From Fibrobacterota bacterium (GTDB lineage Bacteria > Fibrobacterota > Chitinivibrionia > Chitinivibrionales > FEN-1185), in assembly GCA_003165595.1 (NCBI GenBank), contig PLWQ01000026.1, positions 149,639-213,638 of the forward strand: a stretch of DNA of 64,000 nt, written 5' to 3'. The notes under the pieces are model-generated. The model was given only the letters and a program-made list of their open reading frames with translations. It was not told the DNA's origin and ran no database searches. Both the position numbers and the translations under genes were made by a program. Of this stretch, positions 1-64,000 are shown in pieces. How positions within the stretch are numbered: the first letter of the stretch is position 1; every line of letters begins with the position of its first letter.

Positions 1-2289
1 CAGAAACGAAAGGCCGCCCTGCAAAAGACAGGGGTCTGCAACGGGGCTGCTCAGCGGCACGGGCAGGCGGTCGGCGAACGGGTATTTGCAAAACGCAACA
101 AGGTCGCTGCGCTGAAGGTCGGTGAGCCCAATCACCGCGTTCTTCGCTTTTCCGGCTTCTCCGCCGTGCCAGAGGATCGCTTCCATAATGCTGCGCGCGC
201 GGCCGTCGTGCAGATAACTTTCCCTGCCGGATGCGTCGGCCGCGTACCCGAGACCCCACAACGGGGCGGTGCGCCACTGCCGGGCGAGCGCGCTGTCGCC
301 GCCGTAATTGTCCGCGAGGTCCTGTCCCATGTCGTGCAGCAGCAGGTCGGTAAAAGGCTGAATTTCCAGATTGTCAAGTTCGGGGAACTCGTTTCCTTTT
401 CCGGTCCGCGTTGCGGGAATATGGCATCTTGCGCAGCCCGACGTCTCGAATATGCCTTTGCCGCGAATGGCCGCCGAATCCTGCCAGTTCTGCCTGGGCG
501 GAGGGGCAAGCAGCGCGGCATAGGAAAGCAGCGTTGCCATTGCATTGTCGGAGAGTTCCGGAGCGGAACCGTTTCCGCCGTCGGACGGATAGAGGCTGCT
601 TGTGAGACCGAGGCAGCGGTTGGCGACGTAGGCGACCTGGCCCGCAAGGCTCGGCATGGACGCCTTATACCCGAACCTGCCCACACGCTGCTTGCCGTCA
701 ACAGGATCCGTTGCCATGTATGCCCTGCCGGCAATGCCGTCGCCGTCCCTGTCGCCGGGGTCCGCGTGGCTCAAAATGCTGTCTTCGGGGATTGCGGCGA
801 GCAGGCCGGCGCCGCACAAGAACGGGCTCACCCGGTACGAATATTCCGTGTTGCTTCCGAGGGGTCCCCGGGAAAGGTTGACAAGATTGACTACCGGTTT
901 CCGCAGCGTATAGGCGGTTCCGTTTGCAAATGAGCCGCTCACCGCTGTGTACGATACCTGCACGCCGCCGTCGGGCTGCGCCCCGGCAATGGCTTTGTAT
1001 CGCAGCATGTCGCCGTACAGGGGGGCGGGCGCCAGCGTGTCCGCTTGATTCACACCAAGGAATACTATCGCCTGAAGCGAATCGCCGGCACTGTCGGCCG
1101 GGTGCCCGGGACCTGCCTCAAAATGACATTGCCAGCAGCTTGCCTGAAGATAAGCGGGCCCCAGCGCGCCGGAGAGAAAAAGCGGGCTCTTGTCATTTGG
1201 CGGGACAACGATACTGCCGCTGCAGTCGGGTCCCGGTCTGTTGCCGCGGAGATAGGACGTGTTCCAGTCTGTGGCGAAAAGCGCGCGTCCTGCAAGGAAG
1301 TCCGGCGTTCTCCCCGGCCACGTATTCTCGACATGTTGACCGAATCCGTATGCCGGTTCGGTGAGTACGCTTATCGACGCGTCGCCCGCGGCATTGGCCC
1401 ACGGGTGCTGGAATTTCTGGCCGATCTTGCCGGTGCCCACGTAATACCTGTGCACCACGGAAACCTGGATTTTGCCCGAAGGGGCTTCGGTGAGCGACAG
1501 CTCAAAATCGACCAGCTCCCCGGTGGTGACCGCGGCCACGGTTGCGGTATACCAGGGAATAGCGGCGCCGTACGGCGACCCGAGGGGAAACTTCGGCGTG
1601 GGGCCGGTTTGTCGCTTGACAAGAAAGTTGGTGATGCTTCCCATATTGAGAGCGAACTCGACCCGTTGGCACTCCGAATCCGCCACTGTGTGGCCAAAGG
1701 CAAGCACCTCCAGGCCGCTGCTGTTTGCAACAGGGAAAATGGCAAGCTCGATGCTGTCGCCGTAGTCCTTGAGCGCGAGCGAATACGGCGTGCTTGCGTA
1801 GTCTGCGCCGGGAAACACGTCGGATCGAAGCTCGTTTTCGTGATAGTCCCGCAGTCGCCCCGAAAACTGCACGAGCAGGGGATACGCGGCTCCGGGGGCA
1901 AAAGGCTTGCCCATCACTTTTGTAAACCATTTCGTATCGTTTCCGAATACCCCTTTCCCGGAGAGCGGGACGCAGAGCAGCGAATAGTAATAGTCGATGG
2001 TCGCCGGGGCCTGCGCCGGGACGCTCGCGGAGAAATAATCGCCGTTATGCGTCAGGGAAACGGTGACGAGTTTCCCGTTGTTCAGGATGTAGTTGAGATT
2101 GACACCCGAGATTGTCGCTTTCTCGTCGGAGAACTTGAATGGAAAGTATTTGAAGACCGCGCTTCCGCCGCTTTCAACAACATCCTGGGTAAAGAAGTTT
2201 ATATGGACAAAATTGTAGGTGACTCCGGAGGTCCGAAAACAGACCGCCGCAATTGCAAGGCAGAAAATGGCAATCGCTTTTTTTGACAT
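1..2289 (-). CDS. Secreted di-haem oxidoreductase (DUF1111/DHOR family), 3' end outside window
   Basis: The reading frame is open from an ATG at 2289 to the left edge (at least 763 codons), so the C-terminus is missing. Residues 1-25 look like a signal peptide (MSKKAIAIFCLAIAA start). Residues about 25-300 form a beta-rich region I do not recognise. From about residue 360 the protein matches the di-haem cytochrome c peroxidase-like DUF1111 family: CWQCH (385-389) and CARCH (619-623) are two c-type haem motifs, and ILWHGGEA near 702 is the family's conserved C-terminal signature. The family is periplasmic or surface exposed and thought to carry out redox or peroxidase chemistry; the substrate here is unknown. 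The upstream neighbour is a LamG surface protein on the same strand, 491 bp away. The domain call is confident; the physiological role is not. Confidence 0.85.
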   Translation of the reverse strand, partial: MSKKAIAIFCLAIAAVCFRTSGVTYNFVHINFFTQDVVESGGSAVFKYFPFKFSDEKATISGVNLNYILNNGKLVTVSLTHNGDYFSASVPAQAPATIDYYYSLLCVPLSGKGVFGNDTKWFTKVMGKPFAPGAAYPLLVQFSGRLRDYHENELRSDVFPGADYASTPYSLALKDYGDSIELAIFPVANSSGLEVLAFGHTVADSECQRVEFALNMGSITNFLVKRQTGPTPKFPLGSPYGAAIPWYTATVAAVTTGELVDFELSLTEAPSGKIQVSVVHRYYVGTGKIGQKFQHPWANAAGDASISVLTEPAYGFGQHVENTWPGRTPDFLAGRALFATDWNTSYLRGNRPGPDCSGSIVVPPNDKSPLFLSGALGPAYLQASCWQCHFEAGPGHPADSAGDSLQAIVFLGVNQADTLAPAPLYGDMLRYKAIAGAQPDGGVQVSYTAVSGSFANGTAYTLRKPVVNLVNLSRGPLGSNTEYSYRVSPFLCGAGLLAAIPEDSILSHADPGDRDGDGIAGRAYMATDPVDGKQRVGRFGYKASMPSLAGQVAYVANRCLGLTSSLYPSDGGNGSAPELSDNAMATLLSYAALLAPPPRQNWQDSAAIRGKGIFETSGCARCHIPATRTGKGNEFPELDNLEIQPFTDLLLHDMGQDLADNYGGDSALARQWRTAPLWGLGYAADASGRESYLHDGRARSIMEAILWHGGEAGKAKNAVIGLTDLQRSDLVAFCKYPFADRLPVPLSSPVADPCLLQGGLSFL

Positions 2290-2516
2290 GATCACCGCTG
2301 CCGCCGCTCGATTGTTGATGTCGGAGAGAAATGCTTCCGGCGCGAAAGATGGATGCGCAATGGAAAATAATTCTCAACAGGCACCGTTGGATACGAAGGT
2401 TGCAGTGAGGCTTCGGAGTGATGTTCTCTGCGCCGGAGTCCTTGTTCCGACAGGGGTGCCGCGCACGGGATTGAGGGTTAGGCTCGGCTATTCTGCGAGG
2501 AGATACTCAATTGAAA

Positions 2517-2625
2517 AGAAAGGCGGGCATCCATCGCAAACGGGAAGAGGTTTCTAGCCGGAAACCACGCGCAGGAATTACACGTGATCGCCGACAATTT
2601 GCGTTGAGGAATACCCGCCCTTTTT
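2517..2625 (-). ncRNA. Candidate structured RNA (about 110 nt), family not recognised
   Basis: Nested complementary segments are visible. The closing stem is GGCGGG (2522-2527) with CCCGCC (2614-2619), extended by partly paired flanks. Inside it CGCAAA (2535-2540) pairs with TTTGCG (2598-2603). Two inner hairpins follow: GGTTTC/GAAACC (2549-2566) and CACG/CGTG (2566-2586). Read on the minus strand, the outer stem is followed by a T-rich tract (TTTCTTTT) and preceded by CATAAT, a possible -10 box placed so that transcription would start at the stem. A T5 run also follows on the plus strand, so the orientation is not certain. It does not show SRP RNA, RNase P or tmRNA signatures. It may be a small RNA, a leader of the oxidoreductase gene, or an elaborate terminator. 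Confidence 0.4.
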
Positions 2626-2648
2626 ATTATGACGATAAAAGCACAAGC

Positions 2649-2738
2649 ACCTGGAGCCAAATGCGCCGTCTGCAGCAGACCCCCCTCTGCCTGCAAAAGC
2701 CGCATGTCCTCCGGATAAACCAGTGAACGGCTCCAGGT
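2649..2738 (-). ncRNA. Second structured element, possible terminator or leader RNA
   Basis: A perfect 10-bp closing stem, ACCTGGAGCC (2649-2658) with GGCTCCAGGT (2729-2738), encloses a 5-bp stem ATGCG/CGCAT (2661-2665, 2701-2705) and a hairpin GTCTG-CAG-CAGAC (2668-2680). It starts 42 bp after the LamG gene stop. On the minus strand it is followed by a T-rich stretch, so the simplest reading is a terminator, but the nested architecture is unusually elaborate for one. Orientation and function are inferred. Confidence 0.35.
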
Positions 2739-2780
2739 AGCTTGGCTTTAGACTGTCAAAGAGTACTGCCGGCCGATTCG

Positions 2781-4406
2781 CTACTGCTGCTGCACGATGG
2801 TAACGAGCGTCTGGCCGGCACGCTGGTTCTCATACGACAACTTGATCCAATCGGACGACCGTGCAGTGTCGGAAATATGTATTTCGTCCAGGTAGCCGAA
2901 CAAGAGCTGGTTATCGTATCCGAAAACGATCCTGTCTCTTGGGTTGTCCGGACATCCTGCCGTAAGGTTGTTCGACGCCAGCCCGGTTTGCACCCCGTCC
3001 ACAAAAAACGAACCGGTTTTGGTTGCCGAGATCCATGTGAACACGATGTGGTGCCATTCATTGAGTGTGAGCGCCGCGCTCGACACCGCTGCGCCGCAGC
3101 CTTTGCCGCCGAACGACGGATGCAGGCCGCTCGAATCGCCGTCGGCGTCACCGCAGTAGAGCCGCCGCGCGCAGGAATCCTGGGCGATGGCCGTATCCTT
3201 TGAGAAGATGTTGCATCGTTCCCTGCGGATGTCTGCCCACAATGCTATGGTGAAATCGCTCGATGCCATGGAAAGTATGTTCCTGCTCACGAGTATGTAA
3301 TCCGATCCGTTGAAATCGTGCCCGGGCCCGTCGATGCCGGTTCGGTCAACGGCGGTGATGAAGTTCGCGCCGTATGCCCTCTTGAATGTGGCGTCCTTGA
3401 AACTGTTGGCTGTGCCAAAAGCGGTTGCGGTATCATCGAGGTGCCAGACGCCGGCGAAACCGAATGCCGTGTCGAAAACCACCGTGCTGTTCGATGCGTT
3501 TTGGGATACGGAGAAACCCCACGACATGGTAATGTACTGGGTTGCGGAATTCGGGTAGACGGTGTCGACCGATACCCACATGGCGGCCTGTTTGGCTGCG
3601 GTGTCCCATTGCGAGATTTCGTACTTCAGAGGAGTGCCGTCTGGCTTTGCAAATCGGATATCTCCGCCGTCGGATCGAGCCTGGCCGAATGCAAACGTGC
3701 TGTCGAGCCGGACAAGAAGCGGGAAATGCGTTACATTGCCGCTAATGCCGGCGCCGGCGGAAGAAGTGTTTATGAGAATCTTTGCCGATTTCGAAATGTA
3801 GACAGTGTCGGACGGTACGATATTGACGTTCTTGCCCAAAAGAACGGGAGTTGTTCCGCCTGAAGATTCAAGCACTATTGAAGGAATGGTGCCGTGCGGC
3901 ACCGAATCGAGCGTCACCGATTGGGCATTGGCCGCAAGGTTCCGGAAGCGGGTGGTGCCGGTGATAACCACGCTGCCGCCGGCGGAATCGGCTGCCGCGA
4001 CTCCAATAATGACCGTGCCCGGTTTGCGAAGGGTATCCGGAGCCACCGAAAGCGAGTCCTTCTTTACAACCGCAATTCCGGTAATAAGCAGCGAGGTTCC
4101 GTGGACGGGATCAGCTGCCTCGATATTGTAGGTGCCCGGCGCGACACCGTCGAAGGCGTAGGCGCCGTTGGCTCCGGTGGTGTCGCCAAAAGCGGACTGG
4201 GAGAGCACCTCGCGGGACGGATCGAAGGCGGAGGGAATCAGCAGCACCCGTGCGCCCGCGGCGGGTATGCCGGCCGTATCGGTGATGATGCCGTTTACCC
4301 TTGCATTTTCCGAGGAGCTTGTTCCGCCCGCAATTCTCTGCGGACCGCTGCACAGGCACAGCAGCGCAAAAATCGAGGCGACGACACTGAGGAAAAGCCC
4401 CCTCAT
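2781..4406 (-). CDS. Secreted surface protein: carboxypeptidase-regulatory-like, DUF2341 and LamG domains
   Basis: The protein has 541 residues. A signal peptide (about 1-26) is followed by a carboxypeptidase-regulatory-like beta sandwich (about 35-110; VNGIITDTAGIPAAGARV), a DUF2341 domain (about 225-330; FPLLVRLD, the GGDIRF region) and a LamG/concanavalin-like domain (about 315-530). This arrangement is typical of secreted carbohydrate-binding proteins of Fibrobacterota. No catalytic domain is recognised, so a binding or adhesion role is likely. The ATG overlaps the TGA of the upstream TIGR02147 gene by 4 bases (4403-4406), so the two are probably translationally coupled. The gene ends 42 bp before a structured element that may terminate it. 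Confidence 0.8.
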   Translation of the reverse strand: MRGLFLSVVASIFALLCLCSGPQRIAGGTSSSENARVNGIITDTAGIPAAGARVLLIPSAFDPSREVLSQSAFGDTTGANGAYAFDGVAPGTYNIEAADPVHGTSLLITGIAVVKKDSLSVAPDTLRKPGTVIIGVAAADSAGGSVVITGTTRFRNLAANAQSVTLDSVPHGTIPSIVLESSGGTTPVLLGKNVNIVPSDTVYISKSAKILINTSSAGAGISGNVTHFPLLVRLDSTFAFGQARSDGGDIRFAKPDGTPLKYEISQWDTAAKQAAMWVSVDTVYPNSATQYITMSWGFSVSQNASNSTVVFDTAFGFAGVWHLDDTATAFGTANSFKDATFKRAYGANFITAVDRTGIDGPGHDFNGSDYILVSRNILSMASSDFTIALWADIRRERCNIFSKDTAIAQDSCARRLYCGDADGDSSGLHPSFGGKGCGAAVSSAALTLNEWHHIVFTWISATKTGSFFVDGVQTGLASNNLTAGCPDNPRDRIVFGYDNQLLFGYLDEIHISDTARSSDWIKLSYENQRAGQTLVTIVQQQ

Positions 4407-5260
4407 GATGCTTTCCCCTTGTTCATCTCGCCGATGCGTTCCGCGTCTTCGCTGAGCGGAAAAAGCTGGAAATTGAATTGATACACGCGGCTGCTTTCCT
4501 CATCGCGGTTGACAATAGATACAATGCGCTCCTTGAACGCGGCAAGTTCCGCGAGGAGGACGTCGTAGCAGGCCTTGGAAATCCCCATGGTGATACCCGA
4601 AATGTTTCGCGCGTCGGGCGGCAGCGATTCGTTGGAATCGCGCGCGAGCAGCAGCATGGTGCTGTTAAACGAGCGTCGTGCGAGCGAAAGCATTTCGCTG
4701 CCGCTGGTGATGGCCGAATTGGTTTGCTTGTAAACGCCGTTCTTCTGCTTCTTCACGAGGTTGAGCCTCACAAGCAGCTGCACCGACTGTTTCGCATCCT
4801 TCGGCGAGATTGCGGGGCGCACGCTCTTTGCCAGGAGATCCCAGTTGTCACGGAAGTCGTGCAGGCACACAAGCTCCCGCACGGCGCTGTTGTGCCATTT
4901 CTCAAAATATATGTATTGGTCTGCGGTGAGGCGGTGTTCGTTCACATAATCTATCATCGACAGCATCACGCTGTAGTGTTCCTGCTTCTCAAACGCCGTC
5001 TTCGACTGATTGAACTGCACCAGATGCCGGAAGAACGTTGCTTCCTTTTTGTTAAGATTGAGCGCGCCAATGAACTTTTCGATTGCCTGCAGGGTGAGGT
5101 TGCGCTGGCCTTCGATCACCTGTTTGAGAAAAACCGGTGATTTGATGTTTGCCTTGTTCGAAAAATAGCGGTAAGAAAAGAAGTGGGTGGTCTTCTTCTT
5201 TTCGCTGTAGTAGTCCGAAAGGAATTTCCGGTAGTCGATGTACTTGAAGATCTTCTCCAT
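4403..5260 (-). CDS. TIGR02147 family protein (Fibrobacter paralogous regulator family)
   Basis: The 285-residue protein begins MEKIFKYIDYRKFLSDYY and has the XRE-like helical N-terminus (SYRYFSNKANIKSPVFLKQV) and the downstream DUF4423-type region of the TIGR02147 family. From memory, this family is strongly expanded in Fibrobacter and relatives and often precedes secreted LamG-type proteins. It is probably a DNA-binding or other regulatory partner; the biochemistry is not established. It overlaps the following LamG gene by four bases. A -10-like TATTAT lies about 20 bp upstream of the start. This gene is one of the better taxonomic markers in the window. Confidence 0.85.
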   Translation of the reverse strand: MEKIFKYIDYRKFLSDYYSEKKKTTHFFSYRYFSNKANIKSPVFLKQVIEGQRNLTLQAIEKFIGALNLNKKEATFFRHLVQFNQSKTAFEKQEHYSVMLSMIDYVNEHRLTADQYIYFEKWHNSAVRELVCLHDFRDNWDLLAKSVRPAISPKDAKQSVQLLVRLNLVKKQKNGVYKQTNSAITSGSEMLSLARRSFNSTMLLLARDSNESLPPDARNISGITMGISKACYDVLLAELAAFKERIVSIVNRDEESSRVYQFNFQLFPLSEDAERIGEMNKGKAS

Positions 5261-5390
5261 AGAGTACTAATTTACCATATAATAGCGGACGAACATGCCG
5301 GAAAATGGGCCGAAAGGGTAGTTTATGTACTCACCTTGAATACGGTTGTTCTTGGAACACATTGATTATGAAAAAGATAAGAGTAAAGAA

Positions 5391-5409
5391 CCACGGCCAT
5401 AGGCCGTGG
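5391..5409. repeat. Short perfect hairpin CCACGGCC-ATA-GGCCGTGG
   Basis: An 8-bp perfect inverted repeat with a 3-nt loop lies in the gap between the barrel protein and the TIGR02147 gene. No T-tract follows, so it may be a repeat remnant rather than a terminator. Confidence 0.4.
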
Positions 5410-5467
5410 CTTTGATGAGGGGGTAAAAGGGCATGCGTTACAATGGACGGTGCAGTGTGAAAGCAGC

Positions 5468-5502
5468 GGCAGCCATGCCGGTACTCTTCCGGCATGGCTG
5501 CC
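5468..5502 (-). terminator. Perfect 14-bp hairpin downstream of the barrel protein gene
   Basis: The segments 5468-5481 and 5489-5502 are exact reverse complements with a 7-nt loop, 28 bp downstream of the stop at 5531. The stem is strong, but the following tract is only weakly T-rich, so it could also be a repeat-derived hairpin that protects the transcript end. Confidence 0.55.
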
Positions 5503-5530
5503 ACAAGTGCCTGTCTGCTGCGTGCGGTGC

Positions 5531-6322
5531 TTACTTCTTGTCGGCCTTCTTGAACCAATCCTGAACCGCAGGAAGATTGAAGTCCACCTGGACCGTGGCC
5601 GTCGGTTTTGCCTGGACCAGCGGTGAGGAATTTATGTCACTCCAGACGTCGTACCCGACAATAAAACTCGCGTCAGGTGTTATCGCGTACGAGAGGCCGA
5701 CGCTTATTTCGCTGTAGCTGTTATATCCTCCCTGGTAGTCGACGGCAAGCCAGAGTTTATCGGAGAGCTCGGAAATCGTGCGGTCCCACGACACGAGAAA
5801 TCCTTGCGCATCCTTTTTCGGAACCAGGAGGGCATTGTCGTTGCCAACGTAGTATCCGGCCGAAATGCGTCCAAGCTTCCAGATGTTCTTTGCAATAAGG
5901 CCATAGGTAATGTTGTAATTCGTAAGGCCGGCGCCACCGGTTTTTGTGCCCAAATCGAATGCCCCGACGGCCACGGCGGGCATGTACTTGAAGAACCCGT
6001 CTTCGGGAACTCCGAGCTTGGCGTTGAAGTAAATGGGATAGGTGTGGTTGTCGCTGATGTCGCGATAATCAATGCCGATTTCGAGCCCGACCTGTTTGAA
6101 AGGCAATACGCCCACCGTTATTCCGCCGTTGGTGACCGTGCCCTCAAAGGTACCGTTGATCGCGGCCGTTTTGATGTACGAATCCCACCCGAGGTGAAGT
6201 ACGCCGAACCCCTGGATGTCGGTGGATGGAATCCAGATTTGCGTGGATGGCGTGGCGCCTGCAGTCCCGGCAAACATGAACAATGCTGCCGTTACGACAA
6301 GAGCATAAATCGTCCTTTTCAT
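5531..6322 (-). CDS. Predicted outer-membrane beta-barrel (porin-like) protein
   Basis: The start was set at the ATG at 6322 because AAAGGAGA precedes it at good spacing and a signal peptide follows (MKRTIYALVVTAALFMFAGTAGA); the longer reading frame upstream only translates an AT-rich repeat. The mature part (263 residues in total) has alternating amphipathic strands with many aromatic residues and Gly (GLEIGIDYRD, ISAGYYVGND, ISVGLSYAI, FIVGYDVW), consistent with a small beta-barrel. I cannot name the family. It lies downstream of glnK-amt on the same strand, 367 bp away, so a link to ammonium uptake is possible but unproven. A strong hairpin follows the stop. Confidence 0.65.
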   Translation of the reverse strand: MKRTIYALVVTAALFMFAGTAGATPSTQIWIPSTDIQGFGVLHLGWDSYIKTAAINGTFEGTVTNGGITVGVLPFKQVGLEIGIDYRDISDNHTYPIYFNAKLGVPEDGFFKYMPAVAVGAFDLGTKTGGAGLTNYNITYGLIAKNIWKLGRISAGYYVGNDNALLVPKKDAQGFLVSWDRTISELSDKLWLAVDYQGGYNSYSEISVGLSYAITPDASFIVGYDVWSDINSSPLVQAKPTATVQVDFNLPAVQDWFKKADKK

Positions 6323-6445
6323 GAGTTCTCCTTTGTATATGTTGTTGCCGTACCCGATGATGTGATCTGTACGATCGGACCGCCGGGCACCGGCGTAGCG
6401 GTTGTGCATTGCCATGAACGAACCTCCGCACGATGCCCGTGGCCG

Positions 6446-6477
6446 ATTCCAAATTCCAAATTGCAAATTCCAGATTC
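6446..6477. repeat. AT-rich dispersed repeat, copy 1
   Basis: A 32-nt segment built from ATTCCAAATTCCAAATTGC plus AAATTCCAGATTC is identical to 52860-52891, over 46 kb away. Read on the minus strand it yields the spurious peptide MQFGIWN at the head of two ORFs, a useful sign of repeat-derived false starts. Confidence 0.8.
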
Positions 6478-6528
6478 CAAATCATCAGACAGTAGTTATC
6501 TAATACAGTTGCGTTCAGGTTGATCGTA

Positions 6529-6599
6529 TGTCATTGCGAGGAGTCTGCGACGAAGCAATCTCAACCTTGTGAGATCGCCGCGCTGCGCTCGCGATGACA
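6529..6599. repeat. Palindromic interspersed repeat (TGTCATTGCGAGG...TCGCGATGACA)
   Basis: The ends TGTCATTGCGAG and CTCGCGATGACA are near-perfect inverted repeats around an inner GACGAAGCAATCTC. From memory, the same palindrome type is scattered in many unrelated bacterial genomes. A degenerate partial copy (GGCGAAGCAATCTC) is seen at about 8670-8685, next to the amt promoter. Confidence 0.7.
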
Positions 6600-6689
6600 C
6601 CCATGCTCGGAATCATCTTGAAAGCAAATTCGTATAAGGTTCTTTGTCTTGCACTGTCAACTGTCAAGTTTCAACTTTGAACTCGTGTC

Positions 6690-7037
6690 TTACAGCGCTT
6701 CCGCCCCTCGTTCCCGCGTCCGAATCCGCATCGCGTCTTCGAGCGGAAGAATGAATATCTTGCCGTCGCCGATCTGGCCCTCTTTACCGGTGCGGGCAGC
6801 GGAGGCGATGGCGTCGACAACGGGCTCAACATACTTGTCGTCAACCGCTATCTCGAGCTTCACCTTGCTGATGAAGTTGATCTTGTATTCGTGTCCGCGG
6901 TAGACCTCCGTGTGGCCCTTCTGGCGTCCGATGCCCTCGACGTCGGTTACCGTAAGGCGGAACGATTCGATCCGGCTCAATGCTTCCTTCACTGCCTCAA
7001 GCCTTGTAGGCTGTATTACTGCTACGATGTATTTCAT
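6690..7037 (-). CDS. glnK: PII nitrogen regulatory protein GlnK/GlnB
   Basis: The 115-residue protein has the full PII fold. The T-loop (about 37-55) carries Tyr51, the residue uridylylated in proteobacterial PII proteins, and the C-terminal signature TGKEGQIGDGKIFILP is intact. PII binds 2-oxoglutarate and ATP/ADP and, next to amt, normally plugs the ammonium channel when nitrogen is plentiful. It lies 45 bp downstream of amt with its own AAGGAG ribosome-binding site, and is probably cotranscribed from the sigma54 promoter upstream of amt. Whether Tyr51 is modified here cannot be told, because no glnD lies in the window. Confidence 0.97.
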   Translation of the reverse strand: MKYIVAVIQPTRLEAVKEALSRIESFRLTVTDVEGIGRQKGHTEVYRGHEYKINFISKVKLEIAVDDKYVEPVVDAIASAARTGKEGQIGDGKIFILPLEDAMRIRTRERGAEAL

Positions 7038-7082
7038 GTGTTCTCCTTTGTGCTGTGGTTCGTTGTGGTGCCGGTTCGGACA

Positions 7083-8462
7083 TTATGCAAGCGCACGTTC
7101 GCCGTGCGCGCTGCGGTCCATGCCGACCAGTTCCTCATCCGGGCTTACGCGCAGACCGACAACAGCCTTGATGACCATAAAGATTATGAACGTGACAACC
7201 GCGTCGTACCCGATGGTGGTGCCTATGGCGATAAGCTGGATTTTCACCTGGGCCGGGTTGCCGTAGAACAGTCCCTTGCCCGCCGCATTGATTGCGGGGT
7301 CCGCAAGGAATCCGGTAAGCAGGGCACCTATAATTCCGCCGATCCCATGGATGCCGAACGCGTCGAGCGTGTCGTCGTAGCCGAGTTTGGCCTTTACAAA
7401 TGCAACCATCAGGTAACAAACGAAGCCTACGATCACGCCGATGATGATTGCGCCGCCCACGTTGACGAATCCTGCCGCGGGCGTGATGGCCACGAGACCC
7501 GCGACCGCTCCGGAAGCAAGACCGAGCACCGTCGGCTTCTTGTTGAAGAACCATTCGGTAAACATCCACGAAAGTGCCGCAACGGCGGTGGCGGTATTGG
7601 TATTGATGAAAGCAGCGCAGGCCAAACCGCTCGCGGTGAGCGCCGATCCTGCGTTGAACCCGAACCACCCGAACCATAGGAGCCCCGCCCCGGTTACCGT
7701 TGCAACGAGGTTATTGGGGACGAGCGACGTCTCTCTGCGTTTTCCCATGACAAGTGCGCCTATGAGCGCCGCGATGCCCGCATTGATATGCACGACCGTA
7801 CCGCCGGCAAAGTCGAGCGCGCCCAGCTTTGCGAGGAAGCCGTTGCCCCATACCCAATGGGCGACCGGGCAATACACGAGCGTCATCCACAGAACCGAGA
7901 ATAGAATCCACGCCGAGAACTTCATCCGTTCGATGTATGCTCCGCTGGCGAGCGCAACCGTGATCGCCGCGAACGTGAGCTGGAACACCACAAAGATGAG
8001 TTCGGGAATCGTGTTCTGATAGGAAGACAGGGTGTCGACCTTAATCCCGTTCATCATGAACTTCTGGACGTTGCCGATGATCCCGTGCACATCCGTACCG
8101 AAGGCCAGGGAATACCCGTACACAACCCAAAGGACGCTCACAATCGCGAAGGTGACAAACGACATCGCAATGACGTTGAGCGTGTCCTTGCGTTTTGCGA
8201 TGCCCCCGTAAAACAGCGCGAGGCCGGGGAGGGTCATCAGCATGACGAGGGCCGTTGCCACAATCATCCATGCCGTGTCGCCCGAATTAAGGGACGCAGC
8301 AGGCGCCGGGGCGGGCGCCGGAGCTGCGGCGGGCGCCGCGATTATGGCCGCCTTTGCCGAATCTGCGGTCGCCGGCACCGGCGTGGCAGATTGCCCGAGC
8401 GAATGCATCACCGTCGCAAGGACAAATCCGATAACCATTGCAACGAAAGCTTTCTTGATCAT
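7083..8462 (-). CDS. amt: Ammonium transporter Amt
   Basis: The ATG at 8462 was chosen because GAGGAGGA lies a few bases upstream; an earlier in-frame start has no such site. The 459-residue protein has an N-terminal hydrophobic or signal segment, an Ala/Pro-rich linker (about 35-60) and then the Amt/MEP core with eleven predicted membrane helices. The two pore histidines are visible in VHINAGIAALIG and FGIHGIGGIIG, and the substrate-entry region is typical. It imports ammonium or ammonia across the inner membrane and is regulated by PII, encoded just downstream. A sigma54 promoter at 8648-8662 lies 186 bp upstream. Confidence 0.96.
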   Translation of the reverse strand: MIKKAFVAMVIGFVLATVMHSLGQSATPVPATADSAKAAIIAAPAAAPAPAPAPAASLNSGDTAWMIVATALVMLMTLPGLALFYGGIAKRKDTLNVIAMSFVTFAIVSVLWVVYGYSLAFGTDVHGIIGNVQKFMMNGIKVDTLSSYQNTIPELIFVVFQLTFAAITVALASGAYIERMKFSAWILFSVLWMTLVYCPVAHWVWGNGFLAKLGALDFAGGTVVHINAGIAALIGALVMGKRRETSLVPNNLVATVTGAGLLWFGWFGFNAGSALTASGLACAAFINTNTATAVAALSWMFTEWFFNKKPTVLGLASGAVAGLVAITPAAGFVNVGGAIIIGVIVGFVCYLMVAFVKAKLGYDDTLDAFGIHGIGGIIGALLTGFLADPAINAAGKGLFYGNPAQVKIQLIAIGTTIGYDAVVTFIIFMVIKAVVGLRVSPDEELVGMDRSAHGERALA

Positions 8463-8647
8463 TCTATCCTCCTCTGTGTTCCTGGTGATTTTTACATTTG
8501 TTAACATGGTTGCGAAACGGTTGCTATGGTCAGGATGATTGCTGCTTCATGGGGATCTTCCTTCCGGGTTGATGGTGATGCGCGTTGTACAATGCCGCCT
8601 GAGATTGTCGAATTGATTCTTGGTTTTCTGGCCAGCACCCTCTATTC

Positions 8648-8662
8648 GCAATACTCGTGCCA
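8648..8662 (-). promoter_or_regulatory. Sigma54 (-24/-12) promoter of amt-glnK
   Basis: On the minus strand the sequence is TGGCACG-AGTA-TTGC, an exact match to the consensus TGGCACG-N4-TTGC with correct GG-to-GC spacing. It directs transcription towards amt, whose start is 186 bp downstream, and lies near genes for a sigma54 activator. Confidence 0.85.
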
Positions 8663-8823
8663 TTGCTATTGGCGAAGCAATCTCTCCGGTGAATTATGCG
8701 AGGAGCTTCACTCGTCAGCCCCCCAAAGCGCACAAAATTGTGACAAATGATCTCCACGGCACAAGATTGTATCGTTTGGGATGCCTCGGGGGCTCCCGCA
8801 GCATTGACAAGGGGGCAACCATA

Positions 8824-8841
8824 TTTTGCAGAATTGCAAAA
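8824..8841. promoter_or_regulatory. Candidate upstream activator site, TTTTGCA-N4-TGCAAAA
   Basis: A perfect 7-bp inverted repeat lies 162 bp upstream of the amt sigma54 promoter. A related but imperfect sequence (ATTTGCAGATTTTGC on the minus strand, near 9283-9297) lies upstream of the second sigma54 promoter. A Fis-type HTH dimer could bind such a site; this is inferred from position only. Confidence 0.4.
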
Positions 8842-8923
8842 GGATCCGTGGCGTGATCAGCGCGAGAACGCGTTGGAGAACTCGGCGGGGAAGTCGTCCC
8901 GAAACGTTTGGGCGTTGGGTATT

Positions 8924-9208
8924 CTAGGGAAGCAGCGCGGTGTGGGGGTCGTCGTGCACGCCTTTGGCATATACTTCTGATAATGGATGCCACTCAAAAA
9001 ACGTATTGCCCTGCTGGTGATGGCTCTTGAATGCCTTGCAATCGATTCCGTATTTGCGGATCTTGTATTGGATCTTCCGCTTGGTAATGCCAAGCTGCTT
9101 GGCTGCCCGGCTTTGGTTGCCGCGCGTGTCCCTGAGAGTAGTTTCTATAATATTATGCTCGAAAGACGCCAGTATCTGGTCTAGATTCTTCTGTGTTCGG
9201 TCTGTCAT
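8924..9208 (-). CDS. Stand-alone Fis-type HTH protein (NifA/NtrC C-terminal-like)
   Basis: The 94-residue product starts at an ATG with AAGGAGC upstream. Residues about 15-52 (TRGNQSRAAKQLGITKRKIQ) form a Fis/HTH_8 helix-turn-helix closely resembling the C-terminus of the NifA-like activator encoded next door ([20 protein letters not shown]), but there is no AAA+ or sensor domain. The tail after residue 55 is unrecognised. It may compete with or assist the activator at its upstream sites. Its own sigma54 promoter (9246-9260) suggests that it is a member of the nitrogen regulon and could act as a feedback element. Function is inferred from similarity and position. Confidence 0.7.
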   Translation of the reverse strand: MTDRTQKNLDQILASFEHNIIETTLRDTRGNQSRAAKQLGITKRKIQYKIRKYGIDCKAFKSHHQQGNTFFEWHPLSEVYAKGVHDDPHTALLP

Positions 9209-9245
9209 GGTGCTCCTTGCAAAAATGGGATTCTAAATGAGAAAA

Positions 9246-9260
9246 GCAAGGGGCATGCCA
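9246..9260 (-). promoter_or_regulatory. Sigma54 promoter of the small Fis-type gene
   Basis: The minus strand reads TGGCATG-CCCC-TTGC, one mismatch to the TGGCACG-N4-TTGC consensus with correct spacing. The -12 element lies 38 bp upstream of the ATG at 9208, leaving room for a short leader with the ribosome-binding site. Confidence 0.75.
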
Positions 9261-9385
9261 CAGGGGAAACCATGGCAAAATCTGCAAATTGAAGGACCCC
9301 GCAGCAAGCTTCGGGGAATGCGCTCGCTGTGGGATTCAGACTTGCGTCGGTAATGAAGATCGCCGAAGATACAGAATTGTAGCGG

Positions 9386-10963
9386 TCAGGAAGGTTGAGC
9401 GGTTCCGCGGAGGCGTCGAAAATCGATATTGAGCCTCTGGATCTTGTACTGGACTATGCGTTTTGTGGTGCCGAGTATCTGCGCAGCCTTTGTCTGGTTA
9501 CCGCGCGCGTCCTTGAGGGCGTCAACAATGAGTTCCTTTTCGTAGGAGGCTACCATCGCCTCGAACGTGTCTTTGCGAGTTCCCTGCTGCGAGGATTCCT
9601 TCATCTGCAGTGTTGGCGGCAAATCGTGGCCGTTTATCACATTGCCGGCGGCGACAAGGACCGCGCGCTCCATTACGTTCTCCAGTTCGCGCACGTTTCC
9701 CGGCCAGTGATATGCGGAGAGCATGTCGATGGCGGACGTTGAGATCCGCTCGATCTTCTTGTTGTTGAGCGCGGCGTATTTCTTGACAAAGTAGTCGGCG
9801 AGGAGGAGCGCGTCCGCGCCCCGCTCCCGGAGCGGCGGAAGATCTACCGTGAACACGTTTATTCTATAATAGAGGTCTTCGCGAAACCGGCCTTCGGCAA
9901 CGTCGGTTTCGAGATTGCGGTTCGTTGCGCAGATGAGCCGGACGTTCACTCTCACCGAGTTCGCTCCTCCCACGCGCTGGATCTCTTTTTCCTGGATCGC
10001 CCGCAGCAGGCGTCCCTGCGCGGACAGCGACATTTCTCCGACCTCGTCGAGAAACAGCGTACCGTTGTCGGCCGATTCGAACCTGCCGATTCGCTTGGAT
10101 AGTGCACCTGTAAACGAGCCTTTTTCGTGTCCAAAGAGCTCGCTTTCCAGAAGCGACTCCGGAAGCGCGGCGCAGTTTACCGGCACAAAAGGGCCGCCGG
10201 CAAAAGGACTCTTCTCGTGAATCGCGCGTGCCACCAATTCCTTGCCCGTGCCTGTTTCTCCCCGGACAAGCACCGTTGTCATGGACGGCGCTACCTGGCC
10301 TATCTGGCGGTATACCTCACGCATGGATCCGCTGTTTCCAACCATCTGGTCCGGCTTGCCCTTTTCCTCGAGGTTCCTTCTGAGTTCGAGGTTCTCGCGT
10401 TCGAGAGCGGTGATCAATTCCTGCTGCTTGCGCCGTGCCACGACAACCTGGGCGATGAGACCTGCCACGGCCTGGAGAAACTGCAACTCACCGTCGAGCG
10501 TCATCGCGTCTTCCACCGAAACCTTGTCCACCGAAAGCGCCCCCACGACATCGTCCCCGGCTTTGATGGGAACGCAGAGGAAGGCGAGGTCGCTGTCCTT
10601 GAGGTTCTTGCGGGCTCCCGTTTTATCAAGAAACGTCGGCTCGTTCTTGAGCTTGGGGATCGCAATGGGCCTTCCGGTGGCGACCACCCTGCCGGTAATT
10701 CCCTCTCCGAGCCGGTATCTGCCGCGCCGTTTTCCGCTTTCGGATATTCCGCGGGCAATGTCAACCGCGAGTTCGGAGCTCTCGGGATTGAGAATGGAAA
10801 TCATGCCTCGCTTCATGCCCGCGTAGGTTTCCAATATGTCCAGGACTCCTTCCATGATCTTTTCGATGCTTTCGCCCGAACTCAGGAGATGGGCAATGCG
10901 ATAGAGCGTGGCAAGGCCGTTGAAGCCAAGGTGGGCGCCTATTTCGTCAGGATTGGACATCAT
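9386..10963 (-). CDS. NifA/NtrC-type sigma54 activator (GAF-AAA+-Fis HTH)
   Basis: The start was placed at 10963 (MMSNPDEIG) because about 146 codons further upstream translate GC-rich intergenic repeats. The 525 residues comprise a GAF sensor (about 15-170), a sigma54-interacting AAA+ domain (about 205-435) with Walker A GETGTGKE, the loop motif [13 protein letters not shown] and Walker [12 protein letters not shown], and a C-terminal Fis-type HTH (about 480-515). The sigma54-contacting loop reads GSFTGA where GAFTGA is usual. GAF-AAA-HTH order is that of NifA, but no nif genes are present. Together with glnK, amt and two sigma54 promoters it most likely activates nitrogen-assimilation genes. 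Confidence 0.88.
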
Positions 10964-11528
10964 ATAGTTCTTGCTGAGTGCCGAAGTGCGTGTGCGTTGT
11001 CTTGAGCGGATAGAAAATAAATGAATCTGTGTGGGCGCGCACGGGAAAAATACAAAATTGTACCAAGATGGACTTCCAAGAGAAGTTTTTGGTTGCTGAG
11101 CCGGTGCGGCGTGCGGACCTCTCATTGCAATAAGGCCTATAAAAGATTGGGCGCCCCGCTGCTGCGCAGCGGCGGCCCTCCGTTCACACTCGGCATCCAG
11201 CCTCGTGCCCTTGCGGGCGCACTTCGTGCGTGGTCTCCGCACGTCCTGTGCTTCGGCTCGGGCTCGGCTGGTCAGCCTCGGTACCGCCTGCCGCAATGCC
11301 CTTTGTTCACGCTCCGCGTCCAGCTCCGCGCCCTTCGGGCGCACTTCGTGCGTGGTCTCCGCACATCCTGTGCTTCGGCTCGGGCCGTGGTCAGGCGGCA
11401 CCGCGCTCCTGCGCGCCCACGGTCCGTCCTGGCGCGGCGCAGAGGGTTAGTTGCCGATCAATGTCTTTGACTATTCAACTGGGAAATGGGATTTTGGATT
11501 TCTAAGCTGATGCGGCCGCTCAATGTTT
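10964..11528. other. GC-rich gene-free region with a direct repeat
   Basis: No supported gene lies here. Open frames on both strands are by-products of GC-rich sequence. The region contains two copies of an about 80-bp unit (11182-11260 and 11305-11383) and must hold the promoter of the sigma54 activator gene near 10964-11060, where I see no clear consensus. Confidence 0.6.
11182..11383. repeat. Two direct copies of an 80-bp GC-rich unit, 123 bp apart
   Basis: Copies at 11182-11260 and 11305-11383 share long identical stretches, including CGGGCGCACTTCGTGCGTGG followed by TCTCCGCAC. The unit itself contains short palindromes (GCGCACTTCGTGCG). Origin unknown. Confidence 0.75.
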
Positions 11529-11957
11529 CTACTTGTCAAATACCTGCCAGTTATCCTTGTATGGCGCCAGGGGACCATAATTGATGGCCGGCATACTGCT
11601 CGGTTTGGCCGGGTTCCGGTAGGTTGAACCGAAGAACTTGTCAATATCTTGGATTATGTCACTGCCCGGAACAATGAAGTACTCTTCCAGTTGATCAAAC
11701 TCGTACAGAAGAATGAAGACGTACATATACTCTGACTTGAGGCTTTCCTTTTTTATAGGAAAACAATTCTTGTGCCTAAGGGTTTTCACCTGAACGTTGT
11801 ATGATTTGTCGATTCTTGGGTTGTGTACAAATACGTCAATGGCCTTGGCGTTACCGAACGTGATCGATGCCTGATACCCGCGTTTAAACAATTTGCCGAC
11901 AGTAAGGAATTCCCCGGCCATTCCGGTAAGCTGTTGATCGCGATATTCCCTCTTCAT
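11529..11957 (-). CDS. Orphan PD-(D/E)XK-like nuclease family protein
   Basis: The 142-residue protein has the order Glu15 (GMAGEFLTVGKL), Asp in AIDVFVHN (about 41) and QVKT (about 57), matching the E...D...QxK pattern of small PD-(D/E)XK endonuclease-like proteins. GGAAAGG precedes the ATG. No methylase or partner subunit is adjacent, so a restriction role is not supported. It could be a remnant of a defence or mobile locus: it is AT-richer than its neighbours and sits between two GC-rich gene-free stretches. The fold is assigned from motif order only. Confidence 0.55.
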   Translation of the reverse strand: MKREYRDQQLTGMAGEFLTVGKLFKRGYQASITFGNAKAIDVFVHNPRIDKSYNVQVKTLRHKNCFPIKKESLKSEYMYVFILLYEFDQLEEYFIVPGSDIIQDIDKFFGSTYRNPAKPSSMPAINYGPLAPYKDNWQVFDK

Positions 11958-12448
11958 TTTCTTTTCCTTTCCATAATCCTCTCAGAACATCATCCTTCCA
12001 TCCCGCAACTTCAAATGCAAGGCTTTCCGGCCCCAAAACTGGCTAAAATCCGATACTTGACAATTGGGTAACCATCTGTTGCCGAGCATTAGGGGCGACT
12101 GCACGGTGCGCAGGGCCGCCTGACCCGGCCGCAGGCATAGGGCAGGCGGCACCGAGGCGATCAGCCGACGACCCTTGGAAGCACCCGAAGGGGTGGCCGG
12201 CAAGGAGAACCGACCCTTGCCTTCGCCACGATGGCAAGGGGAACGCCCGGATTCATCCTCCTTGACCGCAGTGGGGTGCCCGGCAATCTCCGAAATCAGG
12301 CTTGTATTGTCTGCGTATTTTTTTTCCGCATTTCCTCGCCAATAACTATATTTCAACGTCTAAAAATTGGCGCGGGGCGTTACCAATGCTTCGCCGGGTG
12401 CACAAACATCTTTGCAACAAGCATCGATTAGGACGGCAGCCACTCACA
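11958..12448. other. Gene-free region upstream of the large redox operon
   Basis: About 490 bp contains a GC-rich, palindrome-laden block (12078-12290) that I cannot identify, then an AT-rich stretch with TATATT at 12347-12352, a possible -10 box about 100 bp before the first operon gene. No good -35 box was found. Open frames here are not convincing. Confidence 0.45.
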
Positions 12449-12859
12449 ATGCCACAGCAACAAACCTCCGACATCGTCATCTACCTCTGCAAGAACTGCA
12501 TACCACAGGCCAGTCGCCTTCCCGTCCAGTGGATGGAAGACGGGACGCATATCCGGATCAAGGAAATCCCCTGCAGCGGCAAGATCGACGCCCAATATAT
12601 GCTTCATGCACTTGAAGGCGGGGTTCGCGGGATCTGCATCGTTACCTGCGCTCTGGGCGAATGCACGCTTACGCAGGGGAATTACCGTTCCGAAATCAGG
12701 GTCAACACGGTCAAGCGGCTGTTGGCTGAAATCGGACTCGACCCGGCGAGAGCGGAACTTGTGCATTGCCCCAAAGACATGACCGCCGAACAGCTTAAAG
12801 AGATCATTCACGATGCGGCTCGCAAGGTTACCGGCGCGGTCGCACACGCGCATTTATAA
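12449..12859 (+). CDS. mvhD: MvhD/FlpD-type iron-sulfur protein, copy 1
   Basis: The 136-residue protein belongs to the MvhD (FlpD, DUF/PF02662) family, which carries a [2Fe-2S] cluster and passes electrons between HdrA and an electron-donating partner. Conserved cysteines are visible in YLCKNC, KEIPCSG and CALGECTL. The ATG at 12449 begins the conserved domain; an earlier in-frame ATG adds only repeat-like sequence. It is the first gene of the plus-strand redox operon and lies 17 bp before metF. Two further copies lie downstream (25727 and 30752), so the operon can build several HdrA-MvhD contacts. Confidence 0.88.
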   Translation: MPQQQTSDIVIYLCKNCIPQASRLPVQWMEDGTHIRIKEIPCSGKIDAQYMLHALEGGVRGICIVTCALGECTLTQGNYRSEIRVNTVKRLLAEIGLDPARAELVHCPKDMTAEQLKEIIHDAARKVTGAVAHAHL

Positions 12860-12876
12860 GTAAGAAGGTAAATCCT

Positions 12877-13791
12877 ATGCCACAAGAGAAGACGAACCTG
12901 CTCAAGCGGATCGAATCCGGGAAGCAGATAGTGACGGCCGAGATTTCGCCTCCAAAATCGGCCGACGCGGCCAGCGTTCGCGCCGTGGCCAAACTGTATG
13001 CGGGGAAAGTCCACGCCCTGGGCGTGAGCGACAACCGGGACGGGGTAAGAATGTCCGCGGTTTCCGCAGCTGCTGTTATCGCGTCCGAAAAGGTGGAGCC
13101 TATTCTGCACATGACCACGCGCGACCGCAACCGGACTGCCCTGATTTCCGATTTTCTGGGCGCGCGGGCGCTCGGCGTGCGCAACGTGCTCTGCACCAGC
13201 GGCACGCATCAGACGCTTCTTCCGTTTCACGCGGCCAAGAATGTTTTCGATATCGATGCCACAATTCTGCTGCAAAGTCTGCATGGTTTGGAAAAAAATG
13301 CCACGATCGTAGGTGAGCAAAATATCGATGGCGATGTGTCGTATTGTCTTGGGGCGGTTGCTTCCCCTTTTGCAGATCCAGTTGAATTGCAGCTGCCGCG
13401 GCTCGCGCAGAAGATCTTTGTGGGAGCGCAGTTTATTGTAACCCAGCCGGTCTTTGATCTTGAACGCTTCGGTCTGTGGTGGAAGCAGGTTGTCGGCCGC
13501 GATCTGCACACAAAAGCCGCGTTCATTGCCGGCATACGGGTTCTTTCCGACGCCGATACGACAAGATCATTTGTTGAAAAGAGGCCCGATCCCATGGTGC
13601 CGGCCGACATGCTCAAGCGACTCTCTTCAAAATCGGACAAGAATTCGGTTCGCAGCGAGGGCATTAAGATAGCGCTTGAAACAATTGAAAAACTCTCTGC
13701 CGTCCAGGGATTGCGCGGTTTTGAAATCGTGTGTGACGACGACGATGCCGCACTGGAAGTACTCGACGCTTTGAAATCGAGATTGGGATAA
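12877..13791 (+). CDS. metF: Methylenetetrahydrofolate reductase MetF
   Basis: The 304-residue protein has the MetF TIM-barrel hallmarks: VTAEISPPKS at the N-terminus, HMTTRDRN and the FVGAQFIVTQPVFD region that binds FAD and folate. It reduces methylene-THF to methyl-THF. It is the short form that in acetogens works with MetV and an HdrABC-MvhD module rather than using NAD(P)H directly. MetV is present but 12 kb downstream (26206), separated by the glutamate synthase and Nuo/Hdr fusion genes. It is followed after 6 bp by the first glutamate-synthase-like gene. Confidence 0.92.
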   Translation: MPQEKTNLLKRIESGKQIVTAEISPPKSADAASVRAVAKLYAGKVHALGVSDNRDGVRMSAVSAAAVIASEKVEPILHMTTRDRNRTALISDFLGARALGVRNVLCTSGTHQTLLPFHAAKNVFDIDATILLQSLHGLEKNATIVGEQNIDGDVSYCLGAVASPFADPVELQLPRLAQKIFVGAQFIVTQPVFDLERFGLWWKQVVGRDLHTKAAFIAGIRVLSDADTTRSFVEKRPDPMVPADMLKRLSSKSDKNSVRSEGIKIALETIEKLSAVQGLRGFEIVCDDDDAALEVLDALKSRLG

Positions 13792-13797
13792 TCATAC

Positions 13798-15195
13798 ATG
13801 CCAGCCAAGTTTCATATCCATACACGTCTCACACCGCCGCGAATCCGCCCGGAAGGCAAGCTCGGCATCGTTGACTGGAGAGAAGACTGCTCCAGCTGCA
13901 AGAACTGCGTCAAGAAGGGCTGCGTGTACGGCCTGTATCGCGATGAGGCCGATGCGCTGCGCGACGAAATCGGCTATCTCGATTATATTTACCAGTGCAA
14001 AGGCTGCCTCACCTGCGTGCAGAACTGCACAAAGAATATTCTTACCAGGGTCGTGAACCCCGAATACGAGCGGCTCGGCGATGCATATTATACGCCGGAT
14101 ATCGTGCTTACCACCTGGTTCCAGGCGGAAACCGGCGGCGTTCCCGTGTCCGGCTGCGGCTACGGCGGACCGTTTTCGGGAGAGGGTTTCGATTCCATGT
14201 GGACCGACATGTCCGAAATCGTGCGGCCCACGCGCGACGGCATTCACGGACGCGAATACATCAACACGGGTGTCGACATCGGCCGCAAACTTGGACGCAT
14301 TTCCTTTGACAACGGGAAACTGCGCGAAACCCCTCCGCCCAGGCTCACGAGCCCGCTGCCGCTGATGTTCGACAACATCGAGGAGCGCTGGGCGCATCCG
14401 CCGGTCGTTTCCGCGCTTGTGAATGCCGCAACCGAACTGGGCGTGTTTGCACTGGTTTCTCCGGACAGGATCGCAAAGCTCGGGACCGGCGCGACTGGTC
14501 AGCTGGTGCCTTTGATTACCGGCGGCGGCACCGGTTCTGGCGGGCAGTGCGAGCAGGCGGCCATGATAATGATAGGAGATTCCGACGGCGTTGTCGAGGC
14601 AGTTGCCGCATGTAAAAAGGAAAATGCCGGGAGGATTGTTGCGGTCCGCCTGTCCGCAAATAAAGCCGCGGCCCAACGGGTCGTGTGGCTGGCTGAGCAG
14701 GGCATCGAGGTTGCCAATGTCGTGTTCGACAAGCACGGACGCGAACACGAGCCGCATCAGCCGCGCCATATGCGCGACGGTCTCCGGGAAATTCATGGCG
14801 CCCTTGTCAAGGCGGCCATCCGGGACGAAATCACGCTTGTCGCCTCCGGCGGTATCGCGCTGCCCGAGCATATGGCCAAGGCCATCATCTGCGGCGCCGA
14901 CCTGGTGACGGTGGACATTCCGCTTGTTCTTGCCATGGACTGCAGGCTGTGCGGCGAATGCGAACGGGACGAACAGTGTGCCGTCGACCTGGCCGGCATC
15001 GATGCGGCATATGCAAAGAGCAGGGTGGTCAACCTGATGGGGTCGTGGCACAGCCAGCTTCTTGAGATGCTTGGCGCAATGGGAATTCGTGAGGCACGGC
15101 GTCTGCGCGGCGAGGTCGGCAGATGCATGTTCTTTGAAGACCTGGAACGGGCGGCGTTCGGGCGGATATTCGGGAAACGCAAAGACGGCAAATAG
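13798..15195 (+). CDS. Divergent glutamate-synthase-type FMN/Fe-S protein
   Basis: This 465-residue protein is related to the central FMN domain (GltB2) of glutamate synthase. Residues about 30-75 hold two ferredoxin-type Cys clusters (CSSCKNCVKKGC, CKGCLTCVQNC). The later part keeps the barrel end TLVASGGIALPEHMAKAI and a Cys cluster CRLCGECERDEQC. It lacks the GMSFGS and TGEGG motifs that the next gene has, so FMN/substrate binding may be altered or lost. It is likely an electron-transfer or structural paralogue paired with the following GltB2. It lies within the redox operon, between metF and a hairpin repeat. Confidence 0.75.
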   Translation: MPAKFHIHTRLTPPRIRPEGKLGIVDWREDCSSCKNCVKKGCVYGLYRDEADALRDEIGYLDYIYQCKGCLTCVQNCTKNILTRVVNPEYERLGDAYYTPDIVLTTWFQAETGGVPVSGCGYGGPFSGEGFDSMWTDMSEIVRPTRDGIHGREYINTGVDIGRKLGRISFDNGKLRETPPPRLTSPLPLMFDNIEERWAHPPVVSALVNAATELGVFALVSPDRIAKLGTGATGQLVPLITGGGTGSGGQCEQAAMIMIGDSDGVVEAVAACKKENAGRIVAVRLSANKAAAQRVVWLAEQGIEVANVVFDKHGREHEPHQPRHMRDGLREIHGALVKAAIRDEITLVASGGIALPEHMAKAIICGADLVTVDIPLVLAMDCRLCGECERDEQCAVDLAGIDAAYAKSRVVNLMGSWHSQLLEMLGAMGIREARRLRGEVGRCMFFEDLERAAFGRIFGKRKDGK

Positions 15196-15229
15196 GGGCG
15201 TGCGCAATTTACGGGGACGACATCCTGGT

Positions 15230-15254
15230 AGGGGCGACTTCTAAAGTCGCCCCT
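15230..15254. repeat. Perfect hairpin AGGGGCGACTT-CTA-AAGTCGCCCCT
   Basis: An 11-bp perfect stem with a 3-nt loop lies in the 89-bp gap between the two GltB2-like genes. It resembles the GTAGGGGCAC hairpins at 43436-43457 and 46501-46528. It could stabilise or partly attenuate the operon transcript. Confidence 0.7.
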
Positions 15255-15284
15255 GCAATCGCGTTCCAACGAAAGACATCAATT

Positions 15285-16847
15285 ATGACCGCAGCAACCA
15301 AAACAATCCCGCAGCAGGCAGAAGAATTCCTGTCGCATCCGGATTTTGCCGAAGTTCAGCGCGTTGTAAGAAATGCGCCGCCGCGTTACCGTAACGAGAT
15401 GGGCAAGTACAGCATCCATCGCGCATCGACCTGCGTCTCGTGCGGAAAGTGTGTTGAGATTTGCCAGTACGGTGTTCATACGAAGCCCGAAGGATATCGC
15501 CAGGTAATCCGTCCGTTCGACTATAAATGTATAGGTCCTGAGTGCGAAAAGTCGGGCCGGTTCTGCATCGCGAACTGCCCGCAACATGCGCTTTCGCTTG
15601 ATGAGAATCCTGTTTTCAAAACGCTCGGAGATTGCCGCTGGACCCCGGACCTTCTGGCGAGCAATTGGATCATGGCCGAAACCGGAAGGCAGCCGCCAAA
15701 GCATCTGGAAAGCCAGACCGGTAACTCGGGCGGCGGATTCGATCGTTTGCGCTTCGTTTTTCCGGACAAAATTCCGTCCGGCCTGCGTCGCGAGGATATC
15801 TCCACCGAATTGCTTCTTAACAAAAGGAAAAACGATTCCAGGCCGAAAATAAAGATCGATGTGCCCTGGTACGGCGGCGGCATGTCGTTCGGGTCAACCA
15901 ATATCCGTGCGCAGCTTGCCAAGGTGAGGGCGGCCAAGGCGTGGAACACGTTCAGCTGCACCGGCGAAGGCGGATATCCGGAGCGCTTTATTCCGTACAA
16001 AGATTACATGATCACGCAGGTCGCCACCGGGCTGTTCGGCGTGCGCGAGGAGACAATTCAGCGTGCGCGCATCGTTGAGTTCAAGTATGCGCAGGGAGCC
16101 AAACCGGGTCTGGGCGGGCACCTCCTGGGCGACAAGAACACGCCGGCCGTCGCCGCCATGCGCGAGGCCGTTGTTGGCACGTCGCTCTTCTCGCCGTTTC
16201 CGTTCCACAGCGTGTATTCGATTGAAGACCACAAGAAGCACCTCGACTGGATCGCGCATGTCAATAGAACCGCTTTGCTTTCGGCAAAGGTTTCCACGCC
16301 CAACGACGTTGAAATGGTGGCCGTGGGATCGTACTGCGCCGGCGCGCACATCGTGCACATGGACGGCAGTTACGGCGGCACGGGCGCCGCACCGAATATC
16401 GCGAAGAAGAACATCGCCATGCCCATCGAATATGCAATAAGCAACGTGCACCAGTTCCTGGTGGCCGAAGGCGTGCGCGACGAGGTCACGCTCATCGTTT
16501 CCGGCGGCATACGCAATCCCTGGGACATTGCCAAGGCGATTGCCATGGGTGCGGACGGGGTTGTGATGGGCACGGCGGAGCTCGTTGCGCTCGGCTGCAT
16601 CCGATGCGGATGCTGCGAGAGCGGACGGGGATGCGCGCGCGGCATATGCACCACCGATGACGAGCTGCTGCAACTGCTCACGGTGGATTGGTGCACGCAG
16701 CGGCTGATAAATCTGCACACTGCTTTTCGGGAATGCCTGGTCGACATACTGTATCGCCTGGGCATAGAATCGGTTGCCGCCCTGCGCGGCAGAACCGATG
16801 TCCTGATGCATCTTGATTACCAAAACGACAAAGACAGGAAACAATAA
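15285..16847 (+). CDS. Glutamate synthase central FMN subunit (GltB2 type) with N-terminal ferredoxin domain
   Basis: The 520-residue protein starts with ferredoxin-type clusters (CVSCGKCVEICQYG at about 47-60, CIGPECEKSGRFC...CP), followed by the archaeal-type GltB2 barrel. GGGMSFGSTN (FMN-binding), CTGEGGYPERF, QGAKPGLGG and SGGIRNPWDIAKA are present, and CIRCGCCESGRGCARGIC near 440-457 matches the [3Fe-4S] region. It would convert 2-oxoglutarate plus ammonia to glutamate at the FMN site, with ammonia supplied by the glutaminase encoded next. It is separated by only 2 bp from that gene. Confidence 0.9.
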   Translation: MTAATKTIPQQAEEFLSHPDFAEVQRVVRNAPPRYRNEMGKYSIHRASTCVSCGKCVEICQYGVHTKPEGYRQVIRPFDYKCIGPECEKSGRFCIANCPQHALSLDENPVFKTLGDCRWTPDLLASNWIMAETGRQPPKHLESQTGNSGGGFDRLRFVFPDKIPSGLRREDISTELLLNKRKNDSRPKIKIDVPWYGGGMSFGSTNIRAQLAKVRAAKAWNTFSCTGEGGYPERFIPYKDYMITQVATGLFGVREETIQRARIVEFKYAQGAKPGLGGHLLGDKNTPAVAAMREAVVGTSLFSPFPFHSVYSIEDHKKHLDWIAHVNRTALLSAKVSTPNDVEMVAVGSYCAGAHIVHMDGSYGGTGAAPNIAKKNIAMPIEYAISNVHQFLVAEGVRDEVTLIVSGGIRNPWDIAKAIAMGADGVVMGTAELVALGCIRCGCCESGRGCARGICTTDDELLQLLTVDWCTQRLINLHTAFRECLVDILYRLGIESVAALRGRTDVLMHLDYQNDKDRKQ

Positions 16848-16849
16848 CC

Positions 16850-19489
16850 GTGAACAGCCCGGTATCATTCGACGGTGCAGAGGCCCTTATTCGCAGCCGT
16901 AAAGACCTGCGCCCGCAGGGCGACTGGTTCCTGGCGCCTCCCGAGGAGGAAGGCGGATGCGGCGTGACGGGTTTCGCCTGCACCATCCCGGTGCGTGGCA
17001 AGCATATCTACGAGCCCAGCATCCAGATGCGCAACCGCGGCAACGGCAAGGGCGGCGGCATTGCGGCATGCGGACTCGCGCCCGAGGATTTCGGCGTGTC
17101 CCGCTCGGTGCTCGAAGAGGATTATTGCCTGCAGGTTGCGCTCCTGGACTCCAACGCCCGTGGCGAGGTGGAAAAAGAAGCCATTGCACCGTATTTCACT
17201 ATAGACCAGGGCGGAATCATTCCCACGGTCAAAGACTTTCGCGACGTGCCGCTGCTCCAGGTGAGGCCGCCCGACGTTGCACGCTACTTTGTCCGCGTGA
17301 AACAGGACGTACTCCAGAAATTTGCAGAAGAGAAGAAACTCACCGGCCTGGCCCCGCGCGAAATTGAAGACGAATTCGTGTTCCAGAATTCCAGCAAGCT
17401 CAACAATAAATTCTATGCCTCGCTCGGCGAGAAGCGCGCGTTTGTACTCTCGCATGCCCGGAACCTGATCATTCTGAAAGTGGTTGGATTTGCCGAGGCT
17501 GTCGTTCAATATTATTGCCTGGAGGATTCGCGCGCGCATGTGTGGATCGCGCATCAGCGCTATCCCACCCGCGGCCGCGTGTGGCACCCGGGCGGCTGCC
17601 ATCCGTTTATCGGCATGAACGAGGCGCTCGTTCACAACGGCGACTTTGCGAATTATCATTCGGTGTGCGAATACTTGGCGCAGCGCAACCTGTTTCCGCA
17701 ATTTCTCACGGATACCGAAGCGTCCATCATGCTGTTCGACCTCATGAACCGCGCCTACAAGTATCCGGTAGAATACATCATAGAATCGCTTGCGCCCACA
17801 ACCGAGCTCGACTTCGATCGGCTGCCCGAAGAAAAACAGCGCGTGTACAAGGAAATCCAGGCGGCGCAGATTCACGCATCGCCCGATGGCCCGTGGTTTT
17901 TTATCATAGCCCGCAATCTTATGGAAAAAGGGTTCCAGCTCCTTGGCATCACCGACACCGCGATGCTGCGTCCCCAGGTGTTTGCCCTGCAGGAAGGCGA
18001 AGTCTCCATCGGCCTGATCTGCTCCGAAAAACAGGCTATCGACGCGACGCTGGCGAGCCTGGCGCGTGAGGATTCGCGGTTTTCGCCCATTGCCGACATG
18101 TACTGGAACGCGCGCGGCGGCAGTTCCACGGACGGCGGCGCTTTCCTGCTGAACGTGGTTCCTTCGGGCAACGGTCACAACGGAACGTCGCCGGACTATA
18201 CACTAAACGTCACCAACAAGTTCGGCCAGCAGGTAAAAACCCGGCCGGGCCAGACGCATTGCGATTTTTCAAGACCGGTGACAATTCCTTCAAGTAAAGA
18301 TGCCGACGCCGCGGTCATCTCGCGGGCCATGGAACAGAACAACCCGCAGGCGTTGTACGAACACGTGCGCGAGAACACCCACACCATGGATTACAATCGT
18401 CTGCGCTGGTTTGCGAGCGAGATTGCAACCCGCTGCGCGAAAGATGCGCCCGCATTCGGCATACAGGCGCTTAGCCTGGCGATCGACCGCCGGTATCCGA
18501 CCGGCGACAAGAAACGCAGTTCGGTTGTCGCGACGCTTCGCGGCGGCCTGGAAACGATCTTTAGGTCGCAGCCGGCTATCGGCGGGGAAGGCGCAAGCAC
18601 GTGCAGGCGGATCACGTTCGACACGCGTGCAATGCTCCGCGGCCCGCAGGAAGGTGAGACAACGCTGCTTGTTGATGCAACCGGGTTTCAGCCCGAGGGC
18701 AGTGAGTGCGACGCCTACCTTGCCGTGGATGCATACAAGCTCGGATGGCGGCATATCATTCACTACAATTCGCGGGGCACGCGGTTTCACGCGGCGGGCT
18801 TCGGTCCGGCAACCGACGGATTGAGAATTGACTGTTACGACAACCCGGGCGACTATCTCGGCTCGGGCATAGACGGACTCGAAGCCTATGTTCACGGAAA
18901 TGCTCAAGACCAGTTGTGCCAGATTTCCAAACGTGGAAAAGTGGTTGTGTACGGCGACGTGGGGCAGACGTTTTTGTACGGCGCAAAGGGCGGTGACATC
19001 TACGTGATGGGCAACGCGGCAGGCCGTCCCATGATCAATGCCGTGGGAAAGCCCAAGGTCGTGATCAACGGCACCGCGCTGGACTTCCTCGCGGAATCGT
19101 TTATGGCCGGCGACCCGCTCACGGGCGGCGGATTTGCAATTGTCAATGGCCTCCGCGTGGAAGACAACGGCGACATCGTGGCGCTCGACCTGCCATACCC
19201 CGGCAGCAACCTGCTGTCGCTGGCGTCGGGCGGGGCAATTTATGTGCGCGATCCGAACCGGACGCTGATAAGCGAACAGCTCAACGGCGGCATGTTCGGG
19301 CGCTTTACAAACGAAGACTGGAAGCTTATCCTGCCGTATTTGCAGGAGAACGAGCGGTTGTTCGATATCGGGATAGAACGCGACCTTCTCACGGTGAAGG
19401 GCATCGCGAGAAAACCGGCCGCGGTCTATCGCAAGGTGATGCCGAAGAGCAAGACCGCCGATGCGGAGACGGAAGAAGTAGGGGAATAG
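16850..19489 (+). CDS. Fused glutaminase (GltB1) and GXGXG (GltB3) glutamate synthase subunit
   Basis: The 879-residue protein joins a class-II glutamine amidotransferase (about 37-420) to the GltB3/GXGXG beta-helix domain (about 600-830; GDYLGSGIDG, GKVVVYGDVG, DIYVMGNAAGRP). The amidotransferase nucleophile is probably Cys37 in GGCGVTGF, preceded by 36 residues that would have to be removed for a free N-terminal Cys. Other glutaminase residues are visible in AHQRYPTRGR and LVHNGDFANY. It hydrolyses glutamine and channels ammonia to the GltB2 partner upstream. In the archaeal-type system these domains are separate genes, so the fusion is of note. Confidence 0.88.
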   Translation: MNSPVSFDGAEALIRSRKDLRPQGDWFLAPPEEEGGCGVTGFACTIPVRGKHIYEPSIQMRNRGNGKGGGIAACGLAPEDFGVSRSVLEEDYCLQVALLDSNARGEVEKEAIAPYFTIDQGGIIPTVKDFRDVPLLQVRPPDVARYFVRVKQDVLQKFAEEKKLTGLAPREIEDEFVFQNSSKLNNKFYASLGEKRAFVLSHARNLIILKVVGFAEAVVQYYCLEDSRAHVWIAHQRYPTRGRVWHPGGCHPFIGMNEALVHNGDFANYHSVCEYLAQRNLFPQFLTDTEASIMLFDLMNRAYKYPVEYIIESLAPTTELDFDRLPEEKQRVYKEIQAAQIHASPDGPWFFIIARNLMEKGFQLLGITDTAMLRPQVFALQEGEVSIGLICSEKQAIDATLASLAREDSRFSPIADMYWNARGGSSTDGGAFLLNVVPSGNGHNGTSPDYTLNVTNKFGQQVKTRPGQTHCDFSRPVTIPSSKDADAAVISRAMEQNNPQALYEHVRENTHTMDYNRLRWFASEIATRCAKDAPAFGIQALSLAIDRRYPTGDKKRSSVVATLRGGLETIFRSQPAIGGEGASTCRRITFDTRAMLRGPQEGETTLLVDATGFQPEGSECDAYLAVDAYKLGWRHIIHYNSRGTRFHAAGFGPATDGLRIDCYDNPGDYLGSGIDGLEAYVHGNAQDQLCQISKRGKVVVYGDVGQTFLYGAKGGDIYVMGNAAGRPMINAVGKPKVVINGTALDFLAESFMAGDPLTGGGFAIVNGLRVEDNGDIVALDLPYPGSNLLSLASGGAIYVRDPNRTLISEQLNGGMFGRFTNEDWKLILPYLQENERLFDIGIERDLLTVKGIARKPAAVYRKVMPKSKTADAETEEVGE

Positions 19490-19590
19490 GATTCACCGCA
19501 GAGACACAGAGGACACAGAGAAAAGAAAAATGTTCGCTGCGGAGTCGCAGTGGTCGCGGGATAGAAATAGAATGACAAAGGCAAAACGTC
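19490..19590. repeat. Single arm of the CACCGCAGAG-type intergenic repeat
   Basis: The sequence after the stop starts GATTCACCGCAGAGACACAG and continues with ACAGAG units. It is a variant of one arm of the paired elements at 25567-25710 and 30588-30728. No matching inverted arm is present in this gap. Confidence 0.6.
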
Positions 19591-20493
19591 ATGATAGCTG
19601 AAACCACCAAGGAAGCCGTCCCGGCCAAGAAAGAGCCTGTCGGCGCCGTGCTTGTGTGCGGCGGCGGGATCGCGGGCATCCAGGCATCGCTGGACCTTTC
19701 GGCCGCCGGCTTCTACGTGTACCTCGTCGAGGAAAGTCCCACCATCGGCGGCAACATGGCGCGCCTGGACAAGACATTTCCCACGGGCGACTGCGCAACG
19801 TGCATCATATCACCCAAGGTTGTCGCTTGCATGCGGGATCTGAATATCGACGTCATCACCATGGCCGAAGTTGTAAAACTCGAAGGCGAGGCCGGGAATT
19901 TCAGGGCAACGGTGAAAACCAGGCCGCGATTCGTGAATATGGACAAATGCACAGGCTGCGGCGATTGCATAGAGCGCTGCCCGGTGCGCAATATTCCCCG
20001 GACCGTGTTCGAATCCAAGCCCGCGGAGGAACTTGACAAAAAAGATGAAGCGTTCCTCACCGATATCATTGCCAGGCAGCAGGGCGATCCCGGCGCGCTC
20101 ATGCCGGTGCTCGAAGCGACCAACAGGGTGTATGGCTATCTGCCGCGCGGCATTGTTGAACATGCGGCATCGCGGCTCTCCATTCCGCTGGCAAGCGCGC
20201 TCAAAGTGGCCAGCTTCTACGACAAGATGCGCTTTGAGCCGGTTGGCCGACATGTTATTCAGGTGTGCAACGGCACGAGCTGCCACTCGCAGCATTCCGC
20301 CGCCTTGATTTCTCTTCTCGAAAAGAAACTCGGCGTGAGCGACGGCGGAACCGACAAGTCCGGGCGCTTCACCTTGCGCACGGTGCGCTGTCTGGGCCTG
20401 TGCGCCCTGTCGCCTTCTATGCGCATAGACGATGTGAGCTTCGGCAAGGTTGATCCCGACGACATAGACAAGATACTGGAACAATTCTCATGA
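19591..20493 (+). CDS. HdrA N-terminal domain fused to NuoE
   Basis: Residues about 18-135 match the first part of HdrA: FAD motif CGGGIAGIQASLD (23-35), LDKTFPTGDCATCIISPK and a ferredoxin cluster CTGCGDCIERCP (Cys120, 123, 126, 130). Residues about 150-300 are a NuoE/HydC thioredoxin-like [2Fe-2S] domain with Cys226, Cys231, Cys267 and Cys271 (CNGTSC, CLGLC). The rest of HdrA is not lost: it reappears fused to a NuoG domain two genes downstream. The protein would bring FAD and Fe-S clusters next to the NADH-oxidising NuoF module. It overlaps the nuoF-like gene by four bases (ATGA). Confidence 0.9.
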   Translation: MIAETTKEAVPAKKEPVGAVLVCGGGIAGIQASLDLSAAGFYVYLVEESPTIGGNMARLDKTFPTGDCATCIISPKVVACMRDLNIDVITMAEVVKLEGEAGNFRATVKTRPRFVNMDKCTGCGDCIERCPVRNIPRTVFESKPAEELDKKDEAFLTDIIARQQGDPGALMPVLEATNRVYGYLPRGIVEHAASRLSIPLASALKVASFYDKMRFEPVGRHVIQVCNGTSCHSQHSAALISLLEKKLGVSDGGTDKSGRFTLRTVRCLGLCALSPSMRIDDVSFGKVDPDDIDKILEQFS

Positions 20494-22232
20494 ACACTGC
20501 TGTTAGAACATCAGGCGATCTGGACAAACTCGCGTCTCTCGGAAGCGCGTCGCTCTATCCCGAAAAGGTGAAAATTCTTATCGGGTCGGGAACGTGCGGG
20601 CTTGCCATGGGGGCGCGCGCGGTGGAAGATGCGGCCCTTGCAACGGTAAAGAGGTTTAAGGCCGACGCTACGGTCTCGCGGATCGGTTGCATCGGCTTCT
20701 GCAGCCAGGAACCCCTGCTCGACATCGTCTTGCCGGGCGGCCCGCGCGTGAGTTTCGGCAGCATGACGGCCGCCAAGGCACGCGCCGTTCTCACGGCCTA
20801 TTTCACAAAAGGCAATTTCGGCGGCGAGAAGCCGCTGGGCAGGTTTTCCTCCGAGGAGCACGTATCCACCGGCGAGGTGCATAGCTACGGTTCAAGCCCG
20901 GCGGCCGAGGGAATCCCGGAATGGTCGAAGCTCGATTTCTTCCGGCTCCAGAAAAAAGTGATCATGCGGAACTGCGGTTCCATTGATCCGATGTCCATTG
21001 AAGAATCCATCGCCCGCGGCGCATACCGCGGAGCGCAGAAGGCGCTTTCGTCAATGAAGCCCGCCAGCGTGCTCGACGAAATCACGGCCTCGGGCCTGCG
21101 CGGGCGCGGCGGCGCGTATTTCCCCACCGGCCAGAAATGGCGGTTTGCGCACAACGCAAAGGGCGACGTCAAATATGTTGTCTGCAACGCGGACGAAGGC
21201 GCGCCCGGTTCGTCCATGGACCGCAGCGTGCTCGAAGGCGACCCGCATGCGATTATCGAGGGTATGATCATCGGATCGTACGCGATCGGCGCGAATGTGG
21301 GGTACGTGTATGTCCGCAGTGAATACCCGCTTGCCATCACCACCCTCGAACATGCAATTGCGGAAGCGGAAAAACTCGGCATTCTCGGCGACGACATCTT
21401 CGGCTCCGGGTGGAATTTCCGCCTGAGCGTTCGCCGCGGCGCAGGCGCGTACGTATGCGGCGAGGAAACAGGACTTATCGAATCCATTGAAGGCCATTCG
21501 GGCGAACCGCGCGGCAGGCCGCCGTTTCCCGTTACGGCCGGCCTCTGGGGCAAACCAACGGTTGTGAACAATGTCAAGACATGGGCAAGCGTTGCGCCGA
21601 TCATCACCAGGGGATCGCAGTGGTATGCCTCCATCGGATCGAAAACGACAACCGGGACGACGATCTTTTCTCTCGAAGGCTCGGTAAAGAATCCCGGACT
21701 CGTTGAAGTGCCTTTCGGGATCACCTTGCGGGACATGATTTACGGAATGGGAGGCGGCATCCGCGGAGACAAGGCGTGCAAGGCAGTGCAGGTGGGCGGA
21801 CCGTCCATCGGGTGCGTGCCGCCGTCGATGCTCGATTTGGCAATCGATTCGCAGGACGTGCCGGGAAAATCGGCCAACATGGGGACCGGCGGCATCATCG
21901 TGATGGACTCCGATTCCTGCGTGGTTGACATGACGCGATTCCTTCTCGGATTTTTTGTGGACGAGTCGTGCGGCAGGTGCACGCCGTGCCGCGAAGGCAC
22001 CAAGCAGATGTACGCAATGTTCAACAAAATCTGCGAGGGAAAAGCCAATACCGAAACCATTGAACAGCTCGAGCGGCTTAGCCAAGCGATGAACGCGGCG
22101 AGCGTGTGCGGGCTCGGCACCACCGCGTCCGGCCCGGTAACAAACGCCCTGCGCCATTTCCGGGACGATATTGACATGCACATAGCGGGCCGGAAATGTC
22201 CGGCAGGCGTGTGCGAAATGAAAAAAGCATAA
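20490..22232 (+). CDS. NuoF/HydB-type NAD(H)-binding flavoprotein
   Basis: The 580-residue protein has an N-terminal thioredoxin-like [2Fe-2S] domain (about 25-110; GSGTCGLAMG, IGCIGFC) and then the NuoF core: GRGGAYFPTGQKW (FMN/NADH site), YVVCNADEGAPGSSMDR, CGEETGLIESIEG and the [4Fe-4S] motif ESCGRCTPCREGT near 490. It ends CPAGVCEMKKA without the C-terminal two-cluster ferredoxin domain found in many HydB proteins. It should oxidise NADH or reduce NAD+ through FMN and exchange electrons with the NuoE and NuoG-like domains of its neighbours. It is one nucleotide away from the next gene. Confidence 0.92.
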   Translation: MNTAVRTSGDLDKLASLGSASLYPEKVKILIGSGTCGLAMGARAVEDAALATVKRFKADATVSRIGCIGFCSQEPLLDIVLPGGPRVSFGSMTAAKARAVLTAYFTKGNFGGEKPLGRFSSEEHVSTGEVHSYGSSPAAEGIPEWSKLDFFRLQKKVIMRNCGSIDPMSIEESIARGAYRGAQKALSSMKPASVLDEITASGLRGRGGAYFPTGQKWRFAHNAKGDVKYVVCNADEGAPGSSMDRSVLEGDPHAIIEGMIIGSYAIGANVGYVYVRSEYPLAITTLEHAIAEAEKLGILGDDIFGSGWNFRLSVRRGAGAYVCGEETGLIESIEGHSGEPRGRPPFPVTAGLWGKPTVVNNVKTWASVAPIITRGSQWYASIGSKTTTGTTIFSLEGSVKNPGLVEVPFGITLRDMIYGMGGGIRGDKACKAVQVGGPSIGCVPPSMLDLAIDSQDVPGKSANMGTGGIIVMDSDSCVVDMTRFLLGFFVDESCGRCTPCREGTKQMYAMFNKICEGKANTETIEQLERLSQAMNAASVCGLGTTASGPVTNALRHFRDDIDMHIAGRKCPAGVCEMKKA

Positions 22233-22233
22233 T

Positions 22234-25200
22234 ATGAACACAGCAGCTCCAGACAAAGCAAGCATCACCATAGACGGACGCACCTCCGAGGTTGCGCCCG
22301 GCGTCACCATTCTCACCGCTGCGCGACAAATGGGAATATCGATTCCCACGCTATGCAATTACCGGGGCATGGAGCCTATCGGCGCCTGCCGGGTTTGCAT
22401 CGTGGAACTGGAAACGCCTCGCGGTCCGCGCCAGGTCTCATCGTGCAACTATCCGGTGGAAGACGGCATGAAGGTCAACACCGACACGCCCGCCATCCGC
22501 GAAAGCCGCACGATTATCCTTGAGCTGCTGCTGGCCGAGGCGCCGAATTCCAAAAAGCTCGCGGAATTCGCCGCAGCGCTGGGCGTTACGTCGACGCCGT
22601 TCGAAAAGAAGCCCGACGGCGAATGCATATTGTGCGGTCTTTGCGTCAAAGTGTGCGGCGACCTCATGGGCCGGGGCGCAATCAGCATGTTCGGCCGCGG
22701 CGCAAAAAGGGAAGTGCTGCCCGCATACGACGAGAAGAGCGAGCAGTGCCAGGTGTGCGGCGCATGCGATTTCGTGTGCCCCACAGACGCCTCCGACCAC
22801 ACCCACGTCGCAACGGCTGCCACGAGAAAACACCTCACAGCCTATAACCAATATTTGGAAGCGCGCCCGAACATCGACATGGCGCATCCTCAGGCAACGC
22901 CGCGCGTTCCGTTTATAGACCGCAAAACCTGCGTGCACCTCACAACGGGCGAGTGCGGGCTGTGCGCAGAAGTGTGCGGCGCGGGCGCAATCGACTACGA
23001 GCAGAAGGAAACGATCCAGGAACTTGACGTAGGCGCGGTGCTGCTTACGCCCGGATTTTCGGCCTTCGACCCGCTGAGGCGTATCGAATACGGCACCGGT
23101 TTCGACGCGAATGTTATTGCCAATACGCAATTCGAACGGCTGCTTTCGGCGGCAGGCCCCACCAAAGGCCACGTTCGGCGGCCTTCCGATAATGCAACAC
23201 CAAAGAGCATCGCGTTTATCCAGTGCGTGGGGTCGCGCGATTCCAAAATGTGCAACGACTACTGTTCCTCGGTGTGCTGCATGGCCGCGACCAAGGAAGC
23301 CATTCTGGCGAAACAGCATGAGCCCGATACCCAGGTTACGGTGTACTACATGGACATGCGCGCCTACGGCAAGGATTTCGACCGGTATTTCAACCGCGCA
23401 AAGGAAATGGGCGTGTCCTACGTCCGGTGCCGCCCGTCATCCGTTGAACAGGTGAGCGGCACGAAGAACCTGAAGATTACGTACATGAGCGAGGATAACC
23501 GCTGCGTTACCGCCGAACACGATCTGGTGGTGCTGTCTCTGGGTCTCGAGCCCAGCGCAAGCCTCAAGGACCAGGTTGACAGGTTCAACGTGATGCTCAA
23601 CCAGTGGGGATTTGTCCTCACCAGCGAGCTTTCTCCTTTGGAAACGTCTCGACCGGGTGTTTTTGTGGGCGGCGCGCTCGCCGAACCCAAGGACATTCCC
23701 GACACCGTGATGCAGGCCTCCGCCGTTGCGGCAAAGGCCATGGCGCTGCTGGCATCCGCCCGCGGGACGCGGGTAAAGACGAAAACATATCCGCCGGAGC
23801 GCGACGTTACCGACGAACCGCCGCGCGTCGGGGTGTTTATCTGCCATTGCGGCAGCAACATCGCGTCGGTGGTGGACGTGGAAGCCGTGGTGCAGCGCAC
23901 CAAGACACTCCCGTTTGTCGTGCACGCGGAGCGCAACATGTACACCTGCGCGGACGACACCCAGGACCAGATCAAAGACAAGATCATCAAATACCGTCTC
24001 AACCGCGTGATCGTCGCGTCGTGCACGCCGCGCACACACGAGGCGATTTTCCGCGACACGCTCCGCGACGCGGGGCTCAACCCGTACCTTCTCGAAATGG
24101 CGAATATCCGCGACCAATGCTCGTGGGTGCATACGGGCGAGCCCGACAAGGCAACCGAGAAGGCCAAAGATCTTGTTCGTATGACCGTTGGCCGCACCGT
24201 CGGCCTCAAGCCGCTCGTTGAATCCACGGTGCCGGTGAAGAACGCCGCGCTCATCATCGGCGGAGGCGTCGGCGGCATGACGGCTGCGCTTTCCATTGCG
24301 GATCAGGGATATGGGGTTTTTCTAGTGGAAAAGGAGAACGTCCTGGGCGGCATGGCGCGCGAGATACACGAGACCCTTGACAAGAGCAATGTGTCCGCGT
24401 TTGTGTCGCATCTGATCGACCGGGTGGAATCTCATCCGCGCATCAAGGCGTATCTGCATTCGACGGTCAAGAAAGTGGACGGCCATGTGGGCGATTTTAC
24501 GTCGGATATCGTGACGCCCGAAACAACCCTCAAAGTCGAACACGGCGTCGTGATCTTGGCGAGCGGCGCAAAGGAATTGAAACCGCAGTCGTTTGGTTAT
24601 GGGAAAAGCGACAAGGTGATTACGCAGCTCGAACTATCCGGCCGCATCGCAAGAAATGAACTTGCCTTACCGGAAAAATCGACCATCGTCATGATACAAT
24701 GCGTTGAACAGAGGAACGATGAACGTCCGTACTGCTCCAGAGTATGCTGCACAACCGCCGTGAAGAACGCGCTCCTGTTACGCAAGCGCTATCCCAAGGC
24801 CAGGATCCTCGTTTTGTACCGTGAAATGCGTACCTACGGGTTCCGGGAGGCGGCCTACCGCGAAGCGCGCGAAAACGGGATCATGTTTGTCCGGTACGAC
24901 GACAAGCGGCTGCCCGAGGTGGCGGTTGACAAGGGACTCACGGTGCGCGTCACCGACAAGATTCTGGGGCGGGAGCTCATCATGACGCCCGATCTTCTCG
25001 TGCTTGCCGCGCCGATCGTTGCGCGCGACGACCGCCAGGACCTGTCGGATCTGCTGCGCGTTCCGCTTAACGCGGACGGCTTTTTTCTTGAAGCGCATGT
25101 CAAGCTGAGGCCCGTCGATTTCGCCAGCGAAGGATTATTTTTGTGCGGCACGGCGCACTCGCCTAAGTTCATCAGCGAGACGATTTCGCAGGCGAATGCC

Positions 25201-25554
25201 GTGGCCGGGCGCGCAGCCTCGATTCTCTCGCGTAAACGTATGCCCGTGGGCGCGCAGACGGCCTGGGTGGACCCGAACAAGTGCATCGCCTGTATGACCT
25301 GCGTGCACGTGTGCCCGTACCTGGCGCCGCAGATCGGCAAGGACAACAAAGCCGAGATTCAGGCCGCCGTGTGCATGGGGTGCGGCAGCTGCACGTCGTC
25401 GTGCCCGGCAAAGGCGATCACGCTGCACCATTATCTGGATGTTCAGATTCTGGGCGCGATAAACAGCCTGCTTGCAGGAACGTTTGAAGAACAGCCGGTG
25501 GAGACAACGTACCTCGAAAAGGTGGGCGTTGCGCAGCCGAGATGGAAGAAATAG
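22234..25554 (+). CDS. NuoG N-terminal [2Fe-2S]/[4Fe-4S] domain fused to the C-terminal part of HdrA
   Basis: Residues 1-90 are a plant-type [2Fe-2S] domain (Cys41, 52, 55, 71), followed by two ferredoxin clusters (Cys131/134/137/141 and CQVCGACDFVCP near 170), as in NuoG or HydA; no His-Cys3 cluster is seen. From about residue 225 (VPFIDRKTC) the sequence follows HdrA exactly from the point where the 19591 gene stops, including FIQCVGSRD, VGVFICHCG, VASCTPRTHEAIF, the second FAD motif GGGVGGMTAAL (about 676) and a C-terminal pair of ferredoxin clusters (about 1017 and 1048). It is probably the electron-splitting hub of the complex with NuoE, NuoF and MvhD. Confidence 0.9.
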   Translation: MNTAAPDKASITIDGRTSEVAPGVTILTAARQMGISIPTLCNYRGMEPIGACRVCIVELETPRGPRQVSSCNYPVEDGMKVNTDTPAIRESRTIILELLLAEAPNSKKLAEFAAALGVTSTPFEKKPDGECILCGLCVKVCGDLMGRGAISMFGRGAKREVLPAYDEKSEQCQVCGACDFVCPTDASDHTHVATAATRKHLTAYNQYLEARPNIDMAHPQATPRVPFIDRKTCVHLTTGECGLCAEVCGAGAIDYEQKETIQELDVGAVLLTPGFSAFDPLRRIEYGTGFDANVIANTQFERLLSAAGPTKGHVRRPSDNATPKSIAFIQCVGSRDSKMCNDYCSSVCCMAATKEAILAKQHEPDTQVTVYYMDMRAYGKDFDRYFNRAKEMGVSYVRCRPSSVEQVSGTKNLKITYMSEDNRCVTAEHDLVVLSLGLEPSASLKDQVDRFNVMLNQWGFVLTSELSPLETSRPGVFVGGALAEPKDIPDTVMQASAVAAKAMALLASARGTRVKTKTYPPERDVTDEPPRVGVFICHCGSNIASVVDVEAVVQRTKTLPFVVHAERNMYTCADDTQDQIKDKIIKYRLNRVIVASCTPRTHEAIFRDTLRDAGLNPYLLEMANIRDQCSWVHTGEPDKATEKAKDLVRMTVGRTVGLKPLVESTVPVKNAALIIGGGVGGMTAALSIADQGYGVFLVEKENVLGGMAREIHETLDKSNVSAFVSHLIDRVESHPRIKAYLHSTVKKVDGHVGDFTSDIVTPETTLKVEHGVVILASGAKELKPQSFGYGKSDKVITQLELSGRIARNELALPEKSTIVMIQCVEQRNDERPYCSRVCCTTAVKNALLLRKRYPKARILVLYREMRTYGFREAAYREARENGIMFVRYDDKRLPEVAVDKGLTVRVTDKILGRELIMTPDLLVLAAPIVARDDRQDLSDLLRVPLNADGFFLEAHVKLRPVDFASEGLFLCGTAHSPKFISETISQANAVAGRAASILSRKRMPVGAQTAWVDPNKCIACMTCVHVCPYLAPQIGKDNKAEIQAAVCMGCGSCTSSCPAKAITLHHYLDVQILGAINSLLAGTFEEQPVETTYLEKVGVAQPRWKK

Positions 25555-25566
25555 GAAAACACAGGA

Positions 25567-25710
25567 TTCACCGCAAAGGCGCAGAGGGCGCAAAGAAGAC
25601 GCAAAGAAAACTCTGAGTAGAGTGAATACATAATATGGCCAAAGTCCTCAGCCTTACAACTCTAAATTCCTTTGCGATCTTGCGCCTTTGCGGTGAGTGT
25701 TCTTTCTTAA
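25567..25710. repeat. Paired inverted repeat element (CACCGCAAAGGCGCA arms), copy 1
   Basis: A left arm beginning TCACCGCAAAGGCGCAGAGG (25569-25612) is mirrored by a right arm ending CTTGCGCCTTTGCGGTGAG (25670-25700), so the element could fold into a long hairpin. About 60 bp lie between. It fills the gap between the NuoG/HdrA gene and the second mvhD gene and has no ORF, like a small non-autonomous palindromic element. Confidence 0.75.
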
Positions 25711-25726
25711 CAGGACAAAAGCGAAA

Positions 25727-26209
25727 ATGACCCAACAACCCGTAATCCTCGCCTTCTGCTGCCATTACTGCGCCTATGCGGCGGCGGACATGGCTGGCTC
25801 GATGAGGCTTCAGTACCCGTCCAATGTTCGAGTGCTGCGGTTCCCGTGCACCGGGAAAATCGAGGAGAACCATCTTCTCGCAGCCTTCGAAAAAGGTGTT
25901 GACGGCGTTCTGGTTGCCGGCTGCCTCGAAGGCGGGTGCCATTTTCTCGAAGGCAATCTTCGGGCAAAAAAGCGGGTCCAGCGAGTGAAGCAGATTCTCG
26001 GCGAAATCGGCATCGAACCCGAGCGGCTGGAGATGTTCAATCTTTCGTCGGCCGAGGGGCCGAGGTTTGCCGAGATCGTAAAGGAAATGAACGCCCGCAT
26101 CGCGCCGCTTGGCGTGAGTCCCTTGCGTAAAAGCGAAACGCATTTGGAAAACGGTATTGCGGAAATGGCGCTTCAGGCCGAAAAGGCCATCCAAGGAGGA
26201 AACAGATGA
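25727..26209 (+). CDS. mvhD: MvhD-type iron-sulfur protein, copy 2
   Basis: The 160-residue protein keeps the MvhD cysteines (FCCHYCAYAAADMAG, RFPCTGKI, GCLEGGCHFLEG). The ATG at 25727 was chosen because the upstream in-frame ATG lies in the repeat arm. Following the NuoG/HdrA fusion, it is the natural partner linking that HdrA half to MetV or HdrC. The C-terminus extends about 25 residues beyond copy 1. It overlaps metV by 4 bases (ATGA), suggesting translational coupling to MetV. Confidence 0.9.
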   Translation: MTQQPVILAFCCHYCAYAAADMAGSMRLQYPSNVRVLRFPCTGKIEENHLLAAFEKGVDGVLVAGCLEGGCHFLEGNLRAKKRVQRVKQILGEIGIEPERLEMFNLSSAEGPRFAEIVKEMNARIAPLGVSPLRKSETHLENGIAEMALQAEKAIQGGNR

Positions 26210-26898
26210 TCGTTGCCGACCGAAAAAAAATCCCGGAAATTCGTGACATGGTACAGGGGCATAACCGCATTCTCGTTGTCGGGTGCGGCACCTGTGTTAC
26301 CGTCTGTCTTGCCGGAGGCGAACGCGAGACGGGCATCATAGGATCGGCCCTTCGCATGTCGCTCAAGCTTGCCGGACGCGAAAACGTTGCCGTGCACGAA
26401 TGCACCATCGAGCGCCAATGCGAAGACGCGTTCATCGACGTTTTGGGCCAGCGAGTCGGCGAATACGACGCCATTCTGTCGCTCGGATGCGGCGCGGGGG
26501 TTCAGGCGCTTGCCGAACGGTTTCCAAAAACCGCGGTGTATCCCGGGCTTAACACGCAGTTCATGGGAATTCTCGAATCGCAAGGAGTGTGGGCGGAGAA
26601 ATGCGCGGGCTGCGGCAACTGCCGGCTCGGCCAGTATTTCGGCATCTGTCCCATCACCCGCTGCTCAAAGAGGCAGCTCAGCGGTCCGTGCGGCAGTTCG
26701 CGCAACGGCAAATGCGAAGTGAGCGAACAAACCGATTGCGCATGGCAGCTCATCTACGACCGCGCTAAGTCACTGGGCAAGGTCGCAATGCTGGAGTCTG
26801 TTGCCGTGCCGCAGGACTGGTCTACGTCAAACGACGGCGGCGCGCGGAAAGTGGTGCGCGAGGATCAGTGCATCGCGGGCATGGGACCGAAGGCGTAG
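26206..26898 (+). CDS. metV: MetV, methylenetetrahydrofolate reductase C-terminal-type zinc/Fe-S subunit
   Basis: The 230-residue protein matches the MetV family: VVGCGTCVTVCLAGG near the N-terminus, ALRMSLKLAGR, HECTIERQC, and a C-terminal Cys-rich stretch (KCAGCGNCRLGQYFGICPITRCSK). MetV is the partner that lets short MetF accept electrons from an Hdr/MvhD or ferredoxin-like donor instead of NAD(P)H. Here it is adjacent to mvhD and hdrC but 12 kb from metF. The pathway is the methyl branch of the Wood-Ljungdahl pathway or one-carbon metabolism. A repeat-bearing gap of 100 bp follows. Confidence 0.9.
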   Translation: MIVADRKKIPEIRDMVQGHNRILVVGCGTCVTVCLAGGERETGIIGSALRMSLKLAGRENVAVHECTIERQCEDAFIDVLGQRVGEYDAILSLGCGAGVQALAERFPKTAVYPGLNTQFMGILESQGVWAEKCAGCGNCRLGQYFGICPITRCSKRQLSGPCGSSRNGKCEVSEQTDCAWQLIYDRAKSLGKVAMLESVAVPQDWSTSNDGGARKVVREDQCIAGMGPKA

Positions 26899-27000
26899 AG
26901 AAATTGCAGATTTCAGATTGTAGATTGCAGATTGATTCCTCGCGGCTTGCTGCGAGGTCTTTCAAATTGTGAATTTGAAGTCATAAGGGGAACGGTCATC
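26899..27000. repeat. AT-rich repeat and short hairpin upstream of hdrC
   Basis: Repeated units of the type ATTGCAGATT and CAGATTGTAGATTGC fill 26901-26938. They are followed by the hairpin CCTCGC-GGCTTGCT-GCGAGG (26938-26957) and a 17-nt segment (GCTGCGAGGTCTTTCAA, 26949-26965) that recurs exactly at 61117-61133. The hdrC ribosome-binding site (AAGGGGAA) lies at the end. Confidence 0.65.
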
Positions 27001-27468
27001 ATGGCAAAGAGTAACACAGACGTCATAGTCGTAGAAGAACTCGATCCGACTTTCCGGGACGAAGTAGCGCTCATGCCGGGTGGGGCGAACATCAAAAGAT
27101 GTTTTGCGTGCGGCACCTGCGCAGCCGGCTGCCCCGTCACGAACATCGACGAGGAATACAACTGCCGTACCATCATCAGGAAAGTGCTGTACGGCATGCG
27201 TCGGGAAGTGCTGGCGTCGCAAGCCATCTGGCTGTGCATGATGTGCTACCGGTGCTATGCGCGGTGCCCCCAGCAGGTGGATTTCACCGATATCATGCGG
27301 GCGCTTCGGCATATGGCGGTACGGGACGGGTTTGCCCCGGCCGAAATGCTTGCCAGGGAAGACGAATTCGACAAAAAGTCTCAGACGCTGAGGCGCGAAC
27401 TGGTAAAAGGCGCGGTTGCGGGAAAGAAACCCGCCGCAAAGAAGACAAAGGTAAAGGCCGGAAGATAG
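27001..27468 (+). CDS. hdrC: HdrC-type [4Fe-4S] subunit
   Basis: The 155-residue protein has two ferredoxin motifs, CFACGTCAAGCPV (about 34-46) and CMMCYRCYARCPQ (about 78-90), in the spacing typical of HdrC, and a lysine-rich tail. The ATG at 27001 follows AAGGGGAA. HdrC normally passes electrons from HdrA to the CCG-domain subunit HdrB; no hdrB gene is found anywhere in the window. HdrC may therefore feed MetV or another acceptor directly. It is followed after 80 bp by the intact hdrA. Confidence 0.9.
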   Translation: MAKSNTDVIVVEELDPTFRDEVALMPGGANIKRCFACGTCAAGCPVTNIDEEYNCRTIIRKVLYGMRREVLASQAIWLCMMCYRCYARCPQQVDFTDIMRALRHMAVRDGFAPAEMLAREDEFDKKSQTLRRELVKGAVAGKKPAAKKTKVKAGR

Positions 27469-27548
27469 TGTGGGATTTATGACCAACCGCATACGCGTGC
27501 GTCATCGGCATATTCTCTTGTGAAAAGCGGTGCTAGGGCTTAATAATT

Positions 27549-30500
27549 ATGTATAAAAAAGCAATGGTGGTTGGCGGCGGCGTGGCCGGGATTCAGGCTG
27601 CATTGGATTTGGCCGAGATGGGAATTGAAACCTTTCTCGTTGAGAGCGGACCGTCAATCGGCGGTCGCATGTCGCAGCTCGACAAGACATTTCCTACCAA
27701 CGATTGCGCAATGTGTATCCTGTCTCCCAAGCTCGTCCAGGCAGGCGGACATCCCTATCTGCATATCATTACCAACAGCGAAGTTGCCGGTGTCGAGGGC
27801 GTTGCGCCCGATCTCAAGGTAAAAGTCCTCAAACGGCCCCGGTATGTTGACGAAAGCAAGTGTACGGGCTGCGGCATATGCGTTACCAAATGCCCTACCA
27901 AGGTTCCGGACCCTTACAACAAAGGGCTTTCACAGACCAAGGCCATAAGGATTCCTTTTCCGCAAGCTGTTCCCGCGGTTGCGGTAATCGATCCGGCCAG
28001 CTGCCTGTACCTCAAGAAAGGCACCTGCCGCCTGTGCCAGAAGGCGTGCGGCACGAATGCCATCGATTTTACGCAAAAAGACGAACTGGTGACAATCGAA
28101 GTCGGGTCGGTTATTCTCGCCTGCGGAACAACGGAATTCAACGCAAAGCTCAAGGGTGAATACGGGTATGGCGTGTTTCCCAATGTTGTCACGAGTATCG
28201 AATACGAAAGGCTCCTGAGCGCATCCGGTCCAACGGGCGGTCACATCGTGCGGCCGTCCGACAAGAAGGAACCGACACGAATAGCAATACTGCAATGCGT
28301 CGGATCGAGGGACATCTCGGCCGGCAACGAACATTGCTCGGCAATATGCTGCATGCAGGCGGCAAAGGATGCGATCATCACCCAGGAGCACTTGCCGAAA
28401 GCGAAGTCCACCATTTTCTACATGGACATACGCGCATACGGCAAGGGTTTCGACCGGTTTATCGCCAAGGCGCGGGATCGTCACGACACGACGCTTATCA
28501 ACGGCCGCATCGCATCGGTTGAAAGCGATCCCGTTACCAACGATCTGGACATACGGTACATAACGCAGGACGGAAAGGTTTCGTCCAAGAAATTCGACAT
28601 GCTCGTGCTGTCGGTCGGCATGCAACCGTCGGTCTCGTCCATGGCGGCCGCCAATAATCTGCATGTCCGGCTCGACTCGGCCGGTTTCGTAAGCGTTGAC
28701 ACAATGGAGCCCGTCACTACGAGCCGCGCCGGCATCTTTGCCTGCGGCAGCGTGAGCGGCCCCAAAGACATACCGGAATCGGTCATGGAGGCGAGCGGGG
28801 CGGCGTCCGCAGCCGCATCCACGATGGGCGATCTTGAGGTCAAGCAAATAAAGGCGGACCTTCCTATTCAAAAAGATCTCCGCGGCGAACCGCCCAGAAT
28901 CGGCGTGTACGTATGCCGTTGCGGCATCAACATCGCCTCGGTGGTGGACGTGCCGTCCGTGGTACAATACGCGCAAAGCCTGCCCGGCGTGAAATTCGCC
29001 GGCGAACTCATGTTCTCCTGCGCGCAGGATTCACAAAAAGCAATCAAGGCCGCCATCGAGACTCACAAGCTTAACAGACTCGTGGTTGCTGCCTGCACGC
29101 CGCGTACGCACGAACCGCTGTTTCAGAATACCCTGGAGCAAGCCGGCGTCAATCCGTACCTGTTCGAATTCGCCAATATCCGCGAGCACTGCGCCTGGGT
29201 GCACCAGAAAGAGCCTGCCAATGCAACGCGCAAGGCGTGCGACCTGGTGCGTGCCTCTGTTGCTAAGGTAAAGTTGGCAGCGCCGCTGTACAGGAAGAGC
29301 ATGGGCGTTACCAAAGGTGCGCTTGTTATCGGCGGCGGCCTGGCAGGAATGACCGCGGCGCTTGACCTTGCAAATCAGGATTACGACGTCACCATGCTGG
29401 AAAAGAGCGGCGAGCTTGGCGGCAATTTGCTGCATGTCCGGTCAACACTATCCGGAAAAGTAACGAGGCCGGAGCTTGCGGGCTTGATCGAAAAAGTGAC
29501 CGTTCACGCGAAGATCAAGACGCACTTTAACGCGAGAATCAAAAAAGTCTCCGGATACGTCGGCAATTTCCACACCGAGCTCGAGGGCAACGGTGCACCA
29601 ATCGATCACGGCGTGGTGATTGTTGCCAGCGGGGCGGACGAGTTTCAGCCAGCAGAGTATCTTTATGGCAAGGACGACCGGGTGGTCACCCAGCGCCGTC
29701 TCGAAGAGATGATATTCGCGGAATCCGAAAATTCACAGACTGTGTCGGATAAACCGCACTCTGCAATCTCCAATCTAAAATCCGTCGTGATGATCCAATG
29801 TGTGGGCTCACGCGATGATAAACGCGACTATTGCAGCCGCGTATGCTGTTCAAACGCGCTCAAGAATGCTATTGCAATAAAGGAACAGAACCCGAAGACC
29901 GCGGTGTACATTCTGTTCCGCGACATACGCAGCTACGGTCTTCGCGAGAAATACTACCGGATCGCGCGCGAAAAAGGCGTGATTTTCATCCGGTTTGAAA
30001 AGGACAAGAAACCCGAAGTAACGAACAAGGGTGGAAATCTGGTTGTATCGGTCAAGGACACCATTCTGGGAAAAGCCGTTTCGATAAGACCGGATCTTCT
30101 GGTCCTTAGCGCAGGAATCGTTGCCAATCCGGACAACAAGGCGCTGTCGCAATTCTTTAAGGTGCCGCTGGAACAGGACGGATTTTTTCTCGAAGCGCAT
30201 GTCAAACTTCGTCCCGTTGATTTTGCGACCGACGGCGTGTTCGTATGCGGCCTGGCGCATTATCCCAAGGACATCGGCGAGACCATTGCGCAGGCGCGCG
30301 CGGCAGCAGGACGTGCGGCCACCATACTTTCGAAAAAGTCAATCGAATCCGAGGGGAAGATATCAAGTATCCGGCAGGAAATGTGCAGCGGGTGCGGGGC
30401 TTGCGTGGCCGTATGCGCATACGGTGCTGCGGAACTGGACCCGGTGAAAGGAATTGCAGTTGTCAACGAGGCGCTGTGCAAAGGCTGCGGCGCATGCGCG

Positions 30501-30578
30501 GCCTCGTGCAGGGCCGGCGCGATAGATTTGAACGGGTTCAGAAACGAACAGATATTGAGCATGCTGAATACGATTTAG
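27549..30578 (+). CDS. hdrA: Full-length HdrA with two FAD domains
   Basis: The 1009-residue protein has the large HdrA layout: first FAD motif GGGVAGIQAALD (9-20), DKTFPTNDCAMCILSPK, ferredoxin cluster Cys105/108/111/115, a second Cys set near 150-170, ILQCVGSRD, VAACTPRTHEPLF, a second FAD motif GGGLAGMTAALD (about 595) and C-terminal ferredoxin clusters at about 946 and 977. HdrA is the electron-bifurcating flavoprotein of Hdr complexes. Its neighbours mvhD and flx genes form the classical NADH-linked Hdr-Flx set. Compared with the NuoG/HdrA paralogue it has about 11 extra residues around 733-745, encoded by an AT-rich repeat relative at 29745-29790. Confidence 0.94.
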   Translation: MYKKAMVVGGGVAGIQAALDLAEMGIETFLVESGPSIGGRMSQLDKTFPTNDCAMCILSPKLVQAGGHPYLHIITNSEVAGVEGVAPDLKVKVLKRPRYVDESKCTGCGICVTKCPTKVPDPYNKGLSQTKAIRIPFPQAVPAVAVIDPASCLYLKKGTCRLCQKACGTNAIDFTQKDELVTIEVGSVILACGTTEFNAKLKGEYGYGVFPNVVTSIEYERLLSASGPTGGHIVRPSDKKEPTRIAILQCVGSRDISAGNEHCSAICCMQAAKDAIITQEHLPKAKSTIFYMDIRAYGKGFDRFIAKARDRHDTTLINGRIASVESDPVTNDLDIRYITQDGKVSSKKFDMLVLSVGMQPSVSSMAAANNLHVRLDSAGFVSVDTMEPVTTSRAGIFACGSVSGPKDIPESVMEASGAASAAASTMGDLEVKQIKADLPIQKDLRGEPPRIGVYVCRCGINIASVVDVPSVVQYAQSLPGVKFAGELMFSCAQDSQKAIKAAIETHKLNRLVVAACTPRTHEPLFQNTLEQAGVNPYLFEFANIREHCAWVHQKEPANATRKACDLVRASVAKVKLAAPLYRKSMGVTKGALVIGGGLAGMTAALDLANQDYDVTMLEKSGELGGNLLHVRSTLSGKVTRPELAGLIEKVTVHAKIKTHFNARIKKVSGYVGNFHTELEGNGAPIDHGVVIVASGADEFQPAEYLYGKDDRVVTQRRLEEMIFAESENSQTVSDKPHSAISNLKSVVMIQCVGSRDDKRDYCSRVCCSNALKNAIAIKEQNPKTAVYILFRDIRSYGLREKYYRIAREKGVIFIRFEKDKKPEVTNKGGNLVVSVKDTILGKAVSIRPDLLVLSAGIVANPDNKALSQFFKVPLEQDGFFLEAHVKLRPVDFATDGVFVCGLAHYPKDIGETIAQARAAAGRAATILSKKSIESEGKISSIRQEMCSGCGACVAVCAYGAAELDPVKGIAVVNEALCKGCGACAASCRAGAIDLNGFRNEQILSMLNTI

Positions 30579-30587
30579 GAAATACCT

Positions 30588-30728
30588 CACCGCAAAGGCG
30601 TAAAGGGCGCGGAGACGAACGCAAAGGTAAAATAGAGTTTAGAAAAGACGAAAATGGTGATAGGTGCCTAGGCATTGGCAAAAACTATTCCTTTTCTTTG
30701 CGTTCTTTGCGCCTTTGCGGTGAATATT
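30588..30728. repeat. Paired inverted repeat element (CACCGCAAAGGCG arms), copy 2
   Basis: The left arm CTCACCGCAAAGGCGTAAAG (30587-30606) and the right arm TCTTTGCGCCTTTGCGGTGA (30704-30723) are inverted copies around about 95 bp that include the palindrome TGCCTAGGCA. The layout equals the element at 25567-25710 and again lies directly upstream of an mvhD gene. Confidence 0.75.
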
Positions 30729-30751
30729 CCAGTCTGATTGAGGAGAATGAC

Positions 30752-31204
30752 GTGGCAAAACCGACCAACAACAGTGAACCGACCATCGTCGCCTTTTTGT
30801 GCAACTGGTGTTCCTATGCCGGGGCGGATCTTGCCGGCGTGAACAGAATGCAGTATCCGGCGAATGTGCGCGTGATCCGCGTGCCGTGTTCCGGACGGGT
30901 CGATCCGCTCTATATTATCAAGGCGCTCCAGGAAGGGGCCGACGGCGTTGTGGTATCAGGCTGCCATCCGGGCGACTGCCATTACATCAGCGGGAACCTG
31001 GTTGCGCGCAGGAAATTCGCTATGCTCAAGAGCTTTCTCGAATATCTGGGAATTGAACCGGAGCGCGTGCAGTTTTCCTGGGTTTCGGCATCGGAAGGCG
31101 GCAGGTTTGCCTCGCTTATAGAAAAAGTGGTAGACGACGTTCGGAAGCTTAGGACGCCACGGAAGATCGTGAAAGAAGAAACGATCACAGCAAACGTTCG
31201 TTAG
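30752..31204 (+). CDS. MvhD/FlxD-type iron-sulfur protein, copy 3
   Basis: The start is a GTG at 30752, preceded six bases upstream by AGGAG and in frame with the conserved domain; no ATG fits. The 150 residues carry the MvhD cysteines (FLCNWCSYAGADLAG, RVPCSGRV, GCHPGDCHYISGN). It sits between hdrA and the three Flx-like genes, so it is best read as FlxD, the connector between the NADH-oxidising Flx module and HdrA. Confidence 0.88.
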   Translation: MAKPTNNSEPTIVAFLCNWCSYAGADLAGVNRMQYPANVRVIRVPCSGRVDPLYIIKALQEGADGVVVSGCHPGDCHYISGNLVARRKFAMLKSFLEYLGIEPERVQFSWVSASEGGRFASLIEKVVDDVRKLRTPRKIVKEETITANVR

Positions 31205-31234
31205 CGCAACGTTGATAGCAAGAGAGAAGTACCG

Positions 31235-32149
31235 ATGCAGGACGCAGAAAAGAAAATGAAAACAGCGGCGAAGAAACTCTTCGACGATAAGAAGGTCGAC
31301 GTTATCGTCGGCTTTCGCAAAGGATCTCGTGCCAATTCGTCGCGGCCCTATTTTGCGCGTAGCGCAGCCGACGTCGAAAATCTTGTCTGGAACGGTTTTT
31401 GTACGGCGAATCTGGCCGCTTTTTTGCCCGGGCTTTTTGAGAAGCCGGCCCGGCCCGAAGACGGGTACAAGCCGCCCCGCATTGCCGTTATCGCCAAAGG
31501 GTGCGACAGCCGGTCTGTGGCAGGCCTTGTCAAGGAAAACCAGGTGCCCAGGGCGAATGTCATTGTTATCGGCATGCCGTGCAACGGCATGACAGCCGCC
31601 GTAAAAGGCGCACAAGTAAAGAAAGACGAAATCGGTCGCGCCTGCCTTGAATGCGTAAGCCCCATGGTCAAGGACGCAGACATCAGCATTACCGGCGAGA
31701 GCCGGAAGCCGGCAAAAGGTGGCTATGCGCGCGTCAAGGCATTTGCGGCAAAGTCTTCCGAAGAACGGTGGAAGGCTTTTGTCAAGGAGATAGCAAAGTG
31801 CATCCGGTGCAATGCCTGCCGTGAAGCGTGCCCCAACTGCTATTGCAAGGTATGCTTTGCAGACCAGAAGAAGCCCGCCTGGGTGTCGCCCGCAAACGAG
31901 CTGTCGGAGACCATCGCCTTCCACATGGGCCGGATGTTCCATCAGGCCGGGCGCTGCGTCGAATGCGACGCATGCGTCAATGCCTGCCCCATGGGAATAG
32001 ACCTGCGCCTGTTTACACAGAAGCTCGCGCAGGATGCTCACGACCTGTTCGGCAGCGTTCCGGGAATTTCCGGCGACGAGGCGCCCATGCTCAACATGTT
32101 TAAACAGGACGACAGCGAGTGTTTCATTACCGATCCGGAGGAGAAATAG
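31235..32149 (+). CDS. FlxB-like [4Fe-4S] dicluster subunit
   Basis: The 304-residue protein has an N-terminal domain with AVIAKGCDSRSVAGLVKEN, a signature shared with F420-hydrogenase-beta-like electron-transfer subunits, and a C-terminal pair of [4Fe-4S] motifs (CIRCNACREACPNCYC near 190-205 and CVECDACVNACPMG near 240-253). In Flx/Flox modules such a protein relays electrons between the NAD(P)H-binding FlxA and HdrA. Subunit letters are assigned by resemblance and gene order, not by search. It has a GAGAG ribosome-binding site and ends one base before the next gene. Confidence 0.78.
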   Translation: MQDAEKKMKTAAKKLFDDKKVDVIVGFRKGSRANSSRPYFARSAADVENLVWNGFCTANLAAFLPGLFEKPARPEDGYKPPRIAVIAKGCDSRSVAGLVKENQVPRANVIVIGMPCNGMTAAVKGAQVKKDEIGRACLECVSPMVKDADISITGESRKPAKGGYARVKAFAAKSSEERWKAFVKEIAKCIRCNACREACPNCYCKVCFADQKKPAWVSPANELSETIAFHMGRMFHQAGRCVECDACVNACPMGIDLRLFTQKLAQDAHDLFGSVPGISGDEAPMLNMFKQDDSECFITDPEEK

Positions 32150-32150
32150 A

Positions 32151-33158
32151 GTGCAATCCGTCGCGCTGGATATCAAAAACCTAAGGAAATTCACGGCAGC
32201 ATTGCTCAAGCTTGGTACGGTGCGCGGTCCGGTCCATTCTCCGGCCGGGGTTGTGCTTGCGGATATCACCACGCAAAGCGATCTGGCTCTGGAGTACGAG
32301 AATTTCAAGCTGCCTCCCAAGCGGGAGTTCTTTCCACAATGTGAGGAAATCACCAGGTTCGACGCAAGCGGCGTGCGGGAAGTGCCGGTAAGCGGCGCGG
32401 CCGACGTCATTTTCGGCGTTCGCCCGTGTGACGCGCTTGCGCTCTCACACCTCGACAGAGTCTTTACCGACGACAAATATACAGACCCCTATTACAGCAA
32501 ACGCAGAGGTGCGGCGCTCTTGATTTCGCTCGCATGCAACAAATCCGAGGCGGCATGCTTTTGCACGTCCACGGGCGGCTCACCGTCCTCGAAACAGGGC
32601 GCCGACATCATCGGGTTCAATCTGGGCACCGTGCTCCTGCTGGAGCCGGTGACCGCCAGAGGCCAGGCTTTTGTGAAGAAGAACAAGAGCCTGTTCCGCG
32701 ACCCCTCGGCAAAGGAACTGCAAAAACGCGAGAAACAGGAAGCGGATGTTGCCGGACAAATACCCGGTGTTGCCGTGCAACAGGCTCCCGCAGCGCTTTC
32801 CGGAAAATCCGATCCTGCCTTCTGGGAAAGCATCGCGGAGACGTGCCTGAGTTGTGGTGCATGTACATTTTTATGCCCCACCTGTCACTGTTTCGATTTC
32901 AACGACCGCACAAAGCGCGATGCCGGAAGCAGGCTGCGCGTCCACGACGCGTGCATGTTCGCCTCCTTTGTCCGCGAGGCGTCGGGCCATAATCCGCGCG
33001 GCAAGAAGGGTGAGCGCATGCGTCAGCGCGTGATGCACAAGTTCTCGTATGCGCCGGAAAATTTCAACACGGTATTCTGCGTCGGCTGCGGCCGGTGCGT
33101 TACCGCCTGTCCAAGCAACATAGACATTCGCGAGACGCTTTCCAAGGTGACCGCATGA
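32151..33158 (+). CDS. FlxC-like (AsrA/sulfhydrogenase-beta type) [4Fe-4S] subunit
   Basis: Translation probably starts at the GTG at 32151, which follows GGAGGAG at ideal spacing and lies one base after the previous stop. The 335-residue protein has the AsrA-type signature FGVRPCDALALSHLDRVF and two C-terminal [4Fe-4S] motifs (CLSCGACTFLCPTCHC near 237-252 and CVGCGRCVTACPS near 312-324). It is the Fe-S subunit that normally pairs with an FAD/NAD-binding AsrB/FlxA-like protein, which is the next gene and overlaps it by four bases. Confidence 0.82.
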   Translation: MQSVALDIKNLRKFTAALLKLGTVRGPVHSPAGVVLADITTQSDLALEYENFKLPPKREFFPQCEEITRFDASGVREVPVSGAADVIFGVRPCDALALSHLDRVFTDDKYTDPYYSKRRGAALLISLACNKSEAACFCTSTGGSPSSKQGADIIGFNLGTVLLLEPVTARGQAFVKKNKSLFRDPSAKELQKREKQEADVAGQIPGVAVQQAPAALSGKSDPAFWESIAETCLSCGACTFLCPTCHCFDFNDRTKRDAGSRLRVHDACMFASFVREASGHNPRGKKGERMRQRVMHKFSYAPENFNTVFCVGCGRCVTACPSNIDIRETLSKVTA

Positions 33159-34012
33159 ACACTGCCGCAAATCCGTATGTTCCGTACAAGGTCCGTGTCG
33201 AGAAGGTAACCGTCGAAAACGACGAAAAAGACCTCAAGACATTCCGCTTTGCCTTCTGCGACAAAGCCGACGAGCAGAAGTTTGCCCACAAATGCGGCCA
33301 GTTCGCCATGCTGCATGTTGCCGGCGCCGGGGAAATTCCCATCGGTATCGCGTCGTCTCCTCTGGACAAAGGGTATGCGGAGTTCACCGTAAAACGCTAT
33401 TCGACCGGTCTTGTCACCACGGCGCTGCACGACATGGCCGAAGGCGACACCATGGGCTTGCGCGGGCCGCTGGGCAACAGCTTCCCGCTGGAAAATCTCA
33501 AGGGAAAGAACCTCCTCATCGTGGGCGGCGGGTTTGCGTTTACCACGCTCCGGGCAACTATCCGCTACTTGCTGAACGACTCTGTGCGCAAGAACTACGG
33601 GACAATCACCGTTATCTACGGCGCACGCAGTCCGGGCGAACTGCTCTACAAACAGGAACTTTCCGAGTGGCAGCGGCGCTCCGATGTTGCTACCCATGTA
33701 ACCGTCGACAAGGGGGACGCTTCGTGGAAAGGCCGCGAAGGATTCGTGCCGGCCGTGGTAAGTCAGGTCGCGCCGAGTTCCGCAAATGCCCACTGTATCG
33801 TGTGCGGACCGCCCATCATGCTCAAGTTCACCATGCCCCCGCTCCTGCAACTCGGGTTCACGCCCGAGACCATCATCACCTCCCAGGAACGCAGAATGAG
33901 CTGCGGCATTGGGAAGTGCGGCAGATGCAACATCGGCCCCAAATACGTGTGCAAGGACGGCCCGGTGTTTACGTATGCTCAGATGATGGAAATGGAGAAG
34001 ACGGGGAGCTGA
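33155..34012 (+). CDS. flxA: FlxA-like FAD/NAD(P)-binding oxidoreductase
   Basis: The 285-residue protein belongs to the ferredoxin-NADP reductase-like group of AsrB, HydG and FlxA. It has an FAD-binding barrel (GQFAMLHVAG, IGIASSP, GLRGPLGNSF), an NAD-binding half starting LLIVGGGFAF, and the C-terminal [2Fe-2S] Cys cluster MSCGIGKCGRCNIG...YVCKDGPVF. It should oxidise NADH and deliver electrons through the FlxB/C-like proteins and MvhD to HdrA. It is the last gene of the 21.5-kb operon; no clear terminator is visible in the 90 bp that follow. Confidence 0.88.
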   Translation: MNTAANPYVPYKVRVEKVTVENDEKDLKTFRFAFCDKADEQKFAHKCGQFAMLHVAGAGEIPIGIASSPLDKGYAEFTVKRYSTGLVTTALHDMAEGDTMGLRGPLGNSFPLENLKGKNLLIVGGGFAFTTLRATIRYLLNDSVRKNYGTITVIYGARSPGELLYKQELSEWQRRSDVATHVTVDKGDASWKGREGFVPAVVSQVAPSSANAHCIVCGPPIMLKFTMPPLLQLGFTPETIITSQERRMSCGIGKCGRCNIGPKYVCKDGPVFTYAQMMEMEKTGS

Positions 34013-34102
34013 GGCGGCGATACTGCGAAATCAGACTCGCTGGCTCCTTATCGGCAACAGTTTCCCTGAAGTCCGCTGCACGCTGTCGTTTGGCTCACCG
34101 CT

Positions 34103-35125
34103 ATGGGTCATCTGTTTACAAAGATCTCGCTTCGCACGTTTTCACTTCGTTGTCTCGCGCTGTTGCTCCTCACGCACACCGCTTTTTCGCAAGCGTTCCT
34201 TACTCCCGGCCGCCACAAGATCACCTTTACAAGCCGGTGCGATTCCACGTCGCAATCCGCGTACCTTATCGTTCCAAAACGTCTACCTCAGGAATCGTTT
34301 GCGTATCCCATTGTGGTTGCCCTTCATACCTGGAGCGCGAACCTTGAACAGCGCGACATGTACGGGGAGCTTGAGCGCGAAGCGCAAACCCGCGGCTGGC
34401 TGTACCTGTTCCCCGATTTCCGCGGCGTGAACGATCATCCGCTGGCCTGCGGGTCCGACGCGGCGTGCCGCGATGTTATGGACGCATTGGACTGGACAGC
34501 GGCGCATTTCCCGTTGGATACTTGTCGCATTTACCTTGCGGGAATGTCGGGCGGCGGGTACATGGCAATGCTCGTGGCTTCGCGGTTTCCCGAACGCTGG
34601 ACAGCGGTGAGCGCATGGGTCGGCATAAGCGATCTGGTTTCGTGGTACGGGATGCATGCCGACCGGCAATACGGACGCGACATGCGGCACTGCTTCGGTG
34701 GCGCGCCACAAGAGCGCCCGGAGGTCCGTGCTCAATACGAATCGCGTTCCCCGCTGGGCCGGCTCGCGGCCGCAAAGGATGTCGCTTTCGATTTTGCCGC
34801 CGGGCGCGACGACGGTCACGGGGTCAATCCTGTTCCTGTAAGTCAAACACTGGCGGCATTCAACGCCGTCGCCGCCGCCGCCGGGGCGGTTGCCGTTTCC
34901 GATGGGGAAATCCGGCAGCTCAGCGCGTACGGGGGGACGCTTGATCATCCGCAGCCTTCGGATACGGCGCACGACCCGCTCTTTGCCCGGCTAGTATTTC
35001 TTCGGCGCTTTGCCGGCAATTCGCGTGTCACCATTTTTGACGGCGGGCACGAGTGGATTCCCCGCGCAGTGGCCGAATGGCTGGCCTCCCACACGGGGCG
35101 TGCGTCCAACCCAATCCGCAATTGA
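34103..35125 (+). CDS. Secreted alpha/beta hydrolase (esterase or peptidase-like)
   Basis: The 340-residue protein has a signal peptide (about 1-30, ending TAFSQA) and an alpha/beta hydrolase domain. The nucleophile elbow is GMSGGGYMAM (Ser near 149), an Asp in FDFAAGRDDGHG and His in FDGGHEW are candidates for the remaining triad, and VVALHTWSAN precedes the oxyanion hole. The closest general groups are PHB-depolymerase-like esterases and S9-like peptidases. Next to secreted LamG and GH2-like proteins, a role in removing acyl or feruloyl groups from polysaccharide is plausible but unproven. Confidence 0.72.
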   Translation: MGHLFTKISLRTFSLRCLALLLLTHTAFSQAFLTPGRHKITFTSRCDSTSQSAYLIVPKRLPQESFAYPIVVALHTWSANLEQRDMYGELEREAQTRGWLYLFPDFRGVNDHPLACGSDAACRDVMDALDWTAAHFPLDTCRIYLAGMSGGGYMAMLVASRFPERWTAVSAWVGISDLVSWYGMHADRQYGRDMRHCFGGAPQERPEVRAQYESRSPLGRLAAAKDVAFDFAAGRDDGHGVNPVPVSQTLAAFNAVAAAAGAVAVSDGEIRQLSAYGGTLDHPQPSDTAHDPLFARLVFLRRFAGNSRVTIFDGGHEWIPRAVAEWLASHTGRASNPIRN

Positions 35126-35256
35126 GTGATTTCCCCGGCCCCTGTGCCCCGGGCACTAATCGGAATCGCCTTTCTTTCGCACGGTTCCACCGATCGCACA
35201 GCCGCGCTGGCCGCCTGCCGGGTTTTCTACCGGAAAACACTTTTGTGGACAGGATA

Positions 35257-35285
35257 TAGACAAACTGGACGCGAAAGCATATATT
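35257..35285 (+). promoter_or_regulatory. Sigma70-type promoter of the LamG gene at 35352
   Basis: TAGACA (35257-35262) and TATATT (35280-35285) are separated by 17 bp, 67 bp upstream of the start codon. The -10 TATATT also occurs before cmk. Confidence 0.55.
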
Positions 35286-35351
35286 AAAGGTAGACATTCC
35301 GTACTGCCTGTACAAATCTTCTCCGGCTTCCACTTTATCAAAGGAGCATAT

Positions 35352-37190
35352 GTGAAACGGTTGCCGCTATGGGTCCTTGGCTTCGCGCTCGTTGTTTGTT
35401 TTCAGAACCCCTCGGAAGCCCAGAACCTTCAGCACAATCTCGTTGCGTCCTGGTCCTTCGATTCCGCTTCGGGCAACACCTTTTACGACGTCACCGGACA
35501 CGGGTACAACGCATCCTGGACGGGAACGGGCGTGAGCCAGGGCCAGGGAGTTGTGGGCAAGGCGCTGCGGTGTACCGGCGCAAGCTACGAATTGACTGTA
35601 TCAAATTCGCAGGACAGCTTTGCGCTTAACCAGATCACCGTTGAAGCGTGGTACAACACCGACACCGCAATAGGTGCATTCATTTTCGATTACCAGTGGG
35701 TCGAATCGGGCGTTTACAACGGATATGGCTTGTACACCGACGCCAATAATGAAGCAGTGTTTGCGGCTGCCAATAGCGGAAGATACGCGTGGTACGAGGC
35801 TGTTTCGACAACGCAAATTCTTGCCGGGAAATGGTACCACATCGTGGGCTCATACGATGGAACCGCCTTCAAGATTTACGTGAACGGCAACCTCGAAGCG
35901 ACCACGCCGTATTCGGGCAGCATCGGCTACCCGGTTGCGGCCAACGCGCGCATTGCCTGCCAGAGGCTCATGGACGGCACGCTACGGCTTTTTGACAAAG
36001 GGAGAATTGACGAGCTTCGGCTGTATAATTACGTGCTTTCCGCCGATACTATCAAAGCGCACTATGCGGTGGGGAAGCCGCCCTCGCCGGTTTTGGTCGC
36101 CTGCTCGCCCGATCCCACCTACAACCGTCGGCCCCTTTTCCGCTGGCTGGCAAACACCAAGATGCCGGTTTACAGGTTGCAAATAGATACGGTACGCACG
36201 TTTGCAAACCCCATAATATCCATACCGCTGTCCGACACATCATACGCACCACTTGTCGACCTTCCCATGAAAACAATCTTCTGGCGCGTGTCAAACGACG
36301 CGGATACCTCGACCTGGTCGCCGGTATCGTCGGTGACAATTCTTGATCCGTCAACGCCAATCCTTATCCCGTACACGCCCGATCCCACGCTCAACCGCCG
36401 GCCGACGCTCCTGTGGCATGCGGCAAACGTGTCATCGTCGTACACGGTCCAGGTCGCCACCGGCCTCGGGTTTGCGTCGCCGCTCATCTCCGACATCGTT
36501 GTCGACACATTCTACCGACCGCTCGTGGACCTGCCCATCGGGCGCATACTCTGGCATGTCAAGTCCACGGCCGGAATGCAATACTCCCAGACCGACACAT
36601 TCACCGTCCAGAACGACTCGGTTCCCCTCCTGATCCCTATTACGCCCGATTCGCAGACCAACAGGCGTCCCGCATTTGCGTGGCATCCCGGGGTCGGCGC
36701 TTCGTCGTACCGGATCCAGGTTGACACGATAGGAAATTTTGCCGGTCCGCTCATTTCACTGCCGCTTGCCGATACAACGTACGTTCCCCAGGCCGACCTG
36801 CCCTTGGGCAGGCTGCTGTGGCGGGTGAGTGCGAACTTCAATTTCGGCAGCTATTCGTCGGTGGACACATTCTGGATAGTTCCCCCCGCCGGGGTCACGG
36901 AATTGCCGAAAGCTGTGGACCCCGACCGGGTCACGGTGCTGTCTAATTCCCAGAGCCGGGGGCTTTCCGTGGGATTCTGTATGCCTGCGCAGGGACGCGT
37001 GCTTTTCGAATTGTATTCTCCGACAGGCAGGCTTGTTGCCCGGCTTTACCAGGGCACGGCGGCAACAGGGTATCACACGCTGAGTTTGAGAACCTCGGGC
37101 AACGGTGTAATGGTCGGCCGCGGCGCTTATATCCTCCGTTGCCGGCTGGGGGAGATCGAACTTACCAGCGAGGTCCTTATCGCAAGGTAA
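35352..37190 (+). CDS. Secreted LamG protein with three repeated Fn3-like modules and a C-terminal sorting domain
   Basis: A signal peptide (1-23) is followed by a LamG domain (about 28-235; LVASWSFDSASG, GKWYHIVGSYDGTAFKIYVNG). Three repeats of about 95 residues follow (about 245-520), each starting with a PDPTxNRRPxxxW-type motif and ending IFWRVSND, ILWHVKST or LLWRVSAN. The last about 70 residues (LFELYSPTGRLVARLYQG ... YILRCRLG) resemble a type IX secretion C-terminal signal. No catalytic domain is recognised; carbohydrate binding at the cell surface is likely. It precedes the GH2-like cluster on the same strand. Confidence 0.78.
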   Translation: MKRLPLWVLGFALVVCFQNPSEAQNLQHNLVASWSFDSASGNTFYDVTGHGYNASWTGTGVSQGQGVVGKALRCTGASYELTVSNSQDSFALNQITVEAWYNTDTAIGAFIFDYQWVESGVYNGYGLYTDANNEAVFAAANSGRYAWYEAVSTTQILAGKWYHIVGSYDGTAFKIYVNGNLEATTPYSGSIGYPVAANARIACQRLMDGTLRLFDKGRIDELRLYNYVLSADTIKAHYAVGKPPSPVLVACSPDPTYNRRPLFRWLANTKMPVYRLQIDTVRTFANPIISIPLSDTSYAPLVDLPMKTIFWRVSNDADTSTWSPVSSVTILDPSTPILIPYTPDPTLNRRPTLLWHAANVSSSYTVQVATGLGFASPLISDIVVDTFYRPLVDLPIGRILWHVKSTAGMQYSQTDTFTVQNDSVPLLIPITPDSQTNRRPAFAWHPGVGASSYRIQVDTIGNFAGPLISLPLADTTYVPQADLPLGRLLWRVSANFNFGSYSSVDTFWIVPPAGVTELPKAVDPDRVTVLSNSQSRGLSVGFCMPAQGRVLFELYSPTGRLVARLYQGTAATGYHTLSLRTSGNGVMVGRGAYILRCRLGEIELTSEVLIAR

Positions 37191-37555
37191 AATCAGGTCC
37201 CCGCCTCTGCCGTGCGCCGGGCAGGACTGCAGGGCGCGACGCGTGCTGGGCGGTGCGCCCATCCAGCCAATCTATCTGAGGGAACTCAGCCGAGCGTCTC
37301 GCAAACAATTCTACGCTTTTCCCCGTTTTCTTTAATATATTTATGGATGGGCAGGGGGGGGGAGAACTGCCCGCCACCAGTATTTCAAATGCTTGTCCAT
37401 ATCGGACACGGCATCTCGCGATCTTCCCCTTGTATCCTGCAGCACCTTGAGCGTGAACAAATTAACTGAATTGGTGGAGGTTGAATGGGGTCATTTTGAG
37501 GCACGATTCAGAGCGCAGATTAATCGGTTAATTGCAAACCCAAAAGGGGGAGTTC
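37191..37555. other. Gap upstream of the first GH2-like gene
   Basis: These 365 bp hold no supported gene. A TATATT (37336-37341) could be the -10 box of the GH2-like gene, but the -35 region is poor. A short inverted repeat TGTCC/GGACA lies near 37397-37411. Confidence 0.45.
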
Positions 37556-40339
37556 ATGTTTGCAAGAAGGTTGGTGATCGCTTTTCTGCTGTATGCGATG
37601 GTATCATCGTTTGCAACTTACGCGGAGACCTATGTTCCCGATCCCACGGTTAGGCTCAAAATAAACCTTGGCTCAATGCCCTGGAAGTTTACAAGAGGCG
37701 ATCCCATCGGCGCGTCGACCACGACCTTCAACGATGCGGCATGGAATACCGTCGGCATTCCGCACACGTGGAGTGACACCCTATCATTTCTGAATCAGGC
37801 TGCCGGAGGCCCGGGGCCCGGCTACGACGCATCAACATGGTACAGATGCCATTTCACGCTCGACAACGCCTATTCGGGCAAGAAAATATTTATTGAATTC
37901 AGGGGAGCGGGAATCGGCGCTGCGGTGTACATCAACGGCACTTTTATTCCGGGCAACAGTGCCTATAACCCCACTGCCACTCACGTGATCGCGTTTATTC
38001 CGTTTATCGTTGATATCACACCCTATGCACAATTCGGGACAACCGAAAACGTTCTTGCAGTCAAAGTGAGCAGCGCGGGCGGTTTCTACAGCGACCCCGG
38101 GTTTGCCGAGAATTTCAAATACGGCATGGGTTGCAACGGGCTTTTTAGGCCCGTGTACATGTACGTATGCGACAAGGTGTACGTTCCGGCCAACGTATAC
38201 TCTGTTGTCAACAACTGGGGTACGTATGTGGCCGCGGTGACGGCAACCGCAGCCTCGGCCGACGTGCGCATCCTTACGCATGTGAAGAACGAGAGCGGCG
38301 CCGCGGCGGGCGTGACCCTTACAACCAAGATCGTCGATTCGGCGCACACGGTTGTCTGGACCCAGGACCAGACGCAAACGATTGCGACGGACTCAGCGTA
38401 TATCTTTGATCAAACCGCCACTGTTACAAATCCGAATCTCTGGTATCCTGCCAACAGCATTTACGGAAGGCCCTATCTGTACCGCGTTTACCACATTGTC
38501 AAGGTTGGAACCAAGGCTGTCGACGTATTCGAAAGCCCCCTTGGCATCCGCGTCATTACCTGGACCGCCGACTTCCCGGTTATCAACGGTCATCCCCATT
38601 ACGTCTGGGGCGGCGCTTCCCGGTACGATTATCCGGCTCTGGGCTGCGCCCAGACCGAAGAGCAGCAATGGCGTGATGCCAAACTCATGGCCGACATCGG
38701 CGGCAGCCTGTGGCGGCCGGGACATGCCACTGCCAGCGGCGAATTCACCGAGGCGTGCGACCAGTTCGGCGTTATGATCATGCAGCCCAGCGGCGACATC
38801 GAAGGTACTCTGGCAAACCCGTCGGCCTACCAGGCTGGCATCAAGAAGGAACTTCACCGGGACATGATAATCCGTGACAGGAACAATCCATCGATCCTCG
38901 GGTGGGAAGTGAGCAACGGTCCCTTTTCCGCCACGCTTGAACAGGATATCCGGAAGAATATCGACAGCGTCTGGGATCCGGTGCACACCCGCGCCATGTC
39001 CGACAGGGGGTACTGGGCGGCGGTTCCCTCGGCCCAGGCGGGGGTGGCGAGCGTGGTCGCCTGCTCGTTTACAGGATGCGAGATTGCGTTTCACCAGCAG
39101 TACCCTGCCATTCCGTCGTGGGGCGCGGAATCGTGGAACTATGACGCCAGGGATTTCCGGTTCAACTACGACAACGAGATCACCTATGCCAGCTCCTACA
39201 TTCAGAACTGGAAGAGCAGCAAGCAGGCGAAATGCTTCGGCCTTGTCCAGTGGTACATGGCCGAGACGCCGGGTGAGGACGGCATCGGGCGGTCGTTCGG
39301 AACGTCCATGATGGACTGGAACCGTATTCCCAAAATGTTGTACTGGATATACCAGGCGTGCTGGATGAATTATTCGGTAAAGCCGGTTGTCAAGCTGGCG
39401 CACCATTGGAACCGCGCCGGCGCCATAACGGAAAACGCATTTTCCAATTGCCCGAGCGTTCGGCTGCTTATCAACGGGACGTCCCAGGGAACCAAAGTGC
39501 CTTTCCCCGACTCAACGAACGACAACACGCTCCTGCCGCGTCAATGCCAGTGGAACGTGAACTGGGCTTCCGGAACGGTGCGCGCCGAAGGTTTGGACGC
39601 GGGCGGCAACGTTGTGTGCTTCGATGAGAAGAAGACCGCGGGCGCACCGGACCACGTTCAGTTGACAGTAGCGACTCCCATCGTAAAACCGTGTTATGGG
39701 GACACCTTCAAGATTTATGCAAACGGTTCGGACGCGGCCTTTATCCTGGCCACCATTGTGGACGCGCAAGGTAATTGGTGTCCAACGTCGAGCCCCAATG
39801 TCACCTTCAGCGTGTCCGGCCCGGGCAATTACCGCGGCGGCGCGGACAACAACATCTCGGCGGGCGGCCAGTTTGCACATTCTCCGGGCGACCACGAGCT
39901 CACCGCGGAAGGCGGCATGTGCAAGATCGCGGTTCGGTCAACGTTTACAGCAGGGACAATCACGGTTACCGCCGCCTCGCCGGGCATCGCCGGCGGAACC
40001 GCATCGTTTGCCACGCTGCCGGTACCGCCCATTCCATCGGTGTCGGTGATCGGACCGGTCAAAAAACGTTCGCCCTCTGCGGCGGCAACCGTGCAAATGG
40101 TGATGGCAGGTCGGGTGCTCAGGTACTTCCTCAACCTGCCGGCGCTGGTGTCGTTCGACGTGATTGACGCAAGCGGCAAAATCGTGAGGCATGTGGAGCG
40201 TTTCAAACAGTCGGAGGGTTGGCATCCGCTTGCGCTTGTGAGCGGGCTGTCCGGTGCAAACGGCAACGGCGTGTATCTGGTTCGCTGCGCCGTGGACGGA
40301 GGGAGCACGTTTGTAAAGCGGGCGGTAGTGCTGAGATAA
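37556..40339 (+). CDS. Secreted GH2-like glycoside hydrolase, tandem copy 1
   Basis: The ATG at 37556 follows GGGGGAG and starts a signal peptide. The 927 residues contain a sugar-binding jelly roll (about 25-195), an Ig-like domain (about 210-315), a GH2-type TIM barrel (about 325-610), a DUF4982-like beta domain (SVRLLINGTSQG, about 635-690), a bacterial Ig-like domain (about 700-810) and a type IX-like C-terminal sorting signal (SFDVIDASGKIVRH ... FVKRAVVLR). Glu525 (WGAES) fits the nucleophile. The usual Asn-Glu acid/base pair reads Asn454-Gly455 (WEVSNGP). It is probably a surface or secreted beta-glycosidase or a derived binding protein. It is the most divergent of the three copies. Confidence 0.8.
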   Translation: MFARRLVIAFLLYAMVSSFATYAETYVPDPTVRLKINLGSMPWKFTRGDPIGASTTTFNDAAWNTVGIPHTWSDTLSFLNQAAGGPGPGYDASTWYRCHFTLDNAYSGKKIFIEFRGAGIGAAVYINGTFIPGNSAYNPTATHVIAFIPFIVDITPYAQFGTTENVLAVKVSSAGGFYSDPGFAENFKYGMGCNGLFRPVYMYVCDKVYVPANVYSVVNNWGTYVAAVTATAASADVRILTHVKNESGAAAGVTLTTKIVDSAHTVVWTQDQTQTIATDSAYIFDQTATVTNPNLWYPANSIYGRPYLYRVYHIVKVGTKAVDVFESPLGIRVITWTADFPVINGHPHYVWGGASRYDYPALGCAQTEEQQWRDAKLMADIGGSLWRPGHATASGEFTEACDQFGVMIMQPSGDIEGTLANPSAYQAGIKKELHRDMIIRDRNNPSILGWEVSNGPFSATLEQDIRKNIDSVWDPVHTRAMSDRGYWAAVPSAQAGVASVVACSFTGCEIAFHQQYPAIPSWGAESWNYDARDFRFNYDNEITYASSYIQNWKSSKQAKCFGLVQWYMAETPGEDGIGRSFGTSMMDWNRIPKMLYWIYQACWMNYSVKPVVKLAHHWNRAGAITENAFSNCPSVRLLINGTSQGTKVPFPDSTNDNTLLPRQCQWNVNWASGTVRAEGLDAGGNVVCFDEKKTAGAPDHVQLTVATPIVKPCYGDTFKIYANGSDAAFILATIVDAQGNWCPTSSPNVTFSVSGPGNYRGGADNNISAGGQFAHSPGDHELTAEGGMCKIAVRSTFTAGTITVTAASPGIAGGTASFATLPVPPIPSVSVIGPVKKRSPSAAATVQMVMAGRVLRYFLNLPALVSFDVIDASGKIVRHVERFKQSEGWHPLALVSGLSGANGNGVYLVRCAVDGGSTFVKRAVVLR

Positions 40340-40581
40340 AGAGTTCTTTGTGAGGGAAGTTTCCCCCTGGCTTTAGCCCGCGCCGCGCGCGGTCTTCCGG
40401 CGCTTTCCGCCCTTCCTATTGGGCGGGCGCATGCCCTCCTGGGTAACCCCCAAGGGCGAGCGGTTGCGAGAATCAAGCAGTTGTGTGGGGGTACCCGCGG
40501 GGAGCTGTGGACAAATAATTGCTGAATTCTCTAACAGGAATGGTCTGGATTGTTCTTACAAAAATGGGGGGAGAGGTTGGT
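40340..40581. other. Gap between GH2-like copies 1 and 2
   Basis: No gene. The last 50 bp (AACAGGAATGGTCTGG onward, ending GGGGGGAGAGGTTGGT) closely resemble the segment upstream of copy 3 (from about 43600), showing that the leader was duplicated with the gene. Confidence 0.6.
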
Positions 40582-43374
40582 ATGAAGAACAGAATTGCGT
40601 TGGTTGCGGCGATTGTTGCCGGTATCGCGTTTTCGTTGTGCACGGCGGAAACGTATGTTCCGGACCCGAGCGTCAGGCTCAAGATCAATTTGGGCGCCAC
40701 GCCGTGGAAGTTTAATATCGGCGATCCGGTAAACGCGCAAACCGCGGCGTTCAACGATGCGGCATGGACCACCGTGGGCATCCCGTACACATGGGCCGAC
40801 ATGCAGTCGTTTCTCAACATGGCCTCGGGCGGCCCGGGCAACGGCATCGGTGCCGTCGCCTGGTACCGGAAGCACTTCACGCTTGATAATGCATACGCCA
40901 ACAAGAAGATATTCGTGGAATTCGAGGGCGCGCATGTGGGCGCGCAGGTGTGGATCAACGGCACTATGATAAAAACCAACAGCGCATACAACCCGAGCGC
41001 CACCCACGTGATCGGGTTTGAACCCTTTATCGTGGACATCACGTCCAATGCGGTGCTAGGGGGAGCGGACAATGTTCTTGCGGTCAAGGTAAGCAACGTT
41101 GAGGGCTTTTATACCTATCCACATTTTTCGGTGGAATTCAAGTACGGCATGGGTGACGGCGGTTTGTTTCGGCCCGTGTGGATGCACGTCACCAATAAGG
41201 TCTATGTTCCGGCCAACGTGTACTCGGTCGTCAACAACTGGGGTACGTATGTGGCAGCCATGACTGCCACCGACGCTTCCGCGGACGTGAAGATCCTTAC
41301 GCATGTCCAGAACGCGAGCGGTGCCGCCGCAACCGTGACCCTTACCACAAAGATCGCGGAGGCCGCCTCCAATACGGTGGTTTGGAGCGGGGACCTGACC
41401 CAGGCGATAAGCGCGGACAGCAGTTTCGTTTTCGACCAGACCGCCACCGTGATCAATCCCAAGCTCTGGTATCCCGCCGCCAGCCCCTGGGGCAAACCCA
41501 ACATGTACAGGGTTTACCACATAGTCAAGATTGGGGCGACAACGGTTGACGTTTTCGAGAGCCCGCTGGGAATACGGGTGATAACCTGGAACAACGACCT
41601 CCCTGTTATCAACGGCCACCCGCATTACCTGCCGGGCGGCTCCTCACGGTACGATTATCCCGCGCTTGGCTCGGCCGTTCCCGAAGAAGTGCAGTGGCGC
41701 GACGCGAAGCTAATGGCCGACTGCGGGGGCTGCCTCTGGAGGCCGGGCCATGCAACGAGCAGTTCCGAATTCGTGGCCGCATGCGACGCGTACGGCGTTA
41801 TGTTGATGCAGCCAAGCGGCGACATCGAGGGAAGCTTCATGACATCGCAGATAGCGCCGTGGACTGCAAGCTATAACGCGGGGCTTAAGTACGAAACCCA
41901 CAGGGATATGCTCATACGGGACAGGAACAATCCTTCAATACTTGCATGGGAAGTGAGCAACGGCCCCATTGACATCGATTTTGCAAAAGCAATCCGTTCA
42001 AAGCTGGACAGCGTATGGGACCCGGTTCACACCCGCGCCAGCTCCGATCGGGGTTACTGGCCCGACGTTCCCAATGTGCAAGCCGGCGCTACCAGCATCA
42101 TTTCGTGCTCGGGCGCAGGCTGCGCCACTGCATTCCATCAACAATATCCCACTATTCCTACCTGGGGCGCCGAGGAATGGGGCGCAGGCACGGACTTCAG
42201 GTTCGACTACGACGGCGAGCTCGCCTTCGCGAACGGATATGTGAATAACTGGCGAACCATGCAAAAGGCAAAGGTTTTCGGCTATACGCAGTGGTACATG
42301 GCCGAAACTCCGGGGGAAAACGGGGTCGGCCGGTCGTTCGGCTGCGCAATGATGGACTGGAACCGCATTCCCAAAATGCTGTATAAGATCTTTCAGGCGA
42401 TCTGGACCGATTATTCGGTACAGCCTGTTGTCAACCTTGCACACCACTGGAACCGCGGGGGCGGCGTTACGGTCAACGCATTCAGCAACTGTCCCAGCGT
42501 GCGGCTCAGCATCAACGGCACCAGCCAGGGCGTGAAAACACCGTACCCGGATACGGTCGGAACGGCAATGATGCCCCGGCAATGTTCATGGAATGTGAAC
42601 TGGGCCGCAGGAACACTTCTGGCAGAGGGACTTGACGCGAACGGAAACGTGGTATGTTCCGATGTGAAGAAAACCGCAGGCGCGCCCGCGTGCGTCGCGC
42701 TCACCGTTTTGCCGCCGATCGTCCGGCCCGACAACGGCGACACGTTCAAAATCTATGCCAACGGTTCGGACGCGGCCCTCATTCTGGCCACCATTGTTGA
42801 CGCTCAGGGAAATTGGTGTCCCACGTCGAGCCCCAATGTCACCTTTGCCGTTTCCGGTGAGGGAAATTACCGCGGCGGCGCGGACAACAATATCTACAAC
42901 GGGACGCCTTCCCATTCGCCCGGCGATTACGAATTGGCGGCCGAAGGCGGCATGTGCAAGGTGGCAGTGCGCTCGACATTCACCCCGGGAACGGTTACCG
43001 TCACCGCCAATTCGGGCGGATTGTGCCAGGGCACCGCCAAGTTCACCACGGTTGCGATGCCGCCGATTCCGTCGGTTTCGGCGCGGGAGCCGGTGTACGG
43101 TCGAAAGGTCTTTGCCGCCGCAACGGTGGAGATGCGGATGATTGGGCACACGCTCCGGTATTTCCTCAACGTGCCCGCTATGGTGTCGTTCGACATTCTC
43201 GACGCAAGCGGCAAGATCGTGCGGCATGTTGATCGGTTCAAGCAGGTGGAGGGCTGGCATCCGCTGTCGCTTGGCGACGGGATCTCCGGCGCGAACGGCA
43301 ACGGTGTTTACTTTGTGAAATGCGCGATAGAACAAGGAAGCACGTTTGTGAAGCGGGTAGTTATGCTAAGATAG
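40582..43374 (+). CDS. Secreted GH2-like glycoside hydrolase, tandem copy 2
   Basis: The 930-residue protein starts at an ATG after GGGGGGAGAGG and has the signal peptide MKNRIALVAAIVAGIAFSLC. Domain order equals copy 1. It is much closer to copy 3 than to copy 1 throughout, including near-identical signal peptides. The acid/base region reads WEVSNGP (Trp456) and the nucleophile region TWGAEEWG. The C-terminus FDILDASGKIVRH ... VYFVKCAIEQGSTFVKR fits a sorting signal. Substrate is unknown; three paralogues in a row suggest related substrates or dosage. Confidence 0.8.
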   Translation: MKNRIALVAAIVAGIAFSLCTAETYVPDPSVRLKINLGATPWKFNIGDPVNAQTAAFNDAAWTTVGIPYTWADMQSFLNMASGGPGNGIGAVAWYRKHFTLDNAYANKKIFVEFEGAHVGAQVWINGTMIKTNSAYNPSATHVIGFEPFIVDITSNAVLGGADNVLAVKVSNVEGFYTYPHFSVEFKYGMGDGGLFRPVWMHVTNKVYVPANVYSVVNNWGTYVAAMTATDASADVKILTHVQNASGAAATVTLTTKIAEAASNTVVWSGDLTQAISADSSFVFDQTATVINPKLWYPAASPWGKPNMYRVYHIVKIGATTVDVFESPLGIRVITWNNDLPVINGHPHYLPGGSSRYDYPALGSAVPEEVQWRDAKLMADCGGCLWRPGHATSSSEFVAACDAYGVMLMQPSGDIEGSFMTSQIAPWTASYNAGLKYETHRDMLIRDRNNPSILAWEVSNGPIDIDFAKAIRSKLDSVWDPVHTRASSDRGYWPDVPNVQAGATSIISCSGAGCATAFHQQYPTIPTWGAEEWGAGTDFRFDYDGELAFANGYVNNWRTMQKAKVFGYTQWYMAETPGENGVGRSFGCAMMDWNRIPKMLYKIFQAIWTDYSVQPVVNLAHHWNRGGGVTVNAFSNCPSVRLSINGTSQGVKTPYPDTVGTAMMPRQCSWNVNWAAGTLLAEGLDANGNVVCSDVKKTAGAPACVALTVLPPIVRPDNGDTFKIYANGSDAALILATIVDAQGNWCPTSSPNVTFAVSGEGNYRGGADNNIYNGTPSHSPGDYELAAEGGMCKVAVRSTFTPGTVTVTANSGGLCQGTAKFTTVAMPPIPSVSAREPVYGRKVFAAATVEMRMIGHTLRYFLNVPAMVSFDILDASGKIVRHVDRFKQVEGWHPLSLGDGISGANGNGVYFVKCAIEQGSTFVKRVVMLR

Positions 43375-43649
43375 AAGAACATCTGTTGTGGGGGAGGTTC
43401 AGCCTGGGGTTTTGCCGCCCGGCGCGTTTTTGTAGGGGCACAGGATTCTGTGCCCCTCCTTGATGTAAACGTCGGATGTCCGAACCCATGCTCCTTCCGT
43501 GGGTAGCCCTTGAGGAAGTTGATCTTCAAGAAACAAGCGTTGGCTGCGGGGCACCCGGAAGCGTCGTGGGCTGAAGATTTATCGAATGCGAATTGTTTCC
43601 AACAGGAATATGTCCGAGCTGTTTTTAAAAACACGGGGGAGAGGTCGGT
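43375..43649. other. Gap between GH2-like copies 2 and 3, duplicated downstream of copy 3
   Basis: This 275-bp gap carries the hairpin GGGGCACAG-GATT-CTGTGCCCC (43436-43457) and a segment around CGTCGGATGTCCGAACCCA that is repeated downstream of copy 3 at 46490-46640 with few changes. Confidence 0.7.
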
Positions 43650-46442
43650 ATGAAAAACAGGATTGCGTTGGTTGCGGCGATAATTGCCGGTATGGCGATT
43701 TCGCTGTGCACAGCGGAAACGTATGTTCCGGACCCAAGCGTCAGGCTCAAGATTAACCTGGGCGCAACCCCGTGGAAGTTCACAAAGGGAGACCCCATAG
43801 GTGCGCAGACCACGGGCTACGCCGACGGTGGATGGCGCACCGTGGGCATTCCCTACACGTGGGACGACTCCTGTTCATTCCTCAACATGGGTGCGGGCGG
43901 GCCGGACGGGAACCTGGGCGCCACCACGTGGTATAGGAAGCACTTCACGCTCGACAACGCCTATTCGACCAAGAAGATATTCGTGGAGTTCGAGGGCGCG
44001 CATCAGGGGGCGGCGGCGTACATCAACGGCACGTTCCTCAAGGGCAACGACACGTGCAACCCGAACGCCACCCACGTGGTCGGCTTTGTCGGATTCATCG
44101 TGGACATCACCCCGTTCGTGCAGCTCGGCGGCGCCGACAACGTCCTCGCCGTCAAGGTGAGCAACACCGGCGGCGGGTTCTACCAAGATCCGGGCTTCGC
44201 CGAGGCATACAAGTACGGCATGGGCGACGGCGGGCTGTTTCGGCCCGTGTGGATGCACGTTACCGGCAAGGTGTACGTTCCGTGCAACGTTTACTCGGTT
44301 GTCAACAATTGGGGAACCTATGTGGCGGCCGTGACGGCGACCGACGCCTCGGCGACAATCAGGGTACTCACGCATGTTCAGAACGAGAGCGGGGCCGCTC
44401 AAACGGTGACGCTCACCACCAAGATAGTCGATTCGGCAAACATTGTGGTGCAGTCGATGGACAAGACCCAGACGATACCCAAGGACAGCAGCTTCGTGTT
44501 CGACCAGACCGGCGACGTCACCGGCCCACACCTGTGGTATCCGAACAACAGCCCGTACGGCAAGCCGTATATGTACAAGGTGTATCATATCGTGCAAATC
44601 GGCGGGGCTGTGGTGGACGTCTTCAAGAGCCCGCTGGGCATCCGCGTGATCACCTGGAACAACGATTTTCCTGTTATCAACGGCCACCCGCATTACATGT
44701 GGGGAGGCGCTTCGCGTTACGACTATCCGGCCCTGGGCACCGCGGTTCCAGAAGAAGTGCAGTGGCGCGACGCCAAGTACATGGCCGACTGCGGCGGCAA
44801 CCTGTGGAGGCCCGGTCACGCCAGCACCAGTCACCAATTCGTAGAAGCCTGCGACGCGTACGGCATCATGCTCATGCAGCCGAGCGGCGACATCGAGGGA
44901 AACCTGCAAACCGTCTACATCAATAGCCCAACCAGCAAGGTTCCTATCAAGAAAATGCTGCACAGGGACTTGGAAGTACGAGACCGGAACGACCCTTCGA
45001 TTCTGGCCTGGGAAGTGAGCAACGGCCCGATCGACAGCACCCTCGAAAGATACCTCCGGGTCTACGTGGACAGCGTGTGGGACCCGGTTAACACGCGCGC
45101 GATGTCGGACCGGGGATACTGGCCCGCCATCCCCATGTTCAACGCCGGGATCGTGAGCACGATTTCCTGCTCCGGCGCAGGCTGCGCCACGCCATTCCAT
45201 CAACAATATCCCAAGATACCTTCCTGGGGCGCCGAGGAATGGGGCGCGGGCACGGCGTTTCGTTTCAACTATGACGGCGAGCTCGCCTTCGCCAACGGCT
45301 ATCTCAACAACTGGAGAAACATGTACAAGGCGCATGTCTTCGGCTATACCCAGTGGTACATGGCGGAAACTCCGGGTGAAACCGGCATCGGCAGGTCGTT
45401 CGGCTGCGCCATGATGGACTGGAACCGCATCCCGAAAATGCTGTACAAGATCTTTCAGGCATGCTGGAACTACTACTCGGTGAAGCCGGTTGTCAACCTT
45501 GCATACCACTGGAACCGCGGCGGCGCGGTGACGGTAAATGCGTTTTCCAACTGTCCCAGCGTGCGGCTGCTCATTAACGGCACGGTCCAAGGCACCCCCC
45601 AGACCCCGTATCCGGACACGGTGGGCACCGCGATGATGCCCGGGCAATGCTCCTGGAACGTGAACTGGGCCGCAGGCACGCTCCGGGCGGAGGGGCTTGA
45701 CGCAAGCGGAAACGTGGTCTGCTTTGACGAGAAGAAGAGCTCTGGAGCACCTGCCAGCGTCCAGTTGACCGTGGATCCCAGCATAGTACGGCCCGACGAC
45801 GGCACTACGTTCCAGATCACCGCCAACGGCACCGACGCGGCCACCATTCTTGCCACGATTGTCGACGCGCAGGGAAACTGGGTCCCGACTGCGAGCAACA
45901 ATGTCACGTTCAGTGTTTCGGGCCCCGGATACTACTGCGGCGGTGCGGACAACAACACCGGCGGCGGCGGAGCAAACTATCATTCGCCGTTTGACCCCGA
46001 GCTGACCGCAGAGGGCGGCATGACAAGAATAGCGGTGCGCTCCACCTTTACACCCGGGACAGTCAACGTTACCGCCACCTCCGGCGGTTTGGGCCAGGGC
46101 ACCGCCTCGTTCACAACGGTCGCCGTACCGCCCATACCCTCGGTTTCCGTGAGACCTTTCATGAGCCGCGTCCTCGCGTCGCAGGCGGTCGTTACTATGG
46201 TCATGTTTGGCCACGGTGTGCTCCGGTATTTTCTCAACATACCAGCCGCGGTGTCATTCGATGTGCTTGACGGAAGCGGAAGGCTGGTGCGGCATGTCAA
46301 CCATTTCAAACAAGTGGAAGGCTGGCATTCCCTGCAGCTCGCCGGCGGAACATCCGGCACCGGCGGCAACGGTGTTTACTTTGTGAAATGCGCTGTTGAG
46401 CAGGGAAGCACGTTTGTGAAGCGGGTGGTTGTGCTAAAATAG
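43650..46442 (+). CDS. Secreted GH2-like glycoside hydrolase, tandem copy 3
   Basis: The 930-residue product has the signal peptide MKNRIALVAAIIAGMAISLC and the same modules as copies 1 and 2: jelly roll, Ig, TIM barrel, DUF4982-like, Ig-like and C-terminal sorting domain. WEVSNGP (Trp454) replaces the canonical Asn-Glu motif, and SWGAEEWG holds the candidate nucleophile. Its sequence and both flanks are very similar to those of copy 2, so the last duplication is recent. A GTAGGGGCACAG hairpin follows 58 bp after the stop. Confidence 0.8.
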   Translation: MKNRIALVAAIIAGMAISLCTAETYVPDPSVRLKINLGATPWKFTKGDPIGAQTTGYADGGWRTVGIPYTWDDSCSFLNMGAGGPDGNLGATTWYRKHFTLDNAYSTKKIFVEFEGAHQGAAAYINGTFLKGNDTCNPNATHVVGFVGFIVDITPFVQLGGADNVLAVKVSNTGGGFYQDPGFAEAYKYGMGDGGLFRPVWMHVTGKVYVPCNVYSVVNNWGTYVAAVTATDASATIRVLTHVQNESGAAQTVTLTTKIVDSANIVVQSMDKTQTIPKDSSFVFDQTGDVTGPHLWYPNNSPYGKPYMYKVYHIVQIGGAVVDVFKSPLGIRVITWNNDFPVINGHPHYMWGGASRYDYPALGTAVPEEVQWRDAKYMADCGGNLWRPGHASTSHQFVEACDAYGIMLMQPSGDIEGNLQTVYINSPTSKVPIKKMLHRDLEVRDRNDPSILAWEVSNGPIDSTLERYLRVYVDSVWDPVNTRAMSDRGYWPAIPMFNAGIVSTISCSGAGCATPFHQQYPKIPSWGAEEWGAGTAFRFNYDGELAFANGYLNNWRNMYKAHVFGYTQWYMAETPGETGIGRSFGCAMMDWNRIPKMLYKIFQACWNYYSVKPVVNLAYHWNRGGAVTVNAFSNCPSVRLLINGTVQGTPQTPYPDTVGTAMMPGQCSWNVNWAAGTLRAEGLDASGNVVCFDEKKSSGAPASVQLTVDPSIVRPDDGTTFQITANGTDAATILATIVDAQGNWVPTASNNVTFSVSGPGYYCGGADNNTGGGGANYHSPFDPELTAEGGMTRIAVRSTFTPGTVNVTATSGGLGQGTASFTTVAVPPIPSVSVRPFMSRVLASQAVVTMVMFGHGVLRYFLNIPAAVSFDVLDGSGRLVRHVNHFKQVEGWHSLQLAGGTSGTGGNGVYFVKCAVEQGSTFVKRVVVLK

Positions 46443-46757
46443 AAGAACATTGTTTGCGGGGGAGTTTGAGCCCGGGGCTTTGCCGCCCCGGCGCGTTTTT
46501 GTAGGGGCACAGGATTCTGTGCCCCTACTTGATATAATCGTCGGATGTCCGAACCCACACTCCCCTCGCGGGTAGCCCCCGAGGAAGTTGATTTTCAAGA
46601 AAGAGGCGTTGGCTGCGGGAGCATCCGGAAGCGTCGTGACAAAGAAGATGCTGAGAAATTGACAAGTGCAAGAAACTGCCGAGGCCCCATCCTCGTCTTC
46701 CAAACACCTCGTCGTCGAACCCTGTTCTATTTTCATTGATTATGCACTGGAGGTGGT
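46443..46757. other. Gap after GH2-like copy 3
   Basis: No gene is supported. A 12-bp perfect hairpin (GTAGGGGCACAG-GATT-CTGTGCCCCTAC, 46501-46528) is followed by about 110 bp homologous to the gap after copy 2. The nucleotidase ribosome-binding site GGAGG lies at 46749-46753. Confidence 0.65.
46501..46528. repeat. Perfect 12-bp hairpin of the GTAGGGGC family
   Basis: GTAGGGGCACAG and CTGTGCCCCTAC flank GATT. A 9-bp-stem version lies at 43436-43457 and a relative at 15230-15254, so this is a small family of intergenic palindromes in this genome. Confidence 0.75.
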
Positions 46758-48407
46758 GTGAAATTCCCTTTTTGCGGGCCGGCGATTCTCGCGGCCGTTG
46801 TTTCGCTCGTGTTCGCCGGACCGGCGTCTGCTCGGAAATACGCGAATGTCAAGATCCTGGCGATCAATGATTTTCACGGGCAGATCACCACGGGACTCAG
46901 AGTTGACGGCAGGCCTGCCGGCGGAGCCGCCGTGCTCGCATCCTATTTGGAATCGGAGCTTCCGGCAGGGGAGGGCCGATGCTTTCTTGTCGAGGCAGGA
47001 GACCTCGTCGGCGCTTCGCAACCGGAAAGCGCGCTTCTGCATGATGAACCGGCAGTTACATTTGTCAACTATTTGAGCGGGAAGATGCCCGTGGTGGGCG
47101 CCGCCGGGAACCATGAACTCGACAAAGGGGTTGCTGCGCTCAAACGTCTGCTCGATGGCGACCCGGCGGCCGGCGGCGCGACGCGGCAGGCGCGGTGGCG
47201 CGGCGCGCAATTCCCGGTGGTTTGCGCCAACATGGTGGATTCGGCCAGCGCTCTTCCGGTTCTTGCGCCGTTTGTGGTGATGACGGTGGCAGCCGTAAAC
47301 GTGCAGATCGCGTTTATCGGAGTGACGCTCAGGGAAACAAAGAGCATGGCTTGCCCGGGAGGGCTTGGGAGAACGGTGTTCCTCGACGAGGCACAGACTG
47401 TGAACTATTACGTGGAGATGCTCCGGGAAACAAGAGGTGTCCACGCGTTCGTGGTGCTTTGCCACAAGGGCGGACGCCAGCCTCTCTACAGTGGCTGGAC
47501 CGACACGCTCCAACCCTTACCATCTGGTGACATACTCAGCCTGGTTTCCGCCTTCGACGACGACGTCGACGTCGTCTGCACCGCGCATGCGCATGAATTT
47601 ACCAATGTGCTAGTGCGGCGCCGAAGCGGGAATACAACGCTTATTACCCAGGCGTTTTCCAAGGGAACTGCGTACGCCGAAATCGAATGCACGCTGGACA
47701 GCGCCTCGCGCGACATTCGGGGTCAGAGGGCGAAAATCGTAACCACGTGGGGCGATGCGGGACCGGGGCTTGCGCCCGATCCCGTGGTCGCGGCCATGGT
47801 CGGCAGTTGCACAAAGAAGGTGCTGCCGCTTACGGGAAGGGTTGTAGGCTCGGCACAGGCAGCGATATCGAGGATGCAGAACAGCGCAGGAGAGTCGGCG
47901 CTGGGCGACCTGATCGCCGACGCGCAGCGCTCGGCGTTGGCGGCCGACATCGCCTTCACCAACCCCGGCGGCATCCGCCAGGACCTGGAGCCGGGAAAGA
48001 TTACCTGGGGAATGCTTTACAATGTGCAACCGTTCGGCAACCGTCTGGTAAGACTGAGCCTTACCGGGCAGCAGATTTTCGACGTTCTCAACCAGCAGTG
48101 GGACAACCAGCAGGAATCAAAGATGCTTGGGATTTCGGGCATTATCTACACCTGGGACGGCAACCTTCCGGTCGGCGGTCGCGTCGTGGAGATCCGGAAG
48201 AACGGCAAGCCTGTGGACCGCAACGCGAGATATTCGGTGGCTGTCAACAGCTTCCTGGCGGGCGGCGGGGACAATTTTACCGCTTTGCGCCGCCCTGAAG
48301 GTGTTAAAAACGGCCCGTTGGATCTTGACGCGCTGGTCGCATATATCAAGTCTTTGCCTCAGCCCTTTGCTTGTCCCGAAAAGGGGCGCTGCGTGCGGCG
48401 GAATTGA
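46758..48407 (+). CDS. Secreted 5'-nucleotidase/UshA-like metallophosphoesterase
   Basis: A GTG start at 46758 follows GGAGGTGGT. The 549-residue protein has a signal peptide (about 1-25) and the two domains of the 5'-nucleotidase family: a metallophosphoesterase domain (about 30-290) with INDFHGQ, EAGDLVGAS, GNHELDKG and AHAHEF metal-ligand motifs, and the C-terminal 5_nucleotid_C domain (about 330-520; GDLIADAQRSA, NPGGIRQDL, INSFLAGGGDNF-like VNSFLAGGGDNF). It probably hydrolyses nucleotides or UDP-sugars outside the inner membrane to recover nucleosides and phosphate. Confidence 0.88.
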   Translation: MKFPFCGPAILAAVVSLVFAGPASARKYANVKILAINDFHGQITTGLRVDGRPAGGAAVLASYLESELPAGEGRCFLVEAGDLVGASQPESALLHDEPAVTFVNYLSGKMPVVGAAGNHELDKGVAALKRLLDGDPAAGGATRQARWRGAQFPVVCANMVDSASALPVLAPFVVMTVAAVNVQIAFIGVTLRETKSMACPGGLGRTVFLDEAQTVNYYVEMLRETRGVHAFVVLCHKGGRQPLYSGWTDTLQPLPSGDILSLVSAFDDDVDVVCTAHAHEFTNVLVRRRSGNTTLITQAFSKGTAYAEIECTLDSASRDIRGQRAKIVTTWGDAGPGLAPDPVVAAMVGSCTKKVLPLTGRVVGSAQAAISRMQNSAGESALGDLIADAQRSALAADIAFTNPGGIRQDLEPGKITWGMLYNVQPFGNRLVRLSLTGQQIFDVLNQQWDNQQESKMLGISGIIYTWDGNLPVGGRVVEIRKNGKPVDRNARYSVAVNSFLAGGGDNFTALRRPEGVKNGPLDLDALVAYIKSLPQPFACPEKGRCVRRN

Positions 48408-48460
48408 GCATTGGTCAACGATGCGAGTAGAAACATCAGCCCTGGATAACAAGAAGAGAT

Positions 48461-49870
48461 CTACTTTTTAGCAAGATCTTCGCCAATACTCCTCGCCGCG
48501 TTCTTTCCCGCTCCCATGGCGAGGATCACGGTTGCGGCGCCGGTCACGATATCGCCGCCCGCGTAAACGAATTTCTTTGAGGTCCTGCCGTCTGCTTCGT
48601 TTGCCACGATAGTGCCGTGTTTGGTAACGGCGATGTCGGGCGTGGTTTCCCGGATGAGCGGATTGGGGCTGTTACCGATTGCGACGATAACGACGTCGCA
48701 GGGAATGTCGAACTCGCTCCCGGCAACGGGCACGGGTCGTTTCCTGCCCGATTCGTCCGGGGCGCCCAGCTTCATGCGGATGCAGCGGATGCCGGTGACG
48801 AATCCATTGTTGTCGGCGAGAACGGCCACGGGGTTGGTGAGCAGGTCGAAGACTATCCCTTCCTGCTTTGCATGATGCACTTCGGCGCTGCGCGCGGGCA
48901 TTTCGGCCTCGGTGCGGCGGTACACTATGGTGGACGTTTCGGCTCCCAGGCGCAAAGCGGTGCGGGCGGAGTCCATGGCCACATTGCCGCCCCCCACGGT
49001 CACCACGTGCTTGCCGCGGATAATGGGCGTGTCGGCGTCTTCCTTGTAGGCCTTCATGAGGTTGCTGCGCGTGAGGTATTCGTTCGCGGAATACACGCCG
49101 ATGCTGTCTTCGCCCGCAACGCGCATGAACGCGGGAAGACCCGCGCCCGCCCCGATAAAGATCGCGGCATAGCCTTCCTCCCCCAGCAATCCGTCCACGG
49201 TGGCGGTCCTGCCCACAATAAAATTGCGTTCCAGGACCACGCCGAGTTTGAGCAGGTAGCCGATCTCCTTTTTGACAATCTCCTTGGGAAGGCGGAATTC
49301 CGGGATGCCGTACACGAGAACGCCTCCGGCTTCATGAAATGCTTCGAAGACGGTGACGTCGAAGCCCTGCTTGATGAGCTCTCCCGCGGCGGTGAGCCCC
49401 GCGGGACCGGAGCCGACGACTCCCACTTTTGCGCCGTTTTTCGGGCGCAGGGCCGGCATGGCGAACTCGCCGTGCGACATTTCCCAGTCGGCGGCAAAAC
49501 GCTCCAGGTTGCCTATTGCAACGGCATCGCCTTTCTTTCCGAGAATACATCTTTCTTCACACTGCGTTTCCTGCGGGCACACGCGGCCGCAGATCGCCGG
49601 AAGCGCGTTGGTTTCCTTGATTTTCCGTGCCGCGTCGACATACTTTCCCCGGACGATCAAGTTCACGAATTCCGGAATCTGCACGTTGACCGGGCAGCCG
49701 CCGACGCACAGCGGTTTCCTGCATTGCAGGCAACGCCGCGCCTCGGTTTGAGCCTCGGTCTCGGTGTAGCCCAGCGGCACTTCGTCGAAATTATGCGCGC
49801 GAACCGCAGGGTTCTGTTCCCTCATGGGCGTGCGCGAGCTTTGCGCGGGCTTTGGAGAGTTTTGTGTCAT
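48461..49870 (-). CDS. nfnB: NfnB/GltD-type NADPH oxidoreductase
   Basis: The 469-residue protein (ATG at 49870) has the N-terminal double [4Fe-4S] domain (CLQCRKPLCVGGCPV and CGRVCPQETQCEERC), an FAD motif VGVVGSGPAGLTAA and an NADPH motif VVTVGGGNVAMDSARTA. This family covers glutamate synthase small subunit and NfnB, the bifurcating subunit of NADH-dependent ferredoxin:NADP+ oxidoreductase. The four-base overlap with an nfnA gene favours NfnB, but it might also supply NADPH electrons to the GltB subunits of the large operon. The start was set at MTQNSPK so that it overlaps the nfnA stop (ATGA). Confidence 0.9.
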   Translation of the reverse strand: MTQNSPKPAQSSRTPMREQNPAVRAHNFDEVPLGYTETEAQTEARRCLQCRKPLCVGGCPVNVQIPEFVNLIVRGKYVDAARKIKETNALPAICGRVCPQETQCEERCILGKKGDAVAIGNLERFAADWEMSHGEFAMPALRPKNGAKVGVVGSGPAGLTAAGELIKQGFDVTVFEAFHEAGGVLVYGIPEFRLPKEIVKKEIGYLLKLGVVLERNFIVGRTATVDGLLGEEGYAAIFIGAGAGLPAFMRVAGEDSIGVYSANEYLTRSNLMKAYKEDADTPIIRGKHVVTVGGGNVAMDSARTALRLGAETSTIVYRRTEAEMPARSAEVHHAKQEGIVFDLLTNPVAVLADNNGFVTGIRCIRMKLGAPDESGRKRPVPVAGSEFDIPCDVVIVAIGNSPNPLIRETTPDIAVTKHGTIVANEADGRTSKKFVYAGGDIVTGAATVILAMGAGKNAARSIGEDLAKK

Positions 49871-50709
49871 GCGGGCCTGCCAGTCACTATGCAATTGTGC
49901 TTTTCCAAAGACGTTCTTTCGAAACTCCGGTAGCCGTTCAGTCGCTTGATCATCCCGTCCCAGTCTATCTTTGCCGCATCGAATTCTGGTCCGTCAACGC
50001 ACGCGAATCTGGTTTCACCGCCCACGGTCACTCGGCACCCTCCGCACATTCCCGTGCCGTCTATCATAATGGGGTTGAGCGACACGGTCGTCTTGATTCC
50101 CGCGGCAACCGTGATGCCCGCCGTGACTCTCATCATCATTGCCGGCCCGATAATGACGCTGAAATCGAATTTCTCCCCTTCTGCAAGCAGGGTCTTGACA
50201 CTGTCGGCGGCAAACCCCTTCACTCCTCGTGAGCCGTCGTCGGTACACACGATGAACCTGTCCGACAATTCCTTCATCTCGTGCTCGAGCAGTAACAAAT
50301 TCGAGGAGCGCGCCCCGATTATTGTGGTGATTTCATTGCCGGCGGCCTTGAGCGCGTGCGTTATCGGGTACAGCGGGGCAACGCCGACACCGCCGCCGAT
50401 GCACAGGCATCGGCCGAAGCGTTCGATATGCGTGGGTCTGCCAAGCGGACCGGCCAGGTCGATGATCTCGTTTCCCACCATGAGAATCGAGAGGATTTTC
50501 GTGGATTTTCCCGCAACTTGGAAGATAAGCTCGATCCAGCCTTCGGCGGCGTTTGCGTTCGCAATGGTGAGCGGAATCCGCTCGCCGTCGGTGGTGGCGC
50601 GCACAATGACGAACTGTCCGGCCTTGCGCATCTTCGCAATGCGGGGCGCGTCTATTCTGTACCGGTAAACGAGTTCGGAAAGCGATTCTTTCTTAATGAT
50701 TTTCGGCAT
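49867..50709 (-). CDS. nfnA: NfnA (ferredoxin-NADP reductase-like, sulfide dehydrogenase subunit)
   Basis: The 280-residue protein has an FAD-binding barrel (GQFVIVRA, RIPLTIAN), an NAD-binding half (GRCLCIGGGVGVAPLYP) and the C-terminal [2Fe-2S] Cys cluster (MCGGCRVTVGGETRFACVDGPEF). NfnA and NfnB together move electrons between NADH, NADPH and ferredoxin by flavin-based bifurcation. The ATG at 50709 begins the conserved domain; a GTG 39 bases earlier is possible but has no ribosome-binding site. The gene stops inside the nfnB start. Confidence 0.9.
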   Translation of the reverse strand: MPKIIKKESLSELVYRYRIDAPRIAKMRKAGQFVIVRATTDGERIPLTIANANAAEGWIELIFQVAGKSTKILSILMVGNEIIDLAGPLGRPTHIERFGRCLCIGGGVGVAPLYPITHALKAAGNEITTIIGARSSNLLLLEHEMKELSDRFIVCTDDGSRGVKGFAADSVKTLLAEGEKFDFSVIIGPAMMMRVTAGITVAAGIKTTVSLNPIMIDGTGMCGGCRVTVGGETRFACVDGPEFDAAKIDWDGMIKRLNGYRSFERTSLEKHNCIVTGRPA

Positions 50710-50913
50710 TACGGGAGAAGCCCCTTGCTCAAGTGTGATGATGATCACTTGTTGCTAAGAAATTACTTCATGAGTGGATTCGGAGGAAAGGTAACTCGGG
50801 GAGCGCACGGTTGGGCGAATTGTCAATGCAATTGCCCGGGCCGCGGATCCTTGAGAGGCCTGGAGTTCCACGGTACGTTCAAAGATCAACTTTCGACTTT
50901 GAACTTTCAACTC

Positions 50914-51918
50914 TCATTCGCACAACGCGAGAATGTCCTTTACCCGGTTCAGATAGGTATGATCCCTGAGCACGGCGCGGGCGTTCTCCTCGCAACGGGC
51001 CTGCCAGGCAACCATGTCGCCGAGTGCTGCCTTGATTTCTGCAACAGCGTCCTGCGCATCGCCGAAGGCAAGATAGCGCAGCCCCCGCAGCGTTTCGCCG
51101 GCCAGCGGAATGTCTTCCGTGGCCAGCACGCCATGAGAAGCGATCACGTCGAAAACGCGCGGGCTCAGGTGCGTGTTCGAAGGGTCGGCCGCGGGTGAAT
51201 TGAGGGAGAGGTTGAGGCCAATTCTTGCGCGGCAGAGAATCTCGCGCGACTGATTTTCGTTTGTCCACGTGCCGGAGACAATGCAGGGGGAAAGCGGGCC
51301 GGTGTACGAGTTCCAGCCGCTGCCGGCGATGGCCAGTGAAATGCCCGACGCGAGCAGGGTCTGCAGAACATGGACCCGGTAGCTGCTCGGGATTCCCACA
51401 AACGCAACATCTATGGTGCGCGGCGCCTGCGCGTTGCCCGCAGATTCCGCGCAGGCACGCCCGGCGGCAGTGGGCACATAGGCAAAGGGTATGCCCCGGC
51501 GCGCACATTCGTCGGCAAGGGGTCCTTTCTGGATGGCCAAGAAGTGGTCGTATCCGTTAAGAACGTCCTTCCAGTAGCCCGCTCTGCGGAAATCTTCGTA
51601 GAACCAGTGGGCGGTTTTTACCCGCTGTTTCCTGAGTATGGCGAGCGTAAACAGCGTAACGGGCGACAGCGCAAGCACCAGGATGTGCGTTGCTTCGAAC
51701 GCAAGGCACTGCACCAGCAGCGACTGGTTGAGCAGGTCCACGGTCACGGTGTGGTCCGGCTGCTTGAGCATGGACGAAAATGCGGAAAGATAGGTTGCGC
51801 AGTCGAACGCCTTGCAACGGTCTTTTCCGAGAATGGATTCGAACGCCCGCATCGTCTCCGTGCCCGCCTGCCGGGCGGCGCCCTCGGGCGAAAGAGCGAT
51901 GAACCACTTTGATTGCAT
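50914..51918 (-). CDS. CgeB-like glycosyltransferase
   Basis: The 334-residue protein resembles the CgeB/DUF3880-type group of GT-B glycosyltransferases: WFYEDFRRAGYW in the middle, VAFVGIPSSYRVHVLQTLLASG, and the nucleotide-sugar-binding end HLSPRVFDVIASHGVLATEDIPLAGETL. It probably glycosylates a protein or cell-surface glycan, for example flagellin or pilin, but no acceptor is identifiable. The start ATG overlaps the pfkB-like stop (TGATG); a GTG three bases earlier is an alternative. The gene pair is therefore coupled. Confidence 0.72.
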   Translation of the reverse strand: MQSKWFIALSPEGAARQAGTETMRAFESILGKDRCKAFDCATYLSAFSSMLKQPDHTVTVDLLNQSLLVQCLAFEATHILVLALSPVTLFTLAILRKQRVKTAHWFYEDFRRAGYWKDVLNGYDHFLAIQKGPLADECARRGIPFAYVPTAAGRACAESAGNAQAPRTIDVAFVGIPSSYRVHVLQTLLASGISLAIAGSGWNSYTGPLSPCIVSGTWTNENQSREILCRARIGLNLSLNSPAADPSNTHLSPRVFDVIASHGVLATEDIPLAGETLRGLRYLAFGDAQDAVAEIKAALGDMVAWQARCEENARAVLRDHTYLNRVKDILALCE

Positions 51919-52853
51919 CACGCAAGGTCTTCTTTTGTGGGCAGGGAAGAAACGGTGCCGCCCTTAATGCCTTTGAACAGGGCGACGTTGTTGGCGAATT
52001 GCGCGGCGGTAAAGGGGTCGAATCCGCGCGCTATGCTGTGCAGGAATCCACCGTTAAACGCGCTGCCGATCAGCGTGAGGTCGGACACGGGTTCCCGCGT
52101 CGCGGGAAAGGGGAATTCCTCGATCTTTCCCTGGTATCCCACAAGGCAGCCCTTGTCGCCGTTTTTGACAGCCACAATGGAAACGCCGCGGTCCCACAGA
52201 AAGCCGATAACGTCCAGCGGGCGTTCGTAACCGAACAGCGCCTTCGACTCGTCGGGCGCGGAGGGAAGCATCACATCGACGAGCGGCAGCACGCTCCACA
52301 GGCATTCCTTGGCGTCGTCGAGCGACCAGAGACGCAGGCGCAGATTGGGGTCGTAGGCAACCATGATGTCCTTGATATGTGCGATGTTGAATGCCTTGAA
52401 CACCGTGTGCCGGGCCGCCTTGGACACCGACTGCAGTTCGCTCGATGCGTATACGATTTTGCTGTTTTCGATAAGGTCGTCGTAAATGAGGGCCGGCGTA
52501 ATGGAATGAGCCGCGCTGCCCGGACGGTGGAACAGGTATTCGCGGTCGTCGTTGTTACGCGGGCTGGTAAGGTATAGACCGTTGTATCCCTGGCTGGTGA
52601 TGGCATGGTCGATGTTGATACCCTGTTCCAGGAGCGACTCGCGGACAAACGAATGGAACGGATCGCACGCGATGGCCGAGACCAGCGACACCGCCGAGCC
52701 CAGACGCGCCGCGGTCACCGCGGTGACGATATCGGCGCCGCCAATTGCTTTCTGGTAATTGTTCGACACCGCGATGTCCCCGTCGCACCTCATTTCGACG
52801 AACGTTTCGCCGATAACGAGCAAATCGAAATCGCGGATGTAAGCGGGTTTCAT
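51918..52853 (-). CDS. PfkB-family carbohydrate kinase homologue lacking the catalytic Asp
   Basis: The 311-residue protein has the ribokinase/PfkB fold: an N-terminal GGADIVTAVTAARLG motif (usually GGxxxNxA) and the C-terminal motif region LTLIGSAFNGGFL. In active PfkB kinases this second motif reads DTxGAGDxFxGG, where the Asp is the catalytic base and GAGD forms the anion hole; here Ser replaces Asp and LIG replaces GAG. It may be a non-catalytic sugar sensor or a regulator of the coupled glycosyltransferase. The ATG at 52853 was chosen because the frame upstream translates a dispersed repeat. Confidence 0.72.
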   Translation of the reverse strand: MKPAYIRDFDLLVIGETFVEMRCDGDIAVSNNYQKAIGGADIVTAVTAARLGSAVSLVSAIACDPFHSFVRESLLEQGINIDHAITSQGYNGLYLTSPRNNDDREYLFHRPGSAAHSITPALIYDDLIENSKIVYASSELQSVSKAARHTVFKAFNIAHIKDIMVAYDPNLRLRLWSLDDAKECLWSVLPLVDVMLPSAPDESKALFGYERPLDVIGFLWDRGVSIVAVKNGDKGCLVGYQGKIEEFPFPATREPVSDLTLIGSAFNGGFLHSIARGFDPFTAAQFANNVALFKGIKGGTVSSLPTKEDLA

Positions 52854-52859
52854 TATCAA

Positions 52860-52891
52860 ATTCCAAATTCCAAATTGCAAATTCCAGATTC
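52860..52891. repeat. AT-rich dispersed repeat, copy 2
   Basis: Identical over 32 nt to 6446-6477. It lies 7 bp upstream of the pfkB-like start codon and may replace the normal leader of that gene. A second AT-rich repeat family (TTTTGAACTTGCAACTTTC) follows at 52922-52940, with relatives at 6667-6680 and 50877-50914. Confidence 0.8.
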
Positions 52892-52945
52892 AGATGAGTC
52901 GGTGGCTGCCATCATGTCAAAATTTTGAACTTGCAACTTTCACCT

Positions 52946-53290
52946 CTAAAACGGAGATTCCATGAGGCAACGAAGCGGGTCGCGCTTGTCGGAGGAGACT
53001 TCCGAAAATTCCACGCCGATCATATGCCGGTCGTCGATGCGGCACACCCATGCCACTTTTCCCTTGCACGAGGTGGTGCCGAACTGGTTGCTTACCTCTA
53101 TGGCAAGCTCGGCGCCCGGCTGAATATCAAGCAGCCCGTTCTTTTCGTTGAGCGTAAACCGTGCGCCTATTTCCGAAAAGTCGAGCATGGAGGCCGGGTA
53201 TCGCGTTCCACGGAGCACGATTGCCGAAGGGCAGGAGACCTTGAGGGCCTTTCGTCCCGCGCGCCGTCGCTCACTGTTTTTTGATTTCAT
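52946..53290 (-). CDS. PilZ-domain protein (c-di-GMP receptor)
   Basis: The 114-residue protein is a single PilZ domain with the N-terminal arginine switch (SERRRAGRKAL) and the DFSEIGARF motif (D/NxSxxG) that contact cyclic di-GMP. It ends with the beta-barrel strand MIGVEFSEV. It may regulate motility, pili or polysaccharide; pilT, pilC and flgM lie within 12 kb. It precedes the pfkB-like/glycosyltransferase pair on the same strand with a repeat-rich 92-bp gap. Confidence 0.88.
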   Translation of the reverse strand: MKSKNSERRRAGRKALKVSCPSAIVLRGTRYPASMLDFSEIGARFTLNEKNGLLDIQPGAELAIEVSNQFGTTSCKGKVAWVCRIDDRHMIGVEFSEVSSDKRDPLRCLMESPF

Positions 53291-53314
53291 GCAGCTGCTC
53301 CGATTTCAGGGTTG

Positions 53315-54289
53315 CTATGCCGCCGCGGGAACATGAGGCCTTGTGGTGATGGCTGTTTCCAAAAACCGGTCGATGAGCCGCTCGATTTCCTCTTTCCGCG
53401 ACAGAGACTCAATCCATTGGGGCGGGACAGAGTCAAGTCCGTGGGCAAGGCCGGCAAGGCCGCCCGCAACCATGCCTGTAGTGTCGGTATCCAGACCGAG
53501 ATTGACGGCAGTGAGCAGGATGTCTTTTGTGTTTTCGCAGGTGAGCGTGCACCACATGGCTGCTTCAAGGGTGTCGACGATATACCCGGACGACCGGATG
53601 TCGTTTTCCCCCAGGCCCTGAAGTTCATGCGAAATAATTCGCATGAAATGCGGCAATTCGCTTTTGAAAACGGGATCCGCGGAGTAGAAATGGAGGGCCT
53701 GGGCCACCGCGTTCCTGTAGGCGACCGTTTTGTCCGGCGCGGTAAGCAACTCCTTGACGAAAAGGCAATAGAAACCGCAGCCCATCTTCGAGCGGGGATG
53801 CGCGTGCGTGATTGCCGAAATTTCGTGCGCGTGAGCGAGAAGCTCGGGAAGGGGGCTGTCGTGAAAAAACAAGGCAACCGGAAGCATGCGCATAAGCGAT
53901 CCGTTGCCGTTGTCGTCCTCGGTGGAGCAGCCCGACACTTTCGAGCTTGCGCCGTCGTGCAGTATTCTGTCGAGTGCGAGGTATGTTGTGAGGCCCGCGT
54001 CGAACACGAAGCCAGTTGCCGTCCAGTAGGATTCGAAGAGCCACTTGCAAAACAGCTTGCCCATGGAATCGATATCGTACCCCTCCATCAGGTTCTCCAT
54101 GGTGCAAAGAACCAGCGCCGTATCGTCGGACCATGTGCCTTCGGGTTGATCGTACCTGCCGTAACCGAGCATGTTCTTGACGCTGCACAGCGCAAGTTCC
54201 TGGCGTGTTGAGGATTCTACGGGAACGCCCAGGGCGTCTCCGACTATTCCTGCGTACAGCGCGGCTTTCATTTTTTCTTTGAGGTCCAT
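53315..54289 (-). CDS. ADP-ribosylglycohydrolase family protein
   Basis: The 324-residue protein shows the metal-binding motifs of the ADP-ribosylglycohydrolase (DraG/ARH) family: GDALGVPVE (about 19-27), WSDDTALVL (about 52-60), AITHAHPRSKMGCG, and LGLDTDTTGMVAGGLAGLAHG near 270-290. Such enzymes remove ADP-ribose from proteins, nucleic acids or O-acetyl-ADP-ribose. DraG itself reactivates nitrogenase under PII control, but no nif or draT gene is seen, so the target is unknown. The ATG at 54289 is preferred to a TTG six bases upstream; neither has a good ribosome-binding site. Confidence 0.87.
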   Translation of the reverse strand: MDLKEKMKAALYAGIVGDALGVPVESSTRQELALCSVKNMLGYGRYDQPEGTWSDDTALVLCTMENLMEGYDIDSMGKLFCKWLFESYWTATGFVFDAGLTTYLALDRILHDGASSKVSGCSTEDDNGNGSLMRMLPVALFFHDSPLPELLAHAHEISAITHAHPRSKMGCGFYCLFVKELLTAPDKTVAYRNAVAQALHFYSADPVFKSELPHFMRIISHELQGLGENDIRSSGYIVDTLEAAMWCTLTCENTKDILLTAVNLGLDTDTTGMVAGGLAGLAHGLDSVPPQWIESLSRKEEIERLIDRFLETAITTRPHVPAAA

Positions 54290-54446
54290 TTGCAATGATT
54301 AAAATAACATTTGATGGAAACGCGGGTGACTTTTTTTTGCGAACGGAATTTGCTCAAATCCCGGCGTGGTTGTGCAGGCTTCCCCGATGCCGGTTCTGCG
54401 TTTGGCGTGTCCATGGTGTCGGATGCGCCGGGCGGACATCCCGGCT

Positions 54447-54476
54447 TTGACAGCGCTCATAGGAAAAACATATATT
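54447..54476 (+). promoter_or_regulatory. Sigma70 promoter of cmk-rpsA
   Basis: TTGACA (54447-54452) and TATATT (54471-54476) with an 18-bp spacer lie 28 bp upstream of the cmk ATG. Confidence 0.75.
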
Positions 54477-54503
54477 AGGTGATTCCTTAAGTCGCCTGGA
54501 CCA

Positions 54504-55190
54504 ATGTTGCACCCTGAAAAACATCTCGTCATAGCCATAGACGGCCCGGCCGGCTCGGGCAAGAGTTCCACGGCAAAACGTGTTGCAGATCTTCTGGGAA
54601 TCCTGCATCTCGACACCGGAGCCATGTACAGGGCGATTACGCTGAAGTGCCTGAAGCTTGGCATACCGTATCAGGACCATGCGTCCATCGCCAGACTCTT
54701 AAGAGGCACCGACATATCGTTTTCGGGCCCGCCCGGTGCCATGCGCGTGGTGATGGACGGCAACGATGTGACGCAGGCCATCCGTAGCGACGAGGTCACC
54801 AAGAACGTTTCGGACTACTGCGCGGTTCCGATCGTCCGGACCGTGCTGGTGGATCTTCAGAGGAAAATCGGGGGCGGCCGGTCTCTCGTGTGCGAAGGCC
54901 GTGACATCGGAACCGTGGTTTTCCCGGACGCCCGTCTTAAGTTTTTTATGGTGGCATCCGACGAGGAGCGTGCGCGGCGGCGGCAAAAAGATTTTGCCGC
55001 ACTAGGAATAGGCAAGAGCGTTGCCGAGTTGATCTCGGAGATCCGTGAGCGCGACAGGAAGGATTCGAGCAGGGAAAACAGTCCGCTTTGCAAAGCGGAT
55101 GACGCAATTGAGCTTGATACAACAAACATGACACTTGACGAACAGGTGCAATCTATTCTTGAGAAGGCAAAGAAGTTTCTGCATAAGTAA
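54504..55190 (+). CDS. cmk: Cytidylate kinase
   Basis: The 228-residue protein phosphorylates CMP/dCMP using ATP. The P-loop IDGPAGSGKSSTAK (about 12-25), LDTGAMYRAIT, CEGRDIGTVVFPDA and RARRRQKDF segments are all typical of Cmk, and the length matches the bacterial enzyme. The order cmk-rpsA, with only 53 bp between, is conserved across many bacteria and suggests cotranscription from the TTGACA/TATATT promoter. Confidence 0.97.
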   Translation: MLHPEKHLVIAIDGPAGSGKSSTAKRVADLLGILHLDTGAMYRAITLKCLKLGIPYQDHASIARLLRGTDISFSGPPGAMRVVMDGNDVTQAIRSDEVTKNVSDYCAVPIVRTVLVDLQRKIGGGRSLVCEGRDIGTVVFPDARLKFFMVASDEERARRRQKDFAALGIGKSVAELISEIRERDRKDSSRENSPLCKADDAIELDTTNMTLDEQVQSILEKAKKFLHK

Positions 55191-55243
55191 TTGTTTCGTT
55201 AATCATAATCCATTCACCTCAACCCAATTTGTCAGGAGTACGT

Positions 55244-57073
55244 ATGTCCGAGTCCGCTGTCAAATCAAAAAATGCGCAGTCGGCCGTTGATGCACAGGGA
55301 AACAACGTCGATTTGTCCGATTTTGAGGAAAGCTACTACAAGGCCGACGAAGTCCAGACCACGCTCGAGCAATACAAACAGTCGCTCGAAGGCATCGAGG
55401 AAGGGAAAGTGGTCAAAGGGCGCATCCTCAAGATCACCGACAAGGAAGTTTTTGTAGACGTCAATTTCAAATCGGAAGGAATTATTCCCCTCGGCGAATT
55501 CAAAGACGTCGCCGCTTACAAAGTAGGGGACGAAATAGAAGTCTTCCTCGAACAGGTTGAAGACAGCGAAGGTCAGCTCATTCTCTCCAAGTCGCGCGCC
55601 GACTTCCTGCGCGTGTGGGACCGGATATACCAGGCGTTCGAAAAGCAGGAAACCGTGGAAGGCCGCATTCTGCGCAGGATCAAGGGCGGCGTCGTTGTGG
55701 ACCTGTTCGGCGTGGACGCGTTCCTGCCCGGGTCGCAAATCGATCTGCGCCAGATTCCCGACATGGATTCTCTTATCAACAAGACGTTTAAATTCCGCGT
55801 TATCAAGGTCAACAAGGCGCGCCGCAACATCGTGGTGTCGCGCCGTGTAATCCTCGAAGAGGATCGCAACCAGCAGCGCGAAAAGATCCTTGCCGAACTG
55901 GAAAAGGGCCAGATCCGCGAGGGAACGGTCAAGAACATCACCGACTTCGGCGCATTCATCGACCTCGGCGGCGTGGACGGCCTGCTGCACATCACCGACA
56001 TGTCGTGGGGCCGTGTGAACCACCCGTCGGAGATCGTTGCTCTTGGCGACAAGGTAAAGGTGAAAGTGCTCGATTTCAACGAGAACAAGGAGCGCATCTC
56101 CTTAGGTCTCAAACAGCTCACCGAGCACCCATGGAAAGGTATCGAGGACAAGTTCCCCGAGGGCTCCCGCGTCCGCGGCAAGATCGTTTCCATCACCGAC
56201 TACGGCGCGTTTATGGAACTCGAGAAAGGCATCGAGGGCCTTATTCACATTTCCGAAATGTCGTGGACCCAGCACATTAAGCACCCGTCAAAGATCGTCG
56301 GCATCGGCGATATCGTTGAGGCCATGGTGCTCAAGGTCGACAAGGAGAACCAGAAAATATCCCTCGGGTTCAAGCAGCTCGAACCGGACCCCTGGAGCAA
56401 CGTCACCTCCGAGTTCCCGATGGGCAGCGTGGTAAAGGGCAAAGTGAGGAATATCGCGGCGTTCGGCGCATTTGTCGAACTCAAGGAAGGCGTGGACGGA
56501 CTCGTGCATATTTCCGACATGTCGTGGACAAAGAAAGTGAACCATCCCGGCGAGCTTCTGCGCAAGGGCGACACCATCGACGTGAAGGTGCTCGATATCG
56601 ATGTTGACAAGAGAAGAATTTCCCTCGGCGTGAAGCAGCTCACCCAAGATCCGTGGGCAGATCTTGCGACCCAGTACTCGGTGGGTACCGAGGCTGAGGC
56701 TGAAGTGGCGCGTATTCTCGACCGCGGAATGATTGTAAACCTGTCGGAGACGGTGGAAGGGTTTATCCCGCTCAACCAGCTCGGACAAAGTGTCAACCAT
56801 CCGTCTGAAGTTTACAAAGTGGGCGACAAGGCCCCCGTCGAGGTCGTGGAATTCGACATGGAAGGCAGAAAGATCATCCTGAGCATCTCCGAGTACTTCA
56901 AAGACAAGGAAGAATCCCAGTGGAAGGACTATGAAGCAGCTCATGTGCCTCGGAAGCTGACCAAGGCGGAGAAGGGCGAGGTGACTTCCAAGGGTGAAGA
57001 GGGTGACAAGGCCGACAAGAAGGCCAAGGAAGAGGTGCCCAAGGAGGAGAAGGTAGAAACTGCCGGGGAGTAA
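55244..57073 (+). CDS. rpsA: 30S ribosomal protein S1
   Basis: The ATG at 55244 follows AGGAG. The 609-residue protein contains six S1 (OB-fold) repeats (about 55-125, 140-210, 225-295, 310-380, 395-465, 480-550), the central ones with the typical GAFxxL...G(V/I)(D/E)GLxHISxMSW pattern. A charged Lys/Glu-rich tail of about 50 residues follows. S1 binds mRNA and aids initiation, which fits the frequent lack of strong Shine-Dalgarno sequences in the window. A terminator hairpin lies at 57112-57149. Confidence 0.97.
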   Translation: MSESAVKSKNAQSAVDAQGNNVDLSDFEESYYKADEVQTTLEQYKQSLEGIEEGKVVKGRILKITDKEVFVDVNFKSEGIIPLGEFKDVAAYKVGDEIEVFLEQVEDSEGQLILSKSRADFLRVWDRIYQAFEKQETVEGRILRRIKGGVVVDLFGVDAFLPGSQIDLRQIPDMDSLINKTFKFRVIKVNKARRNIVVSRRVILEEDRNQQREKILAELEKGQIREGTVKNITDFGAFIDLGGVDGLLHITDMSWGRVNHPSEIVALGDKVKVKVLDFNENKERISLGLKQLTEHPWKGIEDKFPEGSRVRGKIVSITDYGAFMELEKGIEGLIHISEMSWTQHIKHPSKIVGIGDIVEAMVLKVDKENQKISLGFKQLEPDPWSNVTSEFPMGSVVKGKVRNIAAFGAFVELKEGVDGLVHISDMSWTKKVNHPGELLRKGDTIDVKVLDIDVDKRRISLGVKQLTQDPWADLATQYSVGTEAEAEVARILDRGMIVNLSETVEGFIPLNQLGQSVNHPSEVYKVGDKAPVEVVEFDMEGRKIILSISEYFKDKEESQWKDYEAAHVPRKLTKAEKGEVTSKGEEGDKADKKAKEEVPKEEKVETAGE

Positions 57074-57111
57074 ACGAATGGTCCGGTGATTTTTCCGGAA
57101 CCCCGGAAAAG

Positions 57112-57149
57112 CAGGCGTCCGCGGAACAATCTGCGGCCGCCTGTTGTTT
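57112..57149 (+). terminator. Intrinsic terminator of rpsA
   Basis: CAGGCG-T-CCGC (57112-57122) pairs with GCGG-C-CGCCTG (57133-57143) around a 10-nt loop, followed by TTGTTT. It starts 39 bp after the rpsA stop. Confidence 0.75.
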
Positions 57150-57270
57150 ATGGGTCGGCCCACTTGGCCGCTTCGCTGCGGTTTGGTGCGCACGCTGCAG
57201 CGGAACGAGTTCGGGCGGAGGCGCGCATCATGGCAAATGGCCACGCAGCCCGCTCCGACCACTGGAAATG

Positions 57271-57299
57271 AAAAGCGCACCGAGTCCCGGTGCGCTTTT
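57271..57299 (-). terminator. Terminator of flgM (possibly bidirectional)
   Basis: AAAAGCGCACCG-AGTCC-CGGTGCGCTTTT is a strong hairpin with an A-tract on one side and a T-tract on the other, so it can act from both directions. It lies 24 bp beyond the flgM stop. Confidence 0.8.
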
Positions 57300-57322
57300 C
57301 TATTGTCCACATCCCCGATTCG

Positions 57323-57637
57323 CTACGTCTTCTTCGCCCCGAATTCCTGAGCGAGTTTGTCCGCAAGTTTGTCTACGAATTCCGGCGTATTGTAATAGCC
57401 ATCCTGGATCTTCTGCTTAACTTCTGCAACCTTATCGGTCCTGACGTCGGGCTGCGCGGCAAGTTGCGCGGCAACGATATTGACCTGCGCCTTGCTTTCG
57501 CTCAACCGCTGCGCGCCGCTCGAAAACTCAGTGCTGTCGCTGGACGGCGTCTTCGCCTTGGCAGACTCGTTTTTCTTCGCACCGTCGACCTTGCGAATGT
57601 CTGGATTGAAGAGTTGTCCTAGGTTACTGATACGCAT
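57323..57637 (-). CDS. flgM: Anti-sigma28 factor FlgM
   Basis: The 104-residue protein has a disordered Ser/Lys-rich N-terminal half and the FlgM C-terminal helices that bind sigma28 (VRTDKVAEVKQKIQDGYY, PEFVDKLADKLAQEF). It holds FliA inactive until the flagellar hook is complete. A near-consensus sigma28 promoter (57670-57696) lies upstream, so the gene is controlled by its own target, as in enteric bacteria. It is the only flagellar gene visible here. Confidence 0.9.
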   Translation of the reverse strand: MRISNLGQLFNPDIRKVDGAKKNESAKAKTPSSDSTEFSSGAQRLSESKAQVNIVAAQLAAQPDVRTDKVAEVKQKIQDGYYNTPEFVDKLADKLAQEFGAKKT

Positions 57638-57669
57638 TTGGACTTATGCCTTTCGTTTCCTATTATACT

Positions 57670-57696
57670 ATTTCGGCACTTTAGCGCAAAACTTTA
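57670..57696 (-). promoter_or_regulatory. Sigma28 (FliA) promoter of flgM
   Basis: On the minus strand TAAAGTTT (57689-57696), an exact -35 match, is followed after exactly 11 nt by GCCGAAAT (57670-57677), six of eight matches to GCCGATAA. The flgM ATG lies 33 bp downstream. Confidence 0.85.
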
Positions 57697-57747
57697 ATTT
57701 AATCTTCAACTTTTCGGATCGGCGCTAAGTGTGAACATGGCATGGTC

Positions 57748-58947
57748 TTATTGAATCGCGCCTATCAGGCTGAACATGGGCAGATACATTGCTATCAGCA
57801 TGCCGCCACAAACGACTCCCATCACTATGATAAGGATAGGTTCAATAATTGAAGTGAGAGCATCGACGGCTGCGTCTACCTCTTCGGTATAGAACTCGGA
57901 TACTTTTGAAAGCATTCCGGAAAGGTCGCCTGTTTTTTCTCCCACTGCGATCATCTGTATTACCATGGGCGGGAAAACGCCCGTTTCCTTGAGTGGCTCT
58001 GCAATCGTCATACCGCCGCTTATTCTTTCCACTGTCCGAAGCAGGCCCTTTTCCAGAACCCTGTTGCCGGCTGTTTTGGCTGTAATGCTCAGCGCATCCA
58101 GAATAGTCACGCCGCTTGTGAGAAGCGTCGAAAGGGTCTGCGAAAACCTGCTTATCGCGCTTTTCCTTTCCAGGTCGCCGTAGATGGGAATATGCAGTTT
58201 GAAATAATCAATATTGAATCTTCCGGTGTCTGTCCTGTAGTATGCAACCACGCCCATGGCTGCTCCGATTCCGCCGATTATGAGATAAGGCAGGAAATGG
58301 CGGAAGAAAGTTGAAAGCCCCATCACGATTCTCGTAGGGAGGGGCAGCGTGCCGCCAAGGTCGCTGAACATCTGGGCAAATGTCGGAATGATAAATGTCA
58401 GCATCACTGCGACAAGGCAGAGGGCGATAGTGGCCACGATGGCGGGATAGGTCATCGCTCCTTTGATTTTTCTGAGGAGTTTTTCGGACTTTTCCTGATA
58501 GTCCGCAATGCGGTTAAGGACGCCGTCAAGGTTGCCCGATGCTTCCCCGGCCGAGACCATGTTGCAATAAAGAGCGTTAAAGACCTCCGGATGCTTGGAA
58601 AGCGCGTCGGCGAGAGTGCTTCCAACCTGGATGTCCGAGGAGATCTGCTGGATTTTCTGCGAAAACACTTTCTTGTCTGTTTGCGATACGAGGATATCGA
58701 GACACTGAACAAGGGGAAGACCGGCGGACGCCATTGCGGCAAGTTGTCTGGTAAACCTGCTCACATCCTGCAATTTTATCGGAGAGAACAGGGGAATGCT
58801 CAGCGCCAGTTGCTTCGGCTTTATTGAGACGGCACGAACCTTCTTCTTGCGAAGCAGGCTTATTACTTCGTTCTTGTTTGCGGCCTGCACTTCGCCCTTA
58901 ACCTGCTGGCCGTTGGCCGAAACTCCAACATAAACGAATCGTGCCAT
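57748..58947 (-). CDS. pilC: Type IV pilus inner-membrane platform protein PilC (type II secretion F family)
   Basis: The 399-residue protein has two T2SSF domains (about 70-190 and 270-390), each with a membrane segment pair (AIVATIALCLVAVMLTFIIP, IIEPILIIVMGVVCGGMLIA) and the conserved FTRQLAAMASAGLPL and FSQTLSTLLTSGVTILDAL signatures. It forms the platform on which the PilB/PilT motors act. It is encoded 46 bp after pilT. pilB is not in the window. Confidence 0.94.
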   Translation of the reverse strand: MARFVYVGVSANGQQVKGEVQAANKNEVISLLRKKKVRAVSIKPKQLALSIPLFSPIKLQDVSRFTRQLAAMASAGLPLVQCLDILVSQTDKKVFSQKIQQISSDIQVGSTLADALSKHPEVFNALYCNMVSAGEASGNLDGVLNRIADYQEKSEKLLRKIKGAMTYPAIVATIALCLVAVMLTFIIPTFAQMFSDLGGTLPLPTRIVMGLSTFFRHFLPYLIIGGIGAAMGVVAYYRTDTGRFNIDYFKLHIPIYGDLERKSAISRFSQTLSTLLTSGVTILDALSITAKTAGNRVLEKGLLRTVERISGGMTIAEPLKETGVFPPMVIQMIAVGEKTGDLSGMLSKVSEFYTEEVDAAVDALTSIIEPILIIVMGVVCGGMLIAMYLPMFSLIGAIQ

Positions 58948-58993
58948 TGTGTTGCTCCGGAGTGTTTACACGCGAGAAGCCGCTTTGCGAAGG

Positions 58994-60046
58994 CTACCCC
59001 AGCATCTTCTGCAGACCTTCCGGGTCGGGCGTACTGCCTAGGGCGTCTTTCATGGAAATCTGGCCTTTGTTGAACAATCGTGCCAGATCCTGGTTCATGG
59101 TTTGCATGCCGATTTTCTGTCCGATTTCGAGCATCCCCTGCATCTGATGAACCTTATCGTCTCGGATGAGGGAGCGGATTGCCGTGTTTGCCACGAGCAC
59201 TTCGCAACTGAGTGCGCGGCCGCCGCCGATCTTGGGAACGAGCGTCTGACTCACGACCGCCTCGAGCACCATTGCAAGTTGCGCCCGTATGGTTGACTTC
59301 TGGTCGGCCGGAAAGACGTCGATGATACGGTTGATGGACTTTGTGGCCGAGTTCGTGTGAAGCGTGGCGAGCGTAAGATGGCCGGTTTCCGCAATGGAAA
59401 GAGCGGCTTGTATTGTTTCGAGGTCGCGCATCTCGCCGATGAGGACAACGTCCGGGTCCTGCCGCAGGGCAACGCGAAGGGCGCTGGCGAACGACTCGGT
59501 GTCCTGGTGCACCTCCCGCTGATTCACGATGCATTTCTTGTGCTGGTGCACAAACTCGATAGGGTCTTCTACCGTAAGAATATGGCCCTCGAGTTCCATA
59601 TTGATTTTATCGACCATTGCCGCGAGCGTCGTGCTCTTGCCGCTGCCCGTGGGGCCGGTAACGAGGATGAGTCCGTTGGGTCTCTCCGTGAGCTTTCCCA
59701 CAATAGCCGGCAATCCCAGTTTGTCAAGAGGCTGAATCAGATACGGGATCTGGCGGAACGCGCCGGCGGTGCACCCGCGCTGGAGAAACACGTTGGCGCG
59801 GAACCGCGAAAGGTTTTGGACGCCAAACGAGAAATCGACTTCCTTTTTCTGTTCGAACACTTTCTTCTGCTGTTCGTTCATGACACTGTAAGCAAGCTTG
59901 AGTATCTGGTCGGCGGTAAGCTTCTCCGCGCTCATCGGGAGGAGTCTGCCGTCTATACGGAACAGGGGTGGAGACCCGGCGGTAAGGTGCAGATCGGACG
60001 CACGCTGGTCGAGCATCTGCTTGAGTAATTCGTGCATTGTGGCCAT
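58994..60046 (-). CDS. pilT: Type IV pilus retraction ATPase PilT
   Basis: The 350-residue protein has the PilT hallmarks: N-terminal ASDLHLTAGSPP, Walker A VTGPTGSGKSTT (about 130-141), the Asp box, Walker B LIGEMRDLETI and the His box GHLTLATLHTNSA. It hydrolyses ATP to depolymerise pili during twitching. A second Met at codon 4 is an alternative start; neither has a clear ribosome-binding site. It is transcribed with pilC and divergent from the SPOR gene. Confidence 0.95.
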   Translation of the reverse strand: MATMHELLKQMLDQRASDLHLTAGSPPLFRIDGRLLPMSAEKLTADQILKLAYSVMNEQQKKVFEQKKEVDFSFGVQNLSRFRANVFLQRGCTAGAFRQIPYLIQPLDKLGLPAIVGKLTERPNGLILVTGPTGSGKSTTLAAMVDKINMELEGHILTVEDPIEFVHQHKKCIVNQREVHQDTESFASALRVALRQDPDVVLIGEMRDLETIQAALSIAETGHLTLATLHTNSATKSINRIIDVFPADQKSTIRAQLAMVLEAVVSQTLVPKIGGGRALSCEVLVANTAIRSLIRDDKVHQMQGMLEIGQKIGMQTMNQDLARLFNKGQISMKDALGSTPDPEGLQKMLG

Positions 60047-60225
60047 AGTGGTATAAAATTACTTCCAAGAATAGGGGAAAAGAACAACTTTGCACTGATT
60101 GTTGCGGCTGGTCCCGCCGGCCCTAATCTCGATTTGCAACAGCGCACATATCAAGTCAATAGTATCGTACTTTGCAGGATTTTGCAAGAGGTTGCAAACA
60201 ATGTGCCCGCTAGCGAAGCATATCC

Positions 60226-60254
60226 TTGACTTGTCGTTCAGGCCGATTTATTAT
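60226..60254 (+). promoter_or_regulatory. Sigma70 promoter of the SPOR gene
   Basis: TTGACT (60226-60231) and TATTAT (60249-60254) are spaced by 17 bp, giving a start near 60261. Confidence 0.75.
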
Positions 60255-60287
60255 TACAGGGTGCAGGGCATGGACTGCTTGGAAGAT

Positions 60288-60378
60288 CGCCTGCCGTCCC
60301 GGGCGCGTCACAGACCCGGACGGGACGACAGGCGAGACGGGCTGTTGCGGGCTGGCTACCCAGGCCGGGACCGGCCGC
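60288..60378 (+). other. Two strong hairpins in the SPOR gene leader
   Basis: Hairpin 1 pairs CGCCTG-C-CGTCCCG (60288-60301) with CGGGACG-A-CAGGCG (60321-60334). Hairpin 2 pairs GCGGGCTGG (60347-60355) with CCGGCCGC (60371-60378) around an inner CCC/GGG pairing. No known riboswitch core was matched. They may regulate translation or act as a transcript stabiliser. Confidence 0.5.
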
Positions 60379-60421
60379 ACAAACCCTCCGGAGCGAGCAC
60401 AACAAGAAAGGCATCTTTCCC

Positions 60422-60931
60422 ATGACATCGGCAGCATTTTCCCGACACACATTTATCGCCATGGTCCTTGTCATCATGAATTCCAATTATGCCATGTCAA
60501 AACGCCCGCTTGACGGCGAGAATCCCGAACGGAAGATAGTACTTGCTCTCAATGACAAGCCGGCCAGCGAAACTTTCCTTGATACGCTCAACAGGGGCCG
60601 GGAAATTTCCCTTTCCGACAGAGATCTCAATCCCATAATGCCCGAGACAACGTCTGCCGTACAGGACAAGAGCGGCAAGACGGAGGTGCCGAACGGATTC
60701 CGGGTGCAGTGCTTCGCCTCGAGTCAGATAGAGCGGGTGCGTGCGGAACAGAAAACCATAGAGGCAAAGGTTCGCTATCCGGTGTATGTCGTTTTCGCGG
60801 CGCCGTATTACAAGCTTCTGGTCGGAGATTTCGTGAAGCGGGGCGAGGCTGACGCCGCAGCTGCAAAGATGAAGGACCTCGGCTACGCGGACGCCTGGGT
60901 GATGAGAACAAAGGTGTGGGTGAACCAGTGA
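60422..60931 (+). CDS. Exported SPOR-domain protein
   Basis: The 169-residue protein has a hydrophobic N-terminal segment (about 8-25), probably a signal peptide or anchor, a linker, and a C-terminal SPOR domain (about 92-166; GFRVQCFASSQIERV ... YYKLLVGDF ... AWVMRTKV). SPOR domains bind denuded peptidoglycan at division sites, so a role in cell division or envelope maintenance is likely. AAAGG lies 13 bp upstream of the start. It stands alone on the plus strand behind its own promoter and long leader. Confidence 0.82.
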   Translation: MTSAAFSRHTFIAMVLVIMNSNYAMSKRPLDGENPERKIVLALNDKPASETFLDTLNRGREISLSDRDLNPIMPETTSAVQDKSGKTEVPNGFRVQCFASSQIERVRAEQKTIEAKVRYPVYVVFAAPYYKLLVGDFVKRGEADAAAAKMKDLGYADAWVMRTKVWVNQ

Positions 60932-61150
60932 ATTCCACAGCGAGCGCATTGTCACTCTGTTCCCTAGGGTGTGGCAGTTGCGCTTTGCGCAGTTAGTTAT
61001 GTCGTTTGCCCTTTGCAGGCTGCTCACTGGGGTGTACATCCGGTTTTAATCGCGGTCCTCGCAGGTTCGCAAGAGCGTCTACTCCTGTAGTGCTGTATGC
61101 AGTAGTAGTCGTGGTGCTGCGAGGTCTTTCAATACCGGGAAGAGGCGAAA

Positions 61151-61810
61151 GTGACGAGCGACATTGCCAGGCTGCACAAAGTCAAGGCGCTCCGCAAAGG
61201 AGAGTACCTGTTCAGGCAAAACGATGATTCCAGGGATTTCTATATTGTTAAGAGCGGCAAGGTCCGTGTGTGCAAACTGGAGGGCGGGGTTGAGATCGAG
61301 CTCGACATCATTGGTCCGGGCGGAATCATCGGCGAAATCGCCGCGATCGACGGCGGCATGCGAAGCGCCTCCGTGGTTGCGCTCGAAAATGTCGAGGTGT
61401 TCGTTATCACTCCGGAAGAGTTCGCCGGCCTCACGGAGAAAATTCCGGACTGGCTACAGAAAATTGCAACCATCCTGGCGCACCGGCTTCGCGAAGCGGA
61501 TGCCCGGATCGACCGCAATCTGGACAGCGACAAAATGCACCATGTGGCCGCCGCCGTTTCCCTTGTTACCTATTCCGACCTGTGCAAACCGTGTGAAGGC
61601 GGATTTGAAATAAGCCTTAAGACTCTTGAGAACGAGGTCGTTGACCTTCTCAACGTCAAGTACTCGGATGTGGTTTCCGCATTTGAAAAACTGGGGAAAC
61701 AGAACCTGCTCGCGGTGGATAAAGGCAAGGCGATAATCAAGGATCGCGAAAAACTCGATGAACTTGCCCGGTCGGTCTTCAGAACTCCCAACGTCGTTCC
61801 ACAGACCTGA
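61151..61810 (+). CDS. Crp/Fnr-type cyclic-nucleotide-binding protein
   Basis: A GTG start at 61151 follows GAAGAGGCG. The 219 residues have an N-terminal cNMP-binding beta roll (about 10-120; GEYLFRQNDDSRDFYIVKSG, GGIIGEIAAIDGGMRSAS) and a long dimer helix. The C-terminal part (about 140-215; ISLKTLENEVVDLLNVKYSDVVSAFEKLGKQ) is winged-helix-like but weakly matches the usual Crp HTH. The phosphate-binding GE...R-x-A/S pattern is present, so a nucleotide ligand is possible. DNA binding is inferred. Confidence 0.78.
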   Translation: MTSDIARLHKVKALRKGEYLFRQNDDSRDFYIVKSGKVRVCKLEGGVEIELDIIGPGGIIGEIAAIDGGMRSASVVALENVEVFVITPEEFAGLTEKIPDWLQKIATILAHRLREADARIDRNLDSDKMHHVAAAVSLVTYSDLCKPCEGGFEISLKTLENEVVDLLNVKYSDVVSAFEKLGKQNLLAVDKGKAIIKDREKLDELARSVFRTPNVVPQT

Positions 61811-61813
61811 AAA

Positions 61814-62377
61814 CTACTCCTTTTTCAAATCGACGGTCACGATGCCCTGGGAAGGGGCGCCTACACCTGGAGAGGCCTGTTTTCCCTGGTTGGGAAGCAC
61901 AGAGGGGAACGTACGTTTGGCGGTATCAAGCGCAAGCTTGGAAGCGTTGGCGGCAACAGCCGCGGCCGGTGCGATGGATTGGGCAACGGACGAATTATTG
62001 GCAGCTGTGGCCAACCTTCCTGATGTCTTTGCCTGATAATACGCAAATGTGAAATAACCGCCGGCACTGACGCCAAGGGCGAAAATGAGGGCCGATAATA
62101 CCGTGCGCTTCACCCAGGTGAGAGAGAAAAGGCCGATGCCGGTGGGCACCATCGGCCTAGAACAGAGAGAAAAAATCTTTTCGTCGAGGCTCCGGGGAGT
62201 TTCTTCGCACAGGATGTCGGGGGTAAAGTATTCTTTCTTTTCGAGCGAATATTGGGAGAACTCTTGGTTGCAGGGCGGGCAGGCAGCAAGGTGCTGTTGT
62301 AGTTGGGTCGTCTGTGCATCGTCCAGTTCTCCGGACGCAAACAATAGGCCCATTTCGTCACATTTACTGCAATCCAT
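61814..62377 (-). CDS. Zinc-finger anti-sigma factor with one membrane helix
   Basis: The 187-residue protein starts MDCSKCDEM and carries the zinc-anti-sigma motif HLAACPPC (His29, Cys33, Cys36), then a single transmembrane segment (about 90-113; VLSALIFALGVSAGGYFTFAY) and an Ala/Ser-rich outer part. It probably holds the ECF sigma factor encoded just upstream, with which it overlaps by 14 bases. The extracytoplasmic part is short and low complexity, so the signal is unknown. It converges on the Crp-type gene with a 3-bp gap. Confidence 0.82.
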   Translation of the reverse strand: MDCSKCDEMGLLFASGELDDAQTTQLQQHLAACPPCNQEFSQYSLEKKEYFTPDILCEETPRSLDEKIFSLCSRPMVPTGIGLFSLTWVKRTVLSALIFALGVSAGGYFTFAYYQAKTSGRLATAANNSSVAQSIAPAAAVAANASKLALDTAKRTFPSVLPNQGKQASPGVGAPSQGIVTVDLKKE

Positions 62378-62927
62378 GGATACCCCTTTTCTTGAGTTCT
62401 TTCCGGATGTTCTTCAAAGCCAGCCGCATTCTGCCTAGCGCCGTATTGATGGGGCAGTTCATGATCTGCGCTATGTCTTTAAAAGGTACATCCCCAAGTT
62501 CCCGCAACAGAAACACTTCCCGCTGCATCGGTTCCAGCGTCTTCACCGCCTCGTTGATGACGGCGTTGAGGCGCTTGTTCGACAGACCCAGGTCGGGAAG
62601 ATCCGGCCCCTTTCCCAGCGATCTGTCGGTATCGAGAAGGTGTTCGTTTTCAACCTTTACGTGCCGGAAGTAATCGATGGTTCGCTTGTGAGCGATCCCG
62701 AAAATCCAACTGAGAAAATTGCGCTCCCTGTCGAACTGCTGCGCGTTGCGCATGGCGGCAAGAAAAGTATCCTGCAGCAGATCTTCCGCTATCTCCCTGT
62801 CGCCGGTCATCCTCACCAGGAATCCGAAGACCCTATTCTTGTAACGTTCGTACAGGGCGGAAAACCCCGCCGTGTCGCCCTTCATCCAATTTTCGAAGAG
62901 AGTATAATCGTCCAACAAACTATCCAT
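62364..62927 (-). CDS. ECF (RpoE-type) RNA polymerase sigma factor
   Basis: The 187-residue protein (ATG at 62927) has sigma region 2 (about 20-85; FSALYERYKNRVFGFLVRMTGD, AEDLLQDTFLAA, SWIFGIAHKRTIDYFR) and region 4 (about 125-175; LEPMQREVFLLRELGDVPFKDIAQIMN). It would direct RNA polymerase to an envelope-stress or similar regulon and is paired with the overlapping membrane anti-sigma gene. An upstream in-frame ATG exists but adds residues outside the family. No autoregulatory ECF promoter was found in the 37-bp gap upstream; the promoter may lie within or beyond the Nudix gene. Confidence 0.9.
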   Translation of the reverse strand: MDSLLDDYTLFENWMKGDTAGFSALYERYKNRVFGFLVRMTGDREIAEDLLQDTFLAAMRNAQQFDRERNFLSWIFGIAHKRTIDYFRHVKVENEHLLDTDRSLGKGPDLPDLGLSNKRLNAVINEAVKTLEPMQREVFLLRELGDVPFKDIAQIMNCPINTALGRMRLALKNIRKELKKRGIHGLQ

Positions 62928-62964
62928 AAATACGTCTTCTGCAAAAAAAATATTGCATTCTTTT

Positions 62965-63432
62965 TTAAGGGTTTTGTAAAAGTCCCAGGTCGGCGAGGGC
63001 CCGGGCGTAGGTTGCCTTCTTGAAATCAACTATTCTGTCAAGGGCGGTCCGGACTGATACCCAGCGCCACGAATCGAATTCCGCAGGTTCACGGGAGAAG
63101 CTGATGGCATCATCGCCGCCCGGGAAATCGACAAGCACCCATCGCTGCGTTTGGCCGGCGTATTCCTGATGCTTATGCTTAAGGCTCTCGGGAAATTCGT
63201 ACGTATATGAGCTTTCGGTAACCTCAACCACCTCAACATCACGAATACCGGTTTCCTCCTCAAGCTCGCGCCGCATTTCCGAAAGGAGACTTGCGCCCCG
63301 GTGAAGCCCGCCCTGCGGGAATTGCCAGCCAGCTTCGGCTGGCAATCCCTTCCTGTGACACAACAGGACCTGATCGGTTCCCGCTTTGCGAACAACGATG
63401 CACACATTCGGGCGGAACATTGCCATAAACAA
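62965..63432 (-). CDS. RppH-like Nudix hydrolase
   Basis: The 155-residue protein matches RNA pyrophosphohydrolase/Ap4A hydrolase-type Nudix enzymes: RPNVCIVVRKAG at the start, WQFPQGGLHRGAS, and the catalytic helix RRELEEETGI. In the Nudix box the first Glu is Ala (GASLLSEMRRELEEETG), a structural rather than metal-binding position; the catalytic REUxEE residues are intact. It may remove pyrophosphate from mRNA 5' ends to trigger decay. It lies 37 bp upstream of the sigma gene on the same strand. Confidence 0.85.
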   Translation of the reverse strand: MFMAMFRPNVCIVVRKAGTDQVLLCHRKGLPAEAGWQFPQGGLHRGASLLSEMRRELEEETGIRDVEVVEVTESSYTYEFPESLKHKHQEYAGQTQRWVLVDFPGGDDAISFSREPAEFDSWRWVSVRTALDRIVDFKKATYARALADLGLLQNP

Positions 63433-63443
63433 ATCCGCCGCAT

Positions 63444-64000
63444 CTAGCGCCTGGCGTTTTTCGCTTCTTCCTTGATTTCAGCATTATTCGGGTCGAGCTG
63501 CTGAGCCTTGTCGAGGTTTTGCAGGAAAAGTGCATTGTTCTTCTGCAACTTTGCCAGGTGCGCAAGTCCCAAATAGGCAAGCGCGTAGTTCGGGTCGGCG
63601 CGGAGCGCCCGCTCATAGAATGTCTTGGCCCACTGAATTTTGTCCTGCTGCAAATGAGCATCCGCGCGTTCGCAAAGCGCGGGCGCATAGTTGGGATTGA
63701 TGTACGAGATTTCCTTATAGGTCTCGATCGCAGGATCGAGCTTCTTCTGGGCGCGCAACGCGCGGGCCAGTATCATGAGCGCTTCGATATTCTCCGGATC
63801 GGTTGCCTTGATGTCTTCTATCGCATCCTGCGCCTCTTTGAATTTCCCGTCGTCGTAGAGGCTTTGCGCGTACGACAAGAGAATCTTGTTGTCGCGCTTG
63901 ATGGCGATAAGCTGTTTCATTTCTTCCAGGGCCTTCTTGTTCTGGTCGGTCTTCTTGTACAAATCGACGAGCTGGAGCCTGATGTCGGTGTCGTCCGCCT
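63444..64000 (-). CDS. TPR-repeat protein, 5' end outside window
   Basis: The frame is open to the right edge (codons continue as DIRLQLVDLY upstream of 63962, where only a TTG could serve as start), so the N-terminus is missing. The visible 185 codons contain about five tetratricopeptide repeats (e.g. ALMILARALRAQKKLDPAIE, ALAYLGLAHLAKLQKNNALF). It is a protein-interaction scaffold, perhaps for envelope or pilus assembly; nothing more specific can be said. It ends 11 bp before the Nudix start. Confidence 0.8.
   Translation of the reverse strand, partial: ADDTDIRLQLVDLYKKTDQNKKALEEMKQLIAIKRDNKILLSYAQSLYDDGKFKEAQDAIEDIKATDPENIEALMILARALRAQKKLDPAIETYKEISYINPNYAPALCERADAHLQQDKIQWAKTFYERALRADPNYALAYLGLAHLAKLQKNNALFLQNLDKAQQLDPNNAEIKEEAKNARR

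Follow-up and report, generated by a model that had tools for sequence, protein, structure and literature searches.

Between a NifA-like sigma54 activator gene and amt-glnK, the 64,000-nucleotide stretch of DNA analysed here (the window) carries a small HTH gene (sHTH) whose product is a stand-alone Fis-type DNA-binding domain. Both marks of the neighbouring activator's putative regulon are present at this gene: the window's top sigma54 promoter and an independently modelled operator. Analysis of the locus suggests that sHTH was derived from the DNA-binding domain of a NifA-like sigma54 activator of this lineage, and we regard the chances as evenly balanced that it acts as a weak competitive negative-feedback protein of the activator's regulon.

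The small HTH gene and its neighbours

The genes concerned, with the features of sHTH itself, are as follows.

9386..10963 (-): NifA-like sigma54 activator gene with GAF, AAA+ and Fis HTH domains (Pfam and TIGR01817 score)
9213..9218 (-): Shine-Dalgarno sequence AAGGAG of sHTH (by sequence)
8924..9208 (-): sHTH, stand-alone Fis/HTH_8 gene, an intact ORF of 94 aa with its ATG at 9208
9050..9118 (-): HTH core of sHTH, residues 31-53, NQSRAAKQLGITKRKIQYKIRKY (conserved positions and AF2 helices)
7083..8462 (-): amt, ammonium transporter gene; start set by a GAGGA ribosome site, the ORF extending to 8507
6690..7037 (-): glnK, PII gene (family matches)

The original prediction of a 94-residue Fis-type HTH protein at 8924-9208 is borne out: the minus-strand ORF encodes an HTH_8 domain (Pfam PF02954; E 5e-13, 48.9 bits against a curated cut-off of 22), with a second HTH model matching below threshold only, and, as was also proposed, Pfam finds in it no AAA+ sigma54-interaction domain, which is present in the neighbouring activator. 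The genome contains 19 HTH_8 domains, and that of sHTH is the only one to stand alone (its frame comprises 102 codons, those of the others at least 341). The codon score of residues 1-60, 0.21 per codon, falls inside the range for real genes (0.36 +/- 0.13; other frames have a mean of -0.02 or lower), and the codon signal of the tail, residues 61-94, is weak. Scans of the locus for sigma70 promoters and terminators returned nothing better than chance.

The close resemblance to the neighbour's HTH that was originally described stands as homology, BLASTP aligning sHTH with the C-terminus of the adjacent activator at 40% identity over 60 aa (E 2e-14), but the neighbour is not its closest relative; sHTH is 41-51% identical to activator C-termini throughout the order. 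The listed 671-aa ORF of the activator is over-extended, and comparison with relatives places the likely start at 10963 or 10960. Against the NifA equivalog model TIGR01817 the activator scores 512.3 bits, just below the cut-off of 528.85.

In an alignment of the lineage's activator C-termini, sHTH keeps 17 of the 25 family-conserved columns, distributed as 13 of 14 from G30 (GNQ) onward versus 4 of 11 before it (Fisher p 0.004, for a split point picked after the alignment was viewed). On this alignment, predicted DNA recognition is preserved and the helix joining the HTH to the AAA+ part has drifted. The recognition helix reads TKRKIQYKI, compared with TKRI/V-I/V-QYKI in most activators; the pattern TKR-x-x-QYKI is common to sHTH and nearly every main-clade activator, and the single DNA-facing difference is K45, where activators have I or V. 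Because the HTH positions are so nearly all kept, sHTH is likely to occupy the same operators as the activator; K45 and R34 may change its specificity.

An AF2 model based on a 5-row alignment places helices at residues 3-27, 32-39, 43-53 and 58-64, with pLDDT above 90 for most of residues 11-60, including the second and third helices; tail residues 61-94 are modelled with low confidence and are probably disordered. There is no separate helix A in the model. Foldseek matches it to Fis and NtrC-type domains with a probability of 1.0 and E-values above 0.03, these high E-values presumably being due to the small size of the protein.

Sigma54 promoters, operators and the predicted nitrogen regulon

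The regulatory elements recognized in the window are listed below.

11048..11065 (-): operator upstream of nifA, 17.2 bits, top match in the window; no sigma54 promoter adjoining
9367..9384 (-): single operator (UAS) of the sHTH promoter, CGCTACAATTCTGTATCT, 15.3 bits, second in the window
9245..9260 (-): sigma54 -24/-12 promoter of sHTH, TGGCATGCCCCTTGCT (TGGCATG-N4-TTGC), top-scoring site
8757..8774 (-): amt operator 1, CGATACAATCTTGTGCCG, 15.1 bits
8728..8745 (-): amt operator 2, 29 bp from operator 1, 12.8 bits
8647..8662 (-): sigma54 promoter of amt, TGGCACGAGTATTGCG, second-ranked site

The small gene had been proposed to have a sigma54-dependent promoter, and by sequence its candidate promoter is indeed the best when a sigma54 consensus score is run across both strands of the 64 kb. 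Strict matches number 2 in the window versus 0.15 expected in shuffles, and 13 genome-wide (5.4 Mb), that of sHTH included, versus 6 for a reversed control pattern. The genome encodes RpoN, and relatives also have sigma54 promoters before amt.

A palindromic operator motif, cGATACAAnnTTGTATCg, was derived from the amt upstream regions of nine relatives, the window being left out of the training; in those regions it is usually present twice, at an interval of about 30 bp, and the distance to the downstream -24 element is typically about 60-110 bp. The four top matches in the window (width 18) lie upstream of nifA, of sHTH and, twice, of amt, and shuffled windows yield 0.9 matches at 12.7 bits or more and about 0.13 at 15 bits or more. 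The sHTH operator sits 124 bp upstream of the -24 element, within the interval of 60-165 bp by which a sigma54 promoter with an activator operator was counted as a regulon target. From this operator and promoter we infer that sHTH is controlled by the neighbouring activator, in agreement with the original prediction. The enhancer had been placed at 8800-8850; since the top operator matches fall elsewhere (8728-8745, 8757-8774, 9367-9384 and 11048-11065), that interval is not the enhancer, and the sole notable element in it is a palindrome outside the operator model. This perfect palindrome, TTTTGCAGAATTGCAAAA (TTTTGCA-N4-TGCAAAA; 8824-8841), lies between sHTH and amt and is the sole exact copy in the genome.

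Beyond the window, the operator scan covered selected stretches and one exact pattern search. Strict sigma54 sites with strong operators nearby occur at sHTH, at amt and at a divergent pair on contig 21 facing amt2, an ammonium transporter gene (Pfam), and gltB, a putative glutamate synthase gene. These two genes diverge with one operator pair between two sigma54 promoters (L086 6818-7024). On the same contig (L086 12156-12293) an operator of 19.0 bits lies 122 bp upstream of the sigma54 site before glnA (glutamine synthetase), which thus resembles sHTH in both spacing and the possession of a single operator; the identities of gltB and glnA come from translations read by eye. Because nifH was not found in this genome and operators are present at amt, amt2, gltB and glnA, the activator is best interpreted as controlling nitrogen assimilation rather than nif genes. 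Because amt2, gltB and glnA also have this operator and sigma54 promoters, sHTH is the sole non-metabolic candidate target seen in this predicted regulon. In proteobacterial NtrC regulons, too, amt, glnK and glnA are activated through sigma54, with palindromic operators arranged in pairs; the present case differs in having a GAF-type NifA homologue as the activator, in a genome without nifH, the motif derived above as the operator, and a free DNA-binding domain as a member of the regulon.

Operators upstream of nifA-like genes recur across the order (L045, L048, L049, L050, L053, L055, L057, L058, L059, L062, L065 and L067), in many relatives at a position similar to that in the window and mostly without a good sigma54 site. 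This arrangement suggests autoregulation, which is probable for nifA here and across the order. In the relative G013 (L056 11100-13388), the gene directly after that of the activator encodes a type III glutamine synthetase and is preceded by an operator pair and a perfect sigma54 site. The operator model defines a predicted nitrogen-assimilation regulon under NifA-like activators across an order in which nifH is missing from many members, this genome included.

Distribution and origin

Conservation in close relatives, on which the original prediction had been made to depend, is absent: an orthologue of sHTH was found in none of 168 genomes of the phylum, the same genus and family included, so neither the gene nor the circuit is conserved. 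The gene is known from one species so far, and other good matches in the phylum are C-termini of full-length activators, contig-end fragments or interrupted copies. Short-frame matches in G021, G031 and G022 were rejected as stand-alone genes, being contig ends or an interrupted full-length gene; three contig matches outside the phylum are C-termini of proteins of 466-574 aa rather than close stand-alone relatives; and a phage origin was set aside, no viral relative having been found. The nifA-like gene of G022 (L051 9384-10904) is interrupted in its AAA+ part by an in-frame stop or a frame change, and is either a pseudogene or an assembly error.

Comparison with relatives bears on how the gene arose. 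The congener G001 possesses an orthologous nifA (82% identity) and an orthologous amt-glnK (85%) about 37 kb apart, which places sHTH at a rearrangement junction. The MTHFR and glutamate-synthase-like genes beside nifA (window 12877-15195 onwards) keep their order in the congener (L045); the amt-glnK side has moved there, with the breakpoint at sHTH. G001 also has a second nifA beside a second amt, and the window's genome has no second nifA. In G029 (L050 7294-13181) the order on the same strand is nifA, an operator with a sigma54 promoter, nifA2, amt and glnK, so that nifA2 occupies the place taken by sHTH in the window. These tandem nifA-like genes may form an activator cascade in front of amt-glnK. 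The second nifA at the same place in G029 suggests that sHTH may be what remained of a second nifA after deletion of the GAF and AAA+ parts.

If so, sHTH could also be a relic, the C-terminal remainder of a second NifA-like gene that was lost, still transcribed from the old sigma54/operator promoter and without a biological role. The positions of the second nifA genes in G029 and G001 fit such an origin, as do the rearrangement junction, the restriction of the gene to one species and its long branch in a tree of the 63-residue domain. However, the ORF, ribosome site, promoter and 13 of 14 HTH positions are all intact, nothing resembling a GAF or AAA+ remnant was detected between nifA and amt at better than E 0.45, and the tree gives an origin from a second nifA no special support (p-AU 0.09-0.16 for grouping with second-nifA or congener rows and 0.31-0.37 for grouping with the neighbour, so that neither is rejected). 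We therefore consider a gene without function rather unlikely. With respect to the genomes compared, sHTH was either invented in this lineage or left over from a second nifA that has been lost; it does not represent a conserved circuit.

Proposed feedback and its known parallels

The preferred reading, a competitive form of the negative feedback originally proposed, would operate as follows: under nitrogen limitation, the NifA-like activator would bind its operators and, as their arrangement with the promoters suggests, drive sigma54 transcription of amt-glnK, amt2, gltB, glnA and sHTH; the sHTH protein, with the same recognition helix and no AAA+ motor, would settle as a dimer on those operators, among them the single one before its own gene and the one before nifA; and by competing there with the activator it would cap or shut off the nitrogen response. 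Such a circuit is plausible and specific, and the competition is physically possible, since the DNA-binding domain of NifA, when isolated, binds its operator on its own (PMC10590331). The isolated domain of Gluconacetobacter NifA is monomeric in solution and its binding is specific but weak (Kd 20-35 uM; PMC10590331), and sHTH would for this reason need either high abundance or extra affinity, of which K45, R34 or the tail could be the source. NifA/NtrC-type DNA-binding domains (PMC10590331; Aquifex 2m8g, 4l5e and 4fth) are the same domain with the same fold as predicted for sHTH, and the NifA-like activators of the lineage have the recognition helix TKRxxQYKI in common with it; the published NifA domain is a laboratory construct, whereas sHTH is a natural gene with its own sigma54 promoter and operator and an extra tail of 30 residues. 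Partial coverage of the literature yielded no precedent for a natural stand-alone sigma54-activator domain as a competitor.

A further possibility, which we hold only tentatively, is that the DNA-binding domain of the activator was freed as a gene and now serves as a dedicated competitive feedback inhibitor in its parent regulon. It is equally speculative that sHTH represents a Fis-like protein soon after its birth, amid operators before nifA, sHTH, amt, amt2/gltB and glnA. An NtrC-type domain is held to be the ancestor of E. coli Fis (Morett and Bork 1998, as cited in PMC7166090), and sHTH, too, is a small stand-alone HTH_8 protein from a sigma54-activator domain. Fis, however, is a DNA-bending protein of global action in which an N-terminal arm and a helix A come before helix B and the HTH closes the chain; sHTH begins with helix B, continues past the HTH into a C-terminal tail and appears to be wired into one regulon. 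Its architecture is a helix at 3-27, the HTH and a 30-residue tail, its match begins at Fis residue 52, and it scores 32.5 bits against the Fis equivalog PRK00430, for which the cut-off is 99. The sHTH locus may offer an independent, recent and testable parallel to the birth of Fis; if the feedback reading is true, simple negative feedback on a sigma54 activator would amount to expressing its operator-binding half.

NinH of phage lambda, whose HTH is N-terminal and whose C-terminal part has been implicated in dimerisation, binds and bends DNA (PMC7166090), which suggests by analogy that a small Fis-like protein can dimerise via residues outside the HTH. Like NinH, sHTH is small and Fis-like, with the HTH near its N-terminus and extra C-terminal residues; NinH differs as a phage gene encoding a DNA-bending homodimer with no tie to a sigma54 activator. 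NinH, together with a predicted sHTH fold that fits Fis as well as NtrC-type domains, could be taken to favour the alternative, offered from the beginning, that sHTH is an architectural helper that bends or structures promoter DNA and so aids activation. Yet sHTH is without the dimer helix A and N-terminal arm of Fis, its recognition helix is that of the activators and not of Fis, and the operators of relatives all work without such a protein; DNA bending, which has no specific support, is accordingly improbable.

Least probable is retargeting by K45 and R34 (K in place of I/V where Fis has T87, and a basic residue where Fis has R76, both DNA-facing) to make sHTH a second-tier nitrogen regulator of other sites such as the palindrome at 8824-8841, for that palindrome was chosen after the fact and has no exact recurrence, and the remaining residues of the recognition helix match those of the activators.
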